Of a stretch of 64,000 nt of DNA, positions 1-64,000 are shown piece by piece. The DNA comes from Amycolatopsis nigrescens CSC17Ta-90 (GTDB lineage Bacteria; Actinomycetota; Actinomycetes; Mycobacteriales; Pseudonocardiaceae), in assembly GCF_000384315.1 (NCBI RefSeq), contig NZ_ARVW01000001.1:1931746-1995745 (forward strand). The letters run 5' to 3'. The notes below the pieces were generated by a model, which saw nothing but the letters and a program-made list of their open reading frames with translations, had not been told where the DNA came from and did no database searches. The position numbers and the translations under genes were made by a program. Every line of letters begins with the position of its first letter. Position 1 is the stretch's first letter.

Positions 1-1
1 C

Positions 2-568
2 ATCATCCCGATGGCGCTGATCGGGGTCGCCCGCTCCTACGACATCGACCTCGAACCTTATGCGAACGAGTACGGCCTGGAAGTGCTGGAGAAGTTGAAG
101 CACGCGTCGATCGCCAACGTGCTCGCCCAATACCCGGGGCTGACCTGGCAGAAGATGGTCAAGCCGGAGTACGCGAACCCGAACTCGGTGCCGGAGTTCG
201 TCGAAGCCGTGAACAGGGTCAACCTCGGCCAGGCGGCCACCCCGACGATTCCCGGGCTGATCGGCCAGGGCAACGGCGGCGTACTGGAGGGCACCTTCAA
301 CAACCCGCCCGGTATCGGCACCGGCGACGGCGTGATGGTCGCCGGCGATGTGCGGGCACTGGCCAGGCAGTATTGCGCCACCGGCAACAAGTCGATCCAG
401 TACACCCAGTACGACGCGCTCAGCCACGTCGGCGCGGCGCTGCCGTGGGTGCCCACCGCGATCGCCTGGCTCAACGACCGGTTCGACGGGAAGGCGGCGC
501 CGTCGAACTGCGGCCAGATCCCGGAAGGCAACTCCCTCGCCCCGGAAACCCCGGTCACCACCCCGTAA
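2..568 (+). CDS. Secretory lipase family protein, 5'-truncated
   Basis: This is the C-terminal part (188 residues) of a secreted lipase of the LIP/secretory lipase family; the reading frame runs off the left edge, so the signal peptide and nucleophile are not visible. Family members are exported alpha/beta hydrolases acting on acyl esters. The assignment rests on similarity to the full-length paralogue at 48597-49844: the tail here, AWLNDRFDGKAAPSNCG, matches NWLADRFAGKPATSNCG there. A SHVGAALPWVPTAIAWL stretch near the end probably carries the catalytic His region. The gene is followed directly by a strong hairpin that also serves the convergent hydrolase gene. Confidence 0.8.
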   Translation: MIPMALIGVARSYDIDLEPYANEYGLEVLEKLKHASIANVLAQYPGLTWQKMVKPEYANPNSVPEFVEAVNRVNLGQAATPTIPGLIGQGNGGVLEGTFNNPPGIGTGDGVMVAGDVRALARQYCATGNKSIQYTQYDALSHVGAALPWVPTAIAWLNDRFDGKAAPSNCGQIPEGNSLAPETPVTTP

Positions 569-584
569 CCCCGGCCCCGATACC

Positions 585-639
585 GGCAAATAGCCGACTT
601 CTTGCCCTCCCAAGACGGGCAAAAAGTCGGCTATTTGCC
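585..639. terminator. Bidirectional hairpin terminator, repeat-family copy 1
   Basis: Two 23-base arms (585-607 and 617-639) pair with one mismatch around a 9-base loop. The arm starts GGCAAATAGCCGACTT. It lies between two convergent genes, and the stop codon TAG of the minus-strand hydrolase sits inside the right arm. Near-identical arms recur at 3793 and 20895. Relative to copy 3, a G-to-A change in the left arm is matched by C-to-T in the right arm, which preserves pairing. Confidence 0.75.
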
Positions 640-1812
640 CGTGATGAGCCGTCTTTCGAGGTCTACCAAGGGTTTCAGATCGCAGTCGTAGTTGGCGAGC
701 AGGACCGCGTCCCAGTCGAGGTCGGGGAAGCTGTCGATGTTGGTCGCCACCCCGGCACCGCGACCGGAATGCCCGAAGACGTGCTGGCCCCCGGTGATGA
801 CCACCCGGTGCCCGTAGCCGTAGAACCGGTTCGGGCTCGGGTCGGCCGGAGAGTCCGAAGAGGACAGTGCGACCTTGCCGGAGGTCGCCAGTTCGACGAA
901 CGGGCGGGACAGCAGCCTGCCGTCGCGCAGTGCACCGGCGAACCGGAGCAGATCCGCCGCGGTGGAGTACACGCCGTCCGCGGGACCACCGCAGAACCCG
1001 AAGTACTCGCTCGTGGTGAAGTCGGCGCGCTCCCCCGACGGCAGCGTCCAGTACGGGTGGGCGATGCGGCCGTCGGCGAGCACCTGCGGCCTGGTGCGGA
1101 AGTCCGAACCGGCCATGCCCGCCGGGCCGAACACCCGCCGGCGGAGGTAGTCGGCATAGGACTGCTTCGAGACACCCGCCACGATCGCACCGAGCAGGAA
1201 GAATCCCGAGTTGCTGTAGCCGTTCCTGGTGCCGGGGGTGAACCGCAGCGGCGACTTCCGGATGATCGCCATGATGCCGTCCCACACCTCGGCCGCACTG
1301 CCCCAGGTGCGCAACCCTTCCGTGAAGTCCGGGGACTGGCTGTAGTCGCCCATCCCGGAGGTGTGCGTGAGCAGCTGGTGCACCGTGACCGTGTTCGCGA
1401 TCTCGGCCGGGAAGCCGTCGAGATAGCGCCCGATCGGATCGGCGAAGGACACCGCGCCCTGCTCGGCGAGCTGCGCGACCGCCACCCCGGCGAAGCACTT
1501 GGACACCGACGCGAGGTTGAAGATGGTGTCGTGCCGGTTCGGTCTCCCGGCCGACTTGTCGGCCATCCCGTGCGAGCGGAGCAGCACCGGCCGTCCCCGG
1601 TGGGCGAGCAGCACGGTCCCGGAGAACGCGTCCTCGGCGGCCAGCCGCGCCAGGAACCGGTCGAACTCGCCACCGGGCAACAGATCCCTCGGCACCCGGT
1701 CGAGCGAGGACGCCTCGGCCGTCCCGGATGCCGCCAGCACGCCACCGGCGGCCAGCAGGCCGAGAGTGGCGCGCCGGGACCACTGCGTCAGGGGCGGGTT
1801 GTCCGCGGCCAT
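631..1812 (-). CDS. Secreted serine hydrolase, beta-lactamase/peptidase S12 family
   Basis: A 393-residue class C beta-lactamase-like serine hydrolase (PF00144), a family of D,D-peptidases, esterases and beta-lactamases. The start ATG is preceded by GAAGGGAG. Residues 12-35 look like a Tat signal (SRRATLGLLAAGG...). The SxxK catalytic motif is SVSK (Ser102, Lys105), a YSN triad motif follows in TRNGYSNSGFF, and HSG near the C-terminus fits the KTG-equivalent. The substrate cannot be read from sequence; export and fold suggest an envelope-associated peptidase or esterase. The stop codon lies inside a conserved hairpin shared with the converging lipase gene. The next gene upstream is a GlxA-type regulator on the same strand. 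Confidence 0.85.
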   Translation of the reverse strand: MAADNPPLTQWSRRATLGLLAAGGVLAASGTAEASSLDRVPRDLLPGGEFDRFLARLAAEDAFSGTVLLAHRGRPVLLRSHGMADKSAGRPNRHDTIFNLASVSKCFAGVAVAQLAEQGAVSFADPIGRYLDGFPAEIANTVTVHQLLTHTSGMGDYSQSPDFTEGLRTWGSAAEVWDGIMAIIRKSPLRFTPGTRNGYSNSGFFLLGAIVAGVSKQSYADYLRRRVFGPAGMAGSDFRTRPQVLADGRIAHPYWTLPSGERADFTTSEYFGFCGGPADGVYSTAADLLRFAGALRDGRLLSRPFVELATSGKVALSSSDSPADPSPNRFYGYGHRVVITGGQHVFGHSGRGAGVATNIDSFPDLDWDAVLLANYDCDLKPLVDLERRLITGK

Positions 1813-1914
1813 GCGCGAACTCCCTTCGGTAGGGAACAAGACGGTCAGGCACACCGTGCCAGGCAACCAGTGAGAGAAACCTGGCCGGAGGCTGAAAAGA
1901 CGATGAGAGCGCGA

Positions 1915-2898
1915 CTACCCGCGCCGCAGGTCCGCGGCGCGCCGGAAGACCGCGCGGTAATCCCTCGGCCGTCGTCCCATGTGCTTGGCGAAGAGCGCAG
2001 CGAAGGTGCCGGGGTCCCGGTAGCCGACCGCGGCGGCGATGCCGGCGACCGTCCGGTCCGTGGTCTCCAAGAGATGGCGGGCGCGACGCACGCGCGACGA
2101 CTGCAGGTAGTCGAGCGGGCTCTGGCCGGTCTCGGCGGCGAAGCGCCGCAGCAAGGTCCGGGTGCTGACCTTGAACGTGCCGGCCAGCGCGGCGAGGTCG
2201 TAGCGGTCGGCGAGGTTCTGGTCGAGCCGCCGCATGACCCGGCGGGAGAACTCGTCCCCTGGCTGCGGAAGAAGTCGCGCGTCGACGTACGGCGTCTGCG
2301 ACGTACGAGCATCGTCCACGAGCGCCACCTGCGCGGTCGTCCGTGCCACGGCGGCACCGCTGTGCTCGCGGATCAGGTCCAGCGCGAAGTCGTACATGGC
2401 GCTGAAAGCCGCTGTCGTCGTGACCCCCGAATCGGTGATCACGAGCTGCTCGGGCCGGATCTCGGCTTCGGGGCAACGGCGGGCCAGCTCGTCCGCGAAG
2501 AGCCACGCCGTGGTGGCCCGGCGCCGGGCCAGCAGCCCCGCCTTGGCGAGCAGGAACGCGCCGACGCAGATCGAGACGACGACGTTGCCGGCCGCGGCGT
2601 GTGCACGAATCGCCGCGACTTCACCGGTGAGTGGCGCCAGCTTCGCGTCCAGGTCGAGGCCCGGCGCGAGCTCGAACCCCGGCACGACAAGGACATCGAC
2701 CTCGCGCAGCGGAGAGACGGTCAAGGCCACCCCACCCGATGCGACGACCCGACGGCGAGGCGAAACGACCGACACCTGGTAGCCGGCGCGATCGGGCCCG
2801 GCGACGTGCGTGGCCATCGTCAAGAGATCGGGCACGCCGAACACCTCGGACGCGAAGCAGCCCGGATAGGCCAGGACACCGATCCGCAGCGCGCTCAC
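1915..2898 (-). CDS. GlxA-family transcriptional regulator (DJ-1/PfpI + AraC HTH)
   Basis: A 327-residue regulator. Residues 1-170 form a DJ-1/PfpI-like domain with the nucleophile-elbow region SICVGAFLLAKAG. Residues about 215-320 form an AraC-type double helix-turn-helix (DLAALAGTFKVSTRTLLRRF and GIAAAVGYRDPGTFAALFAK). Such proteins sense small molecules and usually activate adjacent genes. It is divergent from the dienelactone hydrolase gene (93 bp apart), the likeliest target. Confidence 0.88.
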   Translation of the reverse strand: MSALRIGVLAYPGCFASEVFGVPDLLTMATHVAGPDRAGYQVSVVSPRRRVVASGGVALTVSPLREVDVLVVPGFELAPGLDLDAKLAPLTGEVAAIRAHAAAGNVVVSICVGAFLLAKAGLLARRRATTAWLFADELARRCPEAEIRPEQLVITDSGVTTTAAFSAMYDFALDLIREHSGAAVARTTAQVALVDDARTSQTPYVDARLLPQPGDEFSRRVMRRLDQNLADRYDLAALAGTFKVSTRTLLRRFAAETGQSPLDYLQSSRVRRARHLLETTDRTVAGIAAAVGYRDPGTFAALFAKHMGRRPRDYRAVFRRAADLRRG

Positions 2899-2991
2899 GC
2901 TCGCCTCCCACCTTGCTCATGGCGAGATTACCCCTAAACCTGGCGATCCAGCCTATCGCCTGCCGCGGCCCCGTCGAGCCATGCTGTCGGC

Positions 2992-3801
2992 ATGAGCGAC
3001 GCCGACGACGCGATCACCGACTTCTCCCGCCGCCGCCTGGGGGTGGACGGCGTGACGAAGACGGTGTACGTCGCGGGTTCCGGACCGGCCGTGGTGCTGA
3101 TGCCGGAGATGCCCGGGATCAGCCCCGACGTCCTCCGCCTGGCGCGGTGGGTGCGGGATGCGGGCTTCACCGTTTATCTTCCCTCGCTTTTCGGGGTCGA
3201 CGGCGCCTATCCCACGGCCTCCGGTGGCGCGGAGGTGGCCCGTCGCGCCTGCGTCAGTGCCGAGTTCCGCGCGTTCGCCGGAGGTGGCACCAGCCCCGTC
3301 ACGGCGTGGCTGCGCGGGCTCGCACGGCTGGCCCACACCGAATGCGGCGGTCCCGGCGTCGGCGCGATCGGGCTGTGCTTCACCGGCAACTTCGCCCTCA
3401 CCATGGCGCTCGAGCCCGCCGTCATCGCGCCGGTGGTCAACCATCCGTCGCTGCCGCTGGACGATCCCGCCGGACTGGAGCTCAGCGACGAGGACGGGCG
3501 CGCGGTCCGGGACCGGCTCAAGCGCGATGGGCTGAAGGTGCTCGCCTACCGGTTCGACGACGACCGCTGGTGCACCGGCCAGCGCTTCGCCGCCTACCGG
3601 GCACTCCTCGGCGACGCCTTCGACGGCCGCGTCCTCCCCGGCAGTGCCGCGAACACCAGCCCGCCCCCGTTCTTCCGCGAAGTCGTCGGGACTCCGCACA
3701 GCGTGGTCACCGCTCACCTGGTCGACCAGGACGGCCATCCCACCCTGAAGGCCCGAGACGAGATCCTCGCCTTCCTCACCGACCGCCTCCTCGGCAAATA
3801 G
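2992..3801 (+). CDS. Dienelactone hydrolase family protein
   Basis: A 269-residue cytoplasmic alpha/beta hydrolase of the dienelactone hydrolase family. The Cys nucleophile of this family is seen in AIGLCFTGNFAL, and a C-terminal DGHPTLKARDE provides the His region. The classic member opens dienelactones in chloroaromatic degradation, but many members have other esters as substrates. Divergence from a GlxA-type regulator suggests inducible expression. The last codons GGC AAA TAG form the beginning of a repeat-family hairpin arm. Confidence 0.82.
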   Translation: MSDADDAITDFSRRRLGVDGVTKTVYVAGSGPAVVLMPEMPGISPDVLRLARWVRDAGFTVYLPSLFGVDGAYPTASGGAEVARRACVSAEFRAFAGGGTSPVTAWLRGLARLAHTECGGPGVGAIGLCFTGNFALTMALEPAVIAPVVNHPSLPLDDPAGLELSDEDGRAVRDRLKRDGLKVLAYRFDDDRWCTGQRFAAYRALLGDAFDGRVLPGSAANTSPPPFFREVVGTPHSVVTAHLVDQDGHPTLKARDEILAFLTDRLLGK

Positions 3802-3815
3802 CCGGCTTTTTGCCC
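3793..3815. repeat. Repeat-family arm, single copy (copy 2)
   Basis: A single 23-base arm beginning GGCAAATAGCCGGCTTTTTG, equivalent to the left arm of the hairpin at 20895 apart from one extra 5' G. No second arm follows. The unit is itself nearly palindromic (GGCAAA...GCCGGC...TTTGCC), so a short hairpin is still possible. It includes the stop codon of the dienelactone hydrolase gene. Confidence 0.65.
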
Positions 3816-3888
3816 TTACGGAGACGGGAATCGCAGGATTCCGGACATCGTCGCTCCGGACCGGCTGGCGCGCCACGATGCTGGGGCC

Positions 3889-4407
3889 ATGGATGGAACC
3901 GGCGTGATGACCCTGCACAGCACCGAACCCGGCCCGGACGGCCCGTTCGCCGTCACTCCGCTGGAGAGCCTGCGTGACGGCTCGATGCTGTACTGCGCGC
4001 GGTGGGACGGTGCGGTCGGCGACCGTGCCGCCAGCCCGGTTTACCGCCACTACCGCAGCTACCGAGCTGACCACGCATCCCGGCGGCCGGGGTGTGTCGT
4101 GCTGGTCTGGATCGACTTCGACCGGGCAGGCGCGGCCCCCGAGTTCTTCGACGAGGTCGTCGCCGGCAACCGGGAGGCCGGTCCGATCGACGGCATGATC
4201 GCCGCCCACTTGCACATCAGCACCGATGGCAGGCACGGGCTGGCCTACGGCGAATGGTCGGACGAGAACGCCCACCAGGTGGCGCTCGACCCCGGCGGGC
4301 CGCTGGGCCCGGAAGGCGCGGTCACCCGCCGGATCGAAACGGTGGCCGGCGTGCGCGCCCTCACCTTCCACCGCTACCGCCCACACCCGATAACCCCGGG
4401 GCGGTGA
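3889..4407 (+). CDS. Antibiotic biosynthesis monooxygenase-like (ABM) protein
   Basis: A 172-residue protein that looks like tandem dimeric alpha/beta-barrel (ABM-like) repeats: the second half has VVLVWIDFDRAGAAPEFFDE and HLHISTDGRHGLAYGEWSD, the typical strand-helix-strand pattern. ABM proteins include cofactor-free monooxygenases and heme-degrading enzymes, but many are uncharacterised; the activity here is unknown. The 3' end overlaps the convergent AraC gene by 47 bp. Confidence 0.65.
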   Translation: MDGTGVMTLHSTEPGPDGPFAVTPLESLRDGSMLYCARWDGAVGDRAASPVYRHYRSYRADHASRRPGCVVLVWIDFDRAGAAPEFFDEVVAGNREAGPIDGMIAAHLHISTDGRHGLAYGEWSDENAHQVALDPGGPLGPEGAVTRRIETVAGVRALTFHRYRPHPITPGR

Positions 4408-5173
4408 GTAGTGCGCGGACGTGGCCGGGGGTGTGGCCCAGTTCGCGCCGCATGGTCCGGGTGAAGTGGGCTTGGTCGCTGAAGCCGAGGGCGAAGGTGA
4501 GACCCGCGAGATTCGTTTCGCCTTCGTCGATTCGTTGCAGGGCACGGCTGATCCGCACCCGATTGCGGTAACGGCTGATGGTCATCCCCACGTGGTGCCG
4601 GAAGGTGCGGCTCAGGTGGGACGGCGAAGTCTCCAGCAGGTGTGCCAGTGCGACCAGGCTGGTGCCGCCCGGCTCGTCCGCGAGCATCGCCTCCCTGGCA
4701 CGGTCGGCGAGGTCGTGGCGTCCCGGCGCGGATGTCTCCCCGGGTTGACGGCGAAGAGCCAGCCGCAGCAGGTCCACAAGGGCCTCGACGCCGGCGAAGT
4801 CCGGGTCCGCGCCGGTGCGCAGGAGCGTGCGGTGGGCCAGTTCGAGCCGCGCGTCCACGCGGACCGCCACTGCACGGACCGCTTCGATGCCTGCCGTCAG
4901 AGCGTCGCCGGGCAGCGTGATCGACGTGCACATGTCGCCGCCGGCGGGGTGCGCGAAGCGGGTCTCCTGCCCCGGCGGGTGCAGGTAACCGGTGGTCGGG
5001 TCGATCGTCACGCGCCGGCCGCGCGAATCGAGCTGGAACCGGCCCCGCCGGACCAGAACCACCTGGGCGGCGGAAGTCAGCTCAGGCGGGGACCAGCGAG
5101 CGTGATCGTCCGTGCATTCGACCACCCGAAGCACGAAGTGCGAATTCACCACCTCTCGTCTCGTCCTGCGCAC
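4361..5173 (-). CDS. AraC family transcriptional regulator
   Basis: A 270-residue regulator with an N-terminal cupin-like sensing region (VVLVRRGRFQLDSRG, TGYLHPPGQETRFAHP) and a C-terminal AraC HTH pair at about 165-260 (LVALAHLLETSPSHLSRTFR and NLAGLTFALGFSDQAHFTRT). It is divergent from the MFS exporter gene, which it probably controls. Its last 47 bp overlap the convergent ABM-like gene. Confidence 0.88.
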   Translation of the reverse strand: MRRTRREVVNSHFVLRVVECTDDHARWSPPELTSAAQVVLVRRGRFQLDSRGRRVTIDPTTGYLHPPGQETRFAHPAGGDMCTSITLPGDALTAGIEAVRAVAVRVDARLELAHRTLLRTGADPDFAGVEALVDLLRLALRRQPGETSAPGRHDLADRAREAMLADEPGGTSLVALAHLLETSPSHLSRTFRHHVGMTISRYRNRVRISRALQRIDEGETNLAGLTFALGFSDQAHFTRTMRRELGHTPGHVRALLTAPGLSGVGGSGGR

Positions 5174-5246
5174 GCGGCGAACCTACCGCCGCGCACCGAC
5201 AATCCACCCGCAGATTCGTTCAAGACCGCTCGGTCCCCCGTGGTCG

Positions 5247-6647
5247 ATGCTCGACGACGTGATCACTCATGCTCGTCCCGTCGTGACCGGCACCCGTCGA
5301 GGTCCGATGCTGGCGGTACTGCTCACGGGGCAGGTCATGGTCTCCATGGACGGATCGATCGTGTCCGTGGCCGCGCAGACGATTCGCGCCGGGTTGCACG
5401 CCAGCAACGCCGAGATCCAGTTGCTCGTGTCGAGCTATCTGCTGACCACCGGCGTGCTGTTCGTCACCTGCGCGCGGATCGGTGACGTCATCGGCTACCG
5501 GCGCGCGTTCCTGATCGGGCTCGGCTGGTTCACCGGGGCGTCACTGCTGTGCGGGCTGGCCATCGACCCCACCATGCTGGTGCTCGCCCGCATCGCTCAG
5601 GCGGTAGGGGCCGCGTTGCTGATGCCGCAGGTGTTCTCGCTCATCCACCGGCACTGGGCAGGCGCCGAGCGTCGCAGGGCGATCGGCGTCTACAGCATGG
5701 TCCTCGCCCTGGGAGTCGCACTCGGCCAGTTGATCGGCGGGCTGGTCGCCGGGGTCGACCTGTTCGGGCTCTCCTGGCGGCCGATCTTCTTGATCAACGT
5801 CCCGATCGGCGTGATCGTGCTTTCGATCGCTTCGCGCGTTCTGCCGCGCTCACGTACCGGCGAGCGCGCCCGCCTCGATCTCGCCGGGGTAGCGCTGTTG
5901 ACCGCGGCCATGACCGCGCTCGCCCTTCCGCTGATCTTCGGCCAGTACCACGGGTGGCCGGCATGGACCTGGATCGTGCTCGCTTGCGGCGCGGTGCTGC
6001 TGGGCGTCTTCGTCCGGTACGAATCCACCGCACGGCACCCGGTGTTCGACCTCGCGGCGCTGAAGCCGAACGGGGTGAAGCTCGGGCTGGCGGCGTGCTG
6101 CATCGTGATGGGTTGCTACACCGTTTTCGTGCTCACGCTGACCCTGCAGCTGCAGTCCGAACTCGGCTACACCCCGCTCCAGGCGGGACTCGCGTTCGTC
6201 CCGTACGCGCTCGGTTTCGGTGCGCTCAGCCTGAGTTGGCACCACTGTCCACAACGGCTGCAGCGGGCCATGCCGATCGTGGGGCCGCTGGTGCTCGCGG
6301 CGGGGGTGCTCCTGGTCGTGCTCCTCGTCCGGAACGACGGGCACCCGTGGGGTTTCCTCCCGTTGCTGCTGGCCGGGGCCGGGCACGCCGCCGGGTACAG
6401 CCCGCTGATCGCACAGGTCACCTCGTTGGTGGAACCCCGGTTCGCTTCGGCGATCTCGGCCATGAACTCCACCGGTCCCGTGCTCGCCGAGGTGATCGGG
6501 GTCGCGGGCCTCGGCAGTGTCTACTTCGCGGCATCCACCCCCGCTGACGGCCTGCTCCTGGTTGCCGCGGCGGTCGCGGCACTCCTGGTCATCGCGACGA
6601 CCTGCGCGGCCCTGTCGACCCCGGCCCGCGCCGCCTACCTACGCTGA
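5247..6647 (+). CDS. MFS transporter, DHA2-like drug efflux
   Basis: A 466-residue multi-spanning MFS protein resembling the 14-TM EmrB/QacA drug:proton antiporters. Motif A is recognisable in ARIGDVIGYRRAFLIG, and the first helix carries MVSMDGSIVSVAA (the D-x-x-I motif of DHA2 members). The ATG at 5247 was chosen because upstream in-frame codons run through the divergent AraC gene and do not encode membrane segments. Transport of a toxic compound outward is the family expectation; the substrate is unknown. Confidence 0.85.
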   Translation: MLDDVITHARPVVTGTRRGPMLAVLLTGQVMVSMDGSIVSVAAQTIRAGLHASNAEIQLLVSSYLLTTGVLFVTCARIGDVIGYRRAFLIGLGWFTGASLLCGLAIDPTMLVLARIAQAVGAALLMPQVFSLIHRHWAGAERRRAIGVYSMVLALGVALGQLIGGLVAGVDLFGLSWRPIFLINVPIGVIVLSIASRVLPRSRTGERARLDLAGVALLTAAMTALALPLIFGQYHGWPAWTWIVLACGAVLLGVFVRYESTARHPVFDLAALKPNGVKLGLAACCIVMGCYTVFVLTLTLQLQSELGYTPLQAGLAFVPYALGFGALSLSWHHCPQRLQRAMPIVGPLVLAAGVLLVVLLVRNDGHPWGFLPLLLAGAGHAAGYSPLIAQVTSLVEPRFASAISAMNSTGPVLAEVIGVAGLGSVYFAASTPADGLLLVAAAVAALLVIATTCAALSTPARAAYLR

Positions 6648-6956
6648 GACGAGCTGGACGCGCCGCACGAACTCGTCGTGATGGGCGGCGTGCGGATATT
6701 GGGTTGCCACGAAACCGGCCGTCATGGTGCTGCTCCCAACGCGCTGCTGACGGAAATGCTCGACACCTGGGAGCGGGCCAGCACCGATGAGGTGCGGGCC
6801 CGAGTCGAGCGCGAAGGCGGCGACGCCAGGGTCAAGATGCGGCGCGCGGGCATGCTCACCTTCTCCAGCGAGCTGATCCCGCCGCGACCAGGCCGTCGCC
6901 GAACGCCTCCGGCGCGTCGACAGGTTTGACGTCCTCGCGTACCGATCGGTACGGTA
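6648..6956. other. Intergenic region with two coding-like fragments
   Basis: No intact gene. On the plus strand about 6735-6926 has strongly G/C-rich third positions and encodes ALLTEMLDTWERASTDEVRA and further residues to a TGA, but no convincing start. On the minus strand 6722-6639 encodes a coding-like tail ending HHDEFVRRVQLVSA. Both read like 3' remnants of lost genes. The last 20 bases hold a TetR-type palindrome. Confidence 0.4.
6938..6953. promoter_or_regulatory. Perfect 16-bp palindrome, likely TetR operator
   Basis: CGTACCGATCGGTACG is a perfect palindrome ending 3 bases before the GTG of the TetR gene. TACGGT at 6950-6955 could act as a -10 element, making the mRNA leaderless and the palindrome an autorepression site. 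Confidence 0.65.
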
Positions 6957-7541
6957 GTGGTCGTGACGAGCGAGGGCCGGACACCGGCCGGGCAGCGGGT
7001 CTGGGACACCGTGCGGGAGCTGTTCTACCGCGACGGCGTCCGGTCGTGCGGTGTCGCGGAGATCGCCGAGCGGGCAGGCGTGGGAAAGCCGAGCATCTAC
7101 CGCAACTTCGGCTCGAAGGACGCGCTGGCCGTGGCCTACCTGCACGAGAAAGCGGTGCCCGCGCAGGAAATCCTGCGGGACGCGCGAACGGCGCACCCGG
7201 ACGACCCCCGGGCCCGGCTTCGGTATGTGGTCGCGCAGATCGCCGACGAGATCACCGCCCCCGGTCACCGCGGCTGCCCGCTGGCGAACGTGGTCGTGGA
7301 GTTCCCCGACCGGACGCATCCGGTGCGCGAGGCGGCACAGGCGCTGAAAACGGAGTATCTCGGCCTGTTCACCGAACTGGTCTCCCCGCTGCCCGTGGAC
7401 GATCCGGACACCCTCGCCTACCTGATCCAGACGCTGGTCGAGGGCGCGCACCTCACCGGCCAGATCTTCTCGCCCGGCCGGTCGGCCGCCGCACTGGTGG
7501 ACGCCACCGATCGTCTTGTCGACTCCTATTCGCGCCCATAA
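6957..7541 (+). CDS. TetR/AcrR family transcriptional regulator
   Basis: A 194-residue regulator. The N-terminal HTH is GVAEIAERAGVGKPSIYRNF followed by GSKDALAVAYL; the rest is an all-helical ligand domain with GCPLANVVVEF, typical of the TetR_C group near reductases. The start may be GTG 6957 or GTG 6963; both lie just after a perfect palindrome with no Shine-Dalgarno sequence, consistent with leaderless translation and autorepression. The nitroreductase gene follows 19 bp downstream and is probably co-transcribed. Confidence 0.9.
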   Translation: MVVTSEGRTPAGQRVWDTVRELFYRDGVRSCGVAEIAERAGVGKPSIYRNFGSKDALAVAYLHEKAVPAQEILRDARTAHPDDPRARLRYVVAQIADEITAPGHRGCPLANVVVEFPDRTHPVREAAQALKTEYLGLFTELVSPLPVDDPDTLAYLIQTLVEGAHLTGQIFSPGRSAAALVDATDRLVDSYSRP

Positions 7542-7560
7542 CCGCCACACAGAGGGAAAT

Positions 7561-8241
7561 ATGTCTACCGACGCGCTGCCGACGTATGCCGAAAAACTGA
7601 TCCGTGGCCGACGCGCCGTGCGCGCGTTCCGGCCCGACCCGGTGCCCGACGAGACTCTGCGCACGATCTTCTCCCTGGCCGGAGCCGCACCGTCGAACTC
7701 CAACACCCAGCCGTGGCAGGTCGAGGTCGTCAGCGGCCCCGCGCGGGACAGGCTCAGCGACGCGTTGCTCACGGCACACGCGGAGGGCGCCATCTCGACG
7801 GACTTCCCCTACCGGGACGACCTCTACACCGGCGTTCACGCACAGCGGCGCCGAAAAGCGGGCGCCACGATGTACGGGGCGCTGGGCATCTGCCGGGACG
7901 ATCAGGAAGCACGTGCCGCCTACGACGCCGAGAGCCTGCGGTTCTACGGCGCTCCCCACGTCGCGCTGCTTTTCCTGCCGCCGAACGCCGAAGCGCGGAT
8001 GGCGGCCGACGTCGGCATGTACGGGCAGAACCTGCTGCTGGCCTTGGCCGCCTACGGAATCGCGAGTTGCCCGCAGGGGTTGCTGAGCTTCTACGCCGAC
8101 GCGGTCCGCGAGTCGCTCGGCGTCCGTGATCGCAAGCTCCTGTTCGGGGTGTCCTTCGGCTACGGCGATCCGTCGGCCAGGGTCAACCACATCTGCAACC
8201 CGCGCGCGGAACTCGCCGAGACCACGCGATTCCATTCGTAG
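7561..8241 (+). CDS. Nitroreductase family protein
   Basis: A 226-residue FMN-dependent nitroreductase fold. The N-terminal RGRRAVRAFRPDPVPDE is the conserved FMN phosphate-binding start, APSNSNTQPWQVEVV follows, and GVSFGYGDPSARVN near the C-terminus contacts flavin. The family reduces nitro groups, quinones or enones with NAD(P)H. The ATG at 7561 has GAGGGAAAT upstream. Probably controlled by the preceding TetR gene. Confidence 0.88.
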   Translation: MSTDALPTYAEKLIRGRRAVRAFRPDPVPDETLRTIFSLAGAAPSNSNTQPWQVEVVSGPARDRLSDALLTAHAEGAISTDFPYRDDLYTGVHAQRRRKAGATMYGALGICRDDQEARAAYDAESLRFYGAPHVALLFLPPNAEARMAADVGMYGQNLLLALAAYGIASCPQGLLSFYADAVRESLGVRDRKLLFGVSFGYGDPSARVNHICNPRAELAETTRFHS

Positions 8242-8342
8242 CGGCCACGTCACTCATTGCGGTCTTCCCACTCGCGGCCGAGCGTTTTTCAACCGGCACC
8301 GCCCTGCGCTCCGAGCTGCGGGAACCTCGCCAGAAATGGGCA

Positions 8343-8361
8343 AAAGGTAAGGCTCACCTCA
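8343..8361. promoter_or_regulatory. Putative DmdR/IdeR iron box
   Basis: AAAGGTAAGGCTCACCTCA matches the actinobacterial iron-box consensus TTAGGTTAGGCTCACCTAA at 15 of 19 positions. It lies 87 bp upstream of the DUF1540 gene, which would then be repressed by Fe2+-loaded DtxR-family regulators. Confidence 0.65.
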
Positions 8362-8447
8362 ATTATTCTCCGGTTGCGGGTGCGGTATCGCGGTGGCAGC
8401 GTTTTCGGCGCTGACGCATTCCCACCACATCACCAGCGAGGTGCGCC

Positions 8448-8744
8448 ATGACCACCACCGACATGCCCGTTGTCCATGAATGCACCGTCACCGGATGCTC
8501 CTACAACCACGACGGCTGCCACGCGTACGCCATCACCGTCGGCGGCAACAACGGCGCCGCCGACTGCGGCACCTTCGTCTCACTGTCCACAAAGGGCGGC
8601 CTGGACAAGGTCGTCGCGCAGGTGGGCGCCTGCTCCAGGGCCGACTGCGCCTACAACTCGGACCTGGAGTGCACAGCGTCCGGCGTGCGCGTCGGGCCGG
8701 GCAGCGGCGGCCACGCGGCCAACTGCCTGACCTACACCACCTGA
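8448..8744 (+). CDS. Small cysteine-rich DUF1540 protein
   Basis: A 98-residue protein with two DUF1540-like Cys repeats: ECTVTGCSYNHDGCHAYAIT ... DCGTF and ACSRADCAYNSDLECTASGV ... NCLTY. The paired C-x(4-5)-C-x(4-6)-C pattern suggests metal binding, but DUF1540 has no assigned activity. An iron box upstream predicts expression under iron limitation. The 3' end overlaps the convergent sigma gene by 13 bp. Confidence 0.85.
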   Translation: MTTTDMPVVHECTVTGCSYNHDGCHAYAITVGGNNGAADCGTFVSLSTKGGLDKVVAQVGACSRADCAYNSDLECTASGVRVGPGSGGHAANCLTYTT

Positions 8745-9580
8745 CCGGTCAACTTCGCCGGGTTGAGCACCGCCCGCACCGCGGCCACGCGGTCGCCGCC
8801 CGACGTCAGCTCCAGCGCGAACACCAGGAACGGCCGGCCGTGCGCGGTCACCACCGCGCCCGGCCCGCCGTTCACCCCGCGCACTTCGAACCCCAGGCCG
8901 GACGGCCAGAACGGCCGCACGTCGGCGAAGTACTTGGCGACGGTGGCCTGGCCGTACAGCGGCTCGCGCGGGGTTTCCCGCTTGCCGTCCGCGTCGGCCC
9001 AGAAGCCGGCGTCGGGCGCCAGCAGCTCCAGTAATGCGGCCAGGTCGCCGCCCACCGCGGCCGCGGTGAAGCGCCTGGTCAGCTCCCGGTGCTGGCCCGG
9101 CGCGGGGCGGTGCCGCGGCGTGCGGCCCGCCAGGTGCCGGCGCGCCCGGTAGGCCAGCTGCCGCACCGCCCGCTCGGTGCGGTCCAGCATCGCGGCGATC
9201 TCGGCGTGCGAGAACCCGAACGCCTCGTGCAGCACGAACACCGCCCGCTCCACCGGCGCCAGCGTCTCCAGCACGACCAGCAGCCCCATCGACAGCGTGT
9301 CGGCCCGCCCGGCGTCCGCCTCCGGCCCGTCCAGCAGCGGTTCCGGCAGCCACGGCCCGAGGTAGGTCTCGCGACGGGCCTTGACCTGGCGAAGCCGGTC
9401 GAGCGCGAGGTTGGTGGTGAGCCGGAACAGGTAGGCCCGCGCATCGTCCACGGTGGACCGCTCCACCCGCCGCCAGCGCAGCCACGCGTCCTGCAGCACG
9501 TCGTCGGCGTCGGTACGGGTGCCCAGAATCCGGTAGGCAGCGCCGAACAACGCCTCCCGGTGCTCCTCGAAGTCGGTCAT
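8732..9580 (-). CDS. ECF41-type (SigJ-like) RNA polymerase sigma factor
   Basis: A 282-residue ECF sigma factor. Region 2 contains DADDVLQDAWLRWRR and region 4 FGFSHAEIAAMLDRTERAVR. Residues about 170-282 form a SnoaL-like domain (FTAAAVGGDLAALLELLAPD ... NPAKLTG), the fused regulatory extension of ECF41 members that replaces an anti-sigma factor. The ATG at 9580 has GGATGGAG upstream. It is divergent from a SnoaL-like gene whose upstream sequence fits the ECF41 promoter, so that gene is the likely target. Confidence 0.88.
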   Translation of the reverse strand: MTDFEEHREALFGAAYRILGTRTDADDVLQDAWLRWRRVERSTVDDARAYLFRLTTNLALDRLRQVKARRETYLGPWLPEPLLDGPEADAGRADTLSMGLLVVLETLAPVERAVFVLHEAFGFSHAEIAAMLDRTERAVRQLAYRARRHLAGRTPRHRPAPGQHRELTRRFTAAAVGGDLAALLELLAPDAGFWADADGKRETPREPLYGQATVAKYFADVRPFWPSGLGFEVRGVNGGPGAVVTAHGRPFLVFALELTSGGDRVAAVRAVLNPAKLTGQVV

Positions 9581-9602
9581 CGAACTCCATCCTGCCCTCA
9601 GG

Positions 9603-9629
9603 TGTGACGTCGAAGGGGCGGGAAACGTC
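9603..9629 (+). promoter_or_regulatory. ECF41-type promoter
   Basis: TGTGACG (9603-9609), exactly 16 bases, then CGTC (9626-9629). The published ECF41 promoter is TGTCACA-N16-CGTC, so the -10 is perfect and the -35 differs at two bases. It lies 34 bp upstream of the SnoaL-like gene. Confidence 0.6.
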
Positions 9630-9663
9630 TGGTTGGCGAACCCCATCGAGAAAGGGCTGTCCC

Positions 9664-10059
9664 ATGACCGGCACCACCGACGCGCGCGAGCTCGTCAGCA
9701 CCCTGTTCGACCGCATGACCGAGGGCGACCTCGACGGCATGGCCGAGTTGCTGCATCCCGAGTTCGTCTCGCACAACCCGCGCGTCGCGCACGATCCCGC
9801 GGTCACCACCGGCAAGCGGGCGTTCGTCGACTTCTTCCGGAGCGAGGCCGGGCAGCGGCTGCTGGCCGCACCGTTTGAAATCCGGCGGGTACTCGTCGAC
9901 GGTGACCTGGTGGCGGTGCACAACCGGATCTCTCCGCCCGGCGGGCCGGAGATCGCCGCGGTCGACCTGCTCGCCGTGCGCGACGGCCTGGTCGTCGAGC
10001 ACTGGGACGTGGTCCAGCCGGTGCCCGATCCGCTCCCCCACCCGCACGGCATGTTCTGA
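9664..10059 (+). CDS. SnoaL-like / NTF2-fold protein
   Basis: A 131-residue single-domain NTF2-like protein: FDRMTEGDLDGMAELLHPEF, HNRISPPGGPEIAAVDLLAV and VEHWDVVQPVPDPLP fit the SnoaL-like/ester-cyclase family. Members bind or isomerise small hydrophobic molecules; the substrate is unknown. It is divergent from the ECF41 sigma gene and sits behind an ECF41-type promoter. Confidence 0.82.
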   Translation: MTGTTDARELVSTLFDRMTEGDLDGMAELLHPEFVSHNPRVAHDPAVTTGKRAFVDFFRSEAGQRLLAAPFEIRRVLVDGDLVAVHNRISPPGGPEIAAVDLLAVRDGLVVEHWDVVQPVPDPLPHPHGMF

Positions 10060-10262
10060 GCCCGGGGAAGGCCGCCGATCGATCATCAATCAACAGATCG
10101 ACTCGCGTCCGCTCGGTGCCGGTTTCTCACCAGAAGTCGGTTCTCAGGTCAGATTCACGGTGGTGAACGCCGCAAGCGGCCGAACATGAAATCCTTGTGC
10201 TCTGTTCGCTGATGTTTGATACTGACGCTTCTTGGTTGATCGCGAGAAGTGAGGTACCACAG

Positions 10263-11507
10263 ATGCGACGGTCATTCGTGCTCGCCGCCACGGTCACGGC
10301 GCTGGCCGGCATCTGCGTGGCCCTGCCCGCAGAAGCCGGCACCCCCGCCGAGCCCGCCACCGCGGCAACTCCGCCCATGGGCTGGAACTCGTGGAACAGC
10401 TTCGGCTGCGAGATCGACGAGAACAAGATCAAGTCCATGGCGGACGCGCTGGTCGCTTCGGGCATGCGCGACGCCGGCTACCAGTACGTGGTGATCGACG
10501 ACTGCTGGTTCGACCCGAACCGCACCGCCGACGGCTCCCTGCGCGGCGACCCGAAACGCTTTCCCAGCGGTATGAAGGCCGTGGGCGACTACGTGCACGG
10601 CAAGGGCCTCAAGTTCGGCCTGTACCAGGTGCCCACCGAGAAGACCTGCGCCCAGCGCAACAACGCCTACCCCGGCGAGACCGGCAGCGGCGGCCACGAG
10701 CACGCCGACGCCAGGACGTTCGCCTCCTGGGGTGTGGACTACCTCAAGTACGACTGGTGCTCCCCGGCGGGCACCCTCGACGACCAGATCCGCGGCTTCA
10801 CCACCATGCGCGACGCACTGGCCGCCACCGGCAGGCCGATCGTCTACAGCATCAACGCCAACAGCTACCACTTCCCGAAGAACGGCCAGGTGCACGACTG
10901 GAACGGGATCGCGCACCTGTCCCGCACCACCGAGGACATCAAGCCGGTGTGGAAAACCGGGAACCCGAACGAGTACCCGATGGGCGTCACCGACATCATC
11001 GACATCAACAACGCGCTGACCGAACGCGCGAAACCCGGCTACTACAACGACCCGGACATGCTGGAAGTCGGCGTGTACGACGTCGAGGGCTATCCGGGCC
11101 TCACCGATACCGAGGCACGCGCGCACTTCGGCATGTGGGCGCTGATGTCCGCCCCGCTGATCGCCGGGAACGACGTGCGCGCCATGAAACCGGAGATCTC
11201 GCGCATCCTGAACAACCGCGACGTCATCGCGGTGAACCAGGATTCCCTTGCCCGCCAAGCGGATTTGGTCGACTCGCAGGGCACCGCGCAGGTCTACCGC
11301 AAGCCGATGGCGGACGGCTCGATCGTGGTCGGACTGCTCAACCGCACCGAAACGGCCCGCGACCTGACCGCCACCACCGCACAGCTGGGCCTGGACGAAT
11401 ACACCGCCCGCGACCTGCACACCGGCGAGGTCACCGGGCGCTCCGGCGACCTGAAGGCGGCCGTGCCCGCACACGGACTCCAGTTGTTCCGCCTCTACGG
11501 GAGCTGA
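10263..11507 (+). CDS. Secreted alpha-galactosidase, GH27
   Basis: A 414-residue glycoside hydrolase family 27 enzyme releasing terminal alpha-galactose. A signal peptide (MRRSFVLAATVTALAG ... AEAGTPAE) precedes the TIM barrel starting TPPMGWNSWNSFGC. The nucleophile Asp lies in DYLKYDWCSP and the acid/base Asp in YYNDPDMLEVG. A C-terminal beta domain ends DLKAAVPAHGLQLFRL. There is no carbohydrate-binding module. The ATG has GTGAGG upstream. The 203-bp upstream gap shows no clear operator. Confidence 0.93.
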   Translation: MRRSFVLAATVTALAGICVALPAEAGTPAEPATAATPPMGWNSWNSFGCEIDENKIKSMADALVASGMRDAGYQYVVIDDCWFDPNRTADGSLRGDPKRFPSGMKAVGDYVHGKGLKFGLYQVPTEKTCAQRNNAYPGETGSGGHEHADARTFASWGVDYLKYDWCSPAGTLDDQIRGFTTMRDALAATGRPIVYSINANSYHFPKNGQVHDWNGIAHLSRTTEDIKPVWKTGNPNEYPMGVTDIIDINNALTERAKPGYYNDPDMLEVGVYDVEGYPGLTDTEARAHFGMWALMSAPLIAGNDVRAMKPEISRILNNRDVIAVNQDSLARQADLVDSQGTAQVYRKPMADGSIVVGLLNRTETARDLTATTAQLGLDEYTARDLHTGEVTGRSGDLKAAVPAHGLQLFRLYGS

Positions 11508-11522
11508 CGATACGGTGAGCCG

Positions 11523-12680
11523 ATGCGGCTGATGTTCTCCTCCGGCGCCGGCTACAGCCATATCAAGCCGATGCTGCCGCTGGCCGTCGCCGCCCGGGAT
11601 GCCGGTCACGACGTGGTGTTCGTGACCGGCCCCGAAGCGGTGCGGTATCCCGAGGAGGCCGGCCTGTACACGGTCGCGATCGGCGCACCACCCGGCGGCT
11701 CGGGCGATAACGGCATGTGGCAGCGCGCCCGCGCCGAGATGGAGACGCTGTCGCGGGACGAACGCATGTCGCACCTGATGGCGCACTACATGGTCGGGAT
11801 GGGGGCGGCCGCGCGGCTGGACGACGTGCTGGCGTTCGTCCGCGGCTGGAAACCGGACCTGGTGGTGAGCAGCCTCGCCGAACGGGCCGCCGTGATGGCC
11901 GCGGCCATCGTGGACGTGCCCTACGCGATGCACGCGATCGGGCCGCCCAAGGCCGCGACGACCATGGCCGAAGCGTGGCGGGTCGCCGGCGAGCTGGTGC
12001 GGCGCCACGGGCTCGACCGGCTGCCGCCCCGCGACGACGTGCCCTATCTCGACATCTGGCCCGCGGGACTGCGGCCGGACGGTGTCGCCTGGGAGTACCC
12101 CACCCGGTGGGCCCTGCGTCCGGAAGACGCGCTGCCGGTCACCGCGGAACGCCCCGCCGTCCTGGACGGCCTGCCCTTCGCGCGGACGGTGTACCTCACC
12201 TTGGGCACCACGCACAACACGCGACCGGGGGTGCTGGAGACGATGGTCTCGGCCCTGCGCGACGAGGAGGTGAACCTGGTCGTGACGATCGGCCGCGACG
12301 GCGACCGGGAGCGCTTCGGCAGCCGGCCAGAGCACGTGCGCATCGAGCATTTCGTGCCGCAGCAACAGTTGCTGCCGCAGGTGGACGCCGTGGTCTGCCA
12401 CGCGGGCGCGGCCACCGTGCTCGGCGCGCTCGGCCACGGCGTGCCGCTGGTCGTCTCGCCGCTGGCCACCGATCAGTTCGACATCGCGGACCAGGTCGCC
12501 GACGCGCACGTCGGTGTGCTCGCCGAGCCAACCGAGGACGACCTCCGGCTGGCCGTCCGTGCGCTCGGCGCCGATCCGTCCCTGCGCGAGTCGGCGGCCA
12601 CCATGGCCGGCGAAATCGCCGCCATGGCACCGCCCGCCACCGTCCTCGACCGGCTGGTGGCCTACGCCCGCGAGTCCTGA
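11523..12680 (+). CDS. MGT/UGT-type glycosyltransferase (GT1)
   Basis: A 385-residue GT-B glycosyltransferase of the macrolide/antibiotic type. The N-terminal acceptor domain starts MRLMFSSGAGYSHIKPMLPL, and the sugar-nucleotide domain has VVCHAGAATVLGALGHGVPL and SPLATDQFDIADQV. Typical reactions glycosylate aglycones or inactivate antibiotics; the acceptor is unknown here. It follows the alpha-galactosidase by 15 bp and may be co-transcribed. Its end overlaps the convergent F420-type gene by 19 bp. Confidence 0.87.
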   Translation: MRLMFSSGAGYSHIKPMLPLAVAARDAGHDVVFVTGPEAVRYPEEAGLYTVAIGAPPGGSGDNGMWQRARAEMETLSRDERMSHLMAHYMVGMGAAARLDDVLAFVRGWKPDLVVSSLAERAAVMAAAIVDVPYAMHAIGPPKAATTMAEAWRVAGELVRRHGLDRLPPRDDVPYLDIWPAGLRPDGVAWEYPTRWALRPEDALPVTAERPAVLDGLPFARTVYLTLGTTHNTRPGVLETMVSALRDEEVNLVVTIGRDGDRERFGSRPEHVRIEHFVPQQQLLPQVDAVVCHAGAATVLGALGHGVPLVVSPLATDQFDIADQVADAHVGVLAEPTEDDLRLAVRALGADPSLRESAATMAGEIAAMAPPATVLDRLVAYARES

Positions 12681-13234
12681 CCGGCCAGCTCGATCACCAG
12701 CGGGACACCGGTGTCGAACCAGTAGCGGTGCAGGTCTTCGATCTTCTTCCGCGAGGGGAGGCCCCGCAGGTGCAGCAGGCATTCGCCGTAGTCCATCAGG
12801 TGCACCGTTTCGCAGATCGCCGCCCTGGCCTGCCCGAGTTCGGCCGGATCGCTGATCTCCCGCGCGCGACCGGCGAACGTCCGCCGCCCGAACCGCAGGC
12901 GCACACCGGGGTCGGCCCGGACGTTCCACAGCCAGGACGAGACGGCCAGCGGTCGCCGGATCGCCAACGCCGGCGGGCGGAGCATCACCACGTACACCTT
13001 GTCCCGCCGCCGGATCGCGCGAACGTAGTTGCGGCGCTGCCGCCCGCTCCTGCACCCGACCGTGGTGAGCACCGCGTGCCCCGGCGGCGTCGACAGCGCG
13101 AGGGCCCGAAGCATGATCCCGCTCAGCACGCGGCCGTCCCTCGGCGATCGCAGCAGCCGCCGGTGCCTGGGTTCTTCGACGATGGCGGCGGCACGGATCG
13201 CAGCCGCCCGCTCGCGGTCCTGTTGGCCACCCAT
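12662..13234 (-). CDS. F420-type nitroreductase/deazaflavin-dependent family protein
   Basis: A 190-residue protein of the DUF385 split-barrel family: STPPGHAVLTTVGCRSGRQR, then VVMLRPPALAIRRPLAVSSW and a W-x-V-R-A-D-P-x-V stretch are its signature. Members use coenzyme F420 or bind flavins. The C-terminal part (EECLLHLRGL-like region, DLHRYWFDTGVPLVIELAG) is longer than in minimal members. It lies 4 bp downstream of the response-regulator stop, suggesting one operon with the two-component system. Confidence 0.75.
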   Translation of the reverse strand: MGGQQDRERAAAIRAAAIVEEPRHRRLLRSPRDGRVLSGIMLRALALSTPPGHAVLTTVGCRSGRQRRNYVRAIRRRDKVYVVMLRPPALAIRRPLAVSSWLWNVRADPGVRLRFGRRTFAGRAREISDPAELGQARAAICETVHLMDYGECLLHLRGLPSRKKIEDLHRYWFDTGVPLVIELAGQDSRA

Positions 13235-13238
13235 CGGA

Positions 13239-13886
13239 TCAACGGACCTTCGCGTCGTGGGCGAGCAGGGCAAGCTGGGTGCGGTTGTCCAAGTCCAGTT
13301 TGGCCAGCGCGCCGGACAGGTGGCTCTTCACGGTGCCGACGGACAGGTGCAGGCGTTGCCCGATCTCGGTGTTGTTGAGGCCGTCGGCCAGCGCTGCCGC
13401 GATGTCGCGTTCCCGCTCGGTGAGCACCGCCAGCCGGTTACTGGCCCGCTGTCGGCGGGACTCGTCCCCGTCCGCCACCTGGCCGATCAGCGCGCGCATC
13501 GCCGCGGGCGATAGCGACGGCTCCCCGTTTCCCGCGCGGCGGACGGCTTCGACGATCTCCTCCGGCTCGGTGTGCTTGAGCAGGTAGCCGGTCGCGCCCG
13601 CGCGGATGGCGGCCAGCACGGTGCTGTCCGCGCCGAACGTGGTCAGCACGATCACCTTCGGCGCGGTGCCACTTCCGGCCAGGGCACGAGTGGCGGCGAT
13701 CCCGTCCACGACCGGCATCCGGATGTCCATCAGCACGACGTCGGGAGTGTGCCTGCGTACCGCGACGGGCACGCCCGCGCCGTCCTCGACCTCGCCGACG
13801 ACCTCGATGTCGTCCGCGCCCCGCAACATCAGCTTCAGCCCAGCTCGGACGAGGGCGTCATCGTCCACCAGTAGGACTCGGATCAC
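13239..13886 (-). CDS. NarL/FixJ family response regulator
   Basis: A 215-residue response regulator: receiver domain with MIRVLLVDDDALVRAGLKLM, phospho-acceptor Asp in DVVLMDIRMP and the Lys of GYLLKHTEPEE; the C-terminal LuxR HTH is ALADGLNNTEIGQRLHLSVG. Start is GTG. It follows its cognate histidine kinase by 4 bp. Target genes unknown; the F420-type protein downstream may be one. Confidence 0.92.
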   Translation of the reverse strand: MIRVLLVDDDALVRAGLKLMLRGADDIEVVGEVEDGAGVPVAVRRHTPDVVLMDIRMPVVDGIAATRALAGSGTAPKVIVLTTFGADSTVLAAIRAGATGYLLKHTEPEEIVEAVRRAGNGEPSLSPAAMRALIGQVADGDESRRQRASNRLAVLTERERDIAAALADGLNNTEIGQRLHLSVGTVKSHLSGALAKLDLDNRTQLALLAHDAKVR

Positions 13887-13890
13887 GGTC

Positions 13891-15147
13891 TCACCTCGCG
13901 TTCGGGGGCCAGGGTAACCGGGCCCGCAACGTGAACCGGCCGTCGCGGCCGTGGTGGGAGAGCACGCCGCCGTCCAGCTGCACCCGCTCGCCGAGGCCGG
14001 TCAGGCCGGCACCGGCGCCGGGAATCTCGGGCGACGTCCGGTCCGCGGGCAGCGGGTTGCCGACCTCGACGGTCAGCTGCCCACCCGGCTCACCGGTCAG
14101 CAGCACGGTGGTCGCCGCACCGGGGGCGTGTTTGCGGGCGTTGGTCAGTCCTTCCTGGACCACCCGGTAGACGGTGCGCTGTGCCTGCGGGCGCAAGGCA
14201 TCCGCCGCGTCGCCGGCGAGTTCGTCGCGGAGGTCGACCGGTTGCCCGGCCGCCCGCGCCTCGTCGACAAGGCCGGGGAGGTCGGCCAGCCGCGGCTGCG
14301 GCGGGCCGGCGGCCTCGGTCTCGTCGTCATCGCGCAGGACTCGCAGCACATCGCGCAGCTCGTCCAGTGCCTGGTGGGCGTTGACGTTGATGATCCGCGC
14401 GCTCTCGGCCACCTCGGCGCCGCTCAACTCGGGCCCTGCGCTGGCGGCGGACTGCCTGCTCCGGTAGGCCAGCGCCCCGGCGTGCACGGACACCAGCGAA
14501 ATGCGGTGCGCCAGCACGTCGTGCATCTCGCGGGCGATGGCCTCCCGCTCGGTGCGCCGGGTCGCCGCCAGCCGCCGCGCGTGCTCGACCCGTTCCAGCC
14601 TGGCGTCCTTTCGCAGCCGGTGCACCAGTTCCCGGCGGGCTCGAAGTGCGCTGCCCCAGGCGAAGAACACCAGGTGGTACGCGAAGATCATGGTCAGCTG
14701 CGTGCCAAGCTCCTCGCTGGGGATCGCCACCAGCACCATGTTCAGCGCCGACGCCGCCACGAGAAGCCCCAGCACTGGCAGCGAACGCCGCCACGGGACC
14801 CGCAGCGCCAGGTTCAGCGTGATCACCATGCCGGCGCCGAACGAGCCGGCGGACATCGCCATCGCCGGCACCGCGAGCAACGCCACCACCAGCGGACAGC
14901 GCCGCCGCCACCACAACGACAGGCAGGCCAGCACGCCAAGCGGAAGGTCCAGGGCGGCCACCCACAACGGCGGCCGGTCGTACTGCTGGGCGAGGCCGTA
15001 GGCCACCAGCCCGAGCAGCACCGCGCCGGCGAAGACGAGCACGTCGGTCACCCAGTCCCGCACGGTGCGCCGCGGCGGTCCCCCGTCCACGGCCATCTCG
15101 CCGGGCAGGAAGGACCGCAGTGCCGGAGTAGCGCCTTCGCCAGGCAT
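13891..15147 (-). CDS. Membrane sensor histidine kinase (HisKA_3)
   Basis: A 418-residue sensor kinase. Residues about 30-180 hold several membrane helices (VLVFAGAVLLGLVAYGLA, PVLGLLVAASALNMVLVAIP and others). The HisKA_3 phospho-His box is REAIAREMHDVLAHRISLVS; the ATPase domain has VVQEGLTNARKHAPGAA (N box) and GAGAGLTGLGERVQLDG. The lack of an extracytoplasmic domain suggests intramembrane sensing. First gene of a kinase-regulator-F420-type gene operon. Confidence 0.9.
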   Translation of the reverse strand: MPGEGATPALRSFLPGEMAVDGGPPRRTVRDWVTDVLVFAGAVLLGLVAYGLAQQYDRPPLWVAALDLPLGVLACLSLWWRRRCPLVVALLAVPAMAMSAGSFGAGMVITLNLALRVPWRRSLPVLGLLVAASALNMVLVAIPSEELGTQLTMIFAYHLVFFAWGSALRARRELVHRLRKDARLERVEHARRLAATRRTEREAIAREMHDVLAHRISLVSVHAGALAYRSRQSAASAGPELSGAEVAESARIINVNAHQALDELRDVLRVLRDDDETEAAGPPQPRLADLPGLVDEARAAGQPVDLRDELAGDAADALRPQAQRTVYRVVQEGLTNARKHAPGAATTVLLTGEPGGQLTVEVGNPLPADRTSPEIPGAGAGLTGLGERVQLDGGVLSHHGRDGRFTLRARLPWPPNAR

Positions 15148-15164
15148 ACCGCCAGCGTATGAGC

Positions 15165-16307
15165 TCAGCGCCGGGCCCGTTCGTACGCCTTGGCCAGCGC
15201 GTGGAACGCCTGCTTCGGCTCCCAGTGCCAGTCCGACGCCGGGTCGTCCGGCCGGTCCTTGATCGGCTTGACGATGCTGTAGCTGGCCATGTCGACGTCG
15301 TAGCGCGGCTCGTCGCGCCGGTGCTGGGCGTCCGGGGTGACGAACTCGAACGCCATCGCCGCGTACAGGCCCATCGACTCGAAGGCGTCGAGCAGTTCGA
15401 GGAGGTACTCGGCCTGGGTCCGCTCGCTGCGGACCAGGTCGCCGATGATCTCTTCCGGCACCTTGTCGTGGTCCACGACGTTCCAGCCCATACCGGCCGT
15501 GTCCGGCGCACCGGCATAGGCGCAGGTACCGAATTCGCAGATCGCCAGCGGCTTGCCCCAGCGCAGATACTTCCGCAGCTCCCGGACGTAGTCGGCCCGG
15601 CGCGGGAGGTGGGAGTAGTAGTCGATGCCGACGATGTCGAACAGGTTCCAGTCGACGTTCTCGATCGTCTCGTCCTGCGCCGCGGCGTAGCTCAGCCGGC
15701 CGTGGAACACCGACCTGCCGACCGCCGCGGCCCGCCCGGTGAACTCGCGCAGCCGCTGGGTCATCAGCTCCCAGTCGAAGTTGCCCTTCGCCACGTTCTC
15801 GGCCCGCTCCCGGCCGTTCGCCCCTGGCACGATGCCCGGCACGAACAGCCAGAACTCGCAGCCAACGCTGAAGTCGACGTCGGCGCCTTGACGCCGCAGC
15901 CGTTCGGCGTGCCGGCCGGTTTCCGCCAGGTGATCGAGGATCTCCTGTTCCGAATGGTCCCCGAGGGTGGGCTGGAGCCAGACGTGCAGCCCGCGCTCGG
16001 CCGCCTCCGACGACGTGGACCTGAGCCGTTCGACCCCGTCCCCGGTGACCTCGATCGAATCGGCGTGCAGCTCCTCGGCGATCACCCGGATGTCCTCGCG
16101 CATCCTGGCGGTGCTCCACCTCGTCCCCGGTGTCTCCCCGGCACCGACCGTGTAGCAGACCCCCCGGTGCTTCAGCCCGCGTCGCGCTCCCGCCGCGGCG
16201 TTCGCGGCGGGAGCCGGCGCCACCAGCGACCCGGTGGCCGCCGCGACCCCCACCGCGGCGGCTCCGGCCAGAAATCGCTTCCGGCTGATCCCCTCGTTGC
16301 GCACCAT
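15165..16307 (-). CDS. Secreted TIM-barrel glycoside hydrolase-like protein
   Basis: A 380-residue exported protein. The N-terminus RKRFLAGAAAVGVAAATGSL resembles a Tat signal with RK in place of RR. The mature part has barrel-like strands: KHRGVCYTVGAGETPGTRWS, HADSIEVTGDGVERLR, LHVWLQPTLGD, FDIVGIDYYSHLP and PLAICEFGTCAYAG, whose Glu could be a retaining nucleophile, with CEFWLFVPGIVP as a second acidic site. No specific GH family was recognised. Related proteins are sometimes labelled 'abortive infection' without evidence. Both flanks are regulators. Confidence 0.65.
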   Translation of the reverse strand: MVRNEGISRKRFLAGAAAVGVAAATGSLVAPAPAANAAAGARRGLKHRGVCYTVGAGETPGTRWSTARMREDIRVIAEELHADSIEVTGDGVERLRSTSSEAAERGLHVWLQPTLGDHSEQEILDHLAETGRHAERLRRQGADVDFSVGCEFWLFVPGIVPGANGRERAENVAKGNFDWELMTQRLREFTGRAAAVGRSVFHGRLSYAAAQDETIENVDWNLFDIVGIDYYSHLPRRADYVRELRKYLRWGKPLAICEFGTCAYAGAPDTAGMGWNVVDHDKVPEEIIGDLVRSERTQAEYLLELLDAFESMGLYAAMAFEFVTPDAQHRRDEPRYDVDMASYSIVKPIKDRPDDPASDWHWEPKQAFHALAKAYERARR

Positions 16308-16449
16308 GCCCTCCTCGCCCTCCCTAGCTGTCCGGTTCACGGTCGCGACGTTCGCCTTCCACGACCTGCCCACAGCGTGCCCAGCGGCGGTACCCCGGGT
16401 CTTCAGCCGTTCGTCTATGCCGGTGCGACCAACGGCCATTTCGCACCGG

Positions 16450-16480
16450 TTGACAAATTTAATGAGCGCCAATTAAATAT
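16450..16480 (+). promoter_or_regulatory. Consensus-like sigma70 promoter with operator, leaderless TetR gene
   Basis: A perfect TTGACA (16450-16455), 17 bases, then TTAAAT (16473-16478). An inverted repeat ATTTAAT (16457-16463) and ATTAAAT (16472-16478) lies between and over the elements. The ATG of the TetR gene is 6 bases past the -10, so the transcript would be leaderless. The stretch is strikingly AT-rich for this genome. Confidence 0.65.
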
Positions 16481-16484
16481 TGGC

Positions 16485-17147
16485 ATGGACCAGACGTCAC
16501 GGCAACCGGCGGGCAGGCGACGGGGCCGTCCGCCGAAGAGCGACGGGCCCGCCACCCGGGAGCTGCTGTTGGACGCGGCGTTGGAGTTGTTCGCGCGTCA
16601 GGGTTTCGCGGCCACCACGGTCCGCCAGATCGCCGCCGAGGTCGGCGTGCGCGACGCCGCGATCTACGGCCATTTCGCCGGCAAGCAGGCGATCTACGAC
16701 GCGCTGTTCGCCGAAGCCGGCCCGGCGTCCTTCGAGTTCCTGCACATCGACGTCGACGCGCTGGTGGCGACCGGGCCGCGAAAAGCGGTGCCGGAGCTGG
16801 TGGCGCGCGTGATGACGGGCTGGTCCAGCCCGCGCACCAGGCGGTTCACCAGCGTGCTCCTGCGCGAAGGCAGCGGGACCGGCGGGCTGAGCGGGCTGGC
16901 GGCCGCGATCGAGACCGCCAGGGACCAGCTCCAGGCGCCGTTCCGGAGCTGGCAGCGGGCCGGGCTGGTGCGCGCCGACCTGGCGGCCCGGCAACTGGTC
17001 TGGGAGCTGTTCGCCCCGCTCCAGGTGCCCCGAATGCTGCACCTGCACGCCGAAGCCACCGAAGACGATCTCGCCGCCGCGCGGCGGCTGGTCGACGACC
17101 ACGTGAAGTTCTTCCTGAACTGCGTCCTCACCGAAAGGAGCAGGTGA
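16485..17147 (+). CDS. TetR/AcrR family transcriptional regulator
   Basis: A 220-residue TetR protein. After a basic AT-hook-like arm (AGRRRGRPPKSDGP), the HTH is TTVRQIAAEVGVRDAAIYGH. The C-terminal domain is of unknown ligand specificity. No Shine-Dalgarno sequence precedes the ATG; a promoter with a built-in inverted repeat lies directly upstream, suggesting autorepression. The stop overlaps the start of the metallo-beta-lactamase-fold gene by one base (TGATG), so both are co-translated. Confidence 0.92.
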   Translation: MDQTSRQPAGRRRGRPPKSDGPATRELLLDAALELFARQGFAATTVRQIAAEVGVRDAAIYGHFAGKQAIYDALFAEAGPASFEFLHIDVDALVATGPRKAVPELVARVMTGWSSPRTRRFTSVLLREGSGTGGLSGLAAAIETARDQLQAPFRSWQRAGLVRADLAARQLVWELFAPLQVPRMLHLHAEATEDDLAAARRLVDDHVKFFLNCVLTERSR

Positions 17148-18106
17148 TGCACGGACACCTCCCGGTCATCCACGAAATGAGCCAGCGCCCGCCGGGGTTC
17201 GTCGCACCGAACCTCAGCCCGGCCGGTCTCCGGTTGCTGCCGCGGGAACTGGGCGACGGGGTGCATGCCTTGATGGCCAACGAAATGCCCAAGGACAACA
17301 ACGGCCTCATCGTCGGCGAAAAGGCGGCGCTGGTCGTCGACTCCGGGGTCAGCCCGGACATCGGCAGGCACCTCCAGGAGGTCGCCGCGGATCTGACCGG
17401 CAAACCGATCCGGTACCTGGTCAACACGACCTACCACGGCGACCACACCTTCGGTAACACCGCGTTCGGCGAGGACGTCACGGTGTTCTCCTCGCGGATC
17501 AACAAGGCGGCGATGACCGATCTGGCCGCGGAGAAGCGGCTGCGCGCGGAAAGCATGTACGGCGACGACTCCCTGGATCGGGTGCTCACCTGGCGCGCGC
17601 CGGACGTCGTGTTCGACCGGTTCTGCGAGATCGACCTCGGCGGCCGCGTCGTGCAGCTGTGGCATCTGGGCCCCGGCAACGGTTCCGGCGACACCCTGGT
17701 GCACGTACCGGACGCCAAGGTGACCTTCACCGGCAACTTCGCCATGCCCGCCGGGGTGACCCCGATGATGCTGATCGGCGACCCGCTCGGCTACGCGCGC
17801 AGCCTAAGGACCATGCAGGCGATGCTCCCCGCGGACACCCTCGTGCCGGGACACGGCTTCCTCGGTCCGGCAGAGCCGGGCGTCTCGGTGTGGATCTCCT
17901 ACCTCGAACACCTGGCCGCCGCCGTGCACCGGGGCCTGTCCGACGGCGTCCCGGTGGAGGTGCTGTACGACGAGCTGCCCATGTGGGGAGTCGAACCGCC
18001 CGCCGCGGCGCCGGGGGAATTCCTCGCACTGGTGCGGTCGCTGCACCGGCTGAACATCCTGCTCACCTACCGCTGGCTGCGCGATGGGGCACCCCGGCTC
18101 CGGTAG
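17147..18106 (+). CDS. Metallo-beta-lactamase-fold protein with altered metal ligands
   Basis: A 319-residue MBL-fold protein. The usual NTHxHxDH motif reads NTTYHGDH (residues 93-100), so the first His ligand is Thr95. The following GPxHT motif reads LGPGNGS (Asn178 for His), and the bridging-Asp motif FTGD reads FTGN (Asn197). The last His is kept (LVPGHGFLGP). With three of six ligands changed, a normal di-zinc centre is unlikely; a mono-metal or non-catalytic role is possible. It is co-translated with the TetR gene (GAAAGGAGCAGG ahead of the start). Confidence 0.78.
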   Translation: MHGHLPVIHEMSQRPPGFVAPNLSPAGLRLLPRELGDGVHALMANEMPKDNNGLIVGEKAALVVDSGVSPDIGRHLQEVAADLTGKPIRYLVNTTYHGDHTFGNTAFGEDVTVFSSRINKAAMTDLAAEKRLRAESMYGDDSLDRVLTWRAPDVVFDRFCEIDLGGRVVQLWHLGPGNGSGDTLVHVPDAKVTFTGNFAMPAGVTPMMLIGDPLGYARSLRTMQAMLPADTLVPGHGFLGPAEPGVSVWISYLEHLAAAVHRGLSDGVPVEVLYDELPMWGVEPPAAAPGEFLALVRSLHRLNILLTYRWLRDGAPRLR

Positions 18107-18149
18107 CGATCAAGCCGCCTGGCGGAGCAGAACTGCCAGGATGGGGGTC

Positions 18150-20888
18150 ATGGGCGAGGGGGAACTGCAGGGCAGAAAGTCCGAAGAGGACGCGATCGCC
18201 GAACTGCTGGCTGGTGCCCGTGCGGGCACCAGCTCGTCGCTGGTGCTGCGCGGCGAGCCGGGCATCGGCAAGACGGCGTTGCTGGACCACGCCGCCGCGA
18301 CGGCCGGGGGCCTCCGGCTGGTCCGCGGCACCGGGGTCGAGTTCGAGGCGGAGCTGCCGTTCTCCGGGCTGCAGTTGCTGCTGCGCCCGGCGCTCGGTTC
18401 CCTCGCCGCGCTGCCCGGCCCGCAGCGCGAGGCGCTGGAGGCGGCGTTCGGGCTCGGGCCGGCGGCCGGGTCCGAGCCGATGCTGGTCGGGCTGGCGGCG
18501 CTGTCCCTGCTTGCGGAGCACGCGGACGAGACGGGCCTGCTGTGCCTCGTCGACGACGCGCAGTGGCTCGACCGGGCGTCGCGGGACGCGCTCCTGTTCG
18601 CCGCCCGGCGCCTGCACGCCGAGGGGGTGGTGATGATCTTCGCCGCCCGGGACGGTGAGGGTTCCTTCCCCGCTCCCGGTCTGCCGGAGTCGCGCCTCTC
18701 CGGGCTCGCGCCGGAGGCGGCCGCGGCCCTGCTCGACCGGCAGCCGCTCGCCCCCGCTGTGCGCTACCGCCTGCTCGCCGAGGCCGGCGGCAACCCGCTG
18801 GCCCTGCTGGAACTGCCGGTCGCGCTGGCCGCCGAAAGCGGCAGCGCGTTCTCGCCGGGCGCGCTCCCGCTCACCGGCCGACTGCAACTGGCCTTCCACG
18901 GCCAGGTCAGCCGGCTGCCGGCGGCCTGCCAGAGCCTGCTGCTGGTGGCAGCGGCCGACGAGACCGGCGAACTCGCGGTGATCCTGCCCGCCGCCGCCGA
19001 ACTTGGCGCGGGTGTCGAGGACCTGTCCCCCGCCGAGCAGGCCGGCCTGGTGCTCCGCGGCGACGCCGACGGCACCACGATCCGCTTCCGCCATCCGCTG
19101 CTCCGCGCCGCCGTCTACCAGCGGGCGCCGCTCGGGCAGCGCCTCGCCGTGCACCGCGCGCTCGCCGCCACCCTCGGCTCGCCCGAGCACGCCGACCGCC
19201 GCGCCTGGCATCTGGCGGCCGCCGCCACCGGGGCCGACGAAGACGCCGCCGCCGCGCTGGAGCGCACCGCCGCCCGCGCCCGCGAACGCAGTGGTCACGA
19301 GGCCGCCGCGGCGGCCTACGAACGGGCCGCCCGGCTGAGCGTCGAACCCGACACCAGGGCGCACCGCGAGGCACTGGCGGCAGAGGCCGCGTTGGAGGCT
19401 GGCGACCTGGAACGCGCCAAAGCCCTCGGCGGCCGTGCGACCCGGCGGCTGGCCGAGGACCCGGCGGTGAGCGCGCGAATCGCGCAGGTGCGGGCGCTCG
19501 CGGACTTCTGGCAGGGCTCCTACCCCGCCGCCCACCGGTCGCTGCTCGACGGCGCCGGGCTGATCAGCGACACCGATCCCGGCCAGGCCGCCGTGCTGCT
19601 GATCCAGGCCGTGCACACCTCGTGGTACCTGGGGGAACGCCAGCTCGCGGCGACACTCGACCGGCTGGCCGCGCTGCCGCTGGCCGACGCGGATCCGCTC
19701 GCGCCGGTGGGGCCCTACCTGGCCCACCTCGACCGGGGTCTGGCCGAACAACCGCCGCCGCTGGGCGAAACCCTCGCGGCGGTGCGGCGGCGGGGCCGGG
19801 TGCCCGACCAGGTGTCGCTGATCCTCTGCGGAGTGGCACTCGCGCTGGGCCAGGACGCCGACGCCTACGAGCTGGCGACCGCGCTCGCCGCCGAACACCG
19901 TGCCAGGGGCGGCGCCGGCCGGCTGCCGACGGTGTTGTTCTTCATGGCCGAGGGCGAGGTGTTCACCGGGCGGCATCTGGACGCCATCGGCACCGCGACC
20001 GAGGCGCTGGGACTCGCCCGCGACACCGGCCAGCGGCAGTGGGTCAGCCAGTTCAGCAGCGTGCTCGCCTACCTCGACGCGGCCACCGGAGCGGAGGCGG
20101 ACTGCCGGCGCCACGCCGAAGTAGGGCTGGCGGGGGCCACCGCCGGGGCCATCTCCCCCGGCGCGCCGTGGGCGCACTGGTCGCTCGGGCTGCTGGACCT
20201 CGGTCTCGGCCGGGCTGAAGCGGCGCTGGCCCGCTTCGAGCGCCTGACCCGCGAGCCGCTGCGCCATCACATCTGCGCCACCCGTTCCACGCCCGACCTG
20301 GTGGAGGCGGCGGTGCGGGTGGGCGCGCCGGAACGCGCCGCCGAGCCGCTGGCGCGCTTCGAGCGGTGGGCCGGGTCGGTCCGGCAGCCGTGGGCGGACG
20401 CGCTCGTGCTGCGCTGCCGCGGGCTGCTCGCCACCGACGACCAGGCCGAGGCGCACTACACGGCGGCCCTCGAACTGCACGACGGAGACGTCCGCGCGCT
20501 GGAGTACGCCAGGACCGCGCTGCTCTACGGCGAGTGGCTGCGCAGGGCCAGGCGGAAGGCCGAGGCGCGCGGGTGGCTGCACGACGCGCTGGAGGTCTTC
20601 GACCGGCTCGGCATGCGGCCGTGGGCCGAACGCACCCGCGGCGAGCTGACCGCGACCGGCGCCAAGGACCAGGGCCCCAGACCCGCCGAAGGCGTGGCCG
20701 CCGGCCTCACCCCGCAGGAGCTGCAGATCGCCAGGCTCGCCGCGCGGGGACTGTCCAATCGCGACATCGCCGCGCAGCTCTTCCTCAGCCACCGCACGGT
20801 CGGCTACCACCTCTACAAGGCCTACCCCAAACTCGGCGTCGCCTCCCGCGGCGAGCTCAAGGATTTCGCCGACCGACTCGGCCTGTGA
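18150..20888 (+). CDS. Large ATP-binding LuxR-family regulator (LAL)
   Basis: A 912-residue LAL-type regulator. The AAA/NTPase domain has Walker A GEPGIGKTALLDHAA and Walker B TGLLCLVDDAQWLD; a long alpha-helical TPR-like middle part follows; the C-terminal LuxR HTH is GLTPQELQIARLAARGLSNR followed by DIAAQLFLSHRTVGYHLYK. LALs act as activators, often of catabolic or antibiotic clusters. ATG 18150 is preferred over 18141 because GGGGG lies 3-8 bases upstream. A perfect hairpin terminator follows the stop. Confidence 0.9.
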   Translation: MGEGELQGRKSEEDAIAELLAGARAGTSSSLVLRGEPGIGKTALLDHAAATAGGLRLVRGTGVEFEAELPFSGLQLLLRPALGSLAALPGPQREALEAAFGLGPAAGSEPMLVGLAALSLLAEHADETGLLCLVDDAQWLDRASRDALLFAARRLHAEGVVMIFAARDGEGSFPAPGLPESRLSGLAPEAAAALLDRQPLAPAVRYRLLAEAGGNPLALLELPVALAAESGSAFSPGALPLTGRLQLAFHGQVSRLPAACQSLLLVAAADETGELAVILPAAAELGAGVEDLSPAEQAGLVLRGDADGTTIRFRHPLLRAAVYQRAPLGQRLAVHRALAATLGSPEHADRRAWHLAAAATGADEDAAAALERTAARARERSGHEAAAAAYERAARLSVEPDTRAHREALAAEAALEAGDLERAKALGGRATRRLAEDPAVSARIAQVRALADFWQGSYPAAHRSLLDGAGLISDTDPGQAAVLLIQAVHTSWYLGERQLAATLDRLAALPLADADPLAPVGPYLAHLDRGLAEQPPPLGETLAAVRRRGRVPDQVSLILCGVALALGQDADAYELATALAAEHRARGGAGRLPTVLFFMAEGEVFTGRHLDAIGTATEALGLARDTGQRQWVSQFSSVLAYLDAATGAEADCRRHAEVGLAGATAGAISPGAPWAHWSLGLLDLGLGRAEAALARFERLTREPLRHHICATRSTPDLVEAAVRVGAPERAAEPLARFERWAGSVRQPWADALVLRCRGLLATDDQAEAHYTAALELHDGDVRALEYARTALLYGEWLRRARRKAEARGWLHDALEVFDRLGMRPWAERTRGELTATGAKDQGPRPAEGVAAGLTPQELQIARLAARGLSNRDIAAQLFLSHRTVGYHLYKAYPKLGVASRGELKDFADRLGL

Positions 20889-20894
20889 CAACGC

Positions 20895-20948
20895 GCAAAT
20901 AGCCGGCTTTTTGCCCCTTCGAGTCAGGGCAAAAAGCCGGCTATTTGC
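20895..20948. terminator. Perfect hairpin terminator, repeat-family copy 3
   Basis: Two perfectly complementary 22-base arms (20895-20916 and 20927-20948) around a 10-base loop, arm beginning GCAAATAGCCGGCTTTTTGC. It separates the convergent LAL and DUF1330 genes and so would stop transcription from both sides. Confidence 0.8.
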
Positions 20949-20958
20949 CGGTTGGGGG

Positions 20959-21303
20959 TCAGACGGCCAGTGCGGCTCGGATGGCTCGGGCGGTGGAAGC
21001 CGGGTCGTAGTCCTCGGGGACGCCGCCGACCAGGATGATGTCGCCTTCGATGTGCCGCGAGCGCAGCGGCGCGATCTCCTGGTACGCGGGCGAATCCCAC
21101 CAGGCCCGCGCTTCGGCGAGGCCGGGGAAGCCGATCATCACGATGCCCCCGTCCCAGCTGCCTTCCTTCACTTCGTGCGGCGTGACGTGCACGAGAAAGC
21201 GACCGCCGTACGGCTCGAAGGTGCCGGGGATGCGCTCGATGTACTCGGCGATCTCCTCGTGCGGCGGGGCGTCCTGCAGGGTGGCGATGACGTAGGCGGT
21301 CAT
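20959..21303 (-). CDS. DUF1330 domain protein
   Basis: A 114-residue dimeric alpha/beta-barrel-like protein. MTAYVIATLQDAPPHEEIAE, PYGGRFLVHVTPHEVKEGSW and IVMIGFPGLAEARAWWDSPA fit DUF1330 closely. The function of the family is unknown. It sits 42 bp downstream of an NTF2-like gene on the same strand, probably in one operon. Confidence 0.85.
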   Translation of the reverse strand: MTAYVIATLQDAPPHEEIAEYIERIPGTFEPYGGRFLVHVTPHEVKEGSWDGGIVMIGFPGLAEARAWWDSPAYQEIAPLRSRHIEGDIILVGGVPEDYDPASTARAIRAALAV

Positions 21304-21345
21304 GGTTTCTCCTCTGTTCCGAGGTGAGCGGGGTGAGCGGGGTGT

Positions 21346-23158
<1,813 letters not shown>

Positions 23159-23230
23159 CCCTCGTATGCCCTAACCCATTAGGTCCATCCAAAGGCGAAC
23201 ACGTCAGGTTTGCACGGCAAAGCTCGCTCG

Positions 23231-23407
23231 TTACATGCCGCGAGCCTCGCGGATCCGTTCTTCCGTCCAGTATTCGTCCTGTCGCCGCCGTTCCTCAGGA
23301 TCGGACGGAAGGTGGTGTACGACCGCCTTCTCCAGGTCTTCGCGGGAGGGAACCGGTTCCTGGTCACCTTCGTGATCCTGTGGCCATGTTCCCGGATTGT
23401 CCGACAT
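23231..23407 (-). CDS. Small hydrophilic protein of unknown function
   Basis: A 58-residue acidic, charged protein starting MSDNPGTWPQDHEGDQEPVP and ending YWTEERIREARGM. A good Shine-Dalgarno (GGAGGTGAG) lies 8 bp before the ATG. No family recognised. It overlaps the end of the preceding small gene by 44 bp and may belong to a transcript with ligA. Confidence 0.5.
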   Translation of the reverse strand: MSDNPGTWPQDHEGDQEPVPSREDLEKAVVHHLPSDPEERRRQDEYWTEERIREARGM

Positions 23408-23576
23408 CCGTGGTCTCACCTCCGCACACTCCGGCACTGCGCCAATCGGCGAAGTCTTGCACCTGCACGGCCTCCAGGATCGGCCTGGCGAACTGTTCGT
23501 TGAACGCGTCCGCGACCGCGCGGATGCCGGCGCTGATGATGAGCTGCGCGACCTCGGTCGGGCGCAGCCGCAGCAC
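23364..23576 (-). CDS. Small helical protein of unknown function
   Basis: About 70 residues if the GTG at 23576 is the start: LRLRPTEVAQLIISAGIRAV, DAFNEQFARPILEAVQVQDF. Third codon positions are strongly G/C, so the frame is coding, but no clear ribosome-binding site is seen and the frame is open further upstream. It follows ligA on the same strand by 50 bp. No family recognised. Confidence 0.45.
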   Translation of the reverse strand: MLRLRPTEVAQLIISAGIRAVADAFNEQFARPILEAVQVQDFADWRSAGVCGGETTDVGQSGNMATGSRR

Positions 23577-23626
23577 TACCGAAGCGGCGAACAGCTGGAG
23601 CCCTGCAGAACAGCCTGCCCGCGGCA

Positions 23627-25618
23627 CTAGACGACGCCGGCCTCGATCAACTGTGGCCAGATCACGCTCTGGTCGACGACCTCGACGCCGAACTTCTCGG
23701 CCTTGGTGAGCTTGCTCGCCCCGACCTCGGCGCCGGTGATGAGCAGGTCGGTGCTCGCCGAGACCGAGGACGCGATGGTGGCGCCCGCCTTTTCGCACAA
23801 CCGCTGGAAGGTCGGGCGGGCGACCTTCTCCCCGGAGCGCGGATCGTTGATCGCGCCGGTGACCACCACCGTCTTGCCGGCCAGTGGCGCGCCGGCCGCG
23901 ACGACCGGCGGGAGGTCCTCCTCGCGCACATCCAGGGAGACCCCGCGCGCTCGCAGCCGCTCGAGTTCGGGCCGCAGCCGGGTGAGGTGCTCGATCAGCG
24001 AGGCGGCGACCTTCGGCCCGATGTCCTCCACCGCCACCAGCCCGTCGACCCCGGCTTCGGCGACCTCCTCCAGCGAGCCGAAACCCGCGCGGCACAGCCG
24101 GGCGGCGGTGCCCTCGGAGGCCATCGGGATCGCCAGCCCGATCAGCGCGCGGCGCAGCCCGACCTGGCGGCTGTTGTCGATCGACTCGATCATGCGCGCG
24201 GCCGAGACCTCGCCGATGCGGTCGAACTCCAGCAACTTCTCCTCGGTCAGCCGGTAGAAGTCCGAGGGGTGCTCCAATATGCCCGCCTCGGCCAGCCGTT
24301 CGATCCACACCCCGCCGATGGCCTCGATGTCCGCGGCCGCCCGCGACGCCCAGTGGATCAGCCGCCGCACCGTCTGGGCCGGGCAGGCGACGTTGGTGCA
24401 GAACAGTTCGCGGCTGTTGCCCTGCTCGGTCAACGGCTGCTCGCACGAAGGGCAGGTGGTGGGCGGCACGATCTCCCGCTCCGCGCCGGTGCGCTTCGAG
24501 GCGTCGAGCACGCCGGCCACGAACGGGATCACGTCGCCGGCCCGGCGCACCAGCACCGTGTCGCCGATCCTGATGCCGCGGGCGCGGATCACCTCCTGGT
24601 TGGCCAGCGTCGCGCGGGTGACCGTGGTCCCGCCCACGAACACCGGCTCCAGCCAGGCGACCGGGGCGATCTTGCCGGTCTTGCCGACGTCCCAGACCAC
24701 ATCGGCGAGCACCGTGGTCTTCTCCTCCGCGGCGAACTTGTACGCCAGGGCACCGCGGGGCGAACTGGAGCGGGTGCCGGCCGCGGCGTAGGCGTCCCGG
24801 TCGGCCAGCCGCAGCACGGCACCGTCCAGGTCGTAGTCCAGGTCGTTGCGCTGCCGCTCGATCTCCGCGATCACGGCCTGCGCCGCGGCCGCGTCCGCGC
24901 AGTGCCGCATGTCGGCGACGGTGAACCCGATCGTGCGCAGCGCGCGCTCCAGGTCGGTCTCCGCGCCTTCGGGGTCGATGTCCAGGTCGAAGGCGAAGAA
25001 CCGCAGGCGGCGACCGGCGACGGTGGCCGGGTCCTTGGCCCGCAGGGTGCCCGCGGCGGCGTTGCGCGGGTTGATCAGCGGCTTGTCCGGATGCTCGGTG
25101 TTGTAGGCGGCGAAGGTGGAGCGCAGCATGACCGCCTCGCCGCGCACCTCGACCCGGCCCGCCGCGCCGACCCGCTCCGGGATCCCGTCGGCAAGTACCC
25201 GCACCAGCATGGTCACGTCGTCGCCGGTCGTCCCGTCCCCGCGGGTGATCGCCCGCGCCAGCCGCCCGTCCTCGTAGACCAGTGCCAGCGACAGCCCGTC
25301 CAGCTTCGGCATCACCACCACCGGCTGGCCGGGAAAGCGCTCGAAGAACGCCTCCACCTGCTCGGGCCTGGTGGCTTTGTCCAGCGACAGCATCGGCCGC
25401 GAGTGCCGGATCGGCGCGTGCAGCACCGCGGGTGCACCCACCTGCTCCAGCGGGTTCGGGTCCGGTGCCAGCTCCGGGTTCGCCTCGATCAGGCCCCGCA
25501 GCTCGTCTTCGATCGCGTCGTACTCGGCGTCCGCCACCGTCGGCGAACCCCGGTAGTAGGCGTCGCGCAGCACTACGACCTGGTCAGCGAGTTCCTGGAT
25601 GCGCTCCCGTGCGTTCAC
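23627..25618 (-). CDS. ligA: NAD+-dependent DNA ligase LigA
   Basis: A 663-residue NAD+-dependent DNA ligase, sealing nicks in duplex DNA. Domains in order: Ia NMN-binding (LRDAYYRGSPTVADAEYDAI), adenylation domain with active Lys in VVMPKLDGLSLALVYEDG, OB fold, Cys4 zinc finger (CPSCEQPL...CTNVACPAQ), helix-hairpin-helix region (IEAIGGVWIERLAEAG, VEDIGPKVAASLIEHL) and a C-terminal BRCT domain starting LAGKTVVVTGA. The BRCT domain is slightly atypical (AINDPRSGEKVARP insertion). Whether this is the sole essential ligase or a paralogue cannot be judged here. Confidence 0.95.
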   Translation of the reverse strand: MNARERIQELADQVVVLRDAYYRGSPTVADAEYDAIEDELRGLIEANPELAPDPNPLEQVGAPAVLHAPIRHSRPMLSLDKATRPEQVEAFFERFPGQPVVVMPKLDGLSLALVYEDGRLARAITRGDGTTGDDVTMLVRVLADGIPERVGAAGRVEVRGEAVMLRSTFAAYNTEHPDKPLINPRNAAAGTLRAKDPATVAGRRLRFFAFDLDIDPEGAETDLERALRTIGFTVADMRHCADAAAAQAVIAEIERQRNDLDYDLDGAVLRLADRDAYAAAGTRSSSPRGALAYKFAAEEKTTVLADVVWDVGKTGKIAPVAWLEPVFVGGTTVTRATLANQEVIRARGIRIGDTVLVRRAGDVIPFVAGVLDASKRTGAEREIVPPTTCPSCEQPLTEQGNSRELFCTNVACPAQTVRRLIHWASRAAADIEAIGGVWIERLAEAGILEHPSDFYRLTEEKLLEFDRIGEVSAARMIESIDNSRQVGLRRALIGLAIPMASEGTAARLCRAGFGSLEEVAEAGVDGLVAVEDIGPKVAASLIEHLTRLRPELERLRARGVSLDVREEDLPPVVAAGAPLAGKTVVVTGAINDPRSGEKVARPTFQRLCEKAGATIASSVSASTDLLITGAEVGASKLTKAEKFGVEVVDQSVIWPQLIEAGVV

Positions 25619-25676
25619 GGCAGCTGACGTTACCCGCGCTCACCGACAAACCGGTGCACCCGCGCGCTCTCGCATA

Positions 25677-25690
25677 TTACCGGCCGGTAA
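25677..25690. promoter_or_regulatory. Perfect 14-bp palindrome upstream of vanH
   Basis: TTACCGGCCGGTAA directly abuts the VanR-type repeats of the vanH promoter. The full palindrome is absent at the otherwise duplicated vanY promoter. The TTAC...GTAA form resembles TetR-family operators; the cognate regulator is unknown. Confidence 0.5.
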
Positions 25691-25755
25691 CATATCGTCG
25701 GCATATCGAAAACCGGATACGTGCTGGCAACACCGCACTCCCTTGACTGGGCGGC
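25691..25755 (+). promoter_or_regulatory. vanH promoter region with VanR-type direct repeats
   Basis: CATATCG occurs at 25691-25697 and again 11 bp later at 25702-25708, one helical turn apart on the same face, as OmpR-family regulators prefer. The 44 bp from 25691 match the vanY upstream region (31832 onward) at 41 positions. A weak GGGCGG precedes the ATG. Confidence 0.75.
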
Positions 25756-26799
25756 ATGACCTACCGCGAACCAGCACGAACGGCGGCCCGCCGCGCCCGA
25801 TCGCTGGCGCCATGGTCCTACTCGGCCGCCCCGGGAACGGGAATCACGATCTATGGATGCGGACCGGACGAGGCCGCCTTGTTCCGGGAGATGGCGCCTC
25901 GCTTCGGCGTCAGGCCGACCATCACGGAGGCAGCGGTATCCGAAGCCAATATCGAGCTGGCATCCGGAAATCGATGCATCAGCGTTGGTCATAAAACTCG
26001 GCTCACAGATAACATCCTTCTTGCCCTCGGCCAGGCAGGCGTAACGTATATCTCCACCAGAAGCATTGGCTACAACCACATCAATGTGGAGTACGCGGAA
26101 AGTATCGGCATCTCCGTCGAGAACGTCGCCTACTCACCCGACAGCGTGGCCGACTACACGCTGATGCTGATGTTGATGGCGGTGCGAAATGCCCGATCCA
26201 TTGTCAGGCGCGCGGCCGTTCACGACTACAGGCTGACCGACGCGCCGGGAAAAGAACTGCGCGACCTGACTGTCGGGATAGTTGGCACCGGGCGCATTGG
26301 CGCGGCGGTCATGGACCGGCTGCGGGGCTTCGGCTGCCGCATACTGGCCCATGACACCCGCCCCGAAGCCGCCGCCGACTATGTTAGCCTCGATGAATTG
26401 TTGCAGCGGAGCGATATTGTCACGCTGCACACGCCACTCAACGCCGACACCCATCACCTCTTGAACCGTCAACGTATCGAGAAGATGAAGCGCAGCGCGT
26501 ACATCGTCAATACCGGACGCGGTTCGCTCATCGACACCGAGGCCCTCGTGTCGGCACTGGAAAGCGGTGAACTGGGCGGCGCGGCGCTGGATGTACTCGA
26601 AGGAGAAGACGGAATATTCTACGCAGATTGCCGGAACAAACCCATCGAAAGCAGCCTGTTGCCGCGGTTGCAAGAACTGCCGAACGTGATCGTCAGCCCG
26701 CATACCGCCTATTACACGGACCACGCCCTGCGCGATGCTGTTGAAAACTCTATTGCCAACTGCCTGAACTTCGAAAGTAGAAAGCGGCACTGGATATGA
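25756..26799 (+). CDS. vanH: D-lactate dehydrogenase VanH
   Basis: A 347-residue 2-hydroxyacid dehydrogenase that reduces pyruvate to D-lactate for D-Ala-D-Lac synthesis. After about 28 unmatched residues, GITIYGCGPDEA begins the VanH core; ISTRSIGYNHIN, NAD-binding VGIVGTGRIGAAV, INTGRGS-like VNTGRGSLIDTE and the catalytic His in VSPHTAYYTDHALRD follow. The first residues (MTYREPARTAA) resemble the start of VanY (MTRSESVRTTA), and the upstream DNA is duplicated too, so this N-terminus looks borrowed. Codon usage is less G/C-biased than in flanking genes. The stop overlaps vanA by 4 bp. Confidence 0.95.
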   Translation: MTYREPARTAARRARSLAPWSYSAAPGTGITIYGCGPDEAALFREMAPRFGVRPTITEAAVSEANIELASGNRCISVGHKTRLTDNILLALGQAGVTYISTRSIGYNHINVEYAESIGISVENVAYSPDSVADYTLMLMLMAVRNARSIVRRAAVHDYRLTDAPGKELRDLTVGIVGTGRIGAAVMDRLRGFGCRILAHDTRPEAAADYVSLDELLQRSDIVTLHTPLNADTHHLLNRQRIEKMKRSAYIVNTGRGSLIDTEALVSALESGELGGAALDVLEGEDGIFYADCRNKPIESSLLPRLQELPNVIVSPHTAYYTDHALRDAVENSIANCLNFESRKRHWI

Positions 26800-27830
26800 A
26801 AATCGGAATTATATTCGGGGGCTGTTCCGAAGAACATCCCGTCTCCGTCAAGTCCGCACAAGAGGTCGCAAAGCACCTCGACCCCGACAAGTACGAGCCG
26901 TTCTGGATCGGGATTACGAAGAGCGGCGGCTGGCTGCTTTGCGACGGCCCTGACGGAGACTGGGAAAACGCCGCCGGTAGCCGTCCGGTCATGCTTTCGC
27001 CGGACCGGAACGTGCACGGATTGCTGGTCCTGGAGCAGGGACGATACGAAACGATCAGCCTGGACGTGGTGTTGCCCGTTCTGCACGGCAAGCTCGGCGA
27101 AGATGGTGCGACCCAAGGCTTGCTGGAGCACTCCGGCATCCCCTACGCGGGCTGCGACATCCAAAGTTCCGCCCTGTGCATGGACAAGTCCCTCGCTTAC
27201 CTCGTCGTCGCCAACGCGGGAATCGCTACGCCGAATTTCTGGACCGTCACGGCGAACGAGAACATCGATCCCGACCAGCTCACCTATCCCGTCTTCGTGA
27301 AGCCGGCCCGTTCGGGGTCGTCCTTCGGCGTCAGCAAGGTGTCTCGCAAAGAAGAACTGCTCGATGCGGTGGAGACCGCGAGGCAGTACGACTCGAAGGT
27401 GCTGATCGAAGAGGCCGTCGTCGGCAGCGAGGTCGGCTGCGCCATCCTGGGGAACGAGCTGGACCTGATCGCGGGCGAGGTGGATCAGATCTCGTTATCT
27501 CACGGGTTCTTCAAGATCCACCAGGAGAGCAACCCGGAAAGCGGTTCCGAAAACTCGACGATAACCGTTCCCGCGGACATTCCAGCAGAGACCCGATCGC
27601 TCGTCCAGGAGACGGCGAAGGTCATCTACCGCGCCTTGGGGTGCCGGGGGCTGGCGCGGGTGGACATGTTCCTGAAGGAGGACGGCACGGTGGCCCTCAA
27701 CGAGGTCAACACCTTTCCCGGCATGACCTCCTACAGCCGTTACCCGAGAATGATGACCGCCGCCGGCTTGCCGCCGGCCGAAGTGATCGACAGGATGGTG
27801 TCGTTGGCGTTGACCGGAAAATTCCAATGA
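26796..27830 (+). CDS. vanA: D-alanine--D-lactate ligase VanA
   Basis: A 344-residue ATP-grasp ligase joining D-Ala to D-Lac, giving peptidoglycan termini with low affinity for vancomycin. The N-terminal IIFGGCSEEHPVSVKSA, VLHGKLGEDGATQGLLE and FVKPARSGSSFGVSKV are family signatures. The omega loop GFFKIHQESNPE has His242, the equivalent of the VanA His that separates depsipeptide ligases from D-Ala-D-Ala ligases. LARVDMFLKEDGTVALNEVN holds the metal ligands. Starts in an ATGA overlap with vanH and ends in an ATGA overlap with vanX. Confidence 0.96.
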   Translation: MKIGIIFGGCSEEHPVSVKSAQEVAKHLDPDKYEPFWIGITKSGGWLLCDGPDGDWENAAGSRPVMLSPDRNVHGLLVLEQGRYETISLDVVLPVLHGKLGEDGATQGLLEHSGIPYAGCDIQSSALCMDKSLAYLVVANAGIATPNFWTVTANENIDPDQLTYPVFVKPARSGSSFGVSKVSRKEELLDAVETARQYDSKVLIEEAVVGSEVGCAILGNELDLIAGEVDQISLSHGFFKIHQESNPESGSENSTITVPADIPAETRSLVQETAKVIYRALGCRGLARVDMFLKEDGTVALNEVNTFPGMTSYSRYPRMMTAAGLPPAEVIDRMVSLALTGKFQ

Positions 27831-28453
27831 ACGACGATTTTGTCTTTGTCGACGAGCTGGTGCCCGGCATACGATGGGACGCCAAGTACGCCACCTGGGA
27901 CAACTTCACCGGCAAACCCGTGGACGGCTACTTGGTAAATCGAGTTGTCGGCACGAGGACGTTGTGCGCAGCACTGGAAGCAGCGCGAGAAAAAGCCGCG
28001 TCCCTCGGCTTCGGCTTGCTCCTTTGGGATGGTTATCGCCCCCAACGCGCCGTGGACAGCTTTCTGCGCTGGTCGAAACAGCCGGAGGACGGCCAGACGA
28101 AGCTACGGCACTACCCCAACATCGACCGAGCCGAGATGTTCGAAAAAGGATATGTGGCAGCAAAGTCGGGCCACAGCCGGGGCAGCACCGTTGACCTGAC
28201 GCTCTACCACTTGGCGACCGGCGAGCTCGCCCCCATGGGCGGCGACCACGACCTGATGGATCCGCTCTCACATCATGGCGCCAAGGGAATCACGCCAGTC
28301 GAAGCGAGTAACCGTCAGCACCTTAGCTACATCATGGAGGCCTGCGGTTTCAACCGGTACGACTGCGAGTGGTGGCATTACACGCTGAAAGACGAACCTT
28401 ATCCGGACACCTATTTCGATTTTCCCATCACGAAGGTACTAATACATGCCTGA
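27827..28453 (+). CDS. vanX: D-Ala-D-Ala dipeptidase VanX
   Basis: A 208-residue Zn2+ dipeptidase that hydrolyses D-Ala-D-Ala in the cytoplasm and so prevents its incorporation. All catalytic residues align by number with enterococcal VanX: Arg71 (LLWDGYRPQ), Zn ligands His116 and Asp123 (KSGHSRGSTVDLTLY), Glu181 and His184 (CEWWHYTLKDEPYP). There is no signal peptide, as expected. The last 8 bases (ATGCCTGA) are the start of the acetyltransferase gene. Confidence 0.96.
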   Translation: MNDDFVFVDELVPGIRWDAKYATWDNFTGKPVDGYLVNRVVGTRTLCAALEAAREKAASLGFGLLLWDGYRPQRAVDSFLRWSKQPEDGQTKLRHYPNIDRAEMFEKGYVAAKSGHSRGSTVDLTLYHLATGELAPMGGDHDLMDPLSHHGAKGITPVEASNRQHLSYIMEACGFNRYDCEWWHYTLKDEPYPDTYFDFPITKVLIHA

Positions 28454-28907
28454 GATCCGTCCGGTACGTGCGGCCGACGCCCCGCGCCTCACCGGACTGC
28501 TGGCCCAGCTCGGGTACCCGAGCGAACTCGACGCGGTGACCAGCCGGCTGGCGGGCGTGCTGAATTCGGCCACCCAGCAGGTGCTGGTCTCCGTTTCGGC
28601 CGACGGCTCCCGCATCGACGGCTACCTAGGTGTCGAGCGGCGATTTCTGCTGGAAGAGGACGAACGCGTCGAGATCACCGGCCTGGTGGTCGATTCGGCG
28701 GCCCGCCGGTCCGGCCTCGGCCGCACTCTGGTGCAGGCCGGCGAACAGTGGGCAGTACAGCAGGGCCTGCACACGGTCGTGGTTCGTTCGAATGTCGTGC
28801 GCCCCGAATCCCACGCGTTCTATGCGGGAATCGGGTACCAGCGGACGACGACCTCGCATACCTACCGCAAGGAGGTCCGGGGCGTGTCCGGACCGGGGCA
28901 GGCGTGA
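28446..28907 (+). CDS. GNAT family N-acetyltransferase in van operon
   Basis: A 153-residue GNAT protein: IRPVRAADAPRLTGLLAQLG at the start, ITGLVVDSAARRSGLGRTLV (acetyl-CoA-binding R-x-x-G-x-G) and a C-terminal SHAFYAGIGYQRTTTSHTYR. The acceptor is unknown. Translationally coupled on both sides (8-bp overlap with vanX, GTGA overlap with the murG paralogue), so it belongs to the resistance operon. It could modify a wall precursor, a glycopeptide amine or something unrelated; sequence does not decide. It is not a FemX/VanK-type aminoacyl transferase. Confidence 0.85.
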   Translation: MPEIRPVRAADAPRLTGLLAQLGYPSELDAVTSRLAGVLNSATQQVLVSVSADGSRIDGYLGVERRFLLEEDERVEITGLVVDSAARRSGLGRTLVQAGEQWAVQQGLHTVVVRSNVVRPESHAFYAGIGYQRTTTSHTYRKEVRGVSGPGQA

Positions 28908-30010
28908 CGGCACCGCGCGTCGTGGTCGCCGGCGGCCATTCGGCCGGGCACATCGAGCCCACGATGAACTTCGCCGACGCGCTGCGCCGGCTGGAGCCAA
29001 CCGCCGAGATCACCGCACTCGGCACCGTGCACGGCCTGGACACCACGCTCATCCCGGCCCGCGGCTACCCGCTCGAACTCGTCCCGCCGGTGCCGCTGCC
29101 GCGCGAACTGAACCGGGCCCTGCTGCAGACGCCGGGCAAGCTGCGCGACTCGGTGCTGGCGGCCGGGGCGGTGCTCGACCGCGTCCGGGCCGAGGTCGTG
29201 GTGGGCTTCGGCGGCTACGTGGCCGCGCCGGCCTACGTCGCCGCCCGCAGGCGTGGCCTGCCGATCGTCGTGCACGAGGCGAACGCCCGGCCCGGAGTGG
29301 CCAACCGGCTGGCGGCCCGGATGACCACGCACGTGTTCACCGCCTCGCCGGGTGTCCGGCTGGCGCACGCCACCGCCATCGGCATCCCGCTGCGGCCGGC
29401 GATCACCGGGCTCGACCGGCCCGCGCTGCGCGACGCCGCCCGGCAGCGGTTCGGCCTTCGATCCGACGGCCCAGTACTGATGGTGACCGGCGGTTCGCAG
29501 GGCGCCAAGGCGATCAACGCCGCGGTATCCGGCGCGGCCGCAGCGTTGCGGGCGGCCGGCGTGCAGGTACTGCACATCACCGGGCCGCAGCACGTGGTCG
29601 AGATGCCGGCCAGTAACCCCACCGACCCCGCCGACCCGCCCTACGTCGTCCTCCCCTACGTCGACGAGATGCAGTACGCCTACGCCGCGGCCGACTTCGC
29701 GATCTGCCGTTCGGGGGCGATGACGTGCGCCGAACTGGCCGCTGTCGGCCTGCCGGCCGCGTACGTCCCGCTGCCGCTGCGCGGCGGCGAGCAGCGGCTG
29801 AACGCCGAGCCGGTCGTCGCGGCCGGCGGGGCACTGCTCGTCGACAACGCCGGCCTCGACCCGGCCTGGATCGAGACCACCCTGATCCCGGTGCTCACCG
29901 ATCACGGGCGGATCGCGGCGATGTCGGCCCGCGCGTCGGCGGCCGGTGCCCTTGACGCGGACGTCGTCCTGGCTCGGCACGTGCTCACCGTGGTCGCCGA
30001 GCGACGCTGA
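28904..30010 (+). CDS. MurG-like UDP-GlcNAc transferase in van operon
   Basis: A 368-residue paralogue of MurG, which adds GlcNAc to lipid I to make lipid II on the inner membrane face. Start is GTG in a GTGA overlap. Actinobacterial MurG signatures are kept: VVVGFGGYVAAPAYVAARR, IVVHEANARPGVANRLAAR, VTGGSQGAKAINAAVSGAAA and ICRSGAMTCAELAAVGLPAA with GGEQRLNAEP. The first glycine loop reads GGHSAGHIEP instead of GGGTAGHIEP. A second MurG tuned for D-Lac-ended lipid I, or one expressed only under glycopeptide stress, are plausible roles. It ends 3 bp from the convergent vanS stop. Confidence 0.88.
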   Translation: MTAPRVVVAGGHSAGHIEPTMNFADALRRLEPTAEITALGTVHGLDTTLIPARGYPLELVPPVPLPRELNRALLQTPGKLRDSVLAAGAVLDRVRAEVVVGFGGYVAAPAYVAARRRGLPIVVHEANARPGVANRLAARMTTHVFTASPGVRLAHATAIGIPLRPAITGLDRPALRDAARQRFGLRSDGPVLMVTGGSQGAKAINAAVSGAAAALRAAGVQVLHITGPQHVVEMPASNPTDPADPPYVVLPYVDEMQYAYAAADFAICRSGAMTCAELAAVGLPAAYVPLPLRGGEQRLNAEPVVAAGGALLVDNAGLDPAWIETTLIPVLTDHGRIAAMSARASAAGALDADVVLARHVLTVVAERR

Positions 30011-30013
30011 TCG

Positions 30014-31147
30014 TCAGCCGCCGGGGTGCGGTGCCGCGGCGGGCAGTTGCACCGTGACGCGAAGTCCCCCGGCGGCCCGGCGGGTGAGGGAGAGGGTGCC
30101 GCCGTGTGCCTGGGTGATGCTCTTCACGATCGCCAGGCCGAGACCGACGCCCGCGTGGTGGTTCCGGATGCGGGTGGAGCCGCGCTGAAACGGCTCGGCA
30201 AGCGTGAAAACCAGCTGCGGCGTGAGCTTCTCGCCGGTGTTCTCGACAGAGAGCATGACGGACTCGGCGTGCACGGCGGTGCTCACCCAGACCGCCCCCT
30301 CCGCGGACAGGTTGTGCATGATCGCGTTGTGCACGAGGTTCGTGGTCAGCTGCAACAGGAGCGCTTGCGACCCGATGGTGGGGCTGATGTCGCCGGAGGT
30401 CTCGATGGTGACGCCGTGCTTTTCCGCGAGCGGGAGCAGTGTTTCGGTGGCTTCTTCCGCGATCAAGGACAGGTCGACCTGTTCTCGGCTGAAGGACCTT
30501 TGGTCGGCGCGGCTGAGCAGGAGCAATGCTTCGGTGAGGTCGATCGCCCTGGCGTTGACGGCGTGCAGGCGTTCGACGAGTTCGCCGGGGTTCCGGTTCG
30601 GATCGTTGCGGGCGACGTCGAGCAGGGTCTGCGAGATCGCCAGCGGGGTGCGCAGCTCGTGCGAGGCGTTGGCGGCGAACCTCCGCTGTTCGGCGACGTG
30701 TGCTTCGAGCCGGGCGAGCATCGTGTCGAAGGCGTCGGCGAGTTCGCGGAACTCGTCCTTGCGGCCTTCCAACTGGATCCGGTGGGAGAGCGATCCGTTC
30801 GCGGCCAGGCGGGTGGCATTGGTGAGGCGGGTCAGCGGCGCGAGCATGCTGCCGGCGAGGATCCAGCCGCCCAGCAGGCCGAAGATCAGCAGGACGGCCA
30901 GCACCGCGGCCACCTTCGGGCCGAAGGCGGCCAGCAGGTCGGAGCGGTCGGGTACGAACATCGGACCGGGCGCCCCTGGCGCATCGAGCGAGTCGCGCCG
31001 CGGGGTGACGATCACCTCGGGTACGTAACGCAGCAGGAACACCCACACCGTCGCGAGCAGCAGGGCGCCCGTGACCATGAGGAACCCCGCGTAGCTGAGG
31101 GTGAGTTTGAGGCGAACGCTCAGGCCAGGTGCCCTAGCCACGTTCAT
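30014..31147 (-). CDS. vanS: Sensor histidine kinase VanS
   Basis: A 377-residue membrane sensor kinase. Two membrane helices (about 17-40 and 78-100) flank a short extracytoplasmic loop of about 37 residues; a HAMP region follows (LAPLTRLTNATRLAANGSLS). The phospho-His is His163 in FAANASHELRTPLAISQ; N box NLVHNAIMHN; G2 box GVGLGLAIVK. The short sensor loop resembles actinomycete VanS proteins that detect glycopeptides. The start overlaps the vanR end by 14 bp. The kinase should phosphorylate VanR, controlling vanHAX and vanY. Confidence 0.88.
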   Translation of the reverse strand: MNVARAPGLSVRLKLTLSYAGFLMVTGALLLATVWVFLLRYVPEVIVTPRRDSLDAPGAPGPMFVPDRSDLLAAFGPKVAAVLAVLLIFGLLGGWILAGSMLAPLTRLTNATRLAANGSLSHRIQLEGRKDEFRELADAFDTMLARLEAHVAEQRRFAANASHELRTPLAISQTLLDVARNDPNRNPGELVERLHAVNARAIDLTEALLLLSRADQRSFSREQVDLSLIAEEATETLLPLAEKHGVTIETSGDISPTIGSQALLLQLTTNLVHNAIMHNLSAEGAVWVSTAVHAESVMLSVENTGEKLTPQLVFTLAEPFQRGSTRIRNHHAGVGLGLAIVKSITQAHGGTLSLTRRAAGGLRVTVQLPAAAPHPGG

Positions 31148-31808
31148 CGCCAGGGTCGATGCGGTACCCGACGCCGGGCACCGTGGCGATCACCCAGGGT
31201 TCGCCGAGCCGTTTGCGCAGTGCCGAGACCGTGATGCGCACGGCGTTGGTGAAGGGGTCCGCGTTCTCGTCCCAGGCCCGCTCCAGCAGGTCTTCGGCGC
31301 TGACGACACCGCCGTCGGCGGCGATCAGGACTTCGAGCACGGCGAACTGCTTCCTGGTCAGCGCGACATAGCGGCCGTCCCGGTAGACCTCGCGGCGGAA
31401 CGGATCCAGCCGCAGGCCGGCGATCTCCCGCACCGGCGGCCGGTTGTGCGCGCGCCTGCGGTCGAGTGCTCTGAGCCTGAGCACGAGCTCTTGCAGCTCG
31501 AACGGCTTGGTGAGGTAGTCGTCCGCGCCGAGCCCGAACCCGGTGGCCTTGTCGTCTAGCCGGTCGGCGGCGGTCAGCATCAGGATCGGCATGCCGCTGC
31601 CGGAGGCGACGATGCTTTCGGCGATCTCGTCACCGGAGGGCCCGGGAATGTCGCGGTCGAGGACGGCGATGGCGTAGGCGTTGATGCTCAGCAGCTCCAG
31701 AGCGGTGTCGCCGTCACCGGCGATGTCGGCCGCGATCGCTTCCAGCCGCAACCCATCGCGAATGGCCTCTGCCATGTAGGGCTCGTCCTCGACGATCAGC
31801 ACACGCAT
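31134..31808 (-). CDS. vanR: OmpR-family response regulator VanR
   Basis: A 224-residue response regulator: receiver MRVLIVEDEPYMAEAIRDGL, phospho-acceptor Asp51 in AIAVLDRDIPGPSG, Lys in DDYLTKPFELQELV, and a winged-helix DNA-binding domain (YVALTRKQFAVLEVLIAADG, NAVRITVSALRKRLGEP). The ATG at 31808 was chosen because the frame upstream is the divergent promoter shared with vanY. Expected to bind the 11-bp-spaced repeats ahead of vanH and vanY. Confidence 0.9.
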   Translation of the reverse strand: MRVLIVEDEPYMAEAIRDGLRLEAIAADIAGDGDTALELLSINAYAIAVLDRDIPGPSGDEIAESIVASGSGMPILMLTAADRLDDKATGFGLGADDYLTKPFELQELVLRLRALDRRRAHNRPPVREIAGLRLDPFRREVYRDGRYVALTRKQFAVLEVLIAADGGVVSAEDLLERAWDENADPFTNAVRITVSALRKRLGEPWVIATVPGVGYRIDPGDERG

Positions 31809-31824
31809 GCTCCCGATGCTACGA

Positions 31825-31895
31825 GCCGGTGCATATCGTCGGCATACCGGAAACCGGATACGTGCTGACAACACCACCTTGCCTTGGCTGGAGGC
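31825..31895. promoter_or_regulatory. Divergent vanR/vanY promoter, copy of the vanH promoter
   Basis: CATATCG (31832-31838) and CATACCG (31843-31849) are spaced 11 bp apart exactly as upstream of vanH, and the surrounding sequence is near-identical to 25691-25734. TGGAGG provides a ribosome-binding site for vanY. The same sites lie about 25-40 bp from the vanR start and may autoregulate vanRS. Confidence 0.75.
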
Positions 31896-32411
31896 ATGAC
31901 CCGCAGTGAATCAGTACGAACAACAGCCCTGAATCGCATCCGGCAACGTGGTGCGCTTGGCGAAGCCGATGGCGCCGTCCCTGCCGGGGTGAAGGTCTTC
32001 GATGACGGGATTCCGGCCGTGGCCAATCTTGATCCGGCTCTTCTCGGTGCCCTGCGTCAGGCCGCGACCGATGCCGCGGCCGACGGGGTCGAGTTCTTCG
32101 TCAATAGCGGCTGGCGTTCCCCGGAATATCAGCATCAGATTCGGCGCAAAGCGGTTTCCAAGTACGGATCCGAAGAGGAGGCCGCCCGGTGGGTGGCCAC
32201 CGCGGAAACGTCCGCGCACGTGCTGGGGGACGCGGTCGACATCGGATCCTCCGATGCCACGGCGTGGCTGTCGGAGCATGGCGCCAGGTACGGACTGTGC
32301 CAGATCTACCGCAACGAGCCATGGCACTACGAACTGCGCCCCGAGGCGATCGAGCATGGCTGCCCGCCCATGTATCCCGACCCCACGCACGATCCGAGAA
32401 TGTGGCGTTGA
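31896..32411 (+). CDS. vanY: D,D-carboxypeptidase VanY, without signal peptide
   Basis: A 171-residue M15B metallopeptidase removing the terminal D-Ala from pentapeptide precursors. Motifs: Arg74 in FFVNSGWRSPEYQHQIR, Zn ligands His108 and Asp115 in SAHVLGDAVDIG, and Glu141/His144 in EPWHYELRPE. No signal peptide or membrane helix is seen, unlike classical extracellular VanY; a cytoplasmic VanXY-like role or unusual export is possible. The upstream promoter duplicates that of vanH. Preceded by GGAGG. Confidence 0.88.
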   Translation: MTRSESVRTTALNRIRQRGALGEADGAVPAGVKVFDDGIPAVANLDPALLGALRQAATDAAADGVEFFVNSGWRSPEYQHQIRRKAVSKYGSEEEAARWVATAETSAHVLGDAVDIGSSDATAWLSEHGARYGLCQIYRNEPWHYELRPEAIEHGCPPMYPDPTHDPRMWR

Positions 32412-32466
32412 CCGGTCGAGCTCCCGGCCCGGATCGCGTACCTCCGGGCCGGGGTCCGGCCGCCGC

Positions 32467-32952
32467 TCAGCTCGTCATGGCGTCGAACATGCCCGCCTCG
32501 TAGGAACCCGCCGGGTTGCGCACGATCACGTTGAGCCGGTTGGCCGCGTTGATCAGGGCGACCTGGGAGACCAGCGCCGCGATCTGGTCGTCGTCGTAGT
32601 GCTTGCGCACCTGGGCCCAGGTCTCGTCGGACACTCCCTTGTGGTGATCGGCCAGCCGGGTGCCCTCCTCGGCCAGTGCCAGCGCGGCCCGCTCGGCCTC
32701 GGTGAACACGATGGCCTCGCGCCAGGTGGCGACCAGGTTGAGCCGGACCGCGGTCTCACCGGCGGCCGCGGCGTCCTTGGTGTGCATGTCGGTGCAGAAA
32801 CCGCAGCCGTTGATCTGGCTGGCGCGCAGCGACACCAGCTCCTGGGTGGACTTCGGCAGTGTCGACTGGGCGATCACCATGCTGGTGTTGGCGAACCGCC
32901 TGCCGAACTTGGCCGCGAGCTCGTTCTCGAACAGGTTGAATCGGGCTTCCAT
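32467..32952 (-). CDS. Carboxymuconolactone decarboxylase/AhpD-like protein
   Basis: A 161-residue CMD-family protein with the AhpD-type redox motif C50-G-F-C53 followed by His57 (INGCGFCTDMHTKDA). Members act as alkyl-hydroperoxidases or oxidoreductases. ATG 32952 has AGTGAGGAC upstream. CMD genes are the standard partners of ECF41 sigma factors; the divergent neighbour is such a sigma gene and an ECF41-type promoter reads toward this gene. Confidence 0.88.
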   Translation of the reverse strand: MEARFNLFENELAAKFGRRFANTSMVIAQSTLPKSTQELVSLRASQINGCGFCTDMHTKDAAAAGETAVRLNLVATWREAIVFTEAERAALALAEEGTRLADHHKGVSDETWAQVRKHYDDDQIAALVSQVALINAANRLNVIVRNPAGSYEAGMFDAMTS

Positions 32953-33003
32953 GACTTCGTCCTCACTTGTGGTGTGGGGTGCTGCTGCACTGGACGAACA
33001 CCA

Positions 33004-33030
33004 GATGCCGGCCACCCGAGCCCTGTGACA
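33004..33030 (-). promoter_or_regulatory. ECF41-type promoter for the CMD gene
   Basis: On the minus strand TGTCACA (33030-33024), exactly 16 bases, then CATC (33007-33004); consensus TGTCACA-N16-CGTC. It lies 52 bp upstream of the CMD gene. Confidence 0.65.
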
Positions 33031-33064
33031 GCGCGGCTTCGTGACCAGTGGCACACCATCCCGG

Positions 33065-33091
33065 TGTCACAGAACGACGGGGCCCGGTGTC
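33065..33091 (+). promoter_or_regulatory. ECF41-type promoter for the sigma gene
   Basis: TGTCACA (33065-33071), exactly 16 bases, then TGTC (33088-33091), 39 bp upstream of the sigma ATG. Together with the reverse-strand copy it makes a divergent autoregulated promoter pair. Confidence 0.65.
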
Positions 33092-33130
33092 TGGTGGGGT
33101 GAGACAGCCGAGAGCGAAGGGGAGCCACCC

Positions 33131-34030
33131 ATGGCCGGCCAGGACGACCGCCCGGACGCCGCCACCGAGGCGTTCCTCACCCACCGCAACCTGCTGTTCA
33201 CGGTCGCGTACGAAATGCTCGGCTCGGCCGCCGACGCGGAGGACGTCCTCCAGGAGACCTGGCTGCGGTGGTCGGGCGTTGACCTCGGCACCGTGCAGAA
33301 CCAGCGGGCCTACCTGGTCCGGATCACCACCCGCCAGGCGCTCGGCCGGCTGCGCACGCTCGGCCGCCGCAAGGAGTCCTACGTCGGCCCGTGGCTGCCC
33401 GAACCACTGCTCACCGCGCCCGACGTGGCCGAGGACGTCGAGCTGGCGGACAGCGTCTCGATGGCGGTGATGCTGGTGCTGGAGACGCTTCAGCCGACCG
33501 AGCGGGCGGTGTTCGTCCTGCGCGAGGTCTTCGCGCTCGGCTACGACGAGATCGCCGAAGCGGTCGGCAAGAGCACGGCCGCGGTCCGCCAGATCGCGCA
33601 CCGCGCGCGCGAGCACGTCGCGGCACGCCGGCCGCGCGGGATCGTGTCCGCGGCCGAAACCCGGGACGCGCTCCAGGCGTTCCAGCGGGCTGTCGAAACG
33701 GGCGACCTGCAGCACCTGCTCGACATCCTCGCACCGGAGGTCGTGATGATGGGTGACGGCGGCGGAGTCGTGCAGGCCATCCCGAAACCCGTGGTGGGAG
33801 CCGACCGGGTCGCCCGCGTGCTGGCCACCGGGATGGCCACCCTCGTCGCCACCCGGTCACTGCACCCGGCAGAGGTCAACGGCTACCCGGCACTGATCTT
33901 CCGGCTGGACGGCGAGGTCGACACGGTCATGGCGGTGCGCCTCGACGACGGCCTCATCACCGGGCTCTACGCCGTGCGCAATCCCGAGAAGCTGTCGCGC
34001 ATGGAGCGGGAAACCGCCCTGCGCCGCTGA
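33131..34030 (+). CDS. ECF41-type (SigJ-like) sigma factor
   Basis: A 299-residue ECF sigma factor with a fused SnoaL-like C-terminal domain. Region 2: YEMLGSAADAEDVLQETWLR; region 4: VFALGYDEIAEAVGKSTAAV; the ECF41 signature linker VGPWLPEPLL is present, and the C-terminus has GDLQHLLDILAPEVVMMGDG and RNPEKL. The start ATG has GGGGAGCC upstream. It is divergent from the CMD gene, and both have ECF41-type promoters. The 3' end overlaps the opposing sigma gene by 74 bp. Confidence 0.9.
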   Translation: MAGQDDRPDAATEAFLTHRNLLFTVAYEMLGSAADAEDVLQETWLRWSGVDLGTVQNQRAYLVRITTRQALGRLRTLGRRKESYVGPWLPEPLLTAPDVAEDVELADSVSMAVMLVLETLQPTERAVFVLREVFALGYDEIAEAVGKSTAAVRQIAHRAREHVAARRPRGIVSAAETRDALQAFQRAVETGDLQHLLDILAPEVVMMGDGGGVVQAIPKPVVGADRVARVLATGMATLVATRSLHPAEVNGYPALIFRLDGEVDTVMAVRLDDGLITGLYAVRNPEKLSRMERETALRR

Positions 34031-34904
34031 GTTCGAGGCGTCCGACGAGCGCAGGGTCACCGAAGACGGTCACCCCGGCGATGCCGTCCCGGCGAACGTC
34101 GAGCACCGCGATGCCGAACGGTTCCCCGTGCAGGTACGCGGCGACGCCGGGCTGGCCGTTGACGGTCACGCGGTCCATCCGCCAGTCGCCAGGGTGACCT
34201 ACCGATGCGGCGAATACCCGGGAACAGGCGGCCATGCCCGCGACCCACGCTCGGTTCGGCAGCAGCTCCAGCGTGGCATCCGCACGGAGCGCGGTGGTCA
34301 GGGCATTGACGTCCGCCGTCTCGAACGCGGTCACGTACGCGTCGAGCAACCGCCGCGCCTGCGGGGAGCTGGGCTCGACCACGTCGTCGAGGCCGAAGTC
34401 GACGTCGGCCAGCTTGGCACGGGCACGTTGCAGGCTGCTCTTCACCGCGGCGACGGACATTTCCAGCATCTCGGCGACCTCGGCGGCCGGGAACGCCAGC
34501 ACGTCGCGCAGCAGCAGCACGGCCCGTTGGACGGGCGGCAGCGTCTGCATCGCGGCGATCAACGCCAGCCGCAGGTCGGCGCGGTCGCCGGGGAACGGCT
34601 CGAGCCACGTCTCCGGGGGCAGCACGTCCGGTTGACCGGCCAGGTCGTCGGTGGGTGCGCCGATACCCGATGGCAGGGCGCGCCGGCCGCGGTCCCGGGT
34701 GGCGTTGAGGCACACGTTCGTCGCGATGCGGTGCAGCCACGTCCGGACCGAAGACCGTTCTTCGAAGCCGTCCCAGGCGCGCCAGCCACGCAGGTAGGTC
34801 TCCTGGACCGCGTCCTCGGCCTCATGCCACGACCCGAGCATCCGATAGCTGTGCGCCAGCAGCTCGCCGCGCAGCGGGCCAGCCACCCGCTCGAAATCCG
34901 TCAC
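33957..34904 (-). CDS. ECF sigma factor, SigG-like with SnoaL-like domain
   Basis: A 315-residue sigma-70 family protein of the SigG-like type: YRMLGSWHEAEDAVQETYLR (region 2), VLAFPAAEVAEMLEMSVAAV (region 4) and an SnoaL-like extension (DAYVTAFETADVNALTTALR). GTG 34904 is preferred because it overlaps the esterase stop as GTGA and gives the usual VTDFERVAGPLRGELLAHSY start; GTG 34928 is the alternative. Last gene of a five-gene operon. The end overlaps the converging ECF41 gene. Confidence 0.85.
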   Translation of the reverse strand: MTDFERVAGPLRGELLAHSYRMLGSWHEAEDAVQETYLRGWRAWDGFEERSSVRTWLHRIATNVCLNATRDRGRRALPSGIGAPTDDLAGQPDVLPPETWLEPFPGDRADLRLALIAAMQTLPPVQRAVLLLRDVLAFPAAEVAEMLEMSVAAVKSSLQRARAKLADVDFGLDDVVEPSSPQARRLLDAYVTAFETADVNALTTALRADATLELLPNRAWVAGMAACSRVFAASVGHPGDWRMDRVTVNGQPGVAAYLHGEPFGIAVLDVRRDGIAGVTVFGDPALVGRLELSGAGRFPAPCATASRDCARRRAR

Positions 34905-35749
34905 CGGACCAGTGTCGACCGCAGCCACGATCCCGCCTCCCTGATCGCGTCATCGGCCACGGTCGTGCGACCGGCCGCCATCTGGAACGTGTGGACCTGG
35001 TCCGGGAATTCGTCGAGACGGACCTCGACGCCGGCGGCCCGCATCCGCTGCGCCAGCCGCCTGCTGTCGTCCAGCAGCGCCTCCTGGGCACCGACCTGAA
35101 AATAGGTCGGCGGCAGTCCCCGCGGATCGGCATCCGTCGGCGCCGCCAGCGGGTCATGCGGGTCCGCCCCGGCCAGGTAGCCGGCCGCCAGCCCGCGGAC
35201 CAGCTCCCGGCTGAAGAACGGGTCGCTGCCCGTGTCGTAGGAGGTACCGTCGGCGTCGAGATCGGTCCATGCCGAGAGCAGCAGCAACGACACCGGCATC
35301 GGCAGATCTTCCTCCCTGGCACGTACCGCGAGGCCGAGCGCCAGCATCGCGCCGCAGGAGTCGCCGGCCACGCCGATCGGACCGGCTCCGCTGCCGAGCA
35401 GCCACCGGTAGGCCGCCGTCACGGTGTCGAGCTGACTGGGGAACACGTGCTCGGGCACGAGTCCGTATTCGACGGCGAACGTGCTCACTCCGGCAGCTCG
35501 TGCCAGGTGGCCGAACATCCGGCGATGAGTGGTCGCCGATCCGCTCACGAAGCCGCCTCCGTGGATCGCCAGTATCACCGGCCCGGCCGCGGCAGCCGGC
35601 GGACGCAGCCACAGGCCGGCCGGCGCGTCCACCGCCTCGACGTCAACGCCGTCCGGCTCGGTGGCCAGTGTCTCCCAGGCTGGGCCCTGCTCACCGCGTG
35701 CCTGCGCCTCCCACAGCTCGCGGTTGGGGTCCCTTGTCGTTCTGATCAT
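34901..35749 (-). CDS. Alpha/beta hydrolase, HSL-type esterase
   Basis: A 282-residue hormone-sensitive-lipase-type esterase. The oxyanion motif is VILAIHGGGFVSGSA, the nucleophile Ser lies in VAGDSCGAMLALG, and Asp/His in RLDEFPDQVHTFQM. No signal peptide. It lies 37 bp downstream of the LLM oxidoreductase gene and is coupled to the sigma gene. Substrate unknown; the operon context (epoxide hydrolase, LLM enzyme) suggests catabolism or detoxification. Confidence 0.87.
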   Translation of the reverse strand: MIRTTRDPNRELWEAQARGEQGPAWETLATEPDGVDVEAVDAPAGLWLRPPAAAAGPVILAIHGGGFVSGSATTHRRMFGHLARAAGVSTFAVEYGLVPEHVFPSQLDTVTAAYRWLLGSGAGPIGVAGDSCGAMLALGLAVRAREEDLPMPVSLLLLSAWTDLDADGTSYDTGSDPFFSRELVRGLAAGYLAGADPHDPLAAPTDADPRGLPPTYFQVGAQEALLDDSRRLAQRMRAAGVEVRLDEFPDQVHTFQMAAGRTTVADDAIREAGSWLRSTLVR

Positions 35750-35786
35750 GACGGATAGACCCCGGACGAGCCGGGAAGGAATCGGT

Positions 35787-36635
35787 TCAGGGGACGAGGT
35801 CGGCGAGCCGGGTGACTTCGTCGAGGTCGTCCGTGGCGGGCACGAAGATGATCTCGTCGACACCGAGGTCGGTGTACTCCGCGACGGACTGCTCGATCAT
35901 CTCCCCGGTGGTGCAGAGCACCGCGTTGGTGGCGATCTCCTCGGGGGCCAGCCGGTAGAAGTCCTGGACGTTCGCCCGTCCGGCCTCGGTGTCGCCCAGT
36001 GCGAAGTAGGCGAGCACGACGAGTTTCGGGGCTCCCTGGCGGCCTGCCTCCCGCCAGGCTCGTCTCGCCGCCTCGAAGCTCGGCGCCGTCATGGCCGTCG
36101 GCAGCGAACCGCCGAGGTAGCCCTCGCCCCAGCGCACCATGCGGTGCAGCGTGCGGGCGGAGTACCCGCCGAACAGCAGGGGAACTTGCCGGGTCCCCGC
36201 CGGCACCGCCGGGTTCGGCCCGTTGCCGACCGGCTCGCCTCCCCAGACCTCGCGGTAGGTCGCCAGGTCGGATTCCAACCGCGCACCGCGACCGGGCAGC
36301 CCGTGCCCGGGCACGGTGAACTCGTCCTCGCGCGACCCGACCCCGACGCCGAGCGTGAGACGGCCGCCGGAGACACCGTCGATACCCGCGATTTCCTTGG
36401 CCAGCAAGGCGCCGGGCCACGCCGGGGCCAGCAGGACCGCGCTGAGCAGTCCGATCGTGCTGGTCGCTCCCGCCGCGGCCGCCAGCGCGACGGTGTCGCT
36501 CACGCCCGGGTACGCGTAGCGCCCGGTCGTGGCGAGGGTGGAGAACCCGGCTTCCTCAGCCCGCGCCGCCCAGCGTGGAATGGTTGACGCGGTGACGTTG
36601 CGTACCTGATTCGGAAGTCCGATGCCGATCTGCAC
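35787..36635 (-). CDS. LLM class flavin-dependent oxidoreductase
   Basis: A 282-residue luciferase-like monooxygenase fold: VQIGIGLPNQVRN start, AARAEEAGFSTLATTGRYAY, GGRLTLGVGVGSREDEF, and VPLLFGGYSARTLHRMVRWG. Such enzymes use FMN or F420. Start GTG 36635 follows AGAGG; upstream in-frame codons do not fit the family. Third gene of the SRPBCC-epoxide hydrolase operon. Confidence 0.88.
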   Translation of the reverse strand: MQIGIGLPNQVRNVTASTIPRWAARAEEAGFSTLATTGRYAYPGVSDTVALAAAAGATSTIGLLSAVLLAPAWPGALLAKEIAGIDGVSGGRLTLGVGVGSREDEFTVPGHGLPGRGARLESDLATYREVWGGEPVGNGPNPAVPAGTRQVPLLFGGYSARTLHRMVRWGEGYLGGSLPTAMTAPSFEAARRAWREAGRQGAPKLVVLAYFALGDTEAGRANVQDFYRLAPEEIATNAVLCTTGEMIEQSVAEYTDLGVDEIIFVPATDDLDEVTRLADLVP

Positions 36636-36669
36636 AGCGATGCCTCTCTGCGGTTGGGTCAAGCCCGAG

Positions 36670-37824
36670 TCAGGGCTTGCCAGGAAGGGAGCGGAAGAAC
36701 TCCCGGATGTCGGCGATGAGCACCTCCGGCGCCTGCAGGGCGGGGAAGTGCCCGCCCTGGTCGTACTCCCGCCAGCGCGTGACCACATTGGACAGTCGAG
36801 CCAGATCCTGAATAGCGTTGTCCCCGGGGAAGTTCGCCACCGCCGTCGGAACCCCCGATGGCGACGGCCTCCCCGCCGTCAGCTCGGCTCCGGCCTCGAA
36901 GTAGAGGCGTGCCGCCGAGCCCGCGGTCCTGGTCAGCCAGAAGATGGTGACGTTGGTCAGGATCGCGTCCCGGTCGACGGGGGTCTGCTTGGTCTGCGTG
37001 GGGTCGTAGTCGACGAACCACTCCAGGTTCCAGGCGAGCTGCCCGACCGGCGAATCGTTGAGCGCGTAGGCGATCGTCTGCGGGCGGGTGCTCATCTCGT
37101 GCAGGTAGCCCGAGCGCCCGTACCACCAGCGCTCGTGGTCGAGCCCGCGTTCGCGGTCCGCTTCGCTGAGCGGCTCGAGCTCATCGGGGGACATGGGCCA
37201 GGCGGCGAACGCCAACGCGTTGACGTGGACGCCGAGCACCCGTGCACCGGCAACCCGCCCCAGTTCGGGTGCGATGAGACTGCCGAAATCCCCGCCCTGG
37301 ACCGCGTAGCGCTCGTACCCCAGGTTGCTCATCAGCTGAGCCCAGGCGCGGGCGGTGCGGTTGACGCCCCAGCCGCGCTCGTGGGTCGGGCCGGAGAAAG
37401 CGTAACCGGGCAGCGATGGGGCGACGACGTGAAAGGCGTCGGCCGGATCGCCGCCGTGTGCGCGGGGATCGGTCAGCGGTCCGAGGATCGCGTGGAAGTC
37501 GGCGATCGTGCTGGGCCACCCGTGCGTGATGATCAGCGGCGTCGCGTCCGGCTCGGGGGAACGGACGTGCAGGAAGTGGAGGTTCTGCCCGTCGAGCTCG
37601 ACGGTGAACTGCGGGTGCGCGTTCAGCGCGGCCTCGTGCGCCCGCCAGTCGTAACCCGCACGCCAGTGGTCGGCCAGATCTCGCAGCCACGCCTTGTTGA
37701 CGCCGTAGGACCAACCGGCCCCGGGCAGCTCGTCGGGCCAGCGGGTGCGGTCCAGTCGCTCCGCGAGGTCCACGAGATCTGATTCGGGGACGTCGATCCG
37801 GAATGGGCTGGGTGCGGACGGCAT
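36670..37824 (-). CDS. Epoxide hydrolase family protein (EHN type)
   Basis: A 384-residue alpha/beta hydrolase. Residues 1-110 are the epoxide hydrolase N-terminal (EHN) domain (FRIDVPESDLVDLAERLDRT); the oxyanion motif is ITHGWPSTIADF; the nucleophile Asp lies in VQGGDFGSLIAPELG; the catalytic His in YDQGGHFPALQAPE. Likely opens an epoxide to a diol. The translation-start region is almost identical to that of the SRPBCC gene just upstream (MPSAPSPFRI versus MPSAPRPLRI). Confidence 0.9.
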   Translation of the reverse strand: MPSAPSPFRIDVPESDLVDLAERLDRTRWPDELPGAGWSYGVNKAWLRDLADHWRAGYDWRAHEAALNAHPQFTVELDGQNLHFLHVRSPEPDATPLIITHGWPSTIADFHAILGPLTDPRAHGGDPADAFHVVAPSLPGYAFSGPTHERGWGVNRTARAWAQLMSNLGYERYAVQGGDFGSLIAPELGRVAGARVLGVHVNALAFAAWPMSPDELEPLSEADRERGLDHERWWYGRSGYLHEMSTRPQTIAYALNDSPVGQLAWNLEWFVDYDPTQTKQTPVDRDAILTNVTIFWLTRTAGSAARLYFEAGAELTAGRPSPSGVPTAVANFPGDNAIQDLARLSNVVTRWREYDQGGHFPALQAPEVLIADIREFFRSLPGKP

Positions 37825-37857
37825 TCGGTTCTCCTCGGTTGTGCAGTGCGTGCGGCG

Positions 37858-38322
37858 TCAGGCCGTTGTTCGGGCGACGTTCTCGGCCAGCGCCTTGAGC
37901 CGCGGCAAGGTCTTCTCGATGCCCTCGGCATTCCAGCGGGGCCACGGCGTGCGCACGAGCAGTCCGCGCACCGGCGAGGTGGACAGATCGCAGGTCTCGA
38001 TCACCCGCGTGCCGCCGTCGACCTCTTCGAGTTCGTAGCGCCAGCGGTGCTTGCCGGGGTGGCACCACGCGATGCGCCGATCCGCCTCGAACTCGACGAC
38101 CGTGTTGACGATCCGGTAGTGCACGCCGAACAGCTTCATGGCTGTTTTGAAGGTGTCGCCCATGCCCAGCCGGTCCGGTCCCGAGACCGTGTTCTGCACG
38201 GTGCCCGAACCGTCGAATTCGGCGTGGCGGTGGGGATTGGCGAGCACCGAGAACACCGCGGACGGCGGTGCGGCGATGACGATGTCACGCGAGATCCGGA
38301 GTGGACGGGGTGCGGAAGGCAT
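37858..38322 (-). CDS. SRPBCC family protein
   Basis: A 154-residue START/Bet v1-like protein binding hydrophobic ligands: ISRDIVIAAPPSAVFSVLAN, AWCHPGKHRWRYELEEVDGG and TRVIETCDLSTSP fit the polyketide cyclase/dehydrase group. ATG with GGAGAACCGA upstream. First gene of the operon SRPBCC-epoxide hydrolase-LLM-esterase-sigma, divergent from a MarR gene; the MarR operators lie in the shared region. Confidence 0.85.
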   Translation of the reverse strand: MPSAPRPLRISRDIVIAAPPSAVFSVLANPHRHAEFDGSGTVQNTVSGPDRLGMGDTFKTAMKLFGVHYRIVNTVVEFEADRRIAWCHPGKHRWRYELEEVDGGTRVIETCDLSTSPVRGLLVRTPWPRWNAEGIEKTLPRLKALAENVARTTA

Positions 38323-38360
38323 TCGGTTCTCCTGGTTCGCCTGTTGCGGGCCGAAGCGCC

Positions 38361-38382
38361 ACATGACAGTATTCTGTCATGT
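38361..38382. promoter_or_regulatory. MarR operator 1
   Basis: Nine-base arms ACATGACAG and CTGTCATGT separated by TATT. The core GACAG-N4-CTGTC recurs at 38401. The right arm covers the MarR start codon. Confidence 0.7.
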
Positions 38383-38861
38383 CCGACAAGCTAGCGATAC
38401 GACAGCATGCTGTCAAGAGTGGAGATCAAGCCTGCGATGCCTACGCCGCACTGATCGACCAGGTCGGCAGGCTCGCCAACGTCGTCGAGGCGATCGGCAA
38501 CGGCATCGCCCGACCCACCGGCCAGAGCCTGGCGCGCTGGCAGGTCCTCGCCGAGGTCGAAGACGAAGCTGCCCCGGTCGGGGCCATCGCCTGCCAGCTC
38601 GGCCACACGCGCCAGAGCGTCCAGCGCGTCGCGGACCTCCTCGTCGAGGACGAACTCGCCCGCTATCGGCCCAACCCCGCGCACCAGCGGGCCAAGCTGC
38701 TCGAAGTCACCCCGACCGGTCGCACCGCACTGCGCAGGATGCAGGCGGCCTACACCCAGCTGGCGCTGCGCACCACCGAAGGGCTCGACTCGGAAAGGCT
38801 CGACCTCGCCCGCGAGACCCTCGGCGAACTGCAGCGCCGCCTCGAATCCGAACTGCCCTGA
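38379..38861 (+). CDS. MarR family transcriptional regulator
   Basis: A 160-residue winged-helix regulator: AIACQLGHTRQSVQRVADLL (recognition helix), LARYRPNPAHQRAKLLEVTP (wing). The ATG lies inside one of two matching palindromes and there is no Shine-Dalgarno sequence, so translation may be leaderless and the protein autoregulatory. It is divergent from the SRPBCC/epoxide hydrolase operon, the obvious target. Confidence 0.9.
   Translation: MSDKLAIRQHAVKSGDQACDAYAALIDQVGRLANVVEAIGNGIARPTGQSLARWQVLAEVEDEAAPVGAIACQLGHTRQSVQRVADLLVEDELARYRPNPAHQRAKLLEVTPTGRTALRRMQAAYTQLALRTTEGLDSERLDLARETLGELQRRLESELP
38401..38414. promoter_or_regulatory. MarR operator 2, intragenic
   Basis: GACAGCATGCTGTC is a perfect 14-bp palindrome with the same half-sites and spacing as operator 1, centred 36 bp away inside the first codons of the MarR gene. 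Confidence 0.6.
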
Positions 38862-38918
38862 CCCCACCGCGGCATATTCGATTGTCCGGTTGATCGCGTG
38901 TTGTCCAGAATGTGCCGG

Positions 38919-39983
38919 ATGAGATCGGTGATCGTGGTGGGAGCGGGCCAGTCCGGGATCGCGGCGGCCGGGGCGCTGCTGGCCAGTGGGCTGCGGCCGG
39001 TGGTGCTGGAGGCGGGCCAGGACACCGCCGGGTCGTGGCCGCGCTACTACGACAGCCTGCGACTGTTCACCCCGGCGCACTTCAACACGTTGCCAGGGCT
39101 GCCTTTTCCCGGCGACCCGGAGCGCTACCCGACCCGTGACGAGGTGGCCGACTACCTGCGTGCCCGCGCCGCGGCCCTGGACTGCGCGATGCACACCGGC
39201 CAGCGGGTCGTCACGGTCACCCGCACCGCAGGGGGCTACCTGGCGCGGACCGAGCAGGGTGCCGAGTTCACCGGCGCGGCCGTGGTCGCCGCCACCGGGA
39301 GCTTCGACTCGCCCCACCGCCCCGAACTGCCCGGCCTGGCCGGCTACACCGGAACGGTGCTGCACGCGGCCGACTACCACCGCCCCGCGCCGTTCGCCGG
39401 TCAGCGGGTGGTCGTGGTGGGATCGGGCAACTCGGCCGTGCAGATCGCGGTGGAGCTGGCCGAGCACGCGCGGGTCAGCCTGGCCAGTCGTACCCCGGTC
39501 CGGTACGCCACCAGCGAACCGGTGCCCGGCGGGTCCCGGTTCTGGTCGGTGCTGGCCGCCGCGTCCCGCATTCCGGCGGGGCCCCTGTTCGGCCACGGCA
39601 GCGTGCCGGTGCTCGACACCGGCGGCTACCGCGCCGCGATCGAAGCCGGCCGCCCCGACCGCAGGGAGCTCTTCACCGGTGCGCGCGACAGTTCCCTGCG
39701 GTGGCCGACCGGAGACGCCGAGCACGTCGACACGGTCATCCTCGCCACCGGGTACCGCCCCGCACTCGACTACCTCCGCCCGCTCGGGGTGCTCGACGAG
39801 ACCGGGCTGCCCGAACAGCGGTTCGGTCTGTCCCGGACCCAGCGCGGGCTCGCCTACCTCGGCCTGGAGTACCAGCGCACGATCCTGTCCGCCACCCTGC
39901 ACGGCGTCGGCCGGGACGCCGGCCACATCGCCCGCACGCTCGCAGCCCGGATGACCCGCGCGGCGCGGCGGCCGCGTTACTGA
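38919..39983 (+). CDS. FAD/NAD(P)-binding flavin monooxygenase-like protein
   Basis: A 354-residue class B flavoprotein-like enzyme: FAD site SVIVVGAGQSGIAAAGALLA, NADPH site RVVVVGSGNSAVQIAVELAE, and a FMO-type ATGSFDSPHRPELPG and ILATGYRPALDYL. Possibly oxidises amines, sulfides or ketones. It lies 57 bp after the MarR gene on the same strand and may share its control. Confidence 0.87.
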   Translation: MRSVIVVGAGQSGIAAAGALLASGLRPVVLEAGQDTAGSWPRYYDSLRLFTPAHFNTLPGLPFPGDPERYPTRDEVADYLRARAAALDCAMHTGQRVVTVTRTAGGYLARTEQGAEFTGAAVVAATGSFDSPHRPELPGLAGYTGTVLHAADYHRPAPFAGQRVVVVGSGNSAVQIAVELAEHARVSLASRTPVRYATSEPVPGGSRFWSVLAAASRIPAGPLFGHGSVPVLDTGGYRAAIEAGRPDRRELFTGARDSSLRWPTGDAEHVDTVILATGYRPALDYLRPLGVLDETGLPEQRFGLSRTQRGLAYLGLEYQRTILSATLHGVGRDAGHIARTLAARMTRAARRPRY

Positions 39984-40001
39984 CCCGACGGGATCGTGGC
40001 G

Positions 40002-40616
40002 TCAGCTCAGGGCCTTGCCCAGCAGCCGGGTGAAGTCGCCGGGCTCGTTGACGCTGAACCGGATGTGCCGCGCTGAGAGCACGCCGTCCTTGGCCTGGAA
40101 GGGATACGACCGCACCAGGTCGATCACGACGTTCGTCTGCGAGGTCACCGAACAGGCCAGGGTCTCCTGCTCGTCCGCCACTCCGCGGATTCCATAACCA
40201 CCGGCGGCCCGCTCGTCCCGGCGGACAGCCTCGATCGCGGTGAGCGGGATGGCTACGTCGCCGAAGGTGCCGGTTCGCAGCAGCAGGGACCGGTCGTCCA
40301 GCAGGTGCGGGTGGATTCGCCAGCAGGCGGCGAGTCCTAAATAGACTCCGACGACCAGCACCTCCACGACCAGGTGCACGAGCTGCCACACCCCGGGCAG
40401 CAGCCTCCCCACCAGCGGCGTCACCAGCACCTCCATCGCCGCGAACACGATCATCGCCCGCTGCGGATCCGCGGTGTGCAGGATGGCCGTGCCCGTCCGG
40501 TCGGCACCCTTGAACCGGGCCAGCACCCACCGCACCAGCGAACCGCCGACCAACGTCACCATCGGTTTCGCGCGCGGCCGCACCACCGGACCTGACTCGA
40601 TGACTGGTTCGACCAC
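40002..40616 (-). CDS. Membrane protein with PH-like domain, unknown function
   Basis: A 204-residue protein with two probable membrane helices (AMIVFAAMEVLVTPLVGRLL, LVVEVLVVGVYLGLAACW) and a following soluble part LLLRTGTFGDVAIPLTAIEA, resembling bacterial PH-like domains. Not recognised beyond that. It is convergent with the monooxygenase gene (18 bp apart). Confidence 0.6.
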   Translation of the reverse strand: MVEPVIESGPVVRPRAKPMVTLVGGSLVRWVLARFKGADRTGTAILHTADPQRAMIVFAAMEVLVTPLVGRLLPGVWQLVHLVVEVLVVGVYLGLAACWRIHPHLLDDRSLLLRTGTFGDVAIPLTAIEAVRRDERAAGGYGIRGVADEQETLACSVTSQTNVVIDLVRSYPFQAKDGVLSARHIRFSVNEPGDFTRLLGKALS

Positions 40617-40646
40617 TTATCCCCCCTGACCAAATCATATCCAAGA

Positions 40647-41544
40647 TCACGGTAGGAGGGCGCCGCGGAGAGTATCGCGTAGCCAGCGCTGCGCCGGGTC
40701 GGCGTCGAGCCGGGCGTGCCAGAGCAAGCGCACGTCGATTTCCGGGAGGGCGGCGGCGATCGGGAACCAGCGGATGCCGAGCGCCGGGCCGTGCTGTTCG
40801 GCGAGGCGTTGCGGGACGAGTCCGACGTAATTGCTCGAAGCGACCAGCAGCGCGGCGACGGCGTGGCTGGGAACGACGGCGGCGACCTGGCGTTGCAGGC
40901 CCGCGGCGTCGAGCGCATCGTCGAGCGGCCCGCGTGCGCGTCCGCGGCGGGAGGCCGAGACGTGCGGATGCTGGCACAGTTGCGCCAAAGTCGGGCGGCG
41001 GCGCCGGCCCAGCGGGCTGTCGGCACGGACGATGCCGACGATTCGTTCGCGGTACAGCGGCGCTGTCCGGATGTCGGGAGCCGCGATGTCGCCGGCACCG
41101 ATGTCCAGATCGACCGAGCCGTCACGAAGGGCTTCGACGCTTTCGCTGCCTTCGGCGACGAAGCGCAGAACCACGCCAGGGGCGATCGAAGTGGCTTCGA
41201 CCGCCGCGGTCACCAGCGTGGTGGCCAGGCCGTCGTTGATGCGAATCGTGAAGGTGCGCTTGAGCTCGGCGGCGGTGACTTCGCGGTCCGCGCTGATCAA
41301 TGCGGACGCTTCGTCGAGCAGCGACCGCACCCGCGGGGCGGTTCGCAGCGCGAAGGGGGTGGGAGCCATGCCGCGGCCGGCGCGTACCAGGATCGGGTCG
41401 TCCATCGCCCCGCCGCAACCGGCCGAGGGCCCGGCTGGTTGCGGGGATGGACAGATGCAGGCGCTCGGACGCCGCGGTGACGCTGCCTTCTTGGAGCAGC
41501 GCGTCGAACACGCGCAGGAGGTTCAGGTCGATCTGGTCAGCCAT
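40647..41544 (-). pseudogene. LysR family regulator broken by a +1 frameshift
   Basis: The HTH (MADQIDLNLLRVFDALLQEG, SIPATSRALGRLRR) is in one frame and the effector-binding domain (MDDPILVRAGRGMAPTPFAL onward, 252 residues) in another. Removing one G from the GGGG run at 41408-41411 restores RALGRLRRAMDDPILVRAGR, a normal LysR of about 298 residues. It may be a real mutation, a sequencing error or translational slippage. An ATG at 41405 could still make the effector domain alone. It is divergent from an MFS pump gene. Confidence 0.8.
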
Positions 41545-41619
41545 AGTTGCATTCTACGCAAATAGCTATTGCCTAAGTTGCGTGGCACGCAGGGTATCGA
41601 CCTCCTTAACGTCGTGGTC
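41545..41619. promoter_or_regulatory. LysR-type operator region between LysR and MFS genes
   Basis: TTGCATTCTACGCAA has the T-N11-A dyad typical of LysR sites and is followed directly by GCAAATAGCTATTGC, a second near-palindrome. The region separates the divergent broken LysR gene and the MFS gene. Confidence 0.5.
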
Positions 41620-43137
41620 ATGCCATTGAACGTCCTGATCCGCGGGCACGCCCCGGCGTCGCGAGACCGGCCGGTCTCGCAGCGCGGCCTGCTCGCCGTC
41701 ATGTGTGCCTGCGTCGCCCTCGTCGTCGGGATGGTCGCCGCGGTCAACCTCGCCGTCCCGATGCTGGCCGCGAGCGCGCTGCACCCGTCCGCGTCGGCAC
41801 TGGTCTGGATCGTGGACACCTACGTGATCTTCTTCGCCTGCCTGGTGATCCCCGGCGGCGCCGCGGGCGATCGCTTCGGGCGCAAGGGGGTGCTGCTGGC
41901 CGGCCTGGTGCTGTTCGCGGCGGGCGCGCTGATGTCGGCGGTGGCACCGAACGTGCCCGTGCTGCTGGCCGGCAGGGCGATCACGGGTGCCGGTGCCGCC
42001 GCGGTGCTGCCCAACACGCTCGCCGTGCTGCTGCACGCCGTCCCCGCCGAACGCAGGGGTGCGACGATCGCGACCTGGGCATCGATGACCGGGATCGGCG
42101 GGGTCGTCGGCAACGTGGGCGGCGGGGCGGTCCTGTCCGGCGGATCGTGGCGCTGGCTGCTCGCCGCCGCCGTGCCGATTTCGCTGATCCTCGCCGCGCT
42201 CGTGGCCCGTACCGCGCCGGTGTCGCCGCGCCACGACCGCCGCCTCGACTGGCTCGGCGCGGGGTTGCTCGTCGGCGCGTCGGTCGCGCTGCTGCTCGGC
42301 ATCGTCGAAGGCCCGGAAGCGGGCTGGGGCAGCGCGGTCGTGGTCGGCGGCTTCGTCTGCTCCGCGGTGCTGTTCGCGGTGTGGACGCTGGTCGAGCTGA
42401 AGGTCGAGCACCCGCTGCTCGATCCCCGGTTGTTCCGCATCGCGGGCCTGCGCAGCGCCTGCCTCGGCATGACCGCGGTCTTCTTCGGCATGTTCGCGCT
42501 GTTCTACGTCAACGCGTCGTTCCTCCAGTACGGCAAGGGATTCAGCGTGCTGTGGACCGGTCTCGGGCTCATCCCGCTGACGGTTCCGCTGCTCTTCGGC
42601 GGACGGCACGTCGGTCACCTGAAAGAGCGCATCGGCCTCGACGCCACCATCGCGCTGGCGTTCCTGTTCGTCGGCGCTGGACTGCTCGGACTGTCCACAA
42701 GCGACACGCAGACCCCGTACGCCGGATACGCCGCCTGGCTCGTCGTGACCGGAATCGGCGTGACACTCGCCTTACCGACGCTCTCCGGGGTCATCGCGGG
42801 CTCGCTGCCGCCGGCCAAGGCCGGGGTCGGCACCGGGCTGCAGGCCACCACCCGCGAGTTCGGCAGCGCACTCGGGGTCGCCGTGATCGGCACGGTGTTC
42901 ACCGCGCAGTTCGTCGCCGCGCTCCCGCCGGACATCCGCGCCGGCCAAGATCCGCACACCGTCGCACAGGCACTCGCCACGACCACGCCCGGCCGCGCCC
43001 ACGACGTCATCGCCGCGTTCGTCTCGGGCACGGACACCGGGCTGCGGGTGATCGGCGTGACCGTGCTGGTACTCGGTGCGCTCGTGGTCCTGCAGTCGCT
43101 GCTGACAAATCACCGGAAAGGGAAAGACAATGCCTGA
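41620..43137 (+). CDS. MFS transporter, DHA2 family
   Basis: A 505-residue transporter with about 14 membrane helices, resembling QacA/EmrB antiporters. Motif A is [16 protein letters not shown] and motif C-like [18 protein letters not shown] 41620 was chosen since earlier in-frame codons lie in the operator region; a TTG at 41569 is possible. The end overlaps the darcynin gene by 8 bp. Its normal regulator may be the broken LysR gene. Confidence 0.87.
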
Positions 43138-43495
43138 AGAGACCTTTGAACCCGGCGTGACGGCTTTCATGCTGGTGAAGACCACACCCGAGTGGCTCGG
43201 CCTGTCGGTCGAGGAGCGGGTGGCGGTGTTCAAGACCGAGATCCTCCCGGCGATCACGGACAAGGCGAAGGGCGTCCGGTCCCGCTTCTTCGACACGGAG
43301 TTCTACTCGGCCCGCGTGACCGACGTGTGGGTGTGGGAAGCCCGCGATCATCAGGCGTACCAGCTCCTCGTCGAGGCGCTGCGTGAGACCTCCTTCTGGG
43401 ATCGCTACTTCGAGGTGGTCGAGCTTCTGGTCGGGGTCGAGAACGCCTACGCCACGAACTACGGCATGGACACCTACGCCACCATCAACGTGTAG
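43130..43495 (+). CDS. Darcynin family protein
   Basis: A 121-residue protein matching the darcynin family: [40 protein letters not shown] and [20 protein letters not shown]. Fold is probably a dimeric alpha/beta barrel; function unknown. Translationally coupled to the MFS pump by an ATGCCTGA overlap, suggesting a role linked to the exported compound. Confidence 0.8.
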
Positions 43496-43507
43496 GACCT
43501 GGCGGGT

Positions 43508-44158
43508 TCAGCCGCCGAACACGACGTCCGAGCAGGAGTAGAACGCCTCGGCGCTGTCGGGCAGATGCCGTTGCCAGATGGCGTAGATCAGGTGCCGGCC
43601 GGTCTTCCCGGCTGGCAGCTGCGCGTTGAGCAGGTAGTCGCCACCGGAAGTCGGCGGGTTGAGCTGCTGGTAGAACGGCTTCGCGTCCAGATCGGACCAT
43701 TTCAGCGGCTGCGTGGGGTCGTAACCGTCCCTGGTCAGGTACAGCTCGAAGGTGCCGGGGTGCGGGGCGGTGTACTTGTAGCGCAGGGTGTAGCTGCCGC
43801 CGCTGGGCAGGTTGGTCGCCCGCCAGTCGGCCCGCGGGAGGTCGAAGCCCTTGTACTTGTCGCGTCCGGCGCTGCACAGCTTGCCGTCCGGGATGATTTC
43901 GCGGTGCCTGCCGTTCGCGTTCGGCTGGTTCACCTCGTCCCAGTCGTAGACCGGCCAGCTCTCGCCGACCTCGACGGCCGCCTTGCACGCAGCGGACCGC
44001 GGCTCCTCCGGTCCTTCCTGCAGGCAGTTGTAGATCCTGCTGACCGGGTTTCCCATCGAACCGTGCGCGTAGGCGGTGCTGGTGGTGACGGTGGTGAGCA
44101 GCAGCGGCAGCAGGCAGAACGCGCCGGCCACCACCCCCACTCTGCGAAGCAGGGTCAT
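43508..44158 (-). CDS. AA10 lytic polysaccharide monooxygenase
   Basis: A 216-residue secreted copper enzyme of family AA10 that oxidatively cleaves chitin or cellulose. The signal peptide ends at TAYA with the mature N-terminus HGSMGNPVSRIYNC, so His32 becomes the first histidine-brace ligand; the second is in NANGRHREIIPDG. AIWQRHLPDSAEAFYSCSDV closes the domain. No binding module is attached. A DasR-like site lies 40 bp upstream, arguing for chitin as substrate. Confidence 0.92.
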   Translation of the reverse strand: MTLLRRVGVVAGAFCLLPLLLTTVTTSTAYAHGSMGNPVSRIYNCLQEGPEEPRSAACKAAVEVGESWPVYDWDEVNQPNANGRHREIIPDGKLCSAGRDKYKGFDLPRADWRATNLPSGGSYTLRYKYTAPHPGTFELYLTRDGYDPTQPLKWSDLDAKPFYQQLNPPTSGGDYLLNAQLPAGKTGRHLIYAIWQRHLPDSAEAFYSCSDVVFGG

Positions 44159-44197
44159 TGCCGTCTCCCTTGACGATCGTCGAACGCACCTCATGAA

Positions 44198-44209
44198 TGG
44201 ACTAGACCT
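44198..44209. promoter_or_regulatory. DasR-like (dre) site upstream of LPMO gene
   Basis: TGGACTAGACCT matches 10 of 12 positions of the Streptomyces dre core TGGTCTAGACCA. It lies 40 bp upstream of the LPMO ATG, where chitinolytic genes typically carry this element. Confidence 0.55.
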
Positions 44210-44302
44210 ATTCTCTGCGGTCCGGTTCAGCCCCGGTAGGTTCGTTCGGCCGGTATCGGCTCGCGTTATGCACCAAGTGGGTGAGAACGAGCCGGCACAG
44301 TC

Positions 44303-44911
44303 CTAAGAGGACTCCCAGCCCCGCTCGACCGAGACCCGGCAGCTTTCGGGCCGGTCCCCGGCACTGACGAGCAGCGCGGTCAGCATCGGGCCACCGTGCT
44401 CGAGCGTCTGGCGCGGCAGCGGGCCGGTGGCGACGAGGGAGACCAGCCCATGGCCGATGGCCCAGCTCTGGGTCGCCAGTTCCAGCGGGTCGACGTCGGC
44501 GCGGAAGCGCTTGACCTTCTTCCCCCGCGCGACGGCTTGGACCAGGTACTCGAGGGTGCCGTCGGCAGCCTTGGCGTCTTCGAGGTCGAAGTTCGCGTCG
44601 AACATGACCCGGTACAGGTCGGGATGCTCCAGCGCGTGCTGGAAGTAGGCAGCGACCAGTGCGGCCAGGTCGCGGACCGGATCCGCGGACGTGGTCACCG
44701 TCGCGAACCTGGCCCCGAGGCGGGTGAAACCTTCCTGCCGCAACGCCTTCCACACGCCGTCCATGCCGCCGAAGTAGGTGTAGACGGCCATCGTCGACAC
44801 GCAGGTCCCGGCCACCAGCGAGCGCAGGGTGATGGGCTCGCGCGTGCGGAGCATCTGCGCGGCCCGTTCGATGAGCAGGGTGCGAACCGCCGGATCCTTC
44901 GGCCTCGCCAT
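44303..44911 (-). CDS. TetR/AcrR family transcriptional regulator
   Basis: A 202-residue regulator: HTH ITLRSLVAGTCVSTMAVYTY followed by FGGMDGVWKALRQEG; C-terminal TetR_C domain with HALEHPDLYRVMFDANFD. ATG 44911 gives the usual MARPKDPAVRTLLIERAAQM start. Divergent from the RidA gene, with an inverted repeat between them. Confidence 0.9.
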   Translation of the reverse strand: MARPKDPAVRTLLIERAAQMLRTREPITLRSLVAGTCVSTMAVYTYFGGMDGVWKALRQEGFTRLGARFATVTTSADPVRDLAALVAAYFQHALEHPDLYRVMFDANFDLEDAKAADGTLEYLVQAVARGKKVKRFRADVDPLELATQSWAIGHGLVSLVATGPLPRQTLEHGGPMLTALLVSAGDRPESCRVSVERGWESS

Positions 44912-44920
44912 GACACCACG

Positions 44921-44946
44921 ATACATAGCATTTCAACGCTATAGTA
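44921..44946. promoter_or_regulatory. Operator/promoter between TetR and RidA genes
   Basis: ATAGC (44925-44929) and GCTAT (44938-44942) form an inverted repeat with an 8-bp spacer; flanking ATAC and GTAT extend it imperfectly. TATAGTAT at 44939-44946 resembles a -10 for the RidA gene. Confidence 0.55.
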
Positions 44947-44976
44947 TTGGCAGACCGCTCACGACAAGGAGTCAGC

Positions 44977-45384
44977 ATGGCCATCACCCTGGTTAACCCC
45001 GAAGGACTGCCGAAGATCGACCTCTACCGGCAGGTGTCGGTCGCCACCGGGTCGAAGCTGGTGTTCATCGCCGGCCAGGTCGCCCGCGACGCCGAGGGCG
45101 GCAAGGTCGGCGAAGGCGACTTCGCCGCCCAGGTCGAGCAGTGCTACCTCAACGTCGCCACCGCGCTGGCCGAGGTTGGCGGCTCCTTCGACAACGTGGC
45201 GAAACTGACCGTGTACCTGGTCGACTGGACGCCCGACAAGATGCCCCTGTTCCTGGACGGGGTCGCCAGGGCGTCGGCGAAGCTGGGCGTCACCCCGCTC
45301 CCGCCGTTCACCGGGATCGGCGTAGTCGCACTGGCCGAGCCCGACCTCATGATCGAGGTGGAGGCCACCGCGGTCCTGGACTGA
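44977..45384 (+). CDS. RidA family protein
   Basis: A 135-residue YjgF/RidA-fold protein. RidA enzymes hydrolyse reactive enamine/imine intermediates of PLP enzymes. Signatures: LVFIAGQVARDAEGGKVGEG, YLNVATALAEVGGSFDNVAK and PPFTGIGVVALAEPDLMIEV; the usual catalytic Arg near R-x-x-x(3)-E is not in the canonical place, so this may be another Rid subfamily. AAGGAG precedes the ATG. Divergent from a TetR gene. Confidence 0.87.
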   Translation: MAITLVNPEGLPKIDLYRQVSVATGSKLVFIAGQVARDAEGGKVGEGDFAAQVEQCYLNVATALAEVGGSFDNVAKLTVYLVDWTPDKMPLFLDGVARASAKLGVTPLPPFTGIGVVALAEPDLMIEVEATAVLD

Positions 45385-45463
45385 GTCCGGCGGTCGGACA
45401 CGCCGCGCAGAATTCCGGACATCGGCCCCACGGCCGGGCCGGTGCCCGGTGATGCTGGCGATC

Positions 45464-46693
45464 ATGGCTGCTGACCCGTCCAACACGTTTCTCATCCGCG
45501 GCGCCCGGATCTTCGACGGGGTCCGGGTGACCGGCACCGGCTCGGTGCTGGTGGTCGACGGCCGGATCGCCGCGATCGGCCGGGCCGCCGCACCACCCGG
45601 AACTCCGGTGCACGACGGGCGCGGCAAGACCGTGCTACCCGGCCTGATCGACGGGCACCGGCACTCCGAGCCGTACACCGCGGGCGACCTCCGCGACGCG
45701 CTGCGCCTCGGCGTCACCACCGAACTGGACCTGCACGGCGAGCCCGAAGTGATCGCCGCGGCCAGGCGGCGGCGCGAGTCGCTGGGCCGTACCGACCTGG
45801 CGGACCTGTGGTCGGCCGGCTGGGGCGTCAAGGTGCCGGGCGGGCTTCCCGAGGACGACCCCGAGTTGCCGGTAACGCCGAAGCTGGGCACCGAGGACGA
45901 CCCGGACCAGTTCGTCGCCGACCGGTTCCGGGAAGGATCCGACTACCTCAAGGTCTTCTACGAGAACGGCGAGATCTTCGGCCTGCCGTCGCCGACCCTG
46001 ACTCCCGGACAGCTCCACGCGGTCATCGCGGCCGCGCACCGCCGCGGGCGGATGGCGATCGTGCACGCCACCGAACTCGAGCAGGCCAAGACCGCGGTGC
46101 ACGCCGGGGCCGACGGCCTGGCCCACATGTTCCTCAACCCGGTCGACGACGCGTTCATCCAGGCCATCCGCCGCGGCGGCGCCTTCATCACCACGACCCT
46201 GTCCACTTTCGACTGCGGCCTCGGCGCCGAGGAGTTGCTGAACGACGCGCGGGTTCGGCCGTACCTGTCCGCCGCGCAGCTCGCGGCGCTGAAGAACACG
46301 CCCAACTGCCCACCGGGCCAGCCCGAGGGCGAACTGGCGAACCTGCGCCGGCTGCACGCGGCCGGGGTGCCGATCATCGCGGGCACCGACGCGGGCGTCG
46401 GCTCCTGCGCGCACGGCGCCACCATGCTGGCCGAACTCTGCTACCTCGTGCGCGCGGGCATGTCCCCGGCACAGGCACTGACCGCGGCCACCGCCACCCC
46501 TGCCGAGAAATACCGGCTCACCGACCGGGGCCGCATCGCCACCGGGCTCCGCGCGGACCTGCTGCTGGTCAACGGAAACCCGGCCGAGGACGTCACCGCG
46601 CTGCGGGAGATCTCGGCGATCTGGAAGAACGGCCACCCCGTCGACCGCACCCCGGACCCATCCACTGGCACGGCTACCGTTGGCCAGCAGTAG
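45464..46693 (+). CDS. Amidohydrolase family protein
   Basis: A 409-residue metal-dependent hydrolase. Metal-binding HRH in GLIDGHRHSEPYTAG, Lys in SDYLKVFYENGE, His residues in MAIVHATELEQAK and ADGLAHMFLNP, and Asp in IIAGTDAGVGSCAHG. TPAEKYRLTDRGRIATGLRA is the typical C-terminal sandwich domain. Substrate probably a cyclic amide or dipeptide-like compound. ATG 45464 chosen; two earlier in-frame starts are near. Followed by SDR and TetR genes in the same direction. Confidence 0.87.
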   Translation: MAADPSNTFLIRGARIFDGVRVTGTGSVLVVDGRIAAIGRAAAPPGTPVHDGRGKTVLPGLIDGHRHSEPYTAGDLRDALRLGVTTELDLHGEPEVIAAARRRRESLGRTDLADLWSAGWGVKVPGGLPEDDPELPVTPKLGTEDDPDQFVADRFREGSDYLKVFYENGEIFGLPSPTLTPGQLHAVIAAAHRRGRMAIVHATELEQAKTAVHAGADGLAHMFLNPVDDAFIQAIRRGGAFITTTLSTFDCGLGAEELLNDARVRPYLSAAQLAALKNTPNCPPGQPEGELANLRRLHAAGVPIIAGTDAGVGSCAHGATMLAELCYLVRAGMSPAQALTAATATPAEKYRLTDRGRIATGLRADLLLVNGNPAEDVTALREISAIWKNGHPVDRTPDPSTGTATVGQQ

Positions 46694-46729
46694 CGCTCCA
46701 GGCCCGGCCCAACCAGCAGGAGGAAACGC

Positions 46730-47563
46730 ATGAGCGACCTGCAGGCAGTGATCACCGGTGGTTCGTCCGGGCTCGGTCTCGAACTGGCCGTCCGCCTCGC
46801 GTCCCGGGGCACGCACACCACGCTCGTGGCACGTGACCCCGAACGGCTCGAAGAAGCCGCGGCCACCGTCCGCAAGGCCGCGCGGTCGGCCGAGGTGCGC
46901 ACGAGCGCGGTCGATGTCAGCGACCGCGCCGCACTGGCACGCGCGTTCGCCGGGATCACCGCCGAGGCCGGCGGCATCGACCTGCTGATCAACTCCGCCG
47001 GTATCGCGCGCGAGGGTTACTTCGAGCACCTCGCGGCCGCGGACTTCCGCGAGGTGATGGACGTCAACTTCTTCGGCGTGTACAACGCCGTCCGGGCCGC
47101 ACTCCCCGAGCTGAAGGCCCGTCGCGGACGCATCGTGAACATCGCCTCGGTGGCGGGCCTCATCGGCGCCTTCGGGTATACGCCGTACTGCGCGGCGAAG
47201 CACGCGCTCGTCGGGTTCTCCGAGGCGCTGCGCCACGAACTGCGGCCGCAGGGCGTCCGCGTCCAGCTGGTCTGCCCCGGCGAGTTCGACTCGCCGATGG
47301 TGGAAGCGCTCAACCGGTCCCGGACGCCGGAGAACCGGGCGCACGCGTCGCTCCTCCCGAAACTCGGCCTCGACCAGGTCGCCAGGGAAACGCTCCGCGG
47401 CATCGACCGCGACCGCGACCTCATCATCCCCGGCGCGCGAACGCGCCTTCTGGTCACCGCACAGCGGTTCTTCCCCGGCATCGGGCGGCGCATCGCCGGC
47501 CACCGGATCGGTACCGTCTACAGAGGTCCCGAACACGACCCCCGACCAGGAGAAGCTCCATGA
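46730..47563 (+). CDS. SDR family NAD(P)-dependent oxidoreductase
   Basis: A 277-residue short-chain dehydrogenase: cofactor motif VITGGSSGLGLELAVRLASR, NSAGIAREGYF, catalytic Ser in NIASVAGLIGAFG and YxxxK in YTPYCAAKHALVGFSEAL. GGAGGAAA precedes the ATG. The stop overlaps the TetR start (ATGA). The C-terminal basic tail (LLVTAQRFFPGIGRRIAGHR) resembles ketosphinganine-reductase-like SDRs, but the substrate is unknown. Confidence 0.9.
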   Translation: MSDLQAVITGGSSGLGLELAVRLASRGTHTTLVARDPERLEEAAATVRKAARSAEVRTSAVDVSDRAALARAFAGITAEAGGIDLLINSAGIAREGYFEHLAAADFREVMDVNFFGVYNAVRAALPELKARRGRIVNIASVAGLIGAFGYTPYCAAKHALVGFSEALRHELRPQGVRVQLVCPGEFDSPMVEALNRSRTPENRAHASLLPKLGLDQVARETLRGIDRDRDLIIPGARTRLLVTAQRFFPGIGRRIAGHRIGTVYRGPEHDPRPGEAP

Positions 47564-48216
47564 CCGACGACCCATCGCCACGCTCTCGCCGCTATCGGGG
47601 GCAGAACGCGAGCGAGCGGCAGGCCGACCGGCGGGTGCGGCTGCTGGCCGCCGGGTTGGAACTGTTCGGCACGGCCGGGTACGCGGCGGTGTCGGTGAAG
47701 CAGGTGTGCGTGCAGGCGGGGCTGACCGAGCGGTACTTCTACGAGTCGTTCACCGACCGCGAGGACCTGCTGACCGCCGTCTACGACGAGCAGATCAACC
47801 TGGTCCGCCACGCCACCCTCACCGCGCTGACCACCTCGGAGCCGACCGTCCGGGCACTGGCCACGGCCGGGGTCGGCACGTTCGTCCGCACCGTCGCCGA
47901 TGATCCGCGGCGGGCGCGGGTGATCTTCATCGAGGTGGTCGGGGTCAGCCCGGCGCTCGAGCTGCGGCGGCGCGGAGTCATGCGCGAGTTCGCCCAGGTC
48001 ATCGTCGGCATCGCGGGCGGGCAACTGGGCACCCAGCCCGGGGAGCGGCTGTCGCTGGCCGCGATGATCTTCGCCGGCGGGCTCACCGAGGTGCTGGTCG
48101 ACTGGGCACTCGGCGACCAGGCGGTCGCGATCGAACAGATCACCGCCGTCGCCGTCACCCTGCTCGATCGCACGTTCGAGGTCTTCCGCGACGAACTCGA
48201 CGGCTCCGAAGCCTGA
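47560..48216 (+). CDS. TetR/AcrR family transcriptional regulator
   Basis: A 218-residue regulator: HTH VSVKQVCVQAGLTERYFYES followed by FTDREDLLTAVYDEQ; long helical ligand domain. Coupled to the SDR gene by an ATGA overlap and so likely controls the amidohydrolase-SDR-TetR operon. Confidence 0.92.
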   Translation: MTDDPSPRSRRYRGQNASERQADRRVRLLAAGLELFGTAGYAAVSVKQVCVQAGLTERYFYESFTDREDLLTAVYDEQINLVRHATLTALTTSEPTVRALATAGVGTFVRTVADDPRRARVIFIEVVGVSPALELRRRGVMREFAQVIVGIAGGQLGTQPGERLSLAAMIFAGGLTEVLVDWALGDQAVAIEQITAVAVTLLDRTFEVFRDELDGSEA

Positions 48217-48596
48217 CCGCTTCTCCTTTGAAGAATGATACGAAATGGATGACTATTGGCCTTCGAAAGCCATGGTTGACGATAAAGATCATCGAACAGA
48301 CATGACAGATTGTCAAGATGGTTCCCGCGATTGATGGAGCCGCCAAGAATGACTCACTTCGGATCCAATGCGTGCACAGTGGACCAGTACTCCGGTGAGC
48401 ATTTCCGGCAACCCTGAGCGCAGATGCCAACGAACGCCGGCCATCCTCGTACCTTGGTGCCATTTTTTCGCACACCGGCGCGCAAGCTTGACAAGTTCGA
48501 TCCCGCTGCTCAAAACTCACCTGCGAAAGCCGAGTTGGATATCTTTACTCTCCTTGTCCTAAGTACGTTCGAAAGTGACACTCAACGGAGATGAAC
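48217..48596. other. 380-bp intergenic region of lower GC
   Basis: No convincing gene. Short open frames on both strands lack the G/C third-position bias of this genome. TTGACA at 48491-48496 and GATATC-like AT-rich stretches near 48538 may be promoter elements for the lipase gene; TGACAGATTGTCA near 48300 is a short inverted repeat. Confidence 0.5.
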
Positions 48597-49844
48597 ATGC
48601 GGTTATCCGGTCGCCATCGCATCGGAAGAACAACGTCAGCCTCGCTGGCCGCCGTGCTCACCGCCGCGGTCGCGCTGACCGTCGGTGCCTCCTCCGCGCA
48701 AGCGGACGAGGCGTTCTACACCCCGCCCTCGCCGCTGCCCGCCGGGCAGAACGGGGATGTGATCAAGTCCCAGGCGTCCAAATTGGACAATGCCAAGGCC
48801 ACCCGCATCATGTACCTGACGCGGGACAGCAAGGACAAGCAGATCCCGGTGACCGGCACGGTGGCCGTGCCGAACACCCCGTGGGCCGGGCCAGGACCGC
48901 GGCCGATCGTGGCCTACCCCGTGTTCACCGCCGGCCTCGGCGACCAGTGCGCGCCGTCGAAGACGATCGCCGGTGAAGGTGGCGGCGACGTTGCCGGCGC
49001 CTTCCAGGTGATGTTCATCAACGCCTTGCTGCAGAAGGGTTTCGCGGTAGCGCAGACCGACTACGAAGGTCTTGGCACCCCCGGGGACCACACCTACGTG
49101 ATGCGCCGCGCGGAGGCGCACGCCACGCTCGACGTGATCCGCGCGGCCCAGCGGCTGCCCGAATCGGGGTTGTCCAAGGACTCGCCGGTCGGCATCGCCG
49201 GCTACTCCCAGGGTGGTGGCGCCTCTGCCGCCGCCGCGGAGCTGGCACCCGAGTACGCCCCCGAGCTCAACCTGAAGGGCGCCTACGCGGGCGCACCGCC
49301 GGCCGACCTCGGCGTGCTCGCGAAGAGCCTGGACGGTGCCTACGCCGTCGGATTCCTCGGTTACGCGCTGGTCGGCATCAACGCCGCCTACCCCGAGACG
49401 AAGATCGCGACGGACCTGGCCAACGAAGAGGGCAAGAAGGTGTTCGAGGAGGCCCGCAAGACCTGCACCATGGGTGCGATCCTCCAGTTCCCCTTCAAGC
49501 AGACCAAAACGCTGACCAAGGACGGCAGGCCGGTGTCGGACTACCTCGGCGAGGAGCCCTTCAAGTCGGTGGTCGCAGACCAGAAGATCGGCAACCTCAA
49601 GCCCACCGCCCCGGTGCAGGTCGAGCACAGCCCGGTTGACGACATCGTGCCTTACGGGCAGGGCAAGCAGATGGCCAAGGACTGGTGCGGCAAGGGCGCG
49701 AACGTCGAGTTCAAGGATCTCATCTCCTTCTCGCCGGTCTTCTCCCACGCCATCGCCGCCCCGATCGCCTCTGGCAACGCCGCAAACTGGCTGGCCGACC
49801 GCTTCGCCGGCAAGCCGGCCACCAGCAACTGCGGAAAGTTCTGA
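48597..49844 (+). CDS. Secreted lipase, LIP/secretory lipase family
   Basis: A 415-residue exported alpha/beta hydrolase. Signal peptide TSASLAAVLTAAVALTVGAS ending SAQA before DEAFYTPP. Nucleophile Ser in VGIAGYSQGGGASAAAAEL, Asp in VEHSPVDDIVPYGQGKQ and His in FSPVFSHAIAAPIA. Probably hydrolyses lipid esters outside the cell. ATG 48597 is preferred to 48591 because GGAG lies 8 bases upstream. It is a paralogue of the truncated gene at the left end of the window. Confidence 0.9.
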   Translation: MRLSGRHRIGRTTSASLAAVLTAAVALTVGASSAQADEAFYTPPSPLPAGQNGDVIKSQASKLDNAKATRIMYLTRDSKDKQIPVTGTVAVPNTPWAGPGPRPIVAYPVFTAGLGDQCAPSKTIAGEGGGDVAGAFQVMFINALLQKGFAVAQTDYEGLGTPGDHTYVMRRAEAHATLDVIRAAQRLPESGLSKDSPVGIAGYSQGGGASAAAAELAPEYAPELNLKGAYAGAPPADLGVLAKSLDGAYAVGFLGYALVGINAAYPETKIATDLANEEGKKVFEEARKTCTMGAILQFPFKQTKTLTKDGRPVSDYLGEEPFKSVVADQKIGNLKPTAPVQVEHSPVDDIVPYGQGKQMAKDWCGKGANVEFKDLISFSPVFSHAIAAPIASGNAANWLADRFAGKPATSNCGKF

Positions 49845-49960
49845 CTCCGCGCCGGTGGTCACGATCTCCACGCCGGAGGACCCGCCGGGGCGACAGCCCG
49901 GACTCCTAGCGTCCCGGGCTGGTCCCTGAGTCCACCTCGGCGGCCCCTCGCGTGGAAAGG

Positions 49961-49994
49961 TGCGGTCCGGAAGCGAACTCGCTTCCGGACCGCA
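49961..49994 (+). terminator. Strong hairpin after lipase gene
   Basis: Perfect 16-base arms (TGCGGTCCGGAAGCGA and its complement) around two bases, giving in practice a shorter loop. No U tract follows. It lies 116 bp after the lipase stop and 53 bp before the epimerase ATG. Confidence 0.7.
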
Positions 49995-50047
49995 TCATTG
50001 TGCGACCCCATTGCGCGACCCCGACCCGCCCGTGCGGAAGGAAACCC

Positions 50048-51025
50048 ATGACCGAGCCGAGGCGGGTCTTCGTCACCGGCGCGCTGGGCTTCATCGGCCG
50101 GACCGTCCTGGAGCGCTACCGGGCCGCGGGCGCCGAGGTCCGCGGCGTCGACGTGCTGGCCGATCCCGGACTGGACGTGGTCGCCGGTGACATCGCCGAG
50201 GCCGGGGACTGGCAGCGGCACGCGGCCGGTGCCGACGTGGTCGTGCACACCGCGGCGATGGTGTCGATGCGTTCGGGCATGGACGCGTTCTGGCGCGTCA
50301 ACACCCTCGGCACCCGGCGGGTGCTCGACGCGGCGATCCGAGGTGGAGCGTCCCGGATCGTGCACCTGTCCTCGGTCACCGTTTTCGGCAACGACTTTCC
50401 CGACCAGGTCACCGAGGACCATCCGGTCCGGCCCGGCGGAGTCCCCTACGTGGACACCAAGATCGCCGGTGAGCAGGTGGTCCTGCAGGCGCACGCGGAG
50501 GGCAAGATCTCCGCCACCATCATCAGACCGGGCGACGTCTACGGCCCCGGCTCCAAACCCTGGACGCTGATCCCGGTGCACCAGCTGCGCCGGCGGCAGC
50601 TCATCCTTCCCGCACACGGCAACGGGATCTTCAGCCCGGTCTACATCGACAACCTCGTCGACGGCCTCACCGCCGCGGCGAGCTCGGCGGCGACCGCCGG
50701 CCAGGTGCTGACCATCAGCGACGGCATCGGCGTCACCACGAGCGAGTTCTTCGACCACTACGCCGGCATGCTCGGCCGGCGCCGAGTACCGACCGCGCCG
50801 ACTCGCATCGTGTCCAGCCTGGCCGGAATCCTCGAACGCACGGGCCGGCTTCGCGGAATTGACGTCGAAACCACCCCGAACGCGGTGCACTACCTGGCCC
50901 GCACCGGCACCTACGCCATCGGCAAGGCCACCAGCCTGCTCGGCTACCGGCCGGCGATCGACCTCGCCGAGGGCATGGACCGGACCCGCGCCTGGCTCAA
51001 CAGCAACGGCCACCTCGGCCAGTGA
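50048..51025 (+). CDS. NAD-dependent epimerase/dehydratase (3-beta-HSD-like)
   Basis: A 325-residue extended SDR: cofactor motif VFVTGALGFIGRTVLERYRA, AGADVVVHTAAMVSM, catalytic Ser in IVHLSSVTVFG and YxxxK in VPYVDTKIAGEQV, followed by TIIRPGDVYGPGS. Resembles 3-beta-hydroxysteroid dehydrogenase/isomerase-type SDRs. Substrate unknown. ATG 50048 follows GGAAGGAAACCC. Confidence 0.88.
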   Translation: MTEPRRVFVTGALGFIGRTVLERYRAAGAEVRGVDVLADPGLDVVAGDIAEAGDWQRHAAGADVVVHTAAMVSMRSGMDAFWRVNTLGTRRVLDAAIRGGASRIVHLSSVTVFGNDFPDQVTEDHPVRPGGVPYVDTKIAGEQVVLQAHAEGKISATIIRPGDVYGPGSKPWTLIPVHQLRRRQLILPAHGNGIFSPVYIDNLVDGLTAAASSAATAGQVLTISDGIGVTTSEFFDHYAGMLGRRRVPTAPTRIVSSLAGILERTGRLRGIDVETTPNAVHYLARTGTYAIGKATSLLGYRPAIDLAEGMDRTRAWLNSNGHLGQ

Positions 51026-51075
51026 CGATAAAGGCATGCGCTTTTCCCTCTTTCGTGTTTGTCCTCTGGCGGTTT

Positions 51076-51098
51076 TTGTCGGGGTTCGGCGGTATTAT
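51076..51098 (+). promoter_or_regulatory. PafBC-type (RecA-NDp) DNA-damage promoter
   Basis: TTGTCGGGG (51076-51084), 8 bases, TATTAT (51093-51098) fits the mycobacterial LexA-independent damage promoter TTGTCRGTG-N8-TANNNT. It lies 30 bp upstream of the DUF222-HNH ATG. Confidence 0.72.
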
Positions 51099-51128
51099 GG
51101 AGGTACATTCGAAACTACGGGGGTTCGC

Positions 51129-52361
51129 ATGTTGTATGTTGATTTCAGTATGTTACCGCCGGATTGGTTGTCGTCGATGAATGCGGCGTCGATTGAGCAG
51201 CTCGATGTGTCGCAGGCGGTGGGTGTAGTGATCTCGGCTCGGCGGGCGATCTGTCGCATGCAGGCGGTGCAAGCCCGCGCGATCGCGCAGGTCAGCCGGG
51301 CCCGTGGTGGTGCGCGGTGGGTCGCCGACGAGCTGGCGCCGGAGCTGCGGCTGTCCCGTGAAACGACCGCGACCCGAGTGGCCTTGGCGAAAGCGCTGGT
51401 GTCCCGGATGCCGTGTTTGCTGGCGGCGATGACCGAGGGCGAGTTGGATATCGAAAAGGCGCGTCAAGCCTTTGATGGCGTGGCGGTATTGTCGGACGAT
51501 TTAGCCCGTCAGGCGGATGAGATTCTGTCGGCGCGGATCGGTGAAAAGAATCCCAGCAACTGGAGGAAAACGGTCACTCGCGTTGTCGCGGCCCTCGATC
51601 CCGAAGGCCAGCAGGCGCGGGCTGAAGCCCGCAGGAAGCAGCGGCGGGTCGAGTTGCACCACGAGCCTGATGCGATGGCCTCACTCTGGGCGTATCTCCC
51701 GGTCGAGATCGCGACCGCCGTGTATGCCCGGATCGACATGTTGGCGCGGAAGCTTCGTGGTGGCGATGAGGTTCGCACGCTGGACCAGCTTCGAGCTGAT
51801 GTGCTGGCGGAATTGCTCCTCGGTAAGGGTTGGGAAGGCTTGGCGGCCCAGGTGTTCATCCATATCCCGCTCGACACCGCCCTCGGTATCCGCGACGACG
51901 GCTGCGAACTGGTCGGCCACGGCCCGATCCCCGGTGAGATCGGGCGCCAGATCATGAACCAACCCGGTTCGGTGTGGCGGAAAGTCCTGACCGATCCCGT
52001 ATCAGGCACTGTCCGGGATATCGGCCGCACCCGCTACCGACCACCGGCGGACTTGGCCGAACTAGTCCGGGTCCGCGACCGCACCTGCCGGGCACCGGGC
52101 TGCAACCGCCCCGCGCAACGCTGCGACGCGGACCATTGCACGGCGTGGTCAGACAATGGGGACACCTGTGAGCACAACCTGTGCTGCCTGTGCCGCCACC
52201 ACCACGGCTTGAAAGACGAGCCCGGCTGGGCCTTCGAGTTCGACCCAAGAACGGCCGATCTCACGGTCACCACCCCCACCGGCCGCACCTACTCGACCAA
52301 ACCGGAGCCACTGCTCGATCCGCCGCCTCCGAAGATCGCCGACGAACCGCCACCCTTCTAG
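51129..52361 (+). CDS. DUF222 domain HNH endonuclease (13E12-type)
   Basis: A 410-residue protein: DUF222 domain (about 1-300; ARAIAQVSRARGGARWVADE, LDIEKARQAFDGVAVLSDDL) and a C-terminal HNH nuclease module (CRAPGCNRPAQRCDADHCTA, NLCCLCRHHHGLKDEPGW). Such genes are multi-copy in Actinobacteria and often damage-induced, but their substrate is unsettled. A PafBC-type promoter precedes the gene. GGGGG lies before the ATG. The C-terminus ends in a proline-rich LLDPPPPKIADEPPPF. Confidence 0.9.
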   Translation: MLYVDFSMLPPDWLSSMNAASIEQLDVSQAVGVVISARRAICRMQAVQARAIAQVSRARGGARWVADELAPELRLSRETTATRVALAKALVSRMPCLLAAMTEGELDIEKARQAFDGVAVLSDDLARQADEILSARIGEKNPSNWRKTVTRVVAALDPEGQQARAEARRKQRRVELHHEPDAMASLWAYLPVEIATAVYARIDMLARKLRGGDEVRTLDQLRADVLAELLLGKGWEGLAAQVFIHIPLDTALGIRDDGCELVGHGPIPGEIGRQIMNQPGSVWRKVLTDPVSGTVRDIGRTRYRPPADLAELVRVRDRTCRAPGCNRPAQRCDADHCTAWSDNGDTCEHNLCCLCRHHHGLKDEPGWAFEFDPRTADLTVTTPTGRTYSTKPEPLLDPPPPKIADEPPPF

Positions 52362-52669
52362 CCATCCGGCCGTACCCGGCATCCACGCCCTCACCCCACC
52401 AGCCCGCGTCGGACGTGAGTAGCCACTCCCCTCGCGGTCGACATCGTCTGTGGGCGGGAGTCGACGCCAACGGCAAACTCGCCGACCGGACTGGCCAACT
52501 CGGCGACGCCACAGGTCACCCGCCAGCCGTACCCGACCCCAACCCCCTCACCCCGCCAGCCCACGCCCAGCCCCGGTAGCCACGCCCCTCGTGGTGGTCC
52601 CGCAGCTGGCGGCCCGCCTCAGCAGCGACCGCTTCGGCGTGACGTTCTTGGGGGTGCGGACATGACGCA
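52362..52669. other. Intergenic region with degenerate direct repeats
   Basis: No gene seen. A unit of about 70 bp starting CCGTACCCG occurs at 52370-52441 and again at 52527-52597 with moderate divergence; both contain CCCTCACCCC and GTAGCCAC. It may be decayed 3' sequence of the DUF222-HNH family. Confidence 0.45.
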
Positions 52670-52963
52670 GTGTCACTGGTGGCGCCGCCGGGCCCGACGA
52701 AATACTGGGGCGACCCTGCTGCCGATCCCGGAGCGCCGCCTGTGCACACCAGAACCCTGCGCGTCGTGCTGACGGTCAACCTGGCCGTGTTTCTCCTGGT
52801 CTGCGTGGCGTTCCTGCTCCACCACCTCGGCGTCGGCCTTTACCCTGACGGCATGGACTCCTGGCTCGAGAGCAACCAGTGGCTGATGTGGACGGCCGCC
52901 GCCCTCACCGTGGCGAGCGCGCTGCTCGGGCTGGTCACCCAGCGGCCGGGTGCCGACCGGTGA
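52670..52963 (+). CDS. Small membrane protein, unknown function
   Basis: A 97-residue protein with two probable membrane helices (TLRVVLTVNLAVFLLVCVAF and LMWTAAALTVASALLGLV). GTG 52670 or GTG 52679 may start it. It is coupled to the histidine kinase by a GTGA overlap and so may be a membrane partner of that two-component system. No family recognised. Confidence 0.65.
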   Translation: MSLVAPPGPTKYWGDPAADPGAPPVHTRTLRVVLTVNLAVFLLVCVAFLLHHLGVGLYPDGMDSWLESNQWLMWTAAALTVASALLGLVTQRPGADR

Positions 52964-54078
52964 AGCCGTCCCGGCCGGCGGCGCAGGCACGGCTGCACCG
53001 GCTCAACCTCGTCACGACGGTCCCGCCGCTGGCCGCCGTCGGGGCGCTGCTGGTGGTGATCGATGCCAAGACGTGGTGGCACGCGGTGGTCCTGAGCCTG
53101 GGTGTGGTGGCGGCGCTGGTCGCCTCCACCGCGTGGGCGACGGGCCGGCTGAACCGGGTGGCGCTTCCCTGCCTGATCGTCGCCGCGGCGGTGTGGCCGC
53201 TCGGGGTGCTGGTCACCGACAGCCACACGGCGTTCTACGGCATCACCATCGTGGGTCCCATCATCATCCCCACCCTGCCGCGCCACCGGGGTGCGGCGTC
53301 ACTGGGGCTGACCGCTTTCGTGGCGGCGGTAGGCGCGGCGAAGCTGCTGGTGTCACCGGCGAACGTGCCCGACGTCCTGACCGGGTACGTCCTCATCCCC
53401 GCGGGCGTCGCCGTGGTGACGATCGCCTTCATGTTCGCCGGACAGCGGTTCTACGACCTCGTCACGGAGCTGGAGCAGTCGCGGGAACGCGAAGCGGAGC
53501 TGGCCGTCATCCGGGAACGCATGCGCTTCGCCAGCGACCTGCACGATATCCAGGGGCACACGCTGCACGTGGTGAAGCTGAAGGTCACGCTGGCCGAGAA
53601 GCTGGTGCACAGCGACCTCGAGCGGGTGCAGGAGGAACTGCGGGAGGTGCGCGCGCTGGTCGGCGACACCATCACCCAGACCAAGGAGCTCGCGCACGCG
53701 CAGCGGCGGCTCAACCTGTCCGCGGAACTGGAGAACGCGAAGAACCTCTTCGAGGCCGCGGGCATCCGCGTGCGCGTCGACCGCGAGGCCGAGGTCGACG
53801 GGCACGCGGGCGAGCTGCTCGGCCAGGTCCTGCGCGAGACGACGACCAACATCCTGCGGCACGCGGAGGCCGGGCAGGTGCGGATCACGCTCTCGGAGTC
53901 CGGCATCGCCATCGTCAACGACGGCGCGCAGGAGGCTCCGCTGCCCGAGCTCAGCGGGCTCTCTACGCTCAGGCAACGACTGGCGGACAACGGAGGCGAG
54001 CTGACGGTGGAGCAGAAAGCGGGCCGTTTCCTGACCGCCGCGGCATTTCCGCACGTTCGCCCCGGCACGGCACTGTGA
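52960..54078 (+). CDS. DesK-like membrane histidine kinase
   Basis: A 372-residue sensor kinase with several membrane helices in residues 20-170 (VVLSLGVVAALVASTAWATG, VLIPAGVAVVTIAFMFAG). The HisKA_3 phospho-His box is RFASDLHDIQGHTLHVVKLK; the ATPase domain has VLRETTTNILRHAEAGQV. Starts at GTG 52960 overlapping the small membrane gene. Followed 19 bp later by its response regulator. The DesK-like layout suggests membrane-state or envelope sensing. Confidence 0.9.
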   Translation: MKPSRPAAQARLHRLNLVTTVPPLAAVGALLVVIDAKTWWHAVVLSLGVVAALVASTAWATGRLNRVALPCLIVAAAVWPLGVLVTDSHTAFYGITIVGPIIIPTLPRHRGAASLGLTAFVAAVGAAKLLVSPANVPDVLTGYVLIPAGVAVVTIAFMFAGQRFYDLVTELEQSREREAELAVIRERMRFASDLHDIQGHTLHVVKLKVTLAEKLVHSDLERVQEELREVRALVGDTITQTKELAHAQRRLNLSAELENAKNLFEAAGIRVRVDREAEVDGHAGELLGQVLRETTTNILRHAEAGQVRITLSESGIAIVNDGAQEAPLPELSGLSTLRQRLADNGGELTVEQKAGRFLTAAAFPHVRPGTAL

Positions 54079-54097
54079 AGCACGGGAAGGAAGACCG

Positions 54098-54700
54098 ATG
54101 ACGACCGTGGTGCTCGCCGACGACGAGGCCCTGCTCCGCAAAGCGCTGGCGGCGCTGCTCCCGCTCGAAGGGGAGATCACCGTGCTCGCCGAAGCGGAAG
54201 ACGGCGAGGCCGCCGTACAGGCCACGTTGCAGCACCGGCCCGACGTGCTCGTCATCGATCTGGAGATGCCCGGTGTGGACGGACTCGGTGCTGTCGCGGA
54301 GATCCGCCGCACGCTGCCGGACCAGGTGATCCTCATGCTGACCCGGCACGCCAGGCCCGGGGTGCTCCGCAAGGCGCTGAAGCTCGGCGTGCAGGGCTTC
54401 GTCAGCAAGTCGGCGGAACCTGCCCACATCACGTCCGTGATCAGGACCCTACACGAGGGCAAGCGATGGATCGACCCGGACGTCTCCGCGCTCGCCGTCG
54501 TCGACGACTGCCCGCTCACCGACCGCGAGATCGACGTGCTGCGGGCGACTCGCGAAGGGTTCTCGGTCGCCGACATCGCCGTCCAGCTCCACCTCGCCGA
54601 GGGCACCGTGCGCAACTACCTCTCGAACGCGATGCAGAAGACCCAGACCCGGACCCGGCACCAGGCCGCGCGATATGCGCGCGAACAAGACTGGCTGTAG
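54098..54700 (+). CDS. NarL-family response regulator
   Basis: A 200-residue regulator: VVLADDEALLRKALAALLPL, phospho-acceptor Asp in VLVIDLEMPGVDGL, Lys in GFVSKSAEPAH, LuxR HTH REGFSVADIAVQLHLAEGTV. Preceded by GGAAGGAAG. Partner of the adjacent DesK-like kinase. Confidence 0.92.
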   Translation: MTTVVLADDEALLRKALAALLPLEGEITVLAEAEDGEAAVQATLQHRPDVLVIDLEMPGVDGLGAVAEIRRTLPDQVILMLTRHARPGVLRKALKLGVQGFVSKSAEPAHITSVIRTLHEGKRWIDPDVSALAVVDDCPLTDREIDVLRATREGFSVADIAVQLHLAEGTVRNYLSNAMQKTQTRTRHQAARYAREQDWL

Positions 54701-54726
54701 CGGATACGCAAAGTACCCGGAGCGTG

Positions 54727-55470
54727 CTAGCTGAGTTCTGCTCGCAGGCTTTCCGGGACGATCCGCTCCCGCGGTTCCCGCTCGGCGTGCATGGTCCAGA
54801 GCAGTTCGGCCAACTCGGCCGGGTCGGCGGTGGGCAGGTCGGGCATCGGCTGCCCGGCGGCCAGTGCCGCCTGGAAAGTCGCGTCGGCGGCGGTTCCGAT
54901 GATGCGTGCGCCGATGAACAGCAGGCCGACGTGCACGCCGTGGCCGGCCACCTCGGCCGCGAGGGACTGGAGGTAGTTGCGCTGGGCGGCCAGCGCCGGC
55001 GACCAACCACTCATCCGCGAGCGGCCGTGCACGGCGGCGGCTCCCTGCGCGCTGAGGATCGCGCCGTCACCGCGCTCGATCATGGCCGGCAGGAACTCCC
55101 CGACCAGCGAGACCAGGGTGTACAGGGTCATCGGCATCAGCTCGTGCAGTTGCTCCGGGCGCAGGTCGGCGGCGCTGACGAACCCCGGGTCCGCGGGCGC
55201 GGGGCCGTAGTAGATAGCGGTGGGGTCACCGGCCTTCTCGCGAATCCGCTCGGCGAGTGCGGGCACCAGGCCGGTTTCGGTCAGGTCGGCCGGCACCACG
55301 TGCGCGCGCACGCCCTCCGCGGCCAGTTCTCCGGCGAACTGCTCCAGCGGTTCCCGGCGGCGACCGACCAGGACGACGTCGTATCCCGCTTTCCCGTACC
55401 GGCGGGCGACCGCCCGGCCGACGCCGGGACCGGCTCCGAACACTGCGATGGACTGCGGCGTGTTGGTCAT
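54727..55470 (-). CDS. SDR family oxidoreductase
   Basis: A 247-residue short-chain dehydrogenase: cofactor motif IAVFGAGPGVGRAVARRYGK, VVLVGRRREPLEQFAGEL. Downstream, SAQGAAAVHG holds the Ser, but the usual YxxxK is replaced by LAAQRNYLQSLAAEV, so the catalytic Tyr is missing or shifted. Many such SDRs are annotated without activity. Divergent from the AraC gene, its likely regulator. Confidence 0.83.
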   Translation of the reverse strand: MTNTPQSIAVFGAGPGVGRAVARRYGKAGYDVVLVGRRREPLEQFAGELAAEGVRAHVVPADLTETGLVPALAERIREKAGDPTAIYYGPAPADPGFVSAADLRPEQLHELMPMTLYTLVSLVGEFLPAMIERGDGAILSAQGAAAVHGRSRMSGWSPALAAQRNYLQSLAAEVAGHGVHVGLLFIGARIIGTAADATFQAALAAGQPMPDLPTADPAELAELLWTMHAEREPRERIVPESLRAELS

Positions 55471-55551
55471 GCCCTGAGCAAACCCCGGCGGGGCAAGACG
55501 ATCCATGGGTGATCGTCGAGAATTGCTTTGTGAACGTCTACCGTGGCGGGC

Positions 55552-56487
55552 ATGGACGTGCTGACCGATCTGCTGCACCGGGCCCGGGCCAGTACCGCAC
55601 TGGTCCGGCAGCTGATTCAGCGGCCGCCGTGGTCGGTCACCTACGCCGACGCTCCCGCGCTCACCGTCGTGGCCGTGCTCGACGGCCACGCGTCGATCCG
55701 GCTCGAAGACTCCGAGACTGCGCCGGTGCGCCTCGCTGCCGGGGACAGCGCACTGGTCGCCGGGACCGGCCAGTACACGATCGCCGACGATCCCGGTACC
55801 CCGCGCCACGTCACGATCCGCGGCGGCCGGAAGTACCTCCCCGACGGGAAACCGACCGAGGGCCACGGAAATCTGGCGCCGCGCACCTACGGCGACGGCC
55901 TGCCAGGGGCGACGATCATGCTACGGGCCGCCTACGAACTGCACGGCGATGTCAGCGATCGGTTGCTCGCCCTGCTGCCGCCGCTGGCCGTGGTGCCGGC
56001 CGGGCCGCGGACCGGGGCGGCGCTGGACCTGCTCGCCACCGAGGTGTCCCGCGACGAACCCGGCCAGGACGCCGTGCTCAACCGGTTGCTGGATCTGGTG
56101 CTGGTGCTGGCTTTGCGGGCCTGGTGCGCCGAGTCGGCGACACTGCCAGCCTGGTACCGGGCGCTGGGCGATCCGGCCGTCGGCGAAGCGCTGCGCCTGC
56201 TGCACACCGATCCCGCGCACCGGTGGACGGTCGCCGAACTGGCCGCCAAGGCAGGTTCGTCCCGTGCCGCGTTCGCCGCCAGGTTCACCGCGCTGGTCGG
56301 CGAGCCCCCGCTCACCTACCTGACCGCCTGGCGGATGACGCTGGCGGCGGATCTGTTGCGGGACACCGAGAAGACGGTCGCGGCGGTGGCGGCCGAAGTC
56401 GGCTACACGGATGCGTTCGCGTTCAGCGTGGCGTTCAAACGCGCCCGCGGCGCCAGCCCTTCGATCTGGCGCCGCCAGGCCCGCTGA
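55552..56487 (+). CDS. AraC family transcriptional regulator (cupin type)
   Basis: A 311-residue regulator with an N-terminal cupin domain (PALTVVAVLDGHASIRLEDS, LAAGDSALVAGTGQYTI) and C-terminal AraC HTH (TVAELAAKAGSSRAAFAARF, VAAVAAEVGYTDAFAFSVAF). The domain order is typical of regulators adjacent to SDR genes. Divergent from the SDR gene at 54727-55470. Confidence 0.9.
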   Translation: MDVLTDLLHRARASTALVRQLIQRPPWSVTYADAPALTVVAVLDGHASIRLEDSETAPVRLAAGDSALVAGTGQYTIADDPGTPRHVTIRGGRKYLPDGKPTEGHGNLAPRTYGDGLPGATIMLRAAYELHGDVSDRLLALLPPLAVVPAGPRTGAALDLLATEVSRDEPGQDAVLNRLLDLVLVLALRAWCAESATLPAWYRALGDPAVGEALRLLHTDPAHRWTVAELAAKAGSSRAAFAARFTALVGEPPLTYLTAWRMTLAADLLRDTEKTVAAVAAEVGYTDAFAFSVAFKRARGASPSIWRRQAR

Positions 56488-56508
56488 GCACTCGACCGTC
56501 CACTGTGG

Positions 56509-57156
56509 TCACTGCTTCCGCAGTGCGTCCAGTTCGTCGGTGATCAGCAGGGCGGGGTCGAACTTCATGCCGGTGAAGTGGCCGGCGAGTTCGAGCGAAA
56601 GCACGCCGTGCAGGCGAGTCCAGAAGGACAGGGCGTGATGCAGGGTCGTGGTCGAGGCCGGGTGGTCGCCGGCCCACTCGCGGTGGTCTTCCAGGTGCGC
56701 GTCGAACGGGGTGGCCGGCTTGTCCGCGGGTAGCGCACCGCAGGCGTCCAGCAGCACCGTCATCACCTCGGACGAGATCGCGGTGATGTCTTCGGGTGCG
56801 TGGTAGCCGGGGACGGGGGTGCCGTAGATGAGGAAGTACCGGTGCGGATCGCGCTTAGCCCATTCCTGGAAGACGCGGGCCAGCCCGACCAGATCGGCGC
56901 CGCCGTCGAACGCCGCACGGACGGTGTCGGCGAGGCTTCGGTAGGCGTCGCGGATCAGCGCGGTGATCAGCTCGTCGCGGTTGGCGAAGTACCGGTACAG
57001 CGCCGGGCCGGTCATGCCCACCTGCTTGGCGATCGCATTGAGCGACAGCGCGGACACCCCCGCCGTGGCGATCTGCTCCCACGCGTGTTGCTTGATCTCC
57101 GCGCGCACTTGGGCCCGGTAGCGCTCCCGCGGGCTCTGCCCAGCTGGGTCCGTCAT
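56509..57156 (-). CDS. TetR/AcrR family transcriptional regulator
   Basis: A 215-residue regulator: HTH LSLNAIAKQVGMTGPALYRY, then FANRDELITALIRDAY; TetR_C domain of the WHG type (FQEWAKRDPHRYFLIYGTPV). Divergent from the secreted SRPBCC gene; paired 10-bp inverted half-sites lie between them. Confidence 0.92.
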   Translation of the reverse strand: MTDPAGQSPRERYRAQVRAEIKQHAWEQIATAGVSALSLNAIAKQVGMTGPALYRYFANRDELITALIRDAYRSLADTVRAAFDGGADLVGLARVFQEWAKRDPHRYFLIYGTPVPGYHAPEDITAISSEVMTVLLDACGALPADKPATPFDAHLEDHREWAGDHPASTTTLHHALSFWTRLHGVLSLELAGHFTGMKFDPALLITDELDALRKQ

Positions 57157-57195
57157 CAGTCACTCCCTCCTGATCATCGTGATAGCGGCGAAGTC

Positions 57196-57257
57196 TAGTT
57201 AGAACTTCTCACTTTCGCTATTGACGTCCAGATCAGCTGCGTTATAGGTTCTAACTA
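57196..57257. promoter_or_regulatory. TetR operator half-sites and sigma70 promoter
   Basis: TAGTTAGAAC (57196-57205) and its exact complement GTTCTAACTA (57248-57257). Between them TTGACG (57221-57226), 16 bases, TATAGG (57243-57248) reads toward the SRPBCC gene, so the right half-site covers the transcription start. One site may serve each divergent promoter. Confidence 0.6.
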
Positions 57258-57291
57258 CAGTGAAGACTACTAACACCCAGGAGATAGAGTC

Positions 57292-57969
57292 ATGGTCGAG
57301 CCGAACTCGCAGACCCCCAGCGCACGATCCCCGCGCCGCCGCGCCCGGTTGCGTGCCGCCCTGCTGACGATCCCGCTGGCCGCCGGGATCCTTGGCGCCG
57401 CCGCACCGGCCCAGGCCGCCGACCATGGCGGCACGTCCGGCCGCACGCCGGACTCGCTGACCTGCCGGGGCAAGGGCATCGACCCAACCGCCAAGCTGCA
57501 CCACCAGACCGAGACCTTCATCAAGGCGCCGCTGAGCACCATCTGGAAGCTGCACACCGACGTGGAAGCCTGGCCCTCCTGGCAGACGCCCGTCACCAGC
57601 ATGAAGCGGCTGGATCCGGGCCCGCTGCGGAAGGGTTCGCAGTTCCGGTGGACCACCCCGGCGCCGCCCACCCCCACCACCCCGGAGACCACCCTGGTCA
57701 TCACCTCGACCGTCGGGCAGGTCAAGCAGAACCAGTGCATCCGCTGGACCGGGCCCGCGATCGGCGAGGGCCTGCGCATCGACGAGGGCGTGCACGTCTG
57801 GAACTTCACCAAGGTCAGGGGCGGGGTCATCGTGCGCACCGAGGAGAGCTGGACCGGCGACCAGATCGAGGCCGACCCGGCCACCTCCATCAAGTACCTC
57901 GCCCCGGGTCTGGACGCCTGGCTGGCCGAACTCAAGACCGCCGCCGAAGCCCGTTCCTGCCACCGCTGA
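57292..57969 (+). CDS. Secreted SRPBCC-fold protein
   Basis: A 225-residue protein with a twin-arginine-rich signal (RRRARLRAALLTIPLAAGIL ending AQAAD) and a START-like domain: TFIKAPLSTIWKLHTDVEAW, TPVTSMKRLDPGPLRKGSQF and WTGDQIEADPATSIKYLAPG. Extracellular members of this ligand-binding fold are uncommon; the ligand is unknown. First gene of a two-gene operon under the divergent TetR regulator. Confidence 0.82.
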   Translation: MVEPNSQTPSARSPRRRARLRAALLTIPLAAGILGAAAPAQAADHGGTSGRTPDSLTCRGKGIDPTAKLHHQTETFIKAPLSTIWKLHTDVEAWPSWQTPVTSMKRLDPGPLRKGSQFRWTTPAPPTPTTPETTLVITSTVGQVKQNQCIRWTGPAIGEGLRIDEGVHVWNFTKVRGGVIVRTEESWTGDQIEADPATSIKYLAPGLDAWLAELKTAAEARSCHR

Positions 57970-57998
57970 GCCGACAATCCGATCCGGAGGAGAAAACA

Positions 57999-58373
57999 AT
58001 GACCACCACCACGACCACCACTCCGCGACGCGACCGCACCGCCAACCGCACTTCGCTGCCCGTGCTGATCGCGGCCTGGGCCGTCCCGGTCTTCGTGCTC
58101 GGCCAGTTCGCCCTGATCGCCGGCATTCCGGTCGCCGTGGTGCTGATCGGCACTTTGCGCGATCCCCGCTTGCGCGCGGTTCGCTGGTGGACCGCCGCCC
58201 TCACCGCGGCCTACGCCATCCCGCTGGGGCTCTGGCTGGCCGGGTCGAGCAGCGCGCCGAGCCTGTCGAAGTACCTGAGCCCCGTCGCCACCGCGCTCTT
58301 CGTCGCGACCGGCGTTGCCGTGGCCATCGCGCACCACGTCCAGCGCCGGCGCTCCGGAGAACAGGTCACCTGA
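57999..58373 (+). CDS. Small membrane protein, unknown function
   Basis: A 124-residue protein with about three or four membrane helices (LPVLIAAWAVPVFVLGQFAL, WWTAALTAAYAIPLGLWLAG, LSPVATALFVATGVAVAIAH). GGAGGAGAAAACA precedes the ATG. Co-transcribed with the SRPBCC gene; no family recognised. A strong terminator follows. Confidence 0.72.
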   Translation: MTTTTTTTPRRDRTANRTSLPVLIAAWAVPVFVLGQFALIAGIPVAVVLIGTLRDPRLRAVRWWTAALTAAYAIPLGLWLAGSSSAPSLSKYLSPVATALFVATGVAVAIAHHVQRRRSGEQVT

Positions 58374-58387
58374 ACACTCCGGGACGA

Positions 58388-58421
58388 CAACGGGGGCGAG
58401 GAGCATTCCTCGCCCCCGTTG
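58388..58421. terminator. Bidirectional hairpin terminator
   Basis: Perfect 15-base arms CAACGGGGGCGAGGA and its complement around the loop GCAT, between convergent genes ending at 58373 and 58426. A short T-containing tail (CATTTC) follows on the plus strand. Confidence 0.85.
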
Positions 58422-58425
58422 CATT

Positions 58426-59376
58426 TCAAGAGTCGGCCAACCGTGCGCCCGGCGCATCCGGCGGTGGCGGAGGAGTGGGGGCCGGCCGGATCGGCGGGCT
58501 GGTGGGCGCGGTGGGGGTTATGGGTGCCAGAGCCGGCGGTGCGGGTGGTGGCGCCGGAGGCGGCGGTGCGGGTGGTGGCGCCGGTGGAGTACCGGTGCCG
58601 GCCGTCGCCCCGGAAACGGGCACCGGCGGCGGAACAGCCGGCGACTCGGGACGGATGATCAACACGGCGGTCAGCACGGTGACCAGCACCGCCGCCGAAG
58701 ACAAGGCCAGCAGCACCTGCGACCTGCTGATCACGGGCAGCGTGTCTCGACCCGGCGCGCCGGTTTGGAGCAGACCAGCCTGTTCGCGCGAGACCTCGTC
58801 CACTCCTGGTACGCCGACAGCGGGCAGCGACCAGATGCCACCGGAATCGCGCAGCTTCGCCAAGGCACGGGACAGGCGGCTCTTCACCGTGCCCGTGGAC
58901 AGTCCGAGCACGTCCGCAGTCTCGGCTTCGGACAGCTCGAGCAGATACCGGCAGACCACGACCTGCCGATGCCGCTCCGGCAGCCGGACGAGCGCGGTCC
59001 GCAGCGCGGCATACCGTTCGCCGGCGAGTACGTCCTCCTCGGCGGAACGGACCGCTTCCGCCGAGGAGGACACCCCCGGACGCACGGCCGGCCCGGCCCG
59101 ACGCCGGGCCGACCGCAGTGTGTTGAGCGCCTCGTTGGTCACGATGCGCAGCAGCCAGGGCTTGAACGCCCTGCCCCCGTCGAAGCGGTCCAGCGACAGG
59201 TAGGCCTTCGTCAGCGCCTCCTGCACAATGTCGTCCGCCTCGGCCGGGCCGGCCAGCACGGCTGCGGTCCGACGCGCCTGCCCGAGATGCCGTCGGACCA
59301 GTTGCTCGTACGCGCGCAGGTCACCCTCGCGCGCCCGAACGGCCAGCTCACCGTCCTCCCCTTCCGTACTGCGCAC
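58426..59376 (-). CDS. ECF sigma factor with C-terminal membrane anchor and proline-rich tail
   Basis: A 316-residue protein (324 if GTG 59400 is used; GTG 59376 has GGAGGG upstream). Region 2: ADDIVQEALTKAYLSLDRFD; region 4: LSEAETADVLGLSTGTVKSR. After a linker, QVLLALSSAAVLVTVLTAVL is a clear membrane helix (about 220-241), followed by about 75 residues almost entirely Pro, Ala and Thr, expected outside the cell. The sigma factor thus appears tethered, its release needing proteolysis, or it is a fused sigma/anti-sigma remnant. No separate anti-sigma gene is adjacent. Confidence 0.85.
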   Translation of the reverse strand: MRSTEGEDGELAVRAREGDLRAYEQLVRRHLGQARRTAAVLAGPAEADDIVQEALTKAYLSLDRFDGGRAFKPWLLRIVTNEALNTLRSARRRAGPAVRPGVSSSAEAVRSAEEDVLAGERYAALRTALVRLPERHRQVVVCRYLLELSEAETADVLGLSTGTVKSRLSRALAKLRDSGGIWSLPAVGVPGVDEVSREQAGLLQTGAPGRDTLPVISRSQVLLALSSAAVLVTVLTAVLIIRPESPAVPPPVPVSGATAGTGTPPAPPPAPPPPAPPPAPPALAPITPTAPTSPPIRPAPTPPPPPDAPGARLADS

Positions 59377-59474
59377 CGATCGCCCTCCCTCGCTCTCCAC
59401 ACCTTCTCTACACCGGCGAACCCGAAACGGTTCCCAGCAGACCCCGCCTTGCGCGATTTGCTTGAGTGAGCTAA

Positions 59475-59496
59475 TTTTTGCTCATGCGAGCAAAAA
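59475..59496. promoter_or_regulatory. TetR operator overlapping the start codon
   Basis: Perfect nine-base arms TTTTTGCTC and GAGCAAAAA separated by ATGC, which contains the ATG of the TetR gene. Binding would block both transcription and leaderless translation. Confidence 0.7.
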
Positions 59497-60161
59497 CGTT
59501 CACCGAGTCGGGCCGGCGGGCCCAGATCGTGACGGCGGCGATCGAGGTGATCGCCGAGGTCGGCTACGCCAAGGCGTCGTTCAGCCGGATCGCGAAGCAC
59601 GCGGGACTGTCCAGCACCGGCATGATCAGCTACCACTTCGCGGGCAAGGACGACCTGCTCGCGGCCTGCGTCGCCGAGATCGAGCGGGTCACCGGGGCGT
59701 TCATGCAACCGCGCATCGACGCCGCCGACGGCCACGTCGGCCAGCTGCGCGCCTACGTCGAGTCGAATGTGGCGCTCGTCAGCGAGCACCGCGCCGCCAT
59801 CCGGGCGCTGATCGACCTGGTCAAGAACGCCGGCTCGCAGAGCACCGCCGTCAACGAACGGCTCGCGGTGTTCGAGGAGCACTTCCGCACCGGGCAGGCG
59901 GCGGGCGCCTTCCGCCCGTTCGACCCGCGGACCGTGGCGATCGCCTTCGCCAGTGGTCTCGACGCCGTCGTCGCCACCGCGGCCGCCGCGCCCGAACCAG
60001 CCGGACCCACCGAGCTCGCCCGCCTCGGCCACGAGCTCGCCGAACTGTTCGTCCGGGCCACCGCGCCCGATCCTGAGATGGGGGCATGCGAGGCTTTTTG
60101 CGCATGTCCCCATCGATCGGGTGCGGGTGTCCCGCAAGATTCTGAGGGGGAATCCAGATGA
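59484..60161 (+). CDS. TetR/AcrR family transcriptional regulator
   Basis: A 225-residue regulator: HTH ASFSRIAKHAGLSSTGMISY followed by HFAGKDDLLAACVAEIE. The last 30 residues (EMGACEAFCACPHRSGAGVP...) do not look like the rest of the protein and are encoded across a hairpin at 60077-60114. The stop overlaps the next ATG by 4 bp. Likely represses its own operon with the membrane protein and monooxygenase genes. Confidence 0.9.
   Translation: MRAKTFTESGRRAQIVTAAIEVIAEVGYAKASFSRIAKHAGLSSTGMISYHFAGKDDLLAACVAEIERVTGAFMQPRIDAADGHVGQLRAYVESNVALVSEHRAAIRALIDLVKNAGSQSTAVNERLAVFEEHFRTGQAAGAFRPFDPRTVAIAFASGLDAVVATAAAAPEPAGPTELARLGHELAELFVRATAPDPEMGACEAFCACPHRSGAGVPQDSEGESR
60077..60114. other. Intragenic hairpin at 3' end of TetR gene
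   Basis: GATGGGGGCATGCG and CGCATGTCCCCATC form a 14-bp stem with one G-T mismatch and a 10-base loop. TTTTTGCGCATG inside it matches 11 of 12 bases of the operator half TTTTTGCTCATG at 59475. It may be an attenuator or a second regulator site. Confidence 0.5.
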
Positions 60162-60820
60162 TGATCGACCAGAAACCGGTGCCCGACGCCGGCCTGCGCC
60201 GCGTGATCCGCGCCAACGTGCTGAACGTGGTGTTCGAGTTGGTCGTGCCGATGGCGCTGTTCTACACCTTGCGCGCCGCGGGCGTGAGCCAGTGGTGGGC
60301 ACTGATGGCCGGTGTCCTGGTGGCCGCGCCGTACGTGCTGTGGACGATCGTGCGCAACCGCCGGGTCGACCTCGTCGCACTGGTCACCTTGAGCATCCTG
60401 GTGCTGTCCGTCGTGCTCGGCCTGCTGTCGGACGACCCGCGCACCCTCGCCATCAGGGAGGGCTGGGTCGCCGCGCTGGGCGGCCTGGTCGGCGCGTGGA
60501 TGCTGGTCACGGTCGTCATCGGCAGGCCGGCCCAGCTGACGTTGGGCCGCACCATCGCCGAGGTCAAGCGCGGTGCCGAGGGTGCCGCCGCATGGGCGGC
60601 CCGCTGGGACACCGACGTCCGGTTCCGGCGCGGGCTGCGCATCGACACGGCCGTCTGGGGCGCCGTGCTGCTGGCCAACGCGGTGGTGCACGTGGTGCTC
60701 GTCTACACGCTGCCGATCGACCTCATCTCCGTGGTCACCACCGTGGTTTCACTCGGCGCGCTGGCCTGCCTGGTCGCGTGGCACGTTTGGTACCTGCGCA
60801 AGGAAAACCTCGATGCCTGA
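60158..60820 (+). CDS. VC0807-like integral membrane protein
   Basis: A 220-residue membrane protein with about six helices (VVFELVVPMALFYTLRAAGV, DLVALVTLSILVLSVVLGLL, WVAALGGLVGAWMLVTVVIG, LISVVTTVVSLGALACLVAW). The pattern fits the VC0807-like family, function unknown. Coupled to TetR (ATGA) and to the monooxygenase (8-bp overlap). Confidence 0.75.
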   Translation: MMIDQKPVPDAGLRRVIRANVLNVVFELVVPMALFYTLRAAGVSQWWALMAGVLVAAPYVLWTIVRNRRVDLVALVTLSILVLSVVLGLLSDDPRTLAIREGWVAALGGLVGAWMLVTVVIGRPAQLTLGRTIAEVKRGAEGAAAWAARWDTDVRFRRGLRIDTAVWGAVLLANAVVHVVLVYTLPIDLISVVTTVVSLGALACLVAWHVWYLRKENLDA

Positions 60821-61931
60821 CGTCCTGGTGGCGGGCGGCGGGCCGACCGGCCTGCTGGCCGCGTTCGAGCTGGAGCGCGCCGGACTCGACGTGCTGGTGC
60901 TGGAACGCGACACCCGCCCGGCCACGCAGTCCAAGGCACTCGGCCTGCAGCCGCGATCAATCGAGGTGCTGGCGGACCGCGGCCTGCTCACCGCGATCGA
61001 GCCGCACGTGCGGGCGCGGCTGCCGGCCGGGCACTTCTCCGGTATCCCGATCGACTACACCGACCTGCCGACACGCTTCCCGTACCAGCTCGGCGTCGAG
61101 CAGGCGCACGTCGCGGCGGCGATCGAGGCGCGACTGCGCACACCGGTGCTGCGCGGTGCCGCCGTCACCGCCGTCACGCAGAACGACGAAGGGGTCACCG
61201 TCACCGCCGGTAGGCGCGACCACCGGGCGGGCTGGCTGGTCGCGGCCGACGGCGGGCACAGCACGGTCCGGACGCTGCTGGGCGCCGCGTTCCCCGGCAC
61301 TTCGGCGCGGGTGTCGCTGGTCGTCGCCGACCTCACGCTGGCCAGGAAGCCCGCCGGGCTCGCCGACGACTGGCAACTGCCGTCACCCGCGCCGGGATTC
61401 CTGCTGCCGCTCTCCGATAAGCGTTACCGCACAGTGGTTTTCGGCGAAGAGCAGCAGCGGCTCGGCCGCGATGCACCCGTCACGGCCGGCGAGCTGCAAC
61501 GAGCGCTGACCGCCGCGCACGGACCGGAGATCGAGGTGGGCGAGGTGCTCTGGGCCTCGCGGTTCGGCGACGCGGCACGGCAGCTGGAGCGTTACCGCCA
61601 CGGCCGCGTGCTGTTCGCCGGCGACGCCGCGCACGTCCACCTCCCGGTCGGCGGTCAGGGACTGAACCTGGGCCTGCAGGACGCGGTGAACCTCGGCTGG
61701 AAGCTGGCCGCACAGGTCCGCGGGCACGCGCCCGACGGGCTGCTCGACAGCTACCACGACGAGCGTCACCCGGTCGCCGCCCGCGTACTGCTCAGCACCC
61801 GGGCGCAGGCGGTGCTCGGCGTGCCCGATCCCGATGCCTCGGCCGTGCGGGAGATCGTCATCGGACTGCTCGCCGTTCCCGATGCGCGACGCGCCATCGC
61901 GTTGGAGCTGTCCGGCATCGGGATTGCCTAG
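60813..61931 (+). CDS. FAD-dependent aromatic monooxygenase (group A)
   Basis: A 372-residue PHBH-fold flavoprotein: FAD site VLVAGGGPTGLLAAFELERA, AADGGHSTVRTLLG (DG motif) and FAGDAAHVHLPVGGQGLNLG (GD motif). Shorter than the usual 500 residues, lacking the C-terminal thioredoxin-like domain. Such enzymes hydroxylate phenols, polyketides or rifamycin-like antibiotics; the TetR control and nearby membrane protein would fit xenobiotic modification. The start ATGCCTGA overlaps the membrane gene end. Confidence 0.88.
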   Translation: MPDVLVAGGGPTGLLAAFELERAGLDVLVLERDTRPATQSKALGLQPRSIEVLADRGLLTAIEPHVRARLPAGHFSGIPIDYTDLPTRFPYQLGVEQAHVAAAIEARLRTPVLRGAAVTAVTQNDEGVTVTAGRRDHRAGWLVAADGGHSTVRTLLGAAFPGTSARVSLVVADLTLARKPAGLADDWQLPSPAPGFLLPLSDKRYRTVVFGEEQQRLGRDAPVTAGELQRALTAAHGPEIEVGEVLWASRFGDAARQLERYRHGRVLFAGDAAHVHLPVGGQGLNLGLQDAVNLGWKLAAQVRGHAPDGLLDSYHDERHPVAARVLLSTRAQAVLGVPDPDASAVREIVIGLLAVPDARRAIALELSGIGIA

Positions 61932-62000
61932 CTTTTGTCGGTTGTTCGGGGTTGGGTTTCGGGCCCGCCTTCCCCACGGAACGTACTCGAGTCCCCGGTT

Positions 62001-62023
62001 TTGTCGGGGGTCGCCGATAGAAT
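62001..62023 (+). promoter_or_regulatory. PafBC-type (RecA-NDp) DNA-damage promoter
   Basis: TTGTCGGGG (62001-62009), 8 bases, TAGAAT (62018-62023); same layout as at 51076. The ATG follows 7 bases after the -10, so the mRNA should be leaderless. Confidence 0.75.
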
Positions 62024-62030
62024 TCGGGGC

Positions 62031-63128
62031 ATGAACAGAGACAAGGCTTGTGAGTTGTTGAAGGACATTCAGGTTATTCAGGAGCAGAAATGCAAGTTGG
62101 AGGCGGAGCAGCTTCGGCTGGTGGCGCGGTTGAATGAGGTGGAAGAAAGAACTAGAGGGGTGCCAGCGGAGTTGGCGCTGGGGCTGGCGGTCACGGAGAA
62201 CATGGCCGGTAAGCAGATCGCGCTGGCCGACGCGTTGGTGACGCGGCTGCCGAAAACGTTGCAGGCCATGGAATCCGGGGTCATCGACGGGTACAAGGCA
62301 TCCAAGATCTTCGACGCCACCACTGTGCTCTCCGACGAGAAGGCCCGTGAAGTCGACACAGTGATGAGCGATCGGCTGGCGGGCAAAAACCCCTCCAGCC
62401 TGCGGAGGGCCGTGAACCGAGTGGTCGCCCGAATCGACCCGAACGGATACGCCGCCCGCACCCGACGCCGCCGACTCGACCGCAAAGTCGAACTGGTCCA
62501 CCAAGGCGAAGGCATGACCACCCTCATCGTCGATCTACCCGTCGAAGTCGGCACCGCGATCTACGCCCGCACCGATCGTGAAGCCCATGCGCTGAAGGTC
62601 GCCGGCGAACCCCGCACACTGGACCAACTTCGGGCCGATGTGCTCGCGGATCGATGTCTCCGCGAACGCGGCACACCCCGCAACCCGAAGGCCGACGTGT
62701 ACCTCTACGTCGACCTCACCACCCTGGCCGGTTTGAACGACAACTACGCCGAACTCACCGGCTCCGGACCCATCCCCGCCTGGCTCGCCAAGGAAATCGC
62801 CTACAACCCCGGCTCCACCTGGCGCCGCGTAGTGACCGACCCCGTTACTGGTCTCCCCGTGGATGTCGGCCGCAGCAGCTACCGGCCACCCGCAGCCCTC
62901 GACCGCTTTATCCGCATCCGCGACCGCGAATGCTGCCACCCCGGCTGCCACCGACCAGCCCAACTAGCCGACCTCGACCACACCACCGACTGGGCACACG
63001 GCGGACCGACCGACAAAACCAACCTCCGCGGCTACTGCAAACGCCACCACAAACTCAAAGACCAACCCGGCTGGACCTACACCGACCGCACCATCACCAC
63101 ACCGGCGAAGGCCACCTACACCACCTAG
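62031..63128 (+). CDS. DUF222 domain HNH endonuclease (13E12-type)
   Basis: A 365-residue protein of the same family as the gene at 51129: N-terminal coiled-coil-like segment (VIQEQKCKLEAEQLRLVARL), DUF222 core (TLQAMESGVIDGYKASKIFD, LDQLRADVLADRCLRERG) and HNH module (CCHPGCHRPAQLADLDHTTD, NLRGYCKRHHKLKDQPGW). Lacks the proline-rich tail of the paralogue. Preceded by a PafBC-type promoter. Confidence 0.9.
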   Translation: MNRDKACELLKDIQVIQEQKCKLEAEQLRLVARLNEVEERTRGVPAELALGLAVTENMAGKQIALADALVTRLPKTLQAMESGVIDGYKASKIFDATTVLSDEKAREVDTVMSDRLAGKNPSSLRRAVNRVVARIDPNGYAARTRRRRLDRKVELVHQGEGMTTLIVDLPVEVGTAIYARTDREAHALKVAGEPRTLDQLRADVLADRCLRERGTPRNPKADVYLYVDLTTLAGLNDNYAELTGSGPIPAWLAKEIAYNPGSTWRRVVTDPVTGLPVDVGRSSYRPPAALDRFIRIRDRECCHPGCHRPAQLADLDHTTDWAHGGPTDKTNLRGYCKRHHKLKDQPGWTYTDRTITTPAKATYTT

Positions 63129-63206
63129 GGATCCGGGGTGGCGCTCGTCGCGCTGGGCGTCGACACTCGAGACGCTTTCTCGACGTCGTAGTGCCCTAGG
63201 AGAAAC

Positions 63207-64000
63207 ATGGCCAGGCATGTCCGAAGCCCGTTGCGCACCGGCCTGATCGCACTGGTCGTGTCGTCCGTCCTTCCGCTGACCGGGGGCGCGAGCCGGGCAG
63301 CTGACGGCGGCACAGGCGAATGCGCAGCCTCGATCGATCCCGCGGCGTTCACCAGCGCCGGCGGCATGGAGTCGATGATGCGCACCATCACCGGCTTCGG
63401 GTCGCGGACCACCGCGAGCCCGGCCCATCGGCGCACCGTCGACTTCCTCGAGGATCGGATGCGGGCCCTGCCCGGGATGGACGTCCGCTCCGACCGGTAC
63501 GACATCCTGCGCTGGCGGCCCACTCCTCGCGGCGCGACCGGACGGGATCAGGACCTCGCCCGCGCGGGAGGACTGAGCGTTTCGGACCGCACCATCCCGG
63601 TCGCGGGTGCCGTGCCGTATTCGGCGCCGACTTCCGGGCGCGGGACGGCGGGTCAGCTCGTCAGGATCGCGGCCGGGGAGCCGATCACCGAGGCGAACGC
63701 CGCGGGAAAGGTCGTGCTGGTCGACTTCCCGACGTCCTCGATCCCGTTCGACACCTTCGCCTCGAAGTCCTACTACGCGACGCCCGACCTGGCGGACCGC
63801 GCCGGCACCAAGGTCGACACCGCGGCCTTCGCCGACCGCGTCCTGGACCAGATCCTGGTCGACGCCGGGCTCGCCCGCGCCGCCGGCGTCGTGGTCGCGT
63901 TCGACGTGCCGCGCCATCAGGTCCGCGGCTACTTCGAGCCGCACCGCGGCACCCACTACCGGGTGCCCGCCGTGTTCGTCGGCGTCGACGAGCGCGAGCG
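63207..64000 (+). CDS. Secreted M28-type peptidase, 3'-truncated
   Basis: At least 264 residues, running off the right edge. Signal peptide RTGLIALVVSSVLPLTGGAS ending SRA before ADGGTGEC. The following region (MRTITGFGSRTTASPAHRRT, VDFLEDRMRALPGMDVRSDR) is the typical start of M28 aminopeptidases, and the segment from about 150 (AGKVVLVDFPTSSIPFDTFA ... ARAAGVVVAFDV) looks like an inserted PA domain. The metal-binding motifs are beyond the window. AGGAGAAAC precedes the ATG. Confidence 0.72.
   Translation, partial: MARHVRSPLRTGLIALVVSSVLPLTGGASRAADGGTGECAASIDPAAFTSAGGMESMMRTITGFGSRTTASPAHRRTVDFLEDRMRALPGMDVRSDRYDILRWRPTPRGATGRDQDLARAGGLSVSDRTIPVAGAVPYSAPTSGRGTAGQLVRIAAGEPITEANAAGKVVLVDFPTSSIPFDTFASKSYYATPDLADRAGTKVDTAAFADRVLDQILVDAGLARAAGVVVAFDVPRHQVRGYFEPHRGTHYRVPAVFVGVDERE

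Follow-up and report, generated by a model that had tools for sequence, protein, structure and literature searches.

The window analyzed here is a stretch of 64,000 nucleotides from the 9.11 Mb genome of a soil actinomycete. It contains vanH, vanA, vanX, a GNAT acetyltransferase gene and murG, overlapping end to start, while vanSR faces these five genes and vanY is divergent from vanR. The features are as follows:

25691..25750, forward strand: control element copy 1, before vanH, with tandem CATATCG-type repeats; probable VanR site and promoter
25756..26799, forward strand: vanH, D-lactate dehydrogenase (Pfam 2-Hacid_dh; NCBIfam vanH_gen 554.5 bits, above the cut-off of 540)
26796..27830, forward strand: vanA-type D-Ala-D-Lac ligase gene (NCBIfam D_ala_D_lac 607.2, above the cut-off of 550; HGFFKIHQE motif)
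27827..28453, forward strand: vanX, D,D-dipeptidase (NCBIfam dipept_VanX 409.7, above the cut-off of 320; SGHSRGSTVD and EWWH motifs)
28446..28907, forward strand: GNAT acetyltransferase, lineage A (Pfam Acetyltransf_1 1.6e-10; structure model pLDDT 83.4; GNAT fold matches)
28904..30010, forward strand: van-type murG paralogue, GTG start (Pfam Glyco_transf_28 N and C domains; alignment to 1f0k; van-MurG clade)
30014..31147, reverse strand: vanS, sensor kinase, facing the operon (HAMP, HisKA, HATPase; best NCBIfam model VanS-O, below cut-off)
31134..31811, reverse strand: vanR, response regulator (Response_reg and Trans_reg_C; best NCBIfam model VanR-O, below cut-off)
31832..31891, forward strand: control element copy 2, between vanR and vanY, with 52 of 60 bases as in copy 1
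31884..32411, forward strand: vanY, D,D-carboxypeptidase, likely true start ATG 31896 from its spacing to the element (Pfam VanY 2.7e-13; SAHVLGDAVD motif)

All eight genes were in place with the expected Pfam domains where the initial annotation had put them, and the operon and its polarity were borne out. The proposed translational coupling of GNAT and murG behind vanX agrees with the gene overlaps: the GNAT ATG (28446) precedes the vanX stop (28451-28453), an 8-nt overlap, and the murG start (28904) overlaps the GNAT gene by 4 nt (GTGA). The contiguous and intact vanH, ligase gene and vanX form a vanHAX operon with a linked VanS-VanR pair; the NCBIfam cut-offs passed by VanX, VanH and the D-Ala-D-Lac ligase are generic ones, and VanY scored 63.3 against its best NCBIfam model (cut-off 250). 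Seven core van functions with correct catalytic residues had been announced. Motifs that we take to be catalytic were present in VanH, VanA, VanX, VanY and VanR, and VanS has the SHELR motif for phosphorylation, but the named van genes are six (H, A, X, S, R and Y) and our search pattern for the VanS N box had no match, NLVHNA being readable in the sequence.

We then compared the 60-bp elements preceding vanH and vanY. Their 24-bp core occurred at only these two places in the 9.1 Mb genome with up to 3 mismatches allowed, and twice in the window as against none in 100 shuffles. The vanY start is more likely ATG 31896 than TTG 31884, because it puts the start 40 bp downstream of the element core, much like the vanH ATG, which follows the core of its own copy at 41 bp. 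No membrane or signal segment was seen in VanY by hydropathy, which is at odds with an enzyme acting outside the membrane. Within a survey of 148 vanX loci of this family (the window and 147 others), the vanH and vanY regions could be compared in 82, with 8 dinucleotide shuffles per locus as a control. The element pair score exceeded the best of the locus's own shuffles in 77 of the 82, and reached at least 50 in 51, compared to none of the 82 shuffle maxima; the five loci not above their shuffles include L140, which has the full window layout. An element common to vanH and vanY makes co-regulation likely. Since its core stands only before these two genes genome-wide, VanR most likely controls GNAT and murG as well.

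The initial annotation had proposed searching genomes for vanX followed by GNAT and murG, and had seen no standard van type in the layout. The search succeeded, with the full window layout in 11 of the 148 loci. The second statement was only partly right, as ten of the 147 other loci share this layout and as murG, GNAT and 'orf2' genes beside vanHAX are already described in passages of PMC8698665 and PMC9689679. The window layout is thus part of a known, variable family of van operons. An intact GNAT was present in 25 loci, an intact van-type MurG in 41 and both in 12. Conversely, 123 loci had no intact GNAT (three with remnants: L070, L078 and L091) and 107 no intact van-MurG (two with remnants: L096 and L115), these counts of absence being upper bounds because the end of a contig cuts a few loci short. 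A GNAT fragment was also seen in L234, while L281 and L289 hold additional murG remnants. Since most loci do without intact copies, neither gene is needed for a van locus. The two genes are gained and lost independently of one another, with several copies decaying. An apparent VanX-MurG fusion in L191 and L201 was discarded: in both, VanX (201 and 202 aa) ends at a separate stop codon, and the joint frame came from alignments running past it. An ORF2 profile matched in 10 of the 148 loci, the window not among them. The ORF2 structure model was of low confidence (pLDDT 50.2), and most plasmid homologues among the matches listed showed 34-39% identity, often with annotation as C39 family peptidase.

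Concerning the surroundings, the 147 other loci all lacked the ligA, carboxymuconolactone-decarboxylase-like and sigma genes that flank the window's locus, within the stretches compared (about 1.4 kb before vanH and at least 1 kb after vanY, less at contig ends), and the upstream aminotransferase had a single 30% match, in L120. The absence of these flanking genes gives a hint, and no more, that the van loci lie at different chromosomal sites. Elsewhere in the genome we observed two StrR-like genes (52%, and 49% over part). Five selected frames, from about 40 kb around each, held no glycopeptide-kind domains; polyketide, FabA-like, sulfate-activation and chorismate domains were found, and one frame had no match.

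The product of the gene behind vanX carries a Pfam GNAT domain and the acetyl-CoA loop R-x-x-G-x-G, which places it in the GNAT superfamily. GNATs stand directly behind vanX in many loci and belong to three lineages. Repeated capture is the simplest reading of three lineages in one slot, so different GNATs appear to have been added there at least three separate times. One explanation treats GNAT and murG as passengers: they would occupy a hot slot that separates vanX from vanS and be transcribed with the operon, but play no part in glycopeptide resistance. Their absence from most loci and their remnants in several agree with this, as does the larger change of GNAT than of VanX at second codon positions in the same pairs, where GNAT looks less constrained. 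However, reading frames have stayed open in the lineage A GNATs, which are 64-79% identical to the window GNAT, and in the five pairs compared the third codon positions took most of the change; separate GNAT lineages reached the same slot; and van-MurG forms a single clade with its own near-fixed positions. We consider the passenger explanation unlikely.

The window MurG is full-length, and its alignment to E. coli MurG (1f0k) spans residues 5-362. The protein has the GT28 fold and active site, with conservation of the residues that we take to be the key ones. Its score with the MurG equivalog model TIGR01133 (230.1 bits) lies under the cut-off of 250.25, compared to 274.6 bits for a second murG at 9.06 Mb, whose product is 55% identical. 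In a tree of 41 van-MurG and 14 housekeeping rows, the van-MurG rows formed one separate clade (support 100/100). Twenty-eight diagnostic near-fixed positions, one of them a gap, separate the two groups. Changes fixed in van-MurG stand beside the catalytic loop, and the first glycine-rich loop has H12 in 41/41 van-MurG against G in 14/14 housekeeping rows. It is possible, at somewhat less than even chances, that van-MurG is a dosage copy that lifts lipid II output under the drug with unchanged specificity, a special case of the mechanism proposed below, with which its odds overlap. In accordance with this, key residues are conserved, and passages of PMC4235313 report that E. coli MurG turns a D-Lac lipid I analogue into lipid II in vitro, so that the chemistry does not call for a special MurG. 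By contrast, the H12 replacement and the presence of one van-MurG clade, instead of repeated duplications of the host copy, argue against a mere dosage effect.

A simple hydropathy scan showed no membrane-like segment in MurG or GNAT. The site of glycopeptide action is outside the membrane. This, and the lack of an export signal in GNAT by hydropathy, speak against N-acetylation and inactivation of the glycopeptide itself by GNAT. Aminoglycoside acetyltransferases do occur among its structure and sequence matches, alongside many other kinds, but none of the curated AAC models listed came near its cut-off (the best scored 33.8 bits, with a cut-off of 140), which gives no AAC(6') assignment. Overall, drug inactivation is very improbable. 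The closest non-van relatives of GNAT (Luteimonas, Lysobacter, Vulcaniibacterium and others) reach 51% identity; we set them aside as a guide to function, as they are preceded by hemB in L221, L223 and L224 and by a CsaA-like protein in L228, without a cell-wall link.

Taken together, we regard the locus as probably an inducible D-Ala-D-Lac resistance locus under two-element VanR control, with a dedicated lipid II synthase and a GNAT as predicted helpers. By analogy with established van biology, VanS would sense the glycopeptide or its effect and phosphorylate VanR, which would act at the two near-identical elements. Strong sequence evidence suggests that the first would drive vanHAX-GNAT-murG as a single, translationally coupled message and the second vanY. 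As in known van systems, VanH, VanA and VanX would remake precursors to D-Ala-D-Lac ends, and VanY would trim the remainder. MurG and GNAT would be two optional cytoplasmic helpers, whose contribution to resistance we infer. The dedicated MurG, through which the initially proposed lipid II link holds, would convert lipid I to lipid II during the flow of remade precursors. GNAT may acetylate a small cytoplasmic amine tied to the precursor pool, a kind of substrate that we likewise infer. A bolder version seems quite doubtful to us: cytoplasmic acetylation of a cell-wall precursor or D-amino-acid compound would be an extra resistance step, GNATs having been captured at least three times since they block D-Ala-D-Ala re-use or mark remade precursors, and van-MurG would prefer remade lipid I.

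Clinical glycopeptide resistance is considered to have a reservoir in actinobacterial vanHAX clusters. Should the helpers contribute, resistance would involve a larger share of the lipid II pathway than the part that VanHAX covers. The repeated arrival of GNATs yields a testable prediction of a missing step. Even with neutral helpers, the two copies of the control element mark out a compact candidate VanR regulon, which is directly testable.

The van cluster of Streptomyces coelicolor has the order vanSRJKHAX. Like the window, it is an inducible D-Ala-D-Lac system with a dedicated cell-wall enzyme relative, there VanK (Fem family), described in PMC8698665 as adding branch amino acids. In the window, MurG and GNAT take the place of VanK, and neither vanJ nor vanK is among its eight annotated genes. 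In the vanO operon, vanSR faces vanHOX. The window resembles the vanO operon of Rhodococcus equi S7B in that one additional gene and a murG-like gene come after vanHAX (PMC8698665), and its VanS and VanR match VanS-O and VanR-O best. However, the vanO-type cut-offs were not reached by the ligase (591.7 against 750), VanS (509.7 against 720) or VanR (453 against 505). In addition, vanO has 'orf2' after vanX where the window has GNAT, no orf2 lying between vanX and murG in the window; the ORF2s of the survey were matched by profile, not by comparison with the R. equi orf2 sequence. The Pseudonocardiales vanHAX loci, from the same order of bacteria, have window-like gene kinds: in passages of PMC8698665, GNATs are 'often found co-localized' with vanHAX, and murG directly follows it in a few species. 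Section 2.1.1 and those passages contain neither GNAT lineages, nor a duplicated control element, nor a comparison of van-MurG with housekeeping MurG. The present data add the duplicated control element, the separate van-MurG clade, the three GNAT lineages in one slot and the independent gain and loss of both helper genes.

Behind vanX, the window carries a GNAT acetyltransferase gene and a paralogue of murG, facing vanSR and accompanied by vanY. This layout, claimed in the initial annotation, was borne out by the gene order at positions 25691-32411, with an overlap of 4 or 8 bases at every gene junction of the vanH-vanA-vanX-GNAT-murG run. The locus and its neighbours are as follows:

23627-25618, strand opposite to vanH, LigA (NAD-dependent DNA ligase) gene, immediately upstream of vanH
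25691-32411, van locus: vanH, vanA, vanX, GNAT and murG-like genes (+ strand), vanS and vanR (- strand), vanY (+ strand)
32467, carboxymuconolactone-decarboxylase-like gene, adjoining the next two genes
33131-34030, + strand, sigma-70-type (ECF-like) factor gene
33957-34928, - strand, second such gene, overlapping the first tail-to-tail

The genome is a single contig of 9.11 Mb. An apparent polyketide cluster lies at about 7.70 Mb (G000:C1, locus L301), where a 1932-aa ketosynthase-acyltransferase-ketoreductase frame has an APS-kinase gene and a frame with a FabA-like domain as neighbours. In the window, the G+C content of vanHAX is 59-62% versus 75% for murG, the family medians being 65-67% and 75%, respectively. 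This contrast is compatible with modular assembly of the operon, but selection on codon use could produce it instead.

VanX was present in 157 of 390 family genomes (E ≤ 1e-30). Among the matches listed, 147 other loci with nearly full-length VanX were fetched, two each from genomes G216 and G218; a second copy (G245:C34) and a partial match (G235) were left out. The census thus covers 148 loci, window included. Scoring used HMMs derived from the genes of these loci, and a gene counted as intact above 75% of its profile. An intact GNAT was found in 25 loci (lineage A, to which the window GNAT belongs, 8; lineage B, 16; lineage D, 1), an intact van-operon MurG (van-MurG) in 41 and both together in 12, with only a remnant of GNAT in 3 and of MurG in 2. 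Absences in this census are upper bounds, because some loci (L108, L110, L117, L143) reach a contig end soon after vanX. The search for vanX-GNAT-murG in other genomes showed that the layout exists, and that it is not unique: the full window layout occurs in 11 of the 148 loci, four with GNAT A (window included) and seven with GNAT B. Co-occurrence of GNAT and MurG was slightly above expectation (odds ratio 3.0, Fisher p = 0.025 over 148 related loci), a weak signal since the loci share ancestry. Four loci (L118, L131, L139 and L159) show a partial MurG match on the other strand, some 4.5 kb beyond vanX; it has 51-55% identity and is truncated where the fetched stretch stops.

Outside the family, 21 of 394 genomes drawn from the class carried VanX (E ≤ 1e-60), including the window's own genome and one family member, and one locus was fetched from each of the remaining 19. 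GNAT B lay behind vanX in two (L281, L291), intact MurG was found in four (L280, L284, L288, L291) and MurG remnants in L281 and L289. GNAT B also lies behind vanX in Kribbella pratensis (L241). In a Chloroflexota MAG (Thermomicrobiales; L234:377-8056), vanSR, vanA, vanX, a GNAT fragment located behind vanX, and murG are present with vanH displaced; either the van unit moved across phyla or the MAG bin is mixed.

In a 79-row GNAT tree, drawn midpoint-rooted with several long branches flagged, lineage A formed a fork of 9 rows (support 97/87) with the L234 fragment nested within, and lineages B and C with the Kribbella GNAT formed a fork of 17 rows (100/100). The GNATs placed between these forks come from fetched stretches in which no van gene was detected, and the GNAT of L084 is sister to the non-van GNAT N_L032 (100/99), not to lineage B. 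The simplest reading of this topology is that GNATs were captured into van operons at least three times; a single ancient van GNAT, relocated later, is a less probable source of the same tree. The nearest non-van relatives of lineage A were proteobacterial (up to 51%, in a contig scan with two peptide patterns only), and non-van GNATs of the window's own family reached at most 44% among the matches listed (9 candidates scored per genome). The window GNAT model (pLDDT 83.4, built from 8 sequences) matched generic GNATs in Foldseek, including AAC(6')-Ih, GNA1 and ArsN, from which no substrate can be derived. For L073, the one lineage B member scanned, and L084, the top model was aminoalkylphosphonate acetyltransferase at 53 bits each against a cut-off of 142, a match too weak for naming a function.

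The MurG tree comprised 55 rows: 41 van-MurG (40 census loci and L234; L117 was omitted, being below the required 90% coverage) and 14 housekeeping copies from 14 chosen genomes, all of the window's family, with no MurG from other phyla. A 100/100 branch, in a bootstrap not fully settled, split the two groups, and at 28 alignment positions, one of them a gap, each group is at least 90% uniform in a state of its own. The first glycine-rich loop reads GGHSAGH in van-MurG versus GGGTAGH in housekeeping copies, with H12 in 41/41 van-MurG. Aligned to 1f0k, the window MurG retains the loop histidine, GGY, HE-N, GGSQGA and the glutamate after the SGA motif, which are catalytic and binding residues of MurG. 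As described in PMC4235313, a depsi-lipid II analogue was made from a depsi-lipid I analogue using E. coli MurG, which counts against a need for special MurG chemistry.

The 60 bp at 25691, before vanH, match a copy in the vanR-vanY gap at 52 identical positions. The 24-bp core occurred twice genome-wide with up to 3 mismatches (reversed control pattern, 0), and twice in the window versus 0 in 100 shuffles. Comparison was possible in 82 of the 148 loci (both regions present, vanR-vanY gap <400 bp), the other 66 falling outside these conditions. Scores exceeded the best of 8 shuffles in 77 of the 82 and did not in L140, L156 (a tie), L165, L168 and L187, of which L140 has the full window layout; the duplicated control region is therefore common in this layout, not universal. 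We infer that VanR would bind both copies. By eye, the likeness of the vanH and vanY control regions appears to extend into the first codons (MTYREPART vs MTRSESVRT; 25756 and 31896), as a duplication of the entire start region would produce. The window VanY (31896-32411) lacks any hydrophobic stretch, its highest 19-residue mean being 0.88, which is odd since a carboxypeptidase is expected outside the membrane; it may be active in the cytoplasm.

A third optional gene of the slot behind vanX, ORF2, was found in 10 of the 148 loci (L070, L081, L082, L085, L115, L122, L123, L129, L169, L215). Three members scanned gave no Pfam match, and plasmid homologues are frequently annotated as C39 family peptidase. 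ORF2 is probably orf2 of the vanO operon.

Judged by title and abstract start, no paper among those listed was found testing the GNAT or murG of van operons. Three points merit follow-up: the proposed captures of GNATs, the sequence signature of van-MurG and the control element present in two copies. The presence of murG, orf2 and GNAT beside vanHAX is itself already in print: PMC8698665 places murG and orf2 behind vanHAX in Pseudonocardiales and other orders, reports GNATs as often co-localised with vanHAX and states that the mode of the MurG contribution is unknown, and PMC9689679 describes van loci of Paenibacillus with MurG downstream and a GNAT in Ktedonobacteria.
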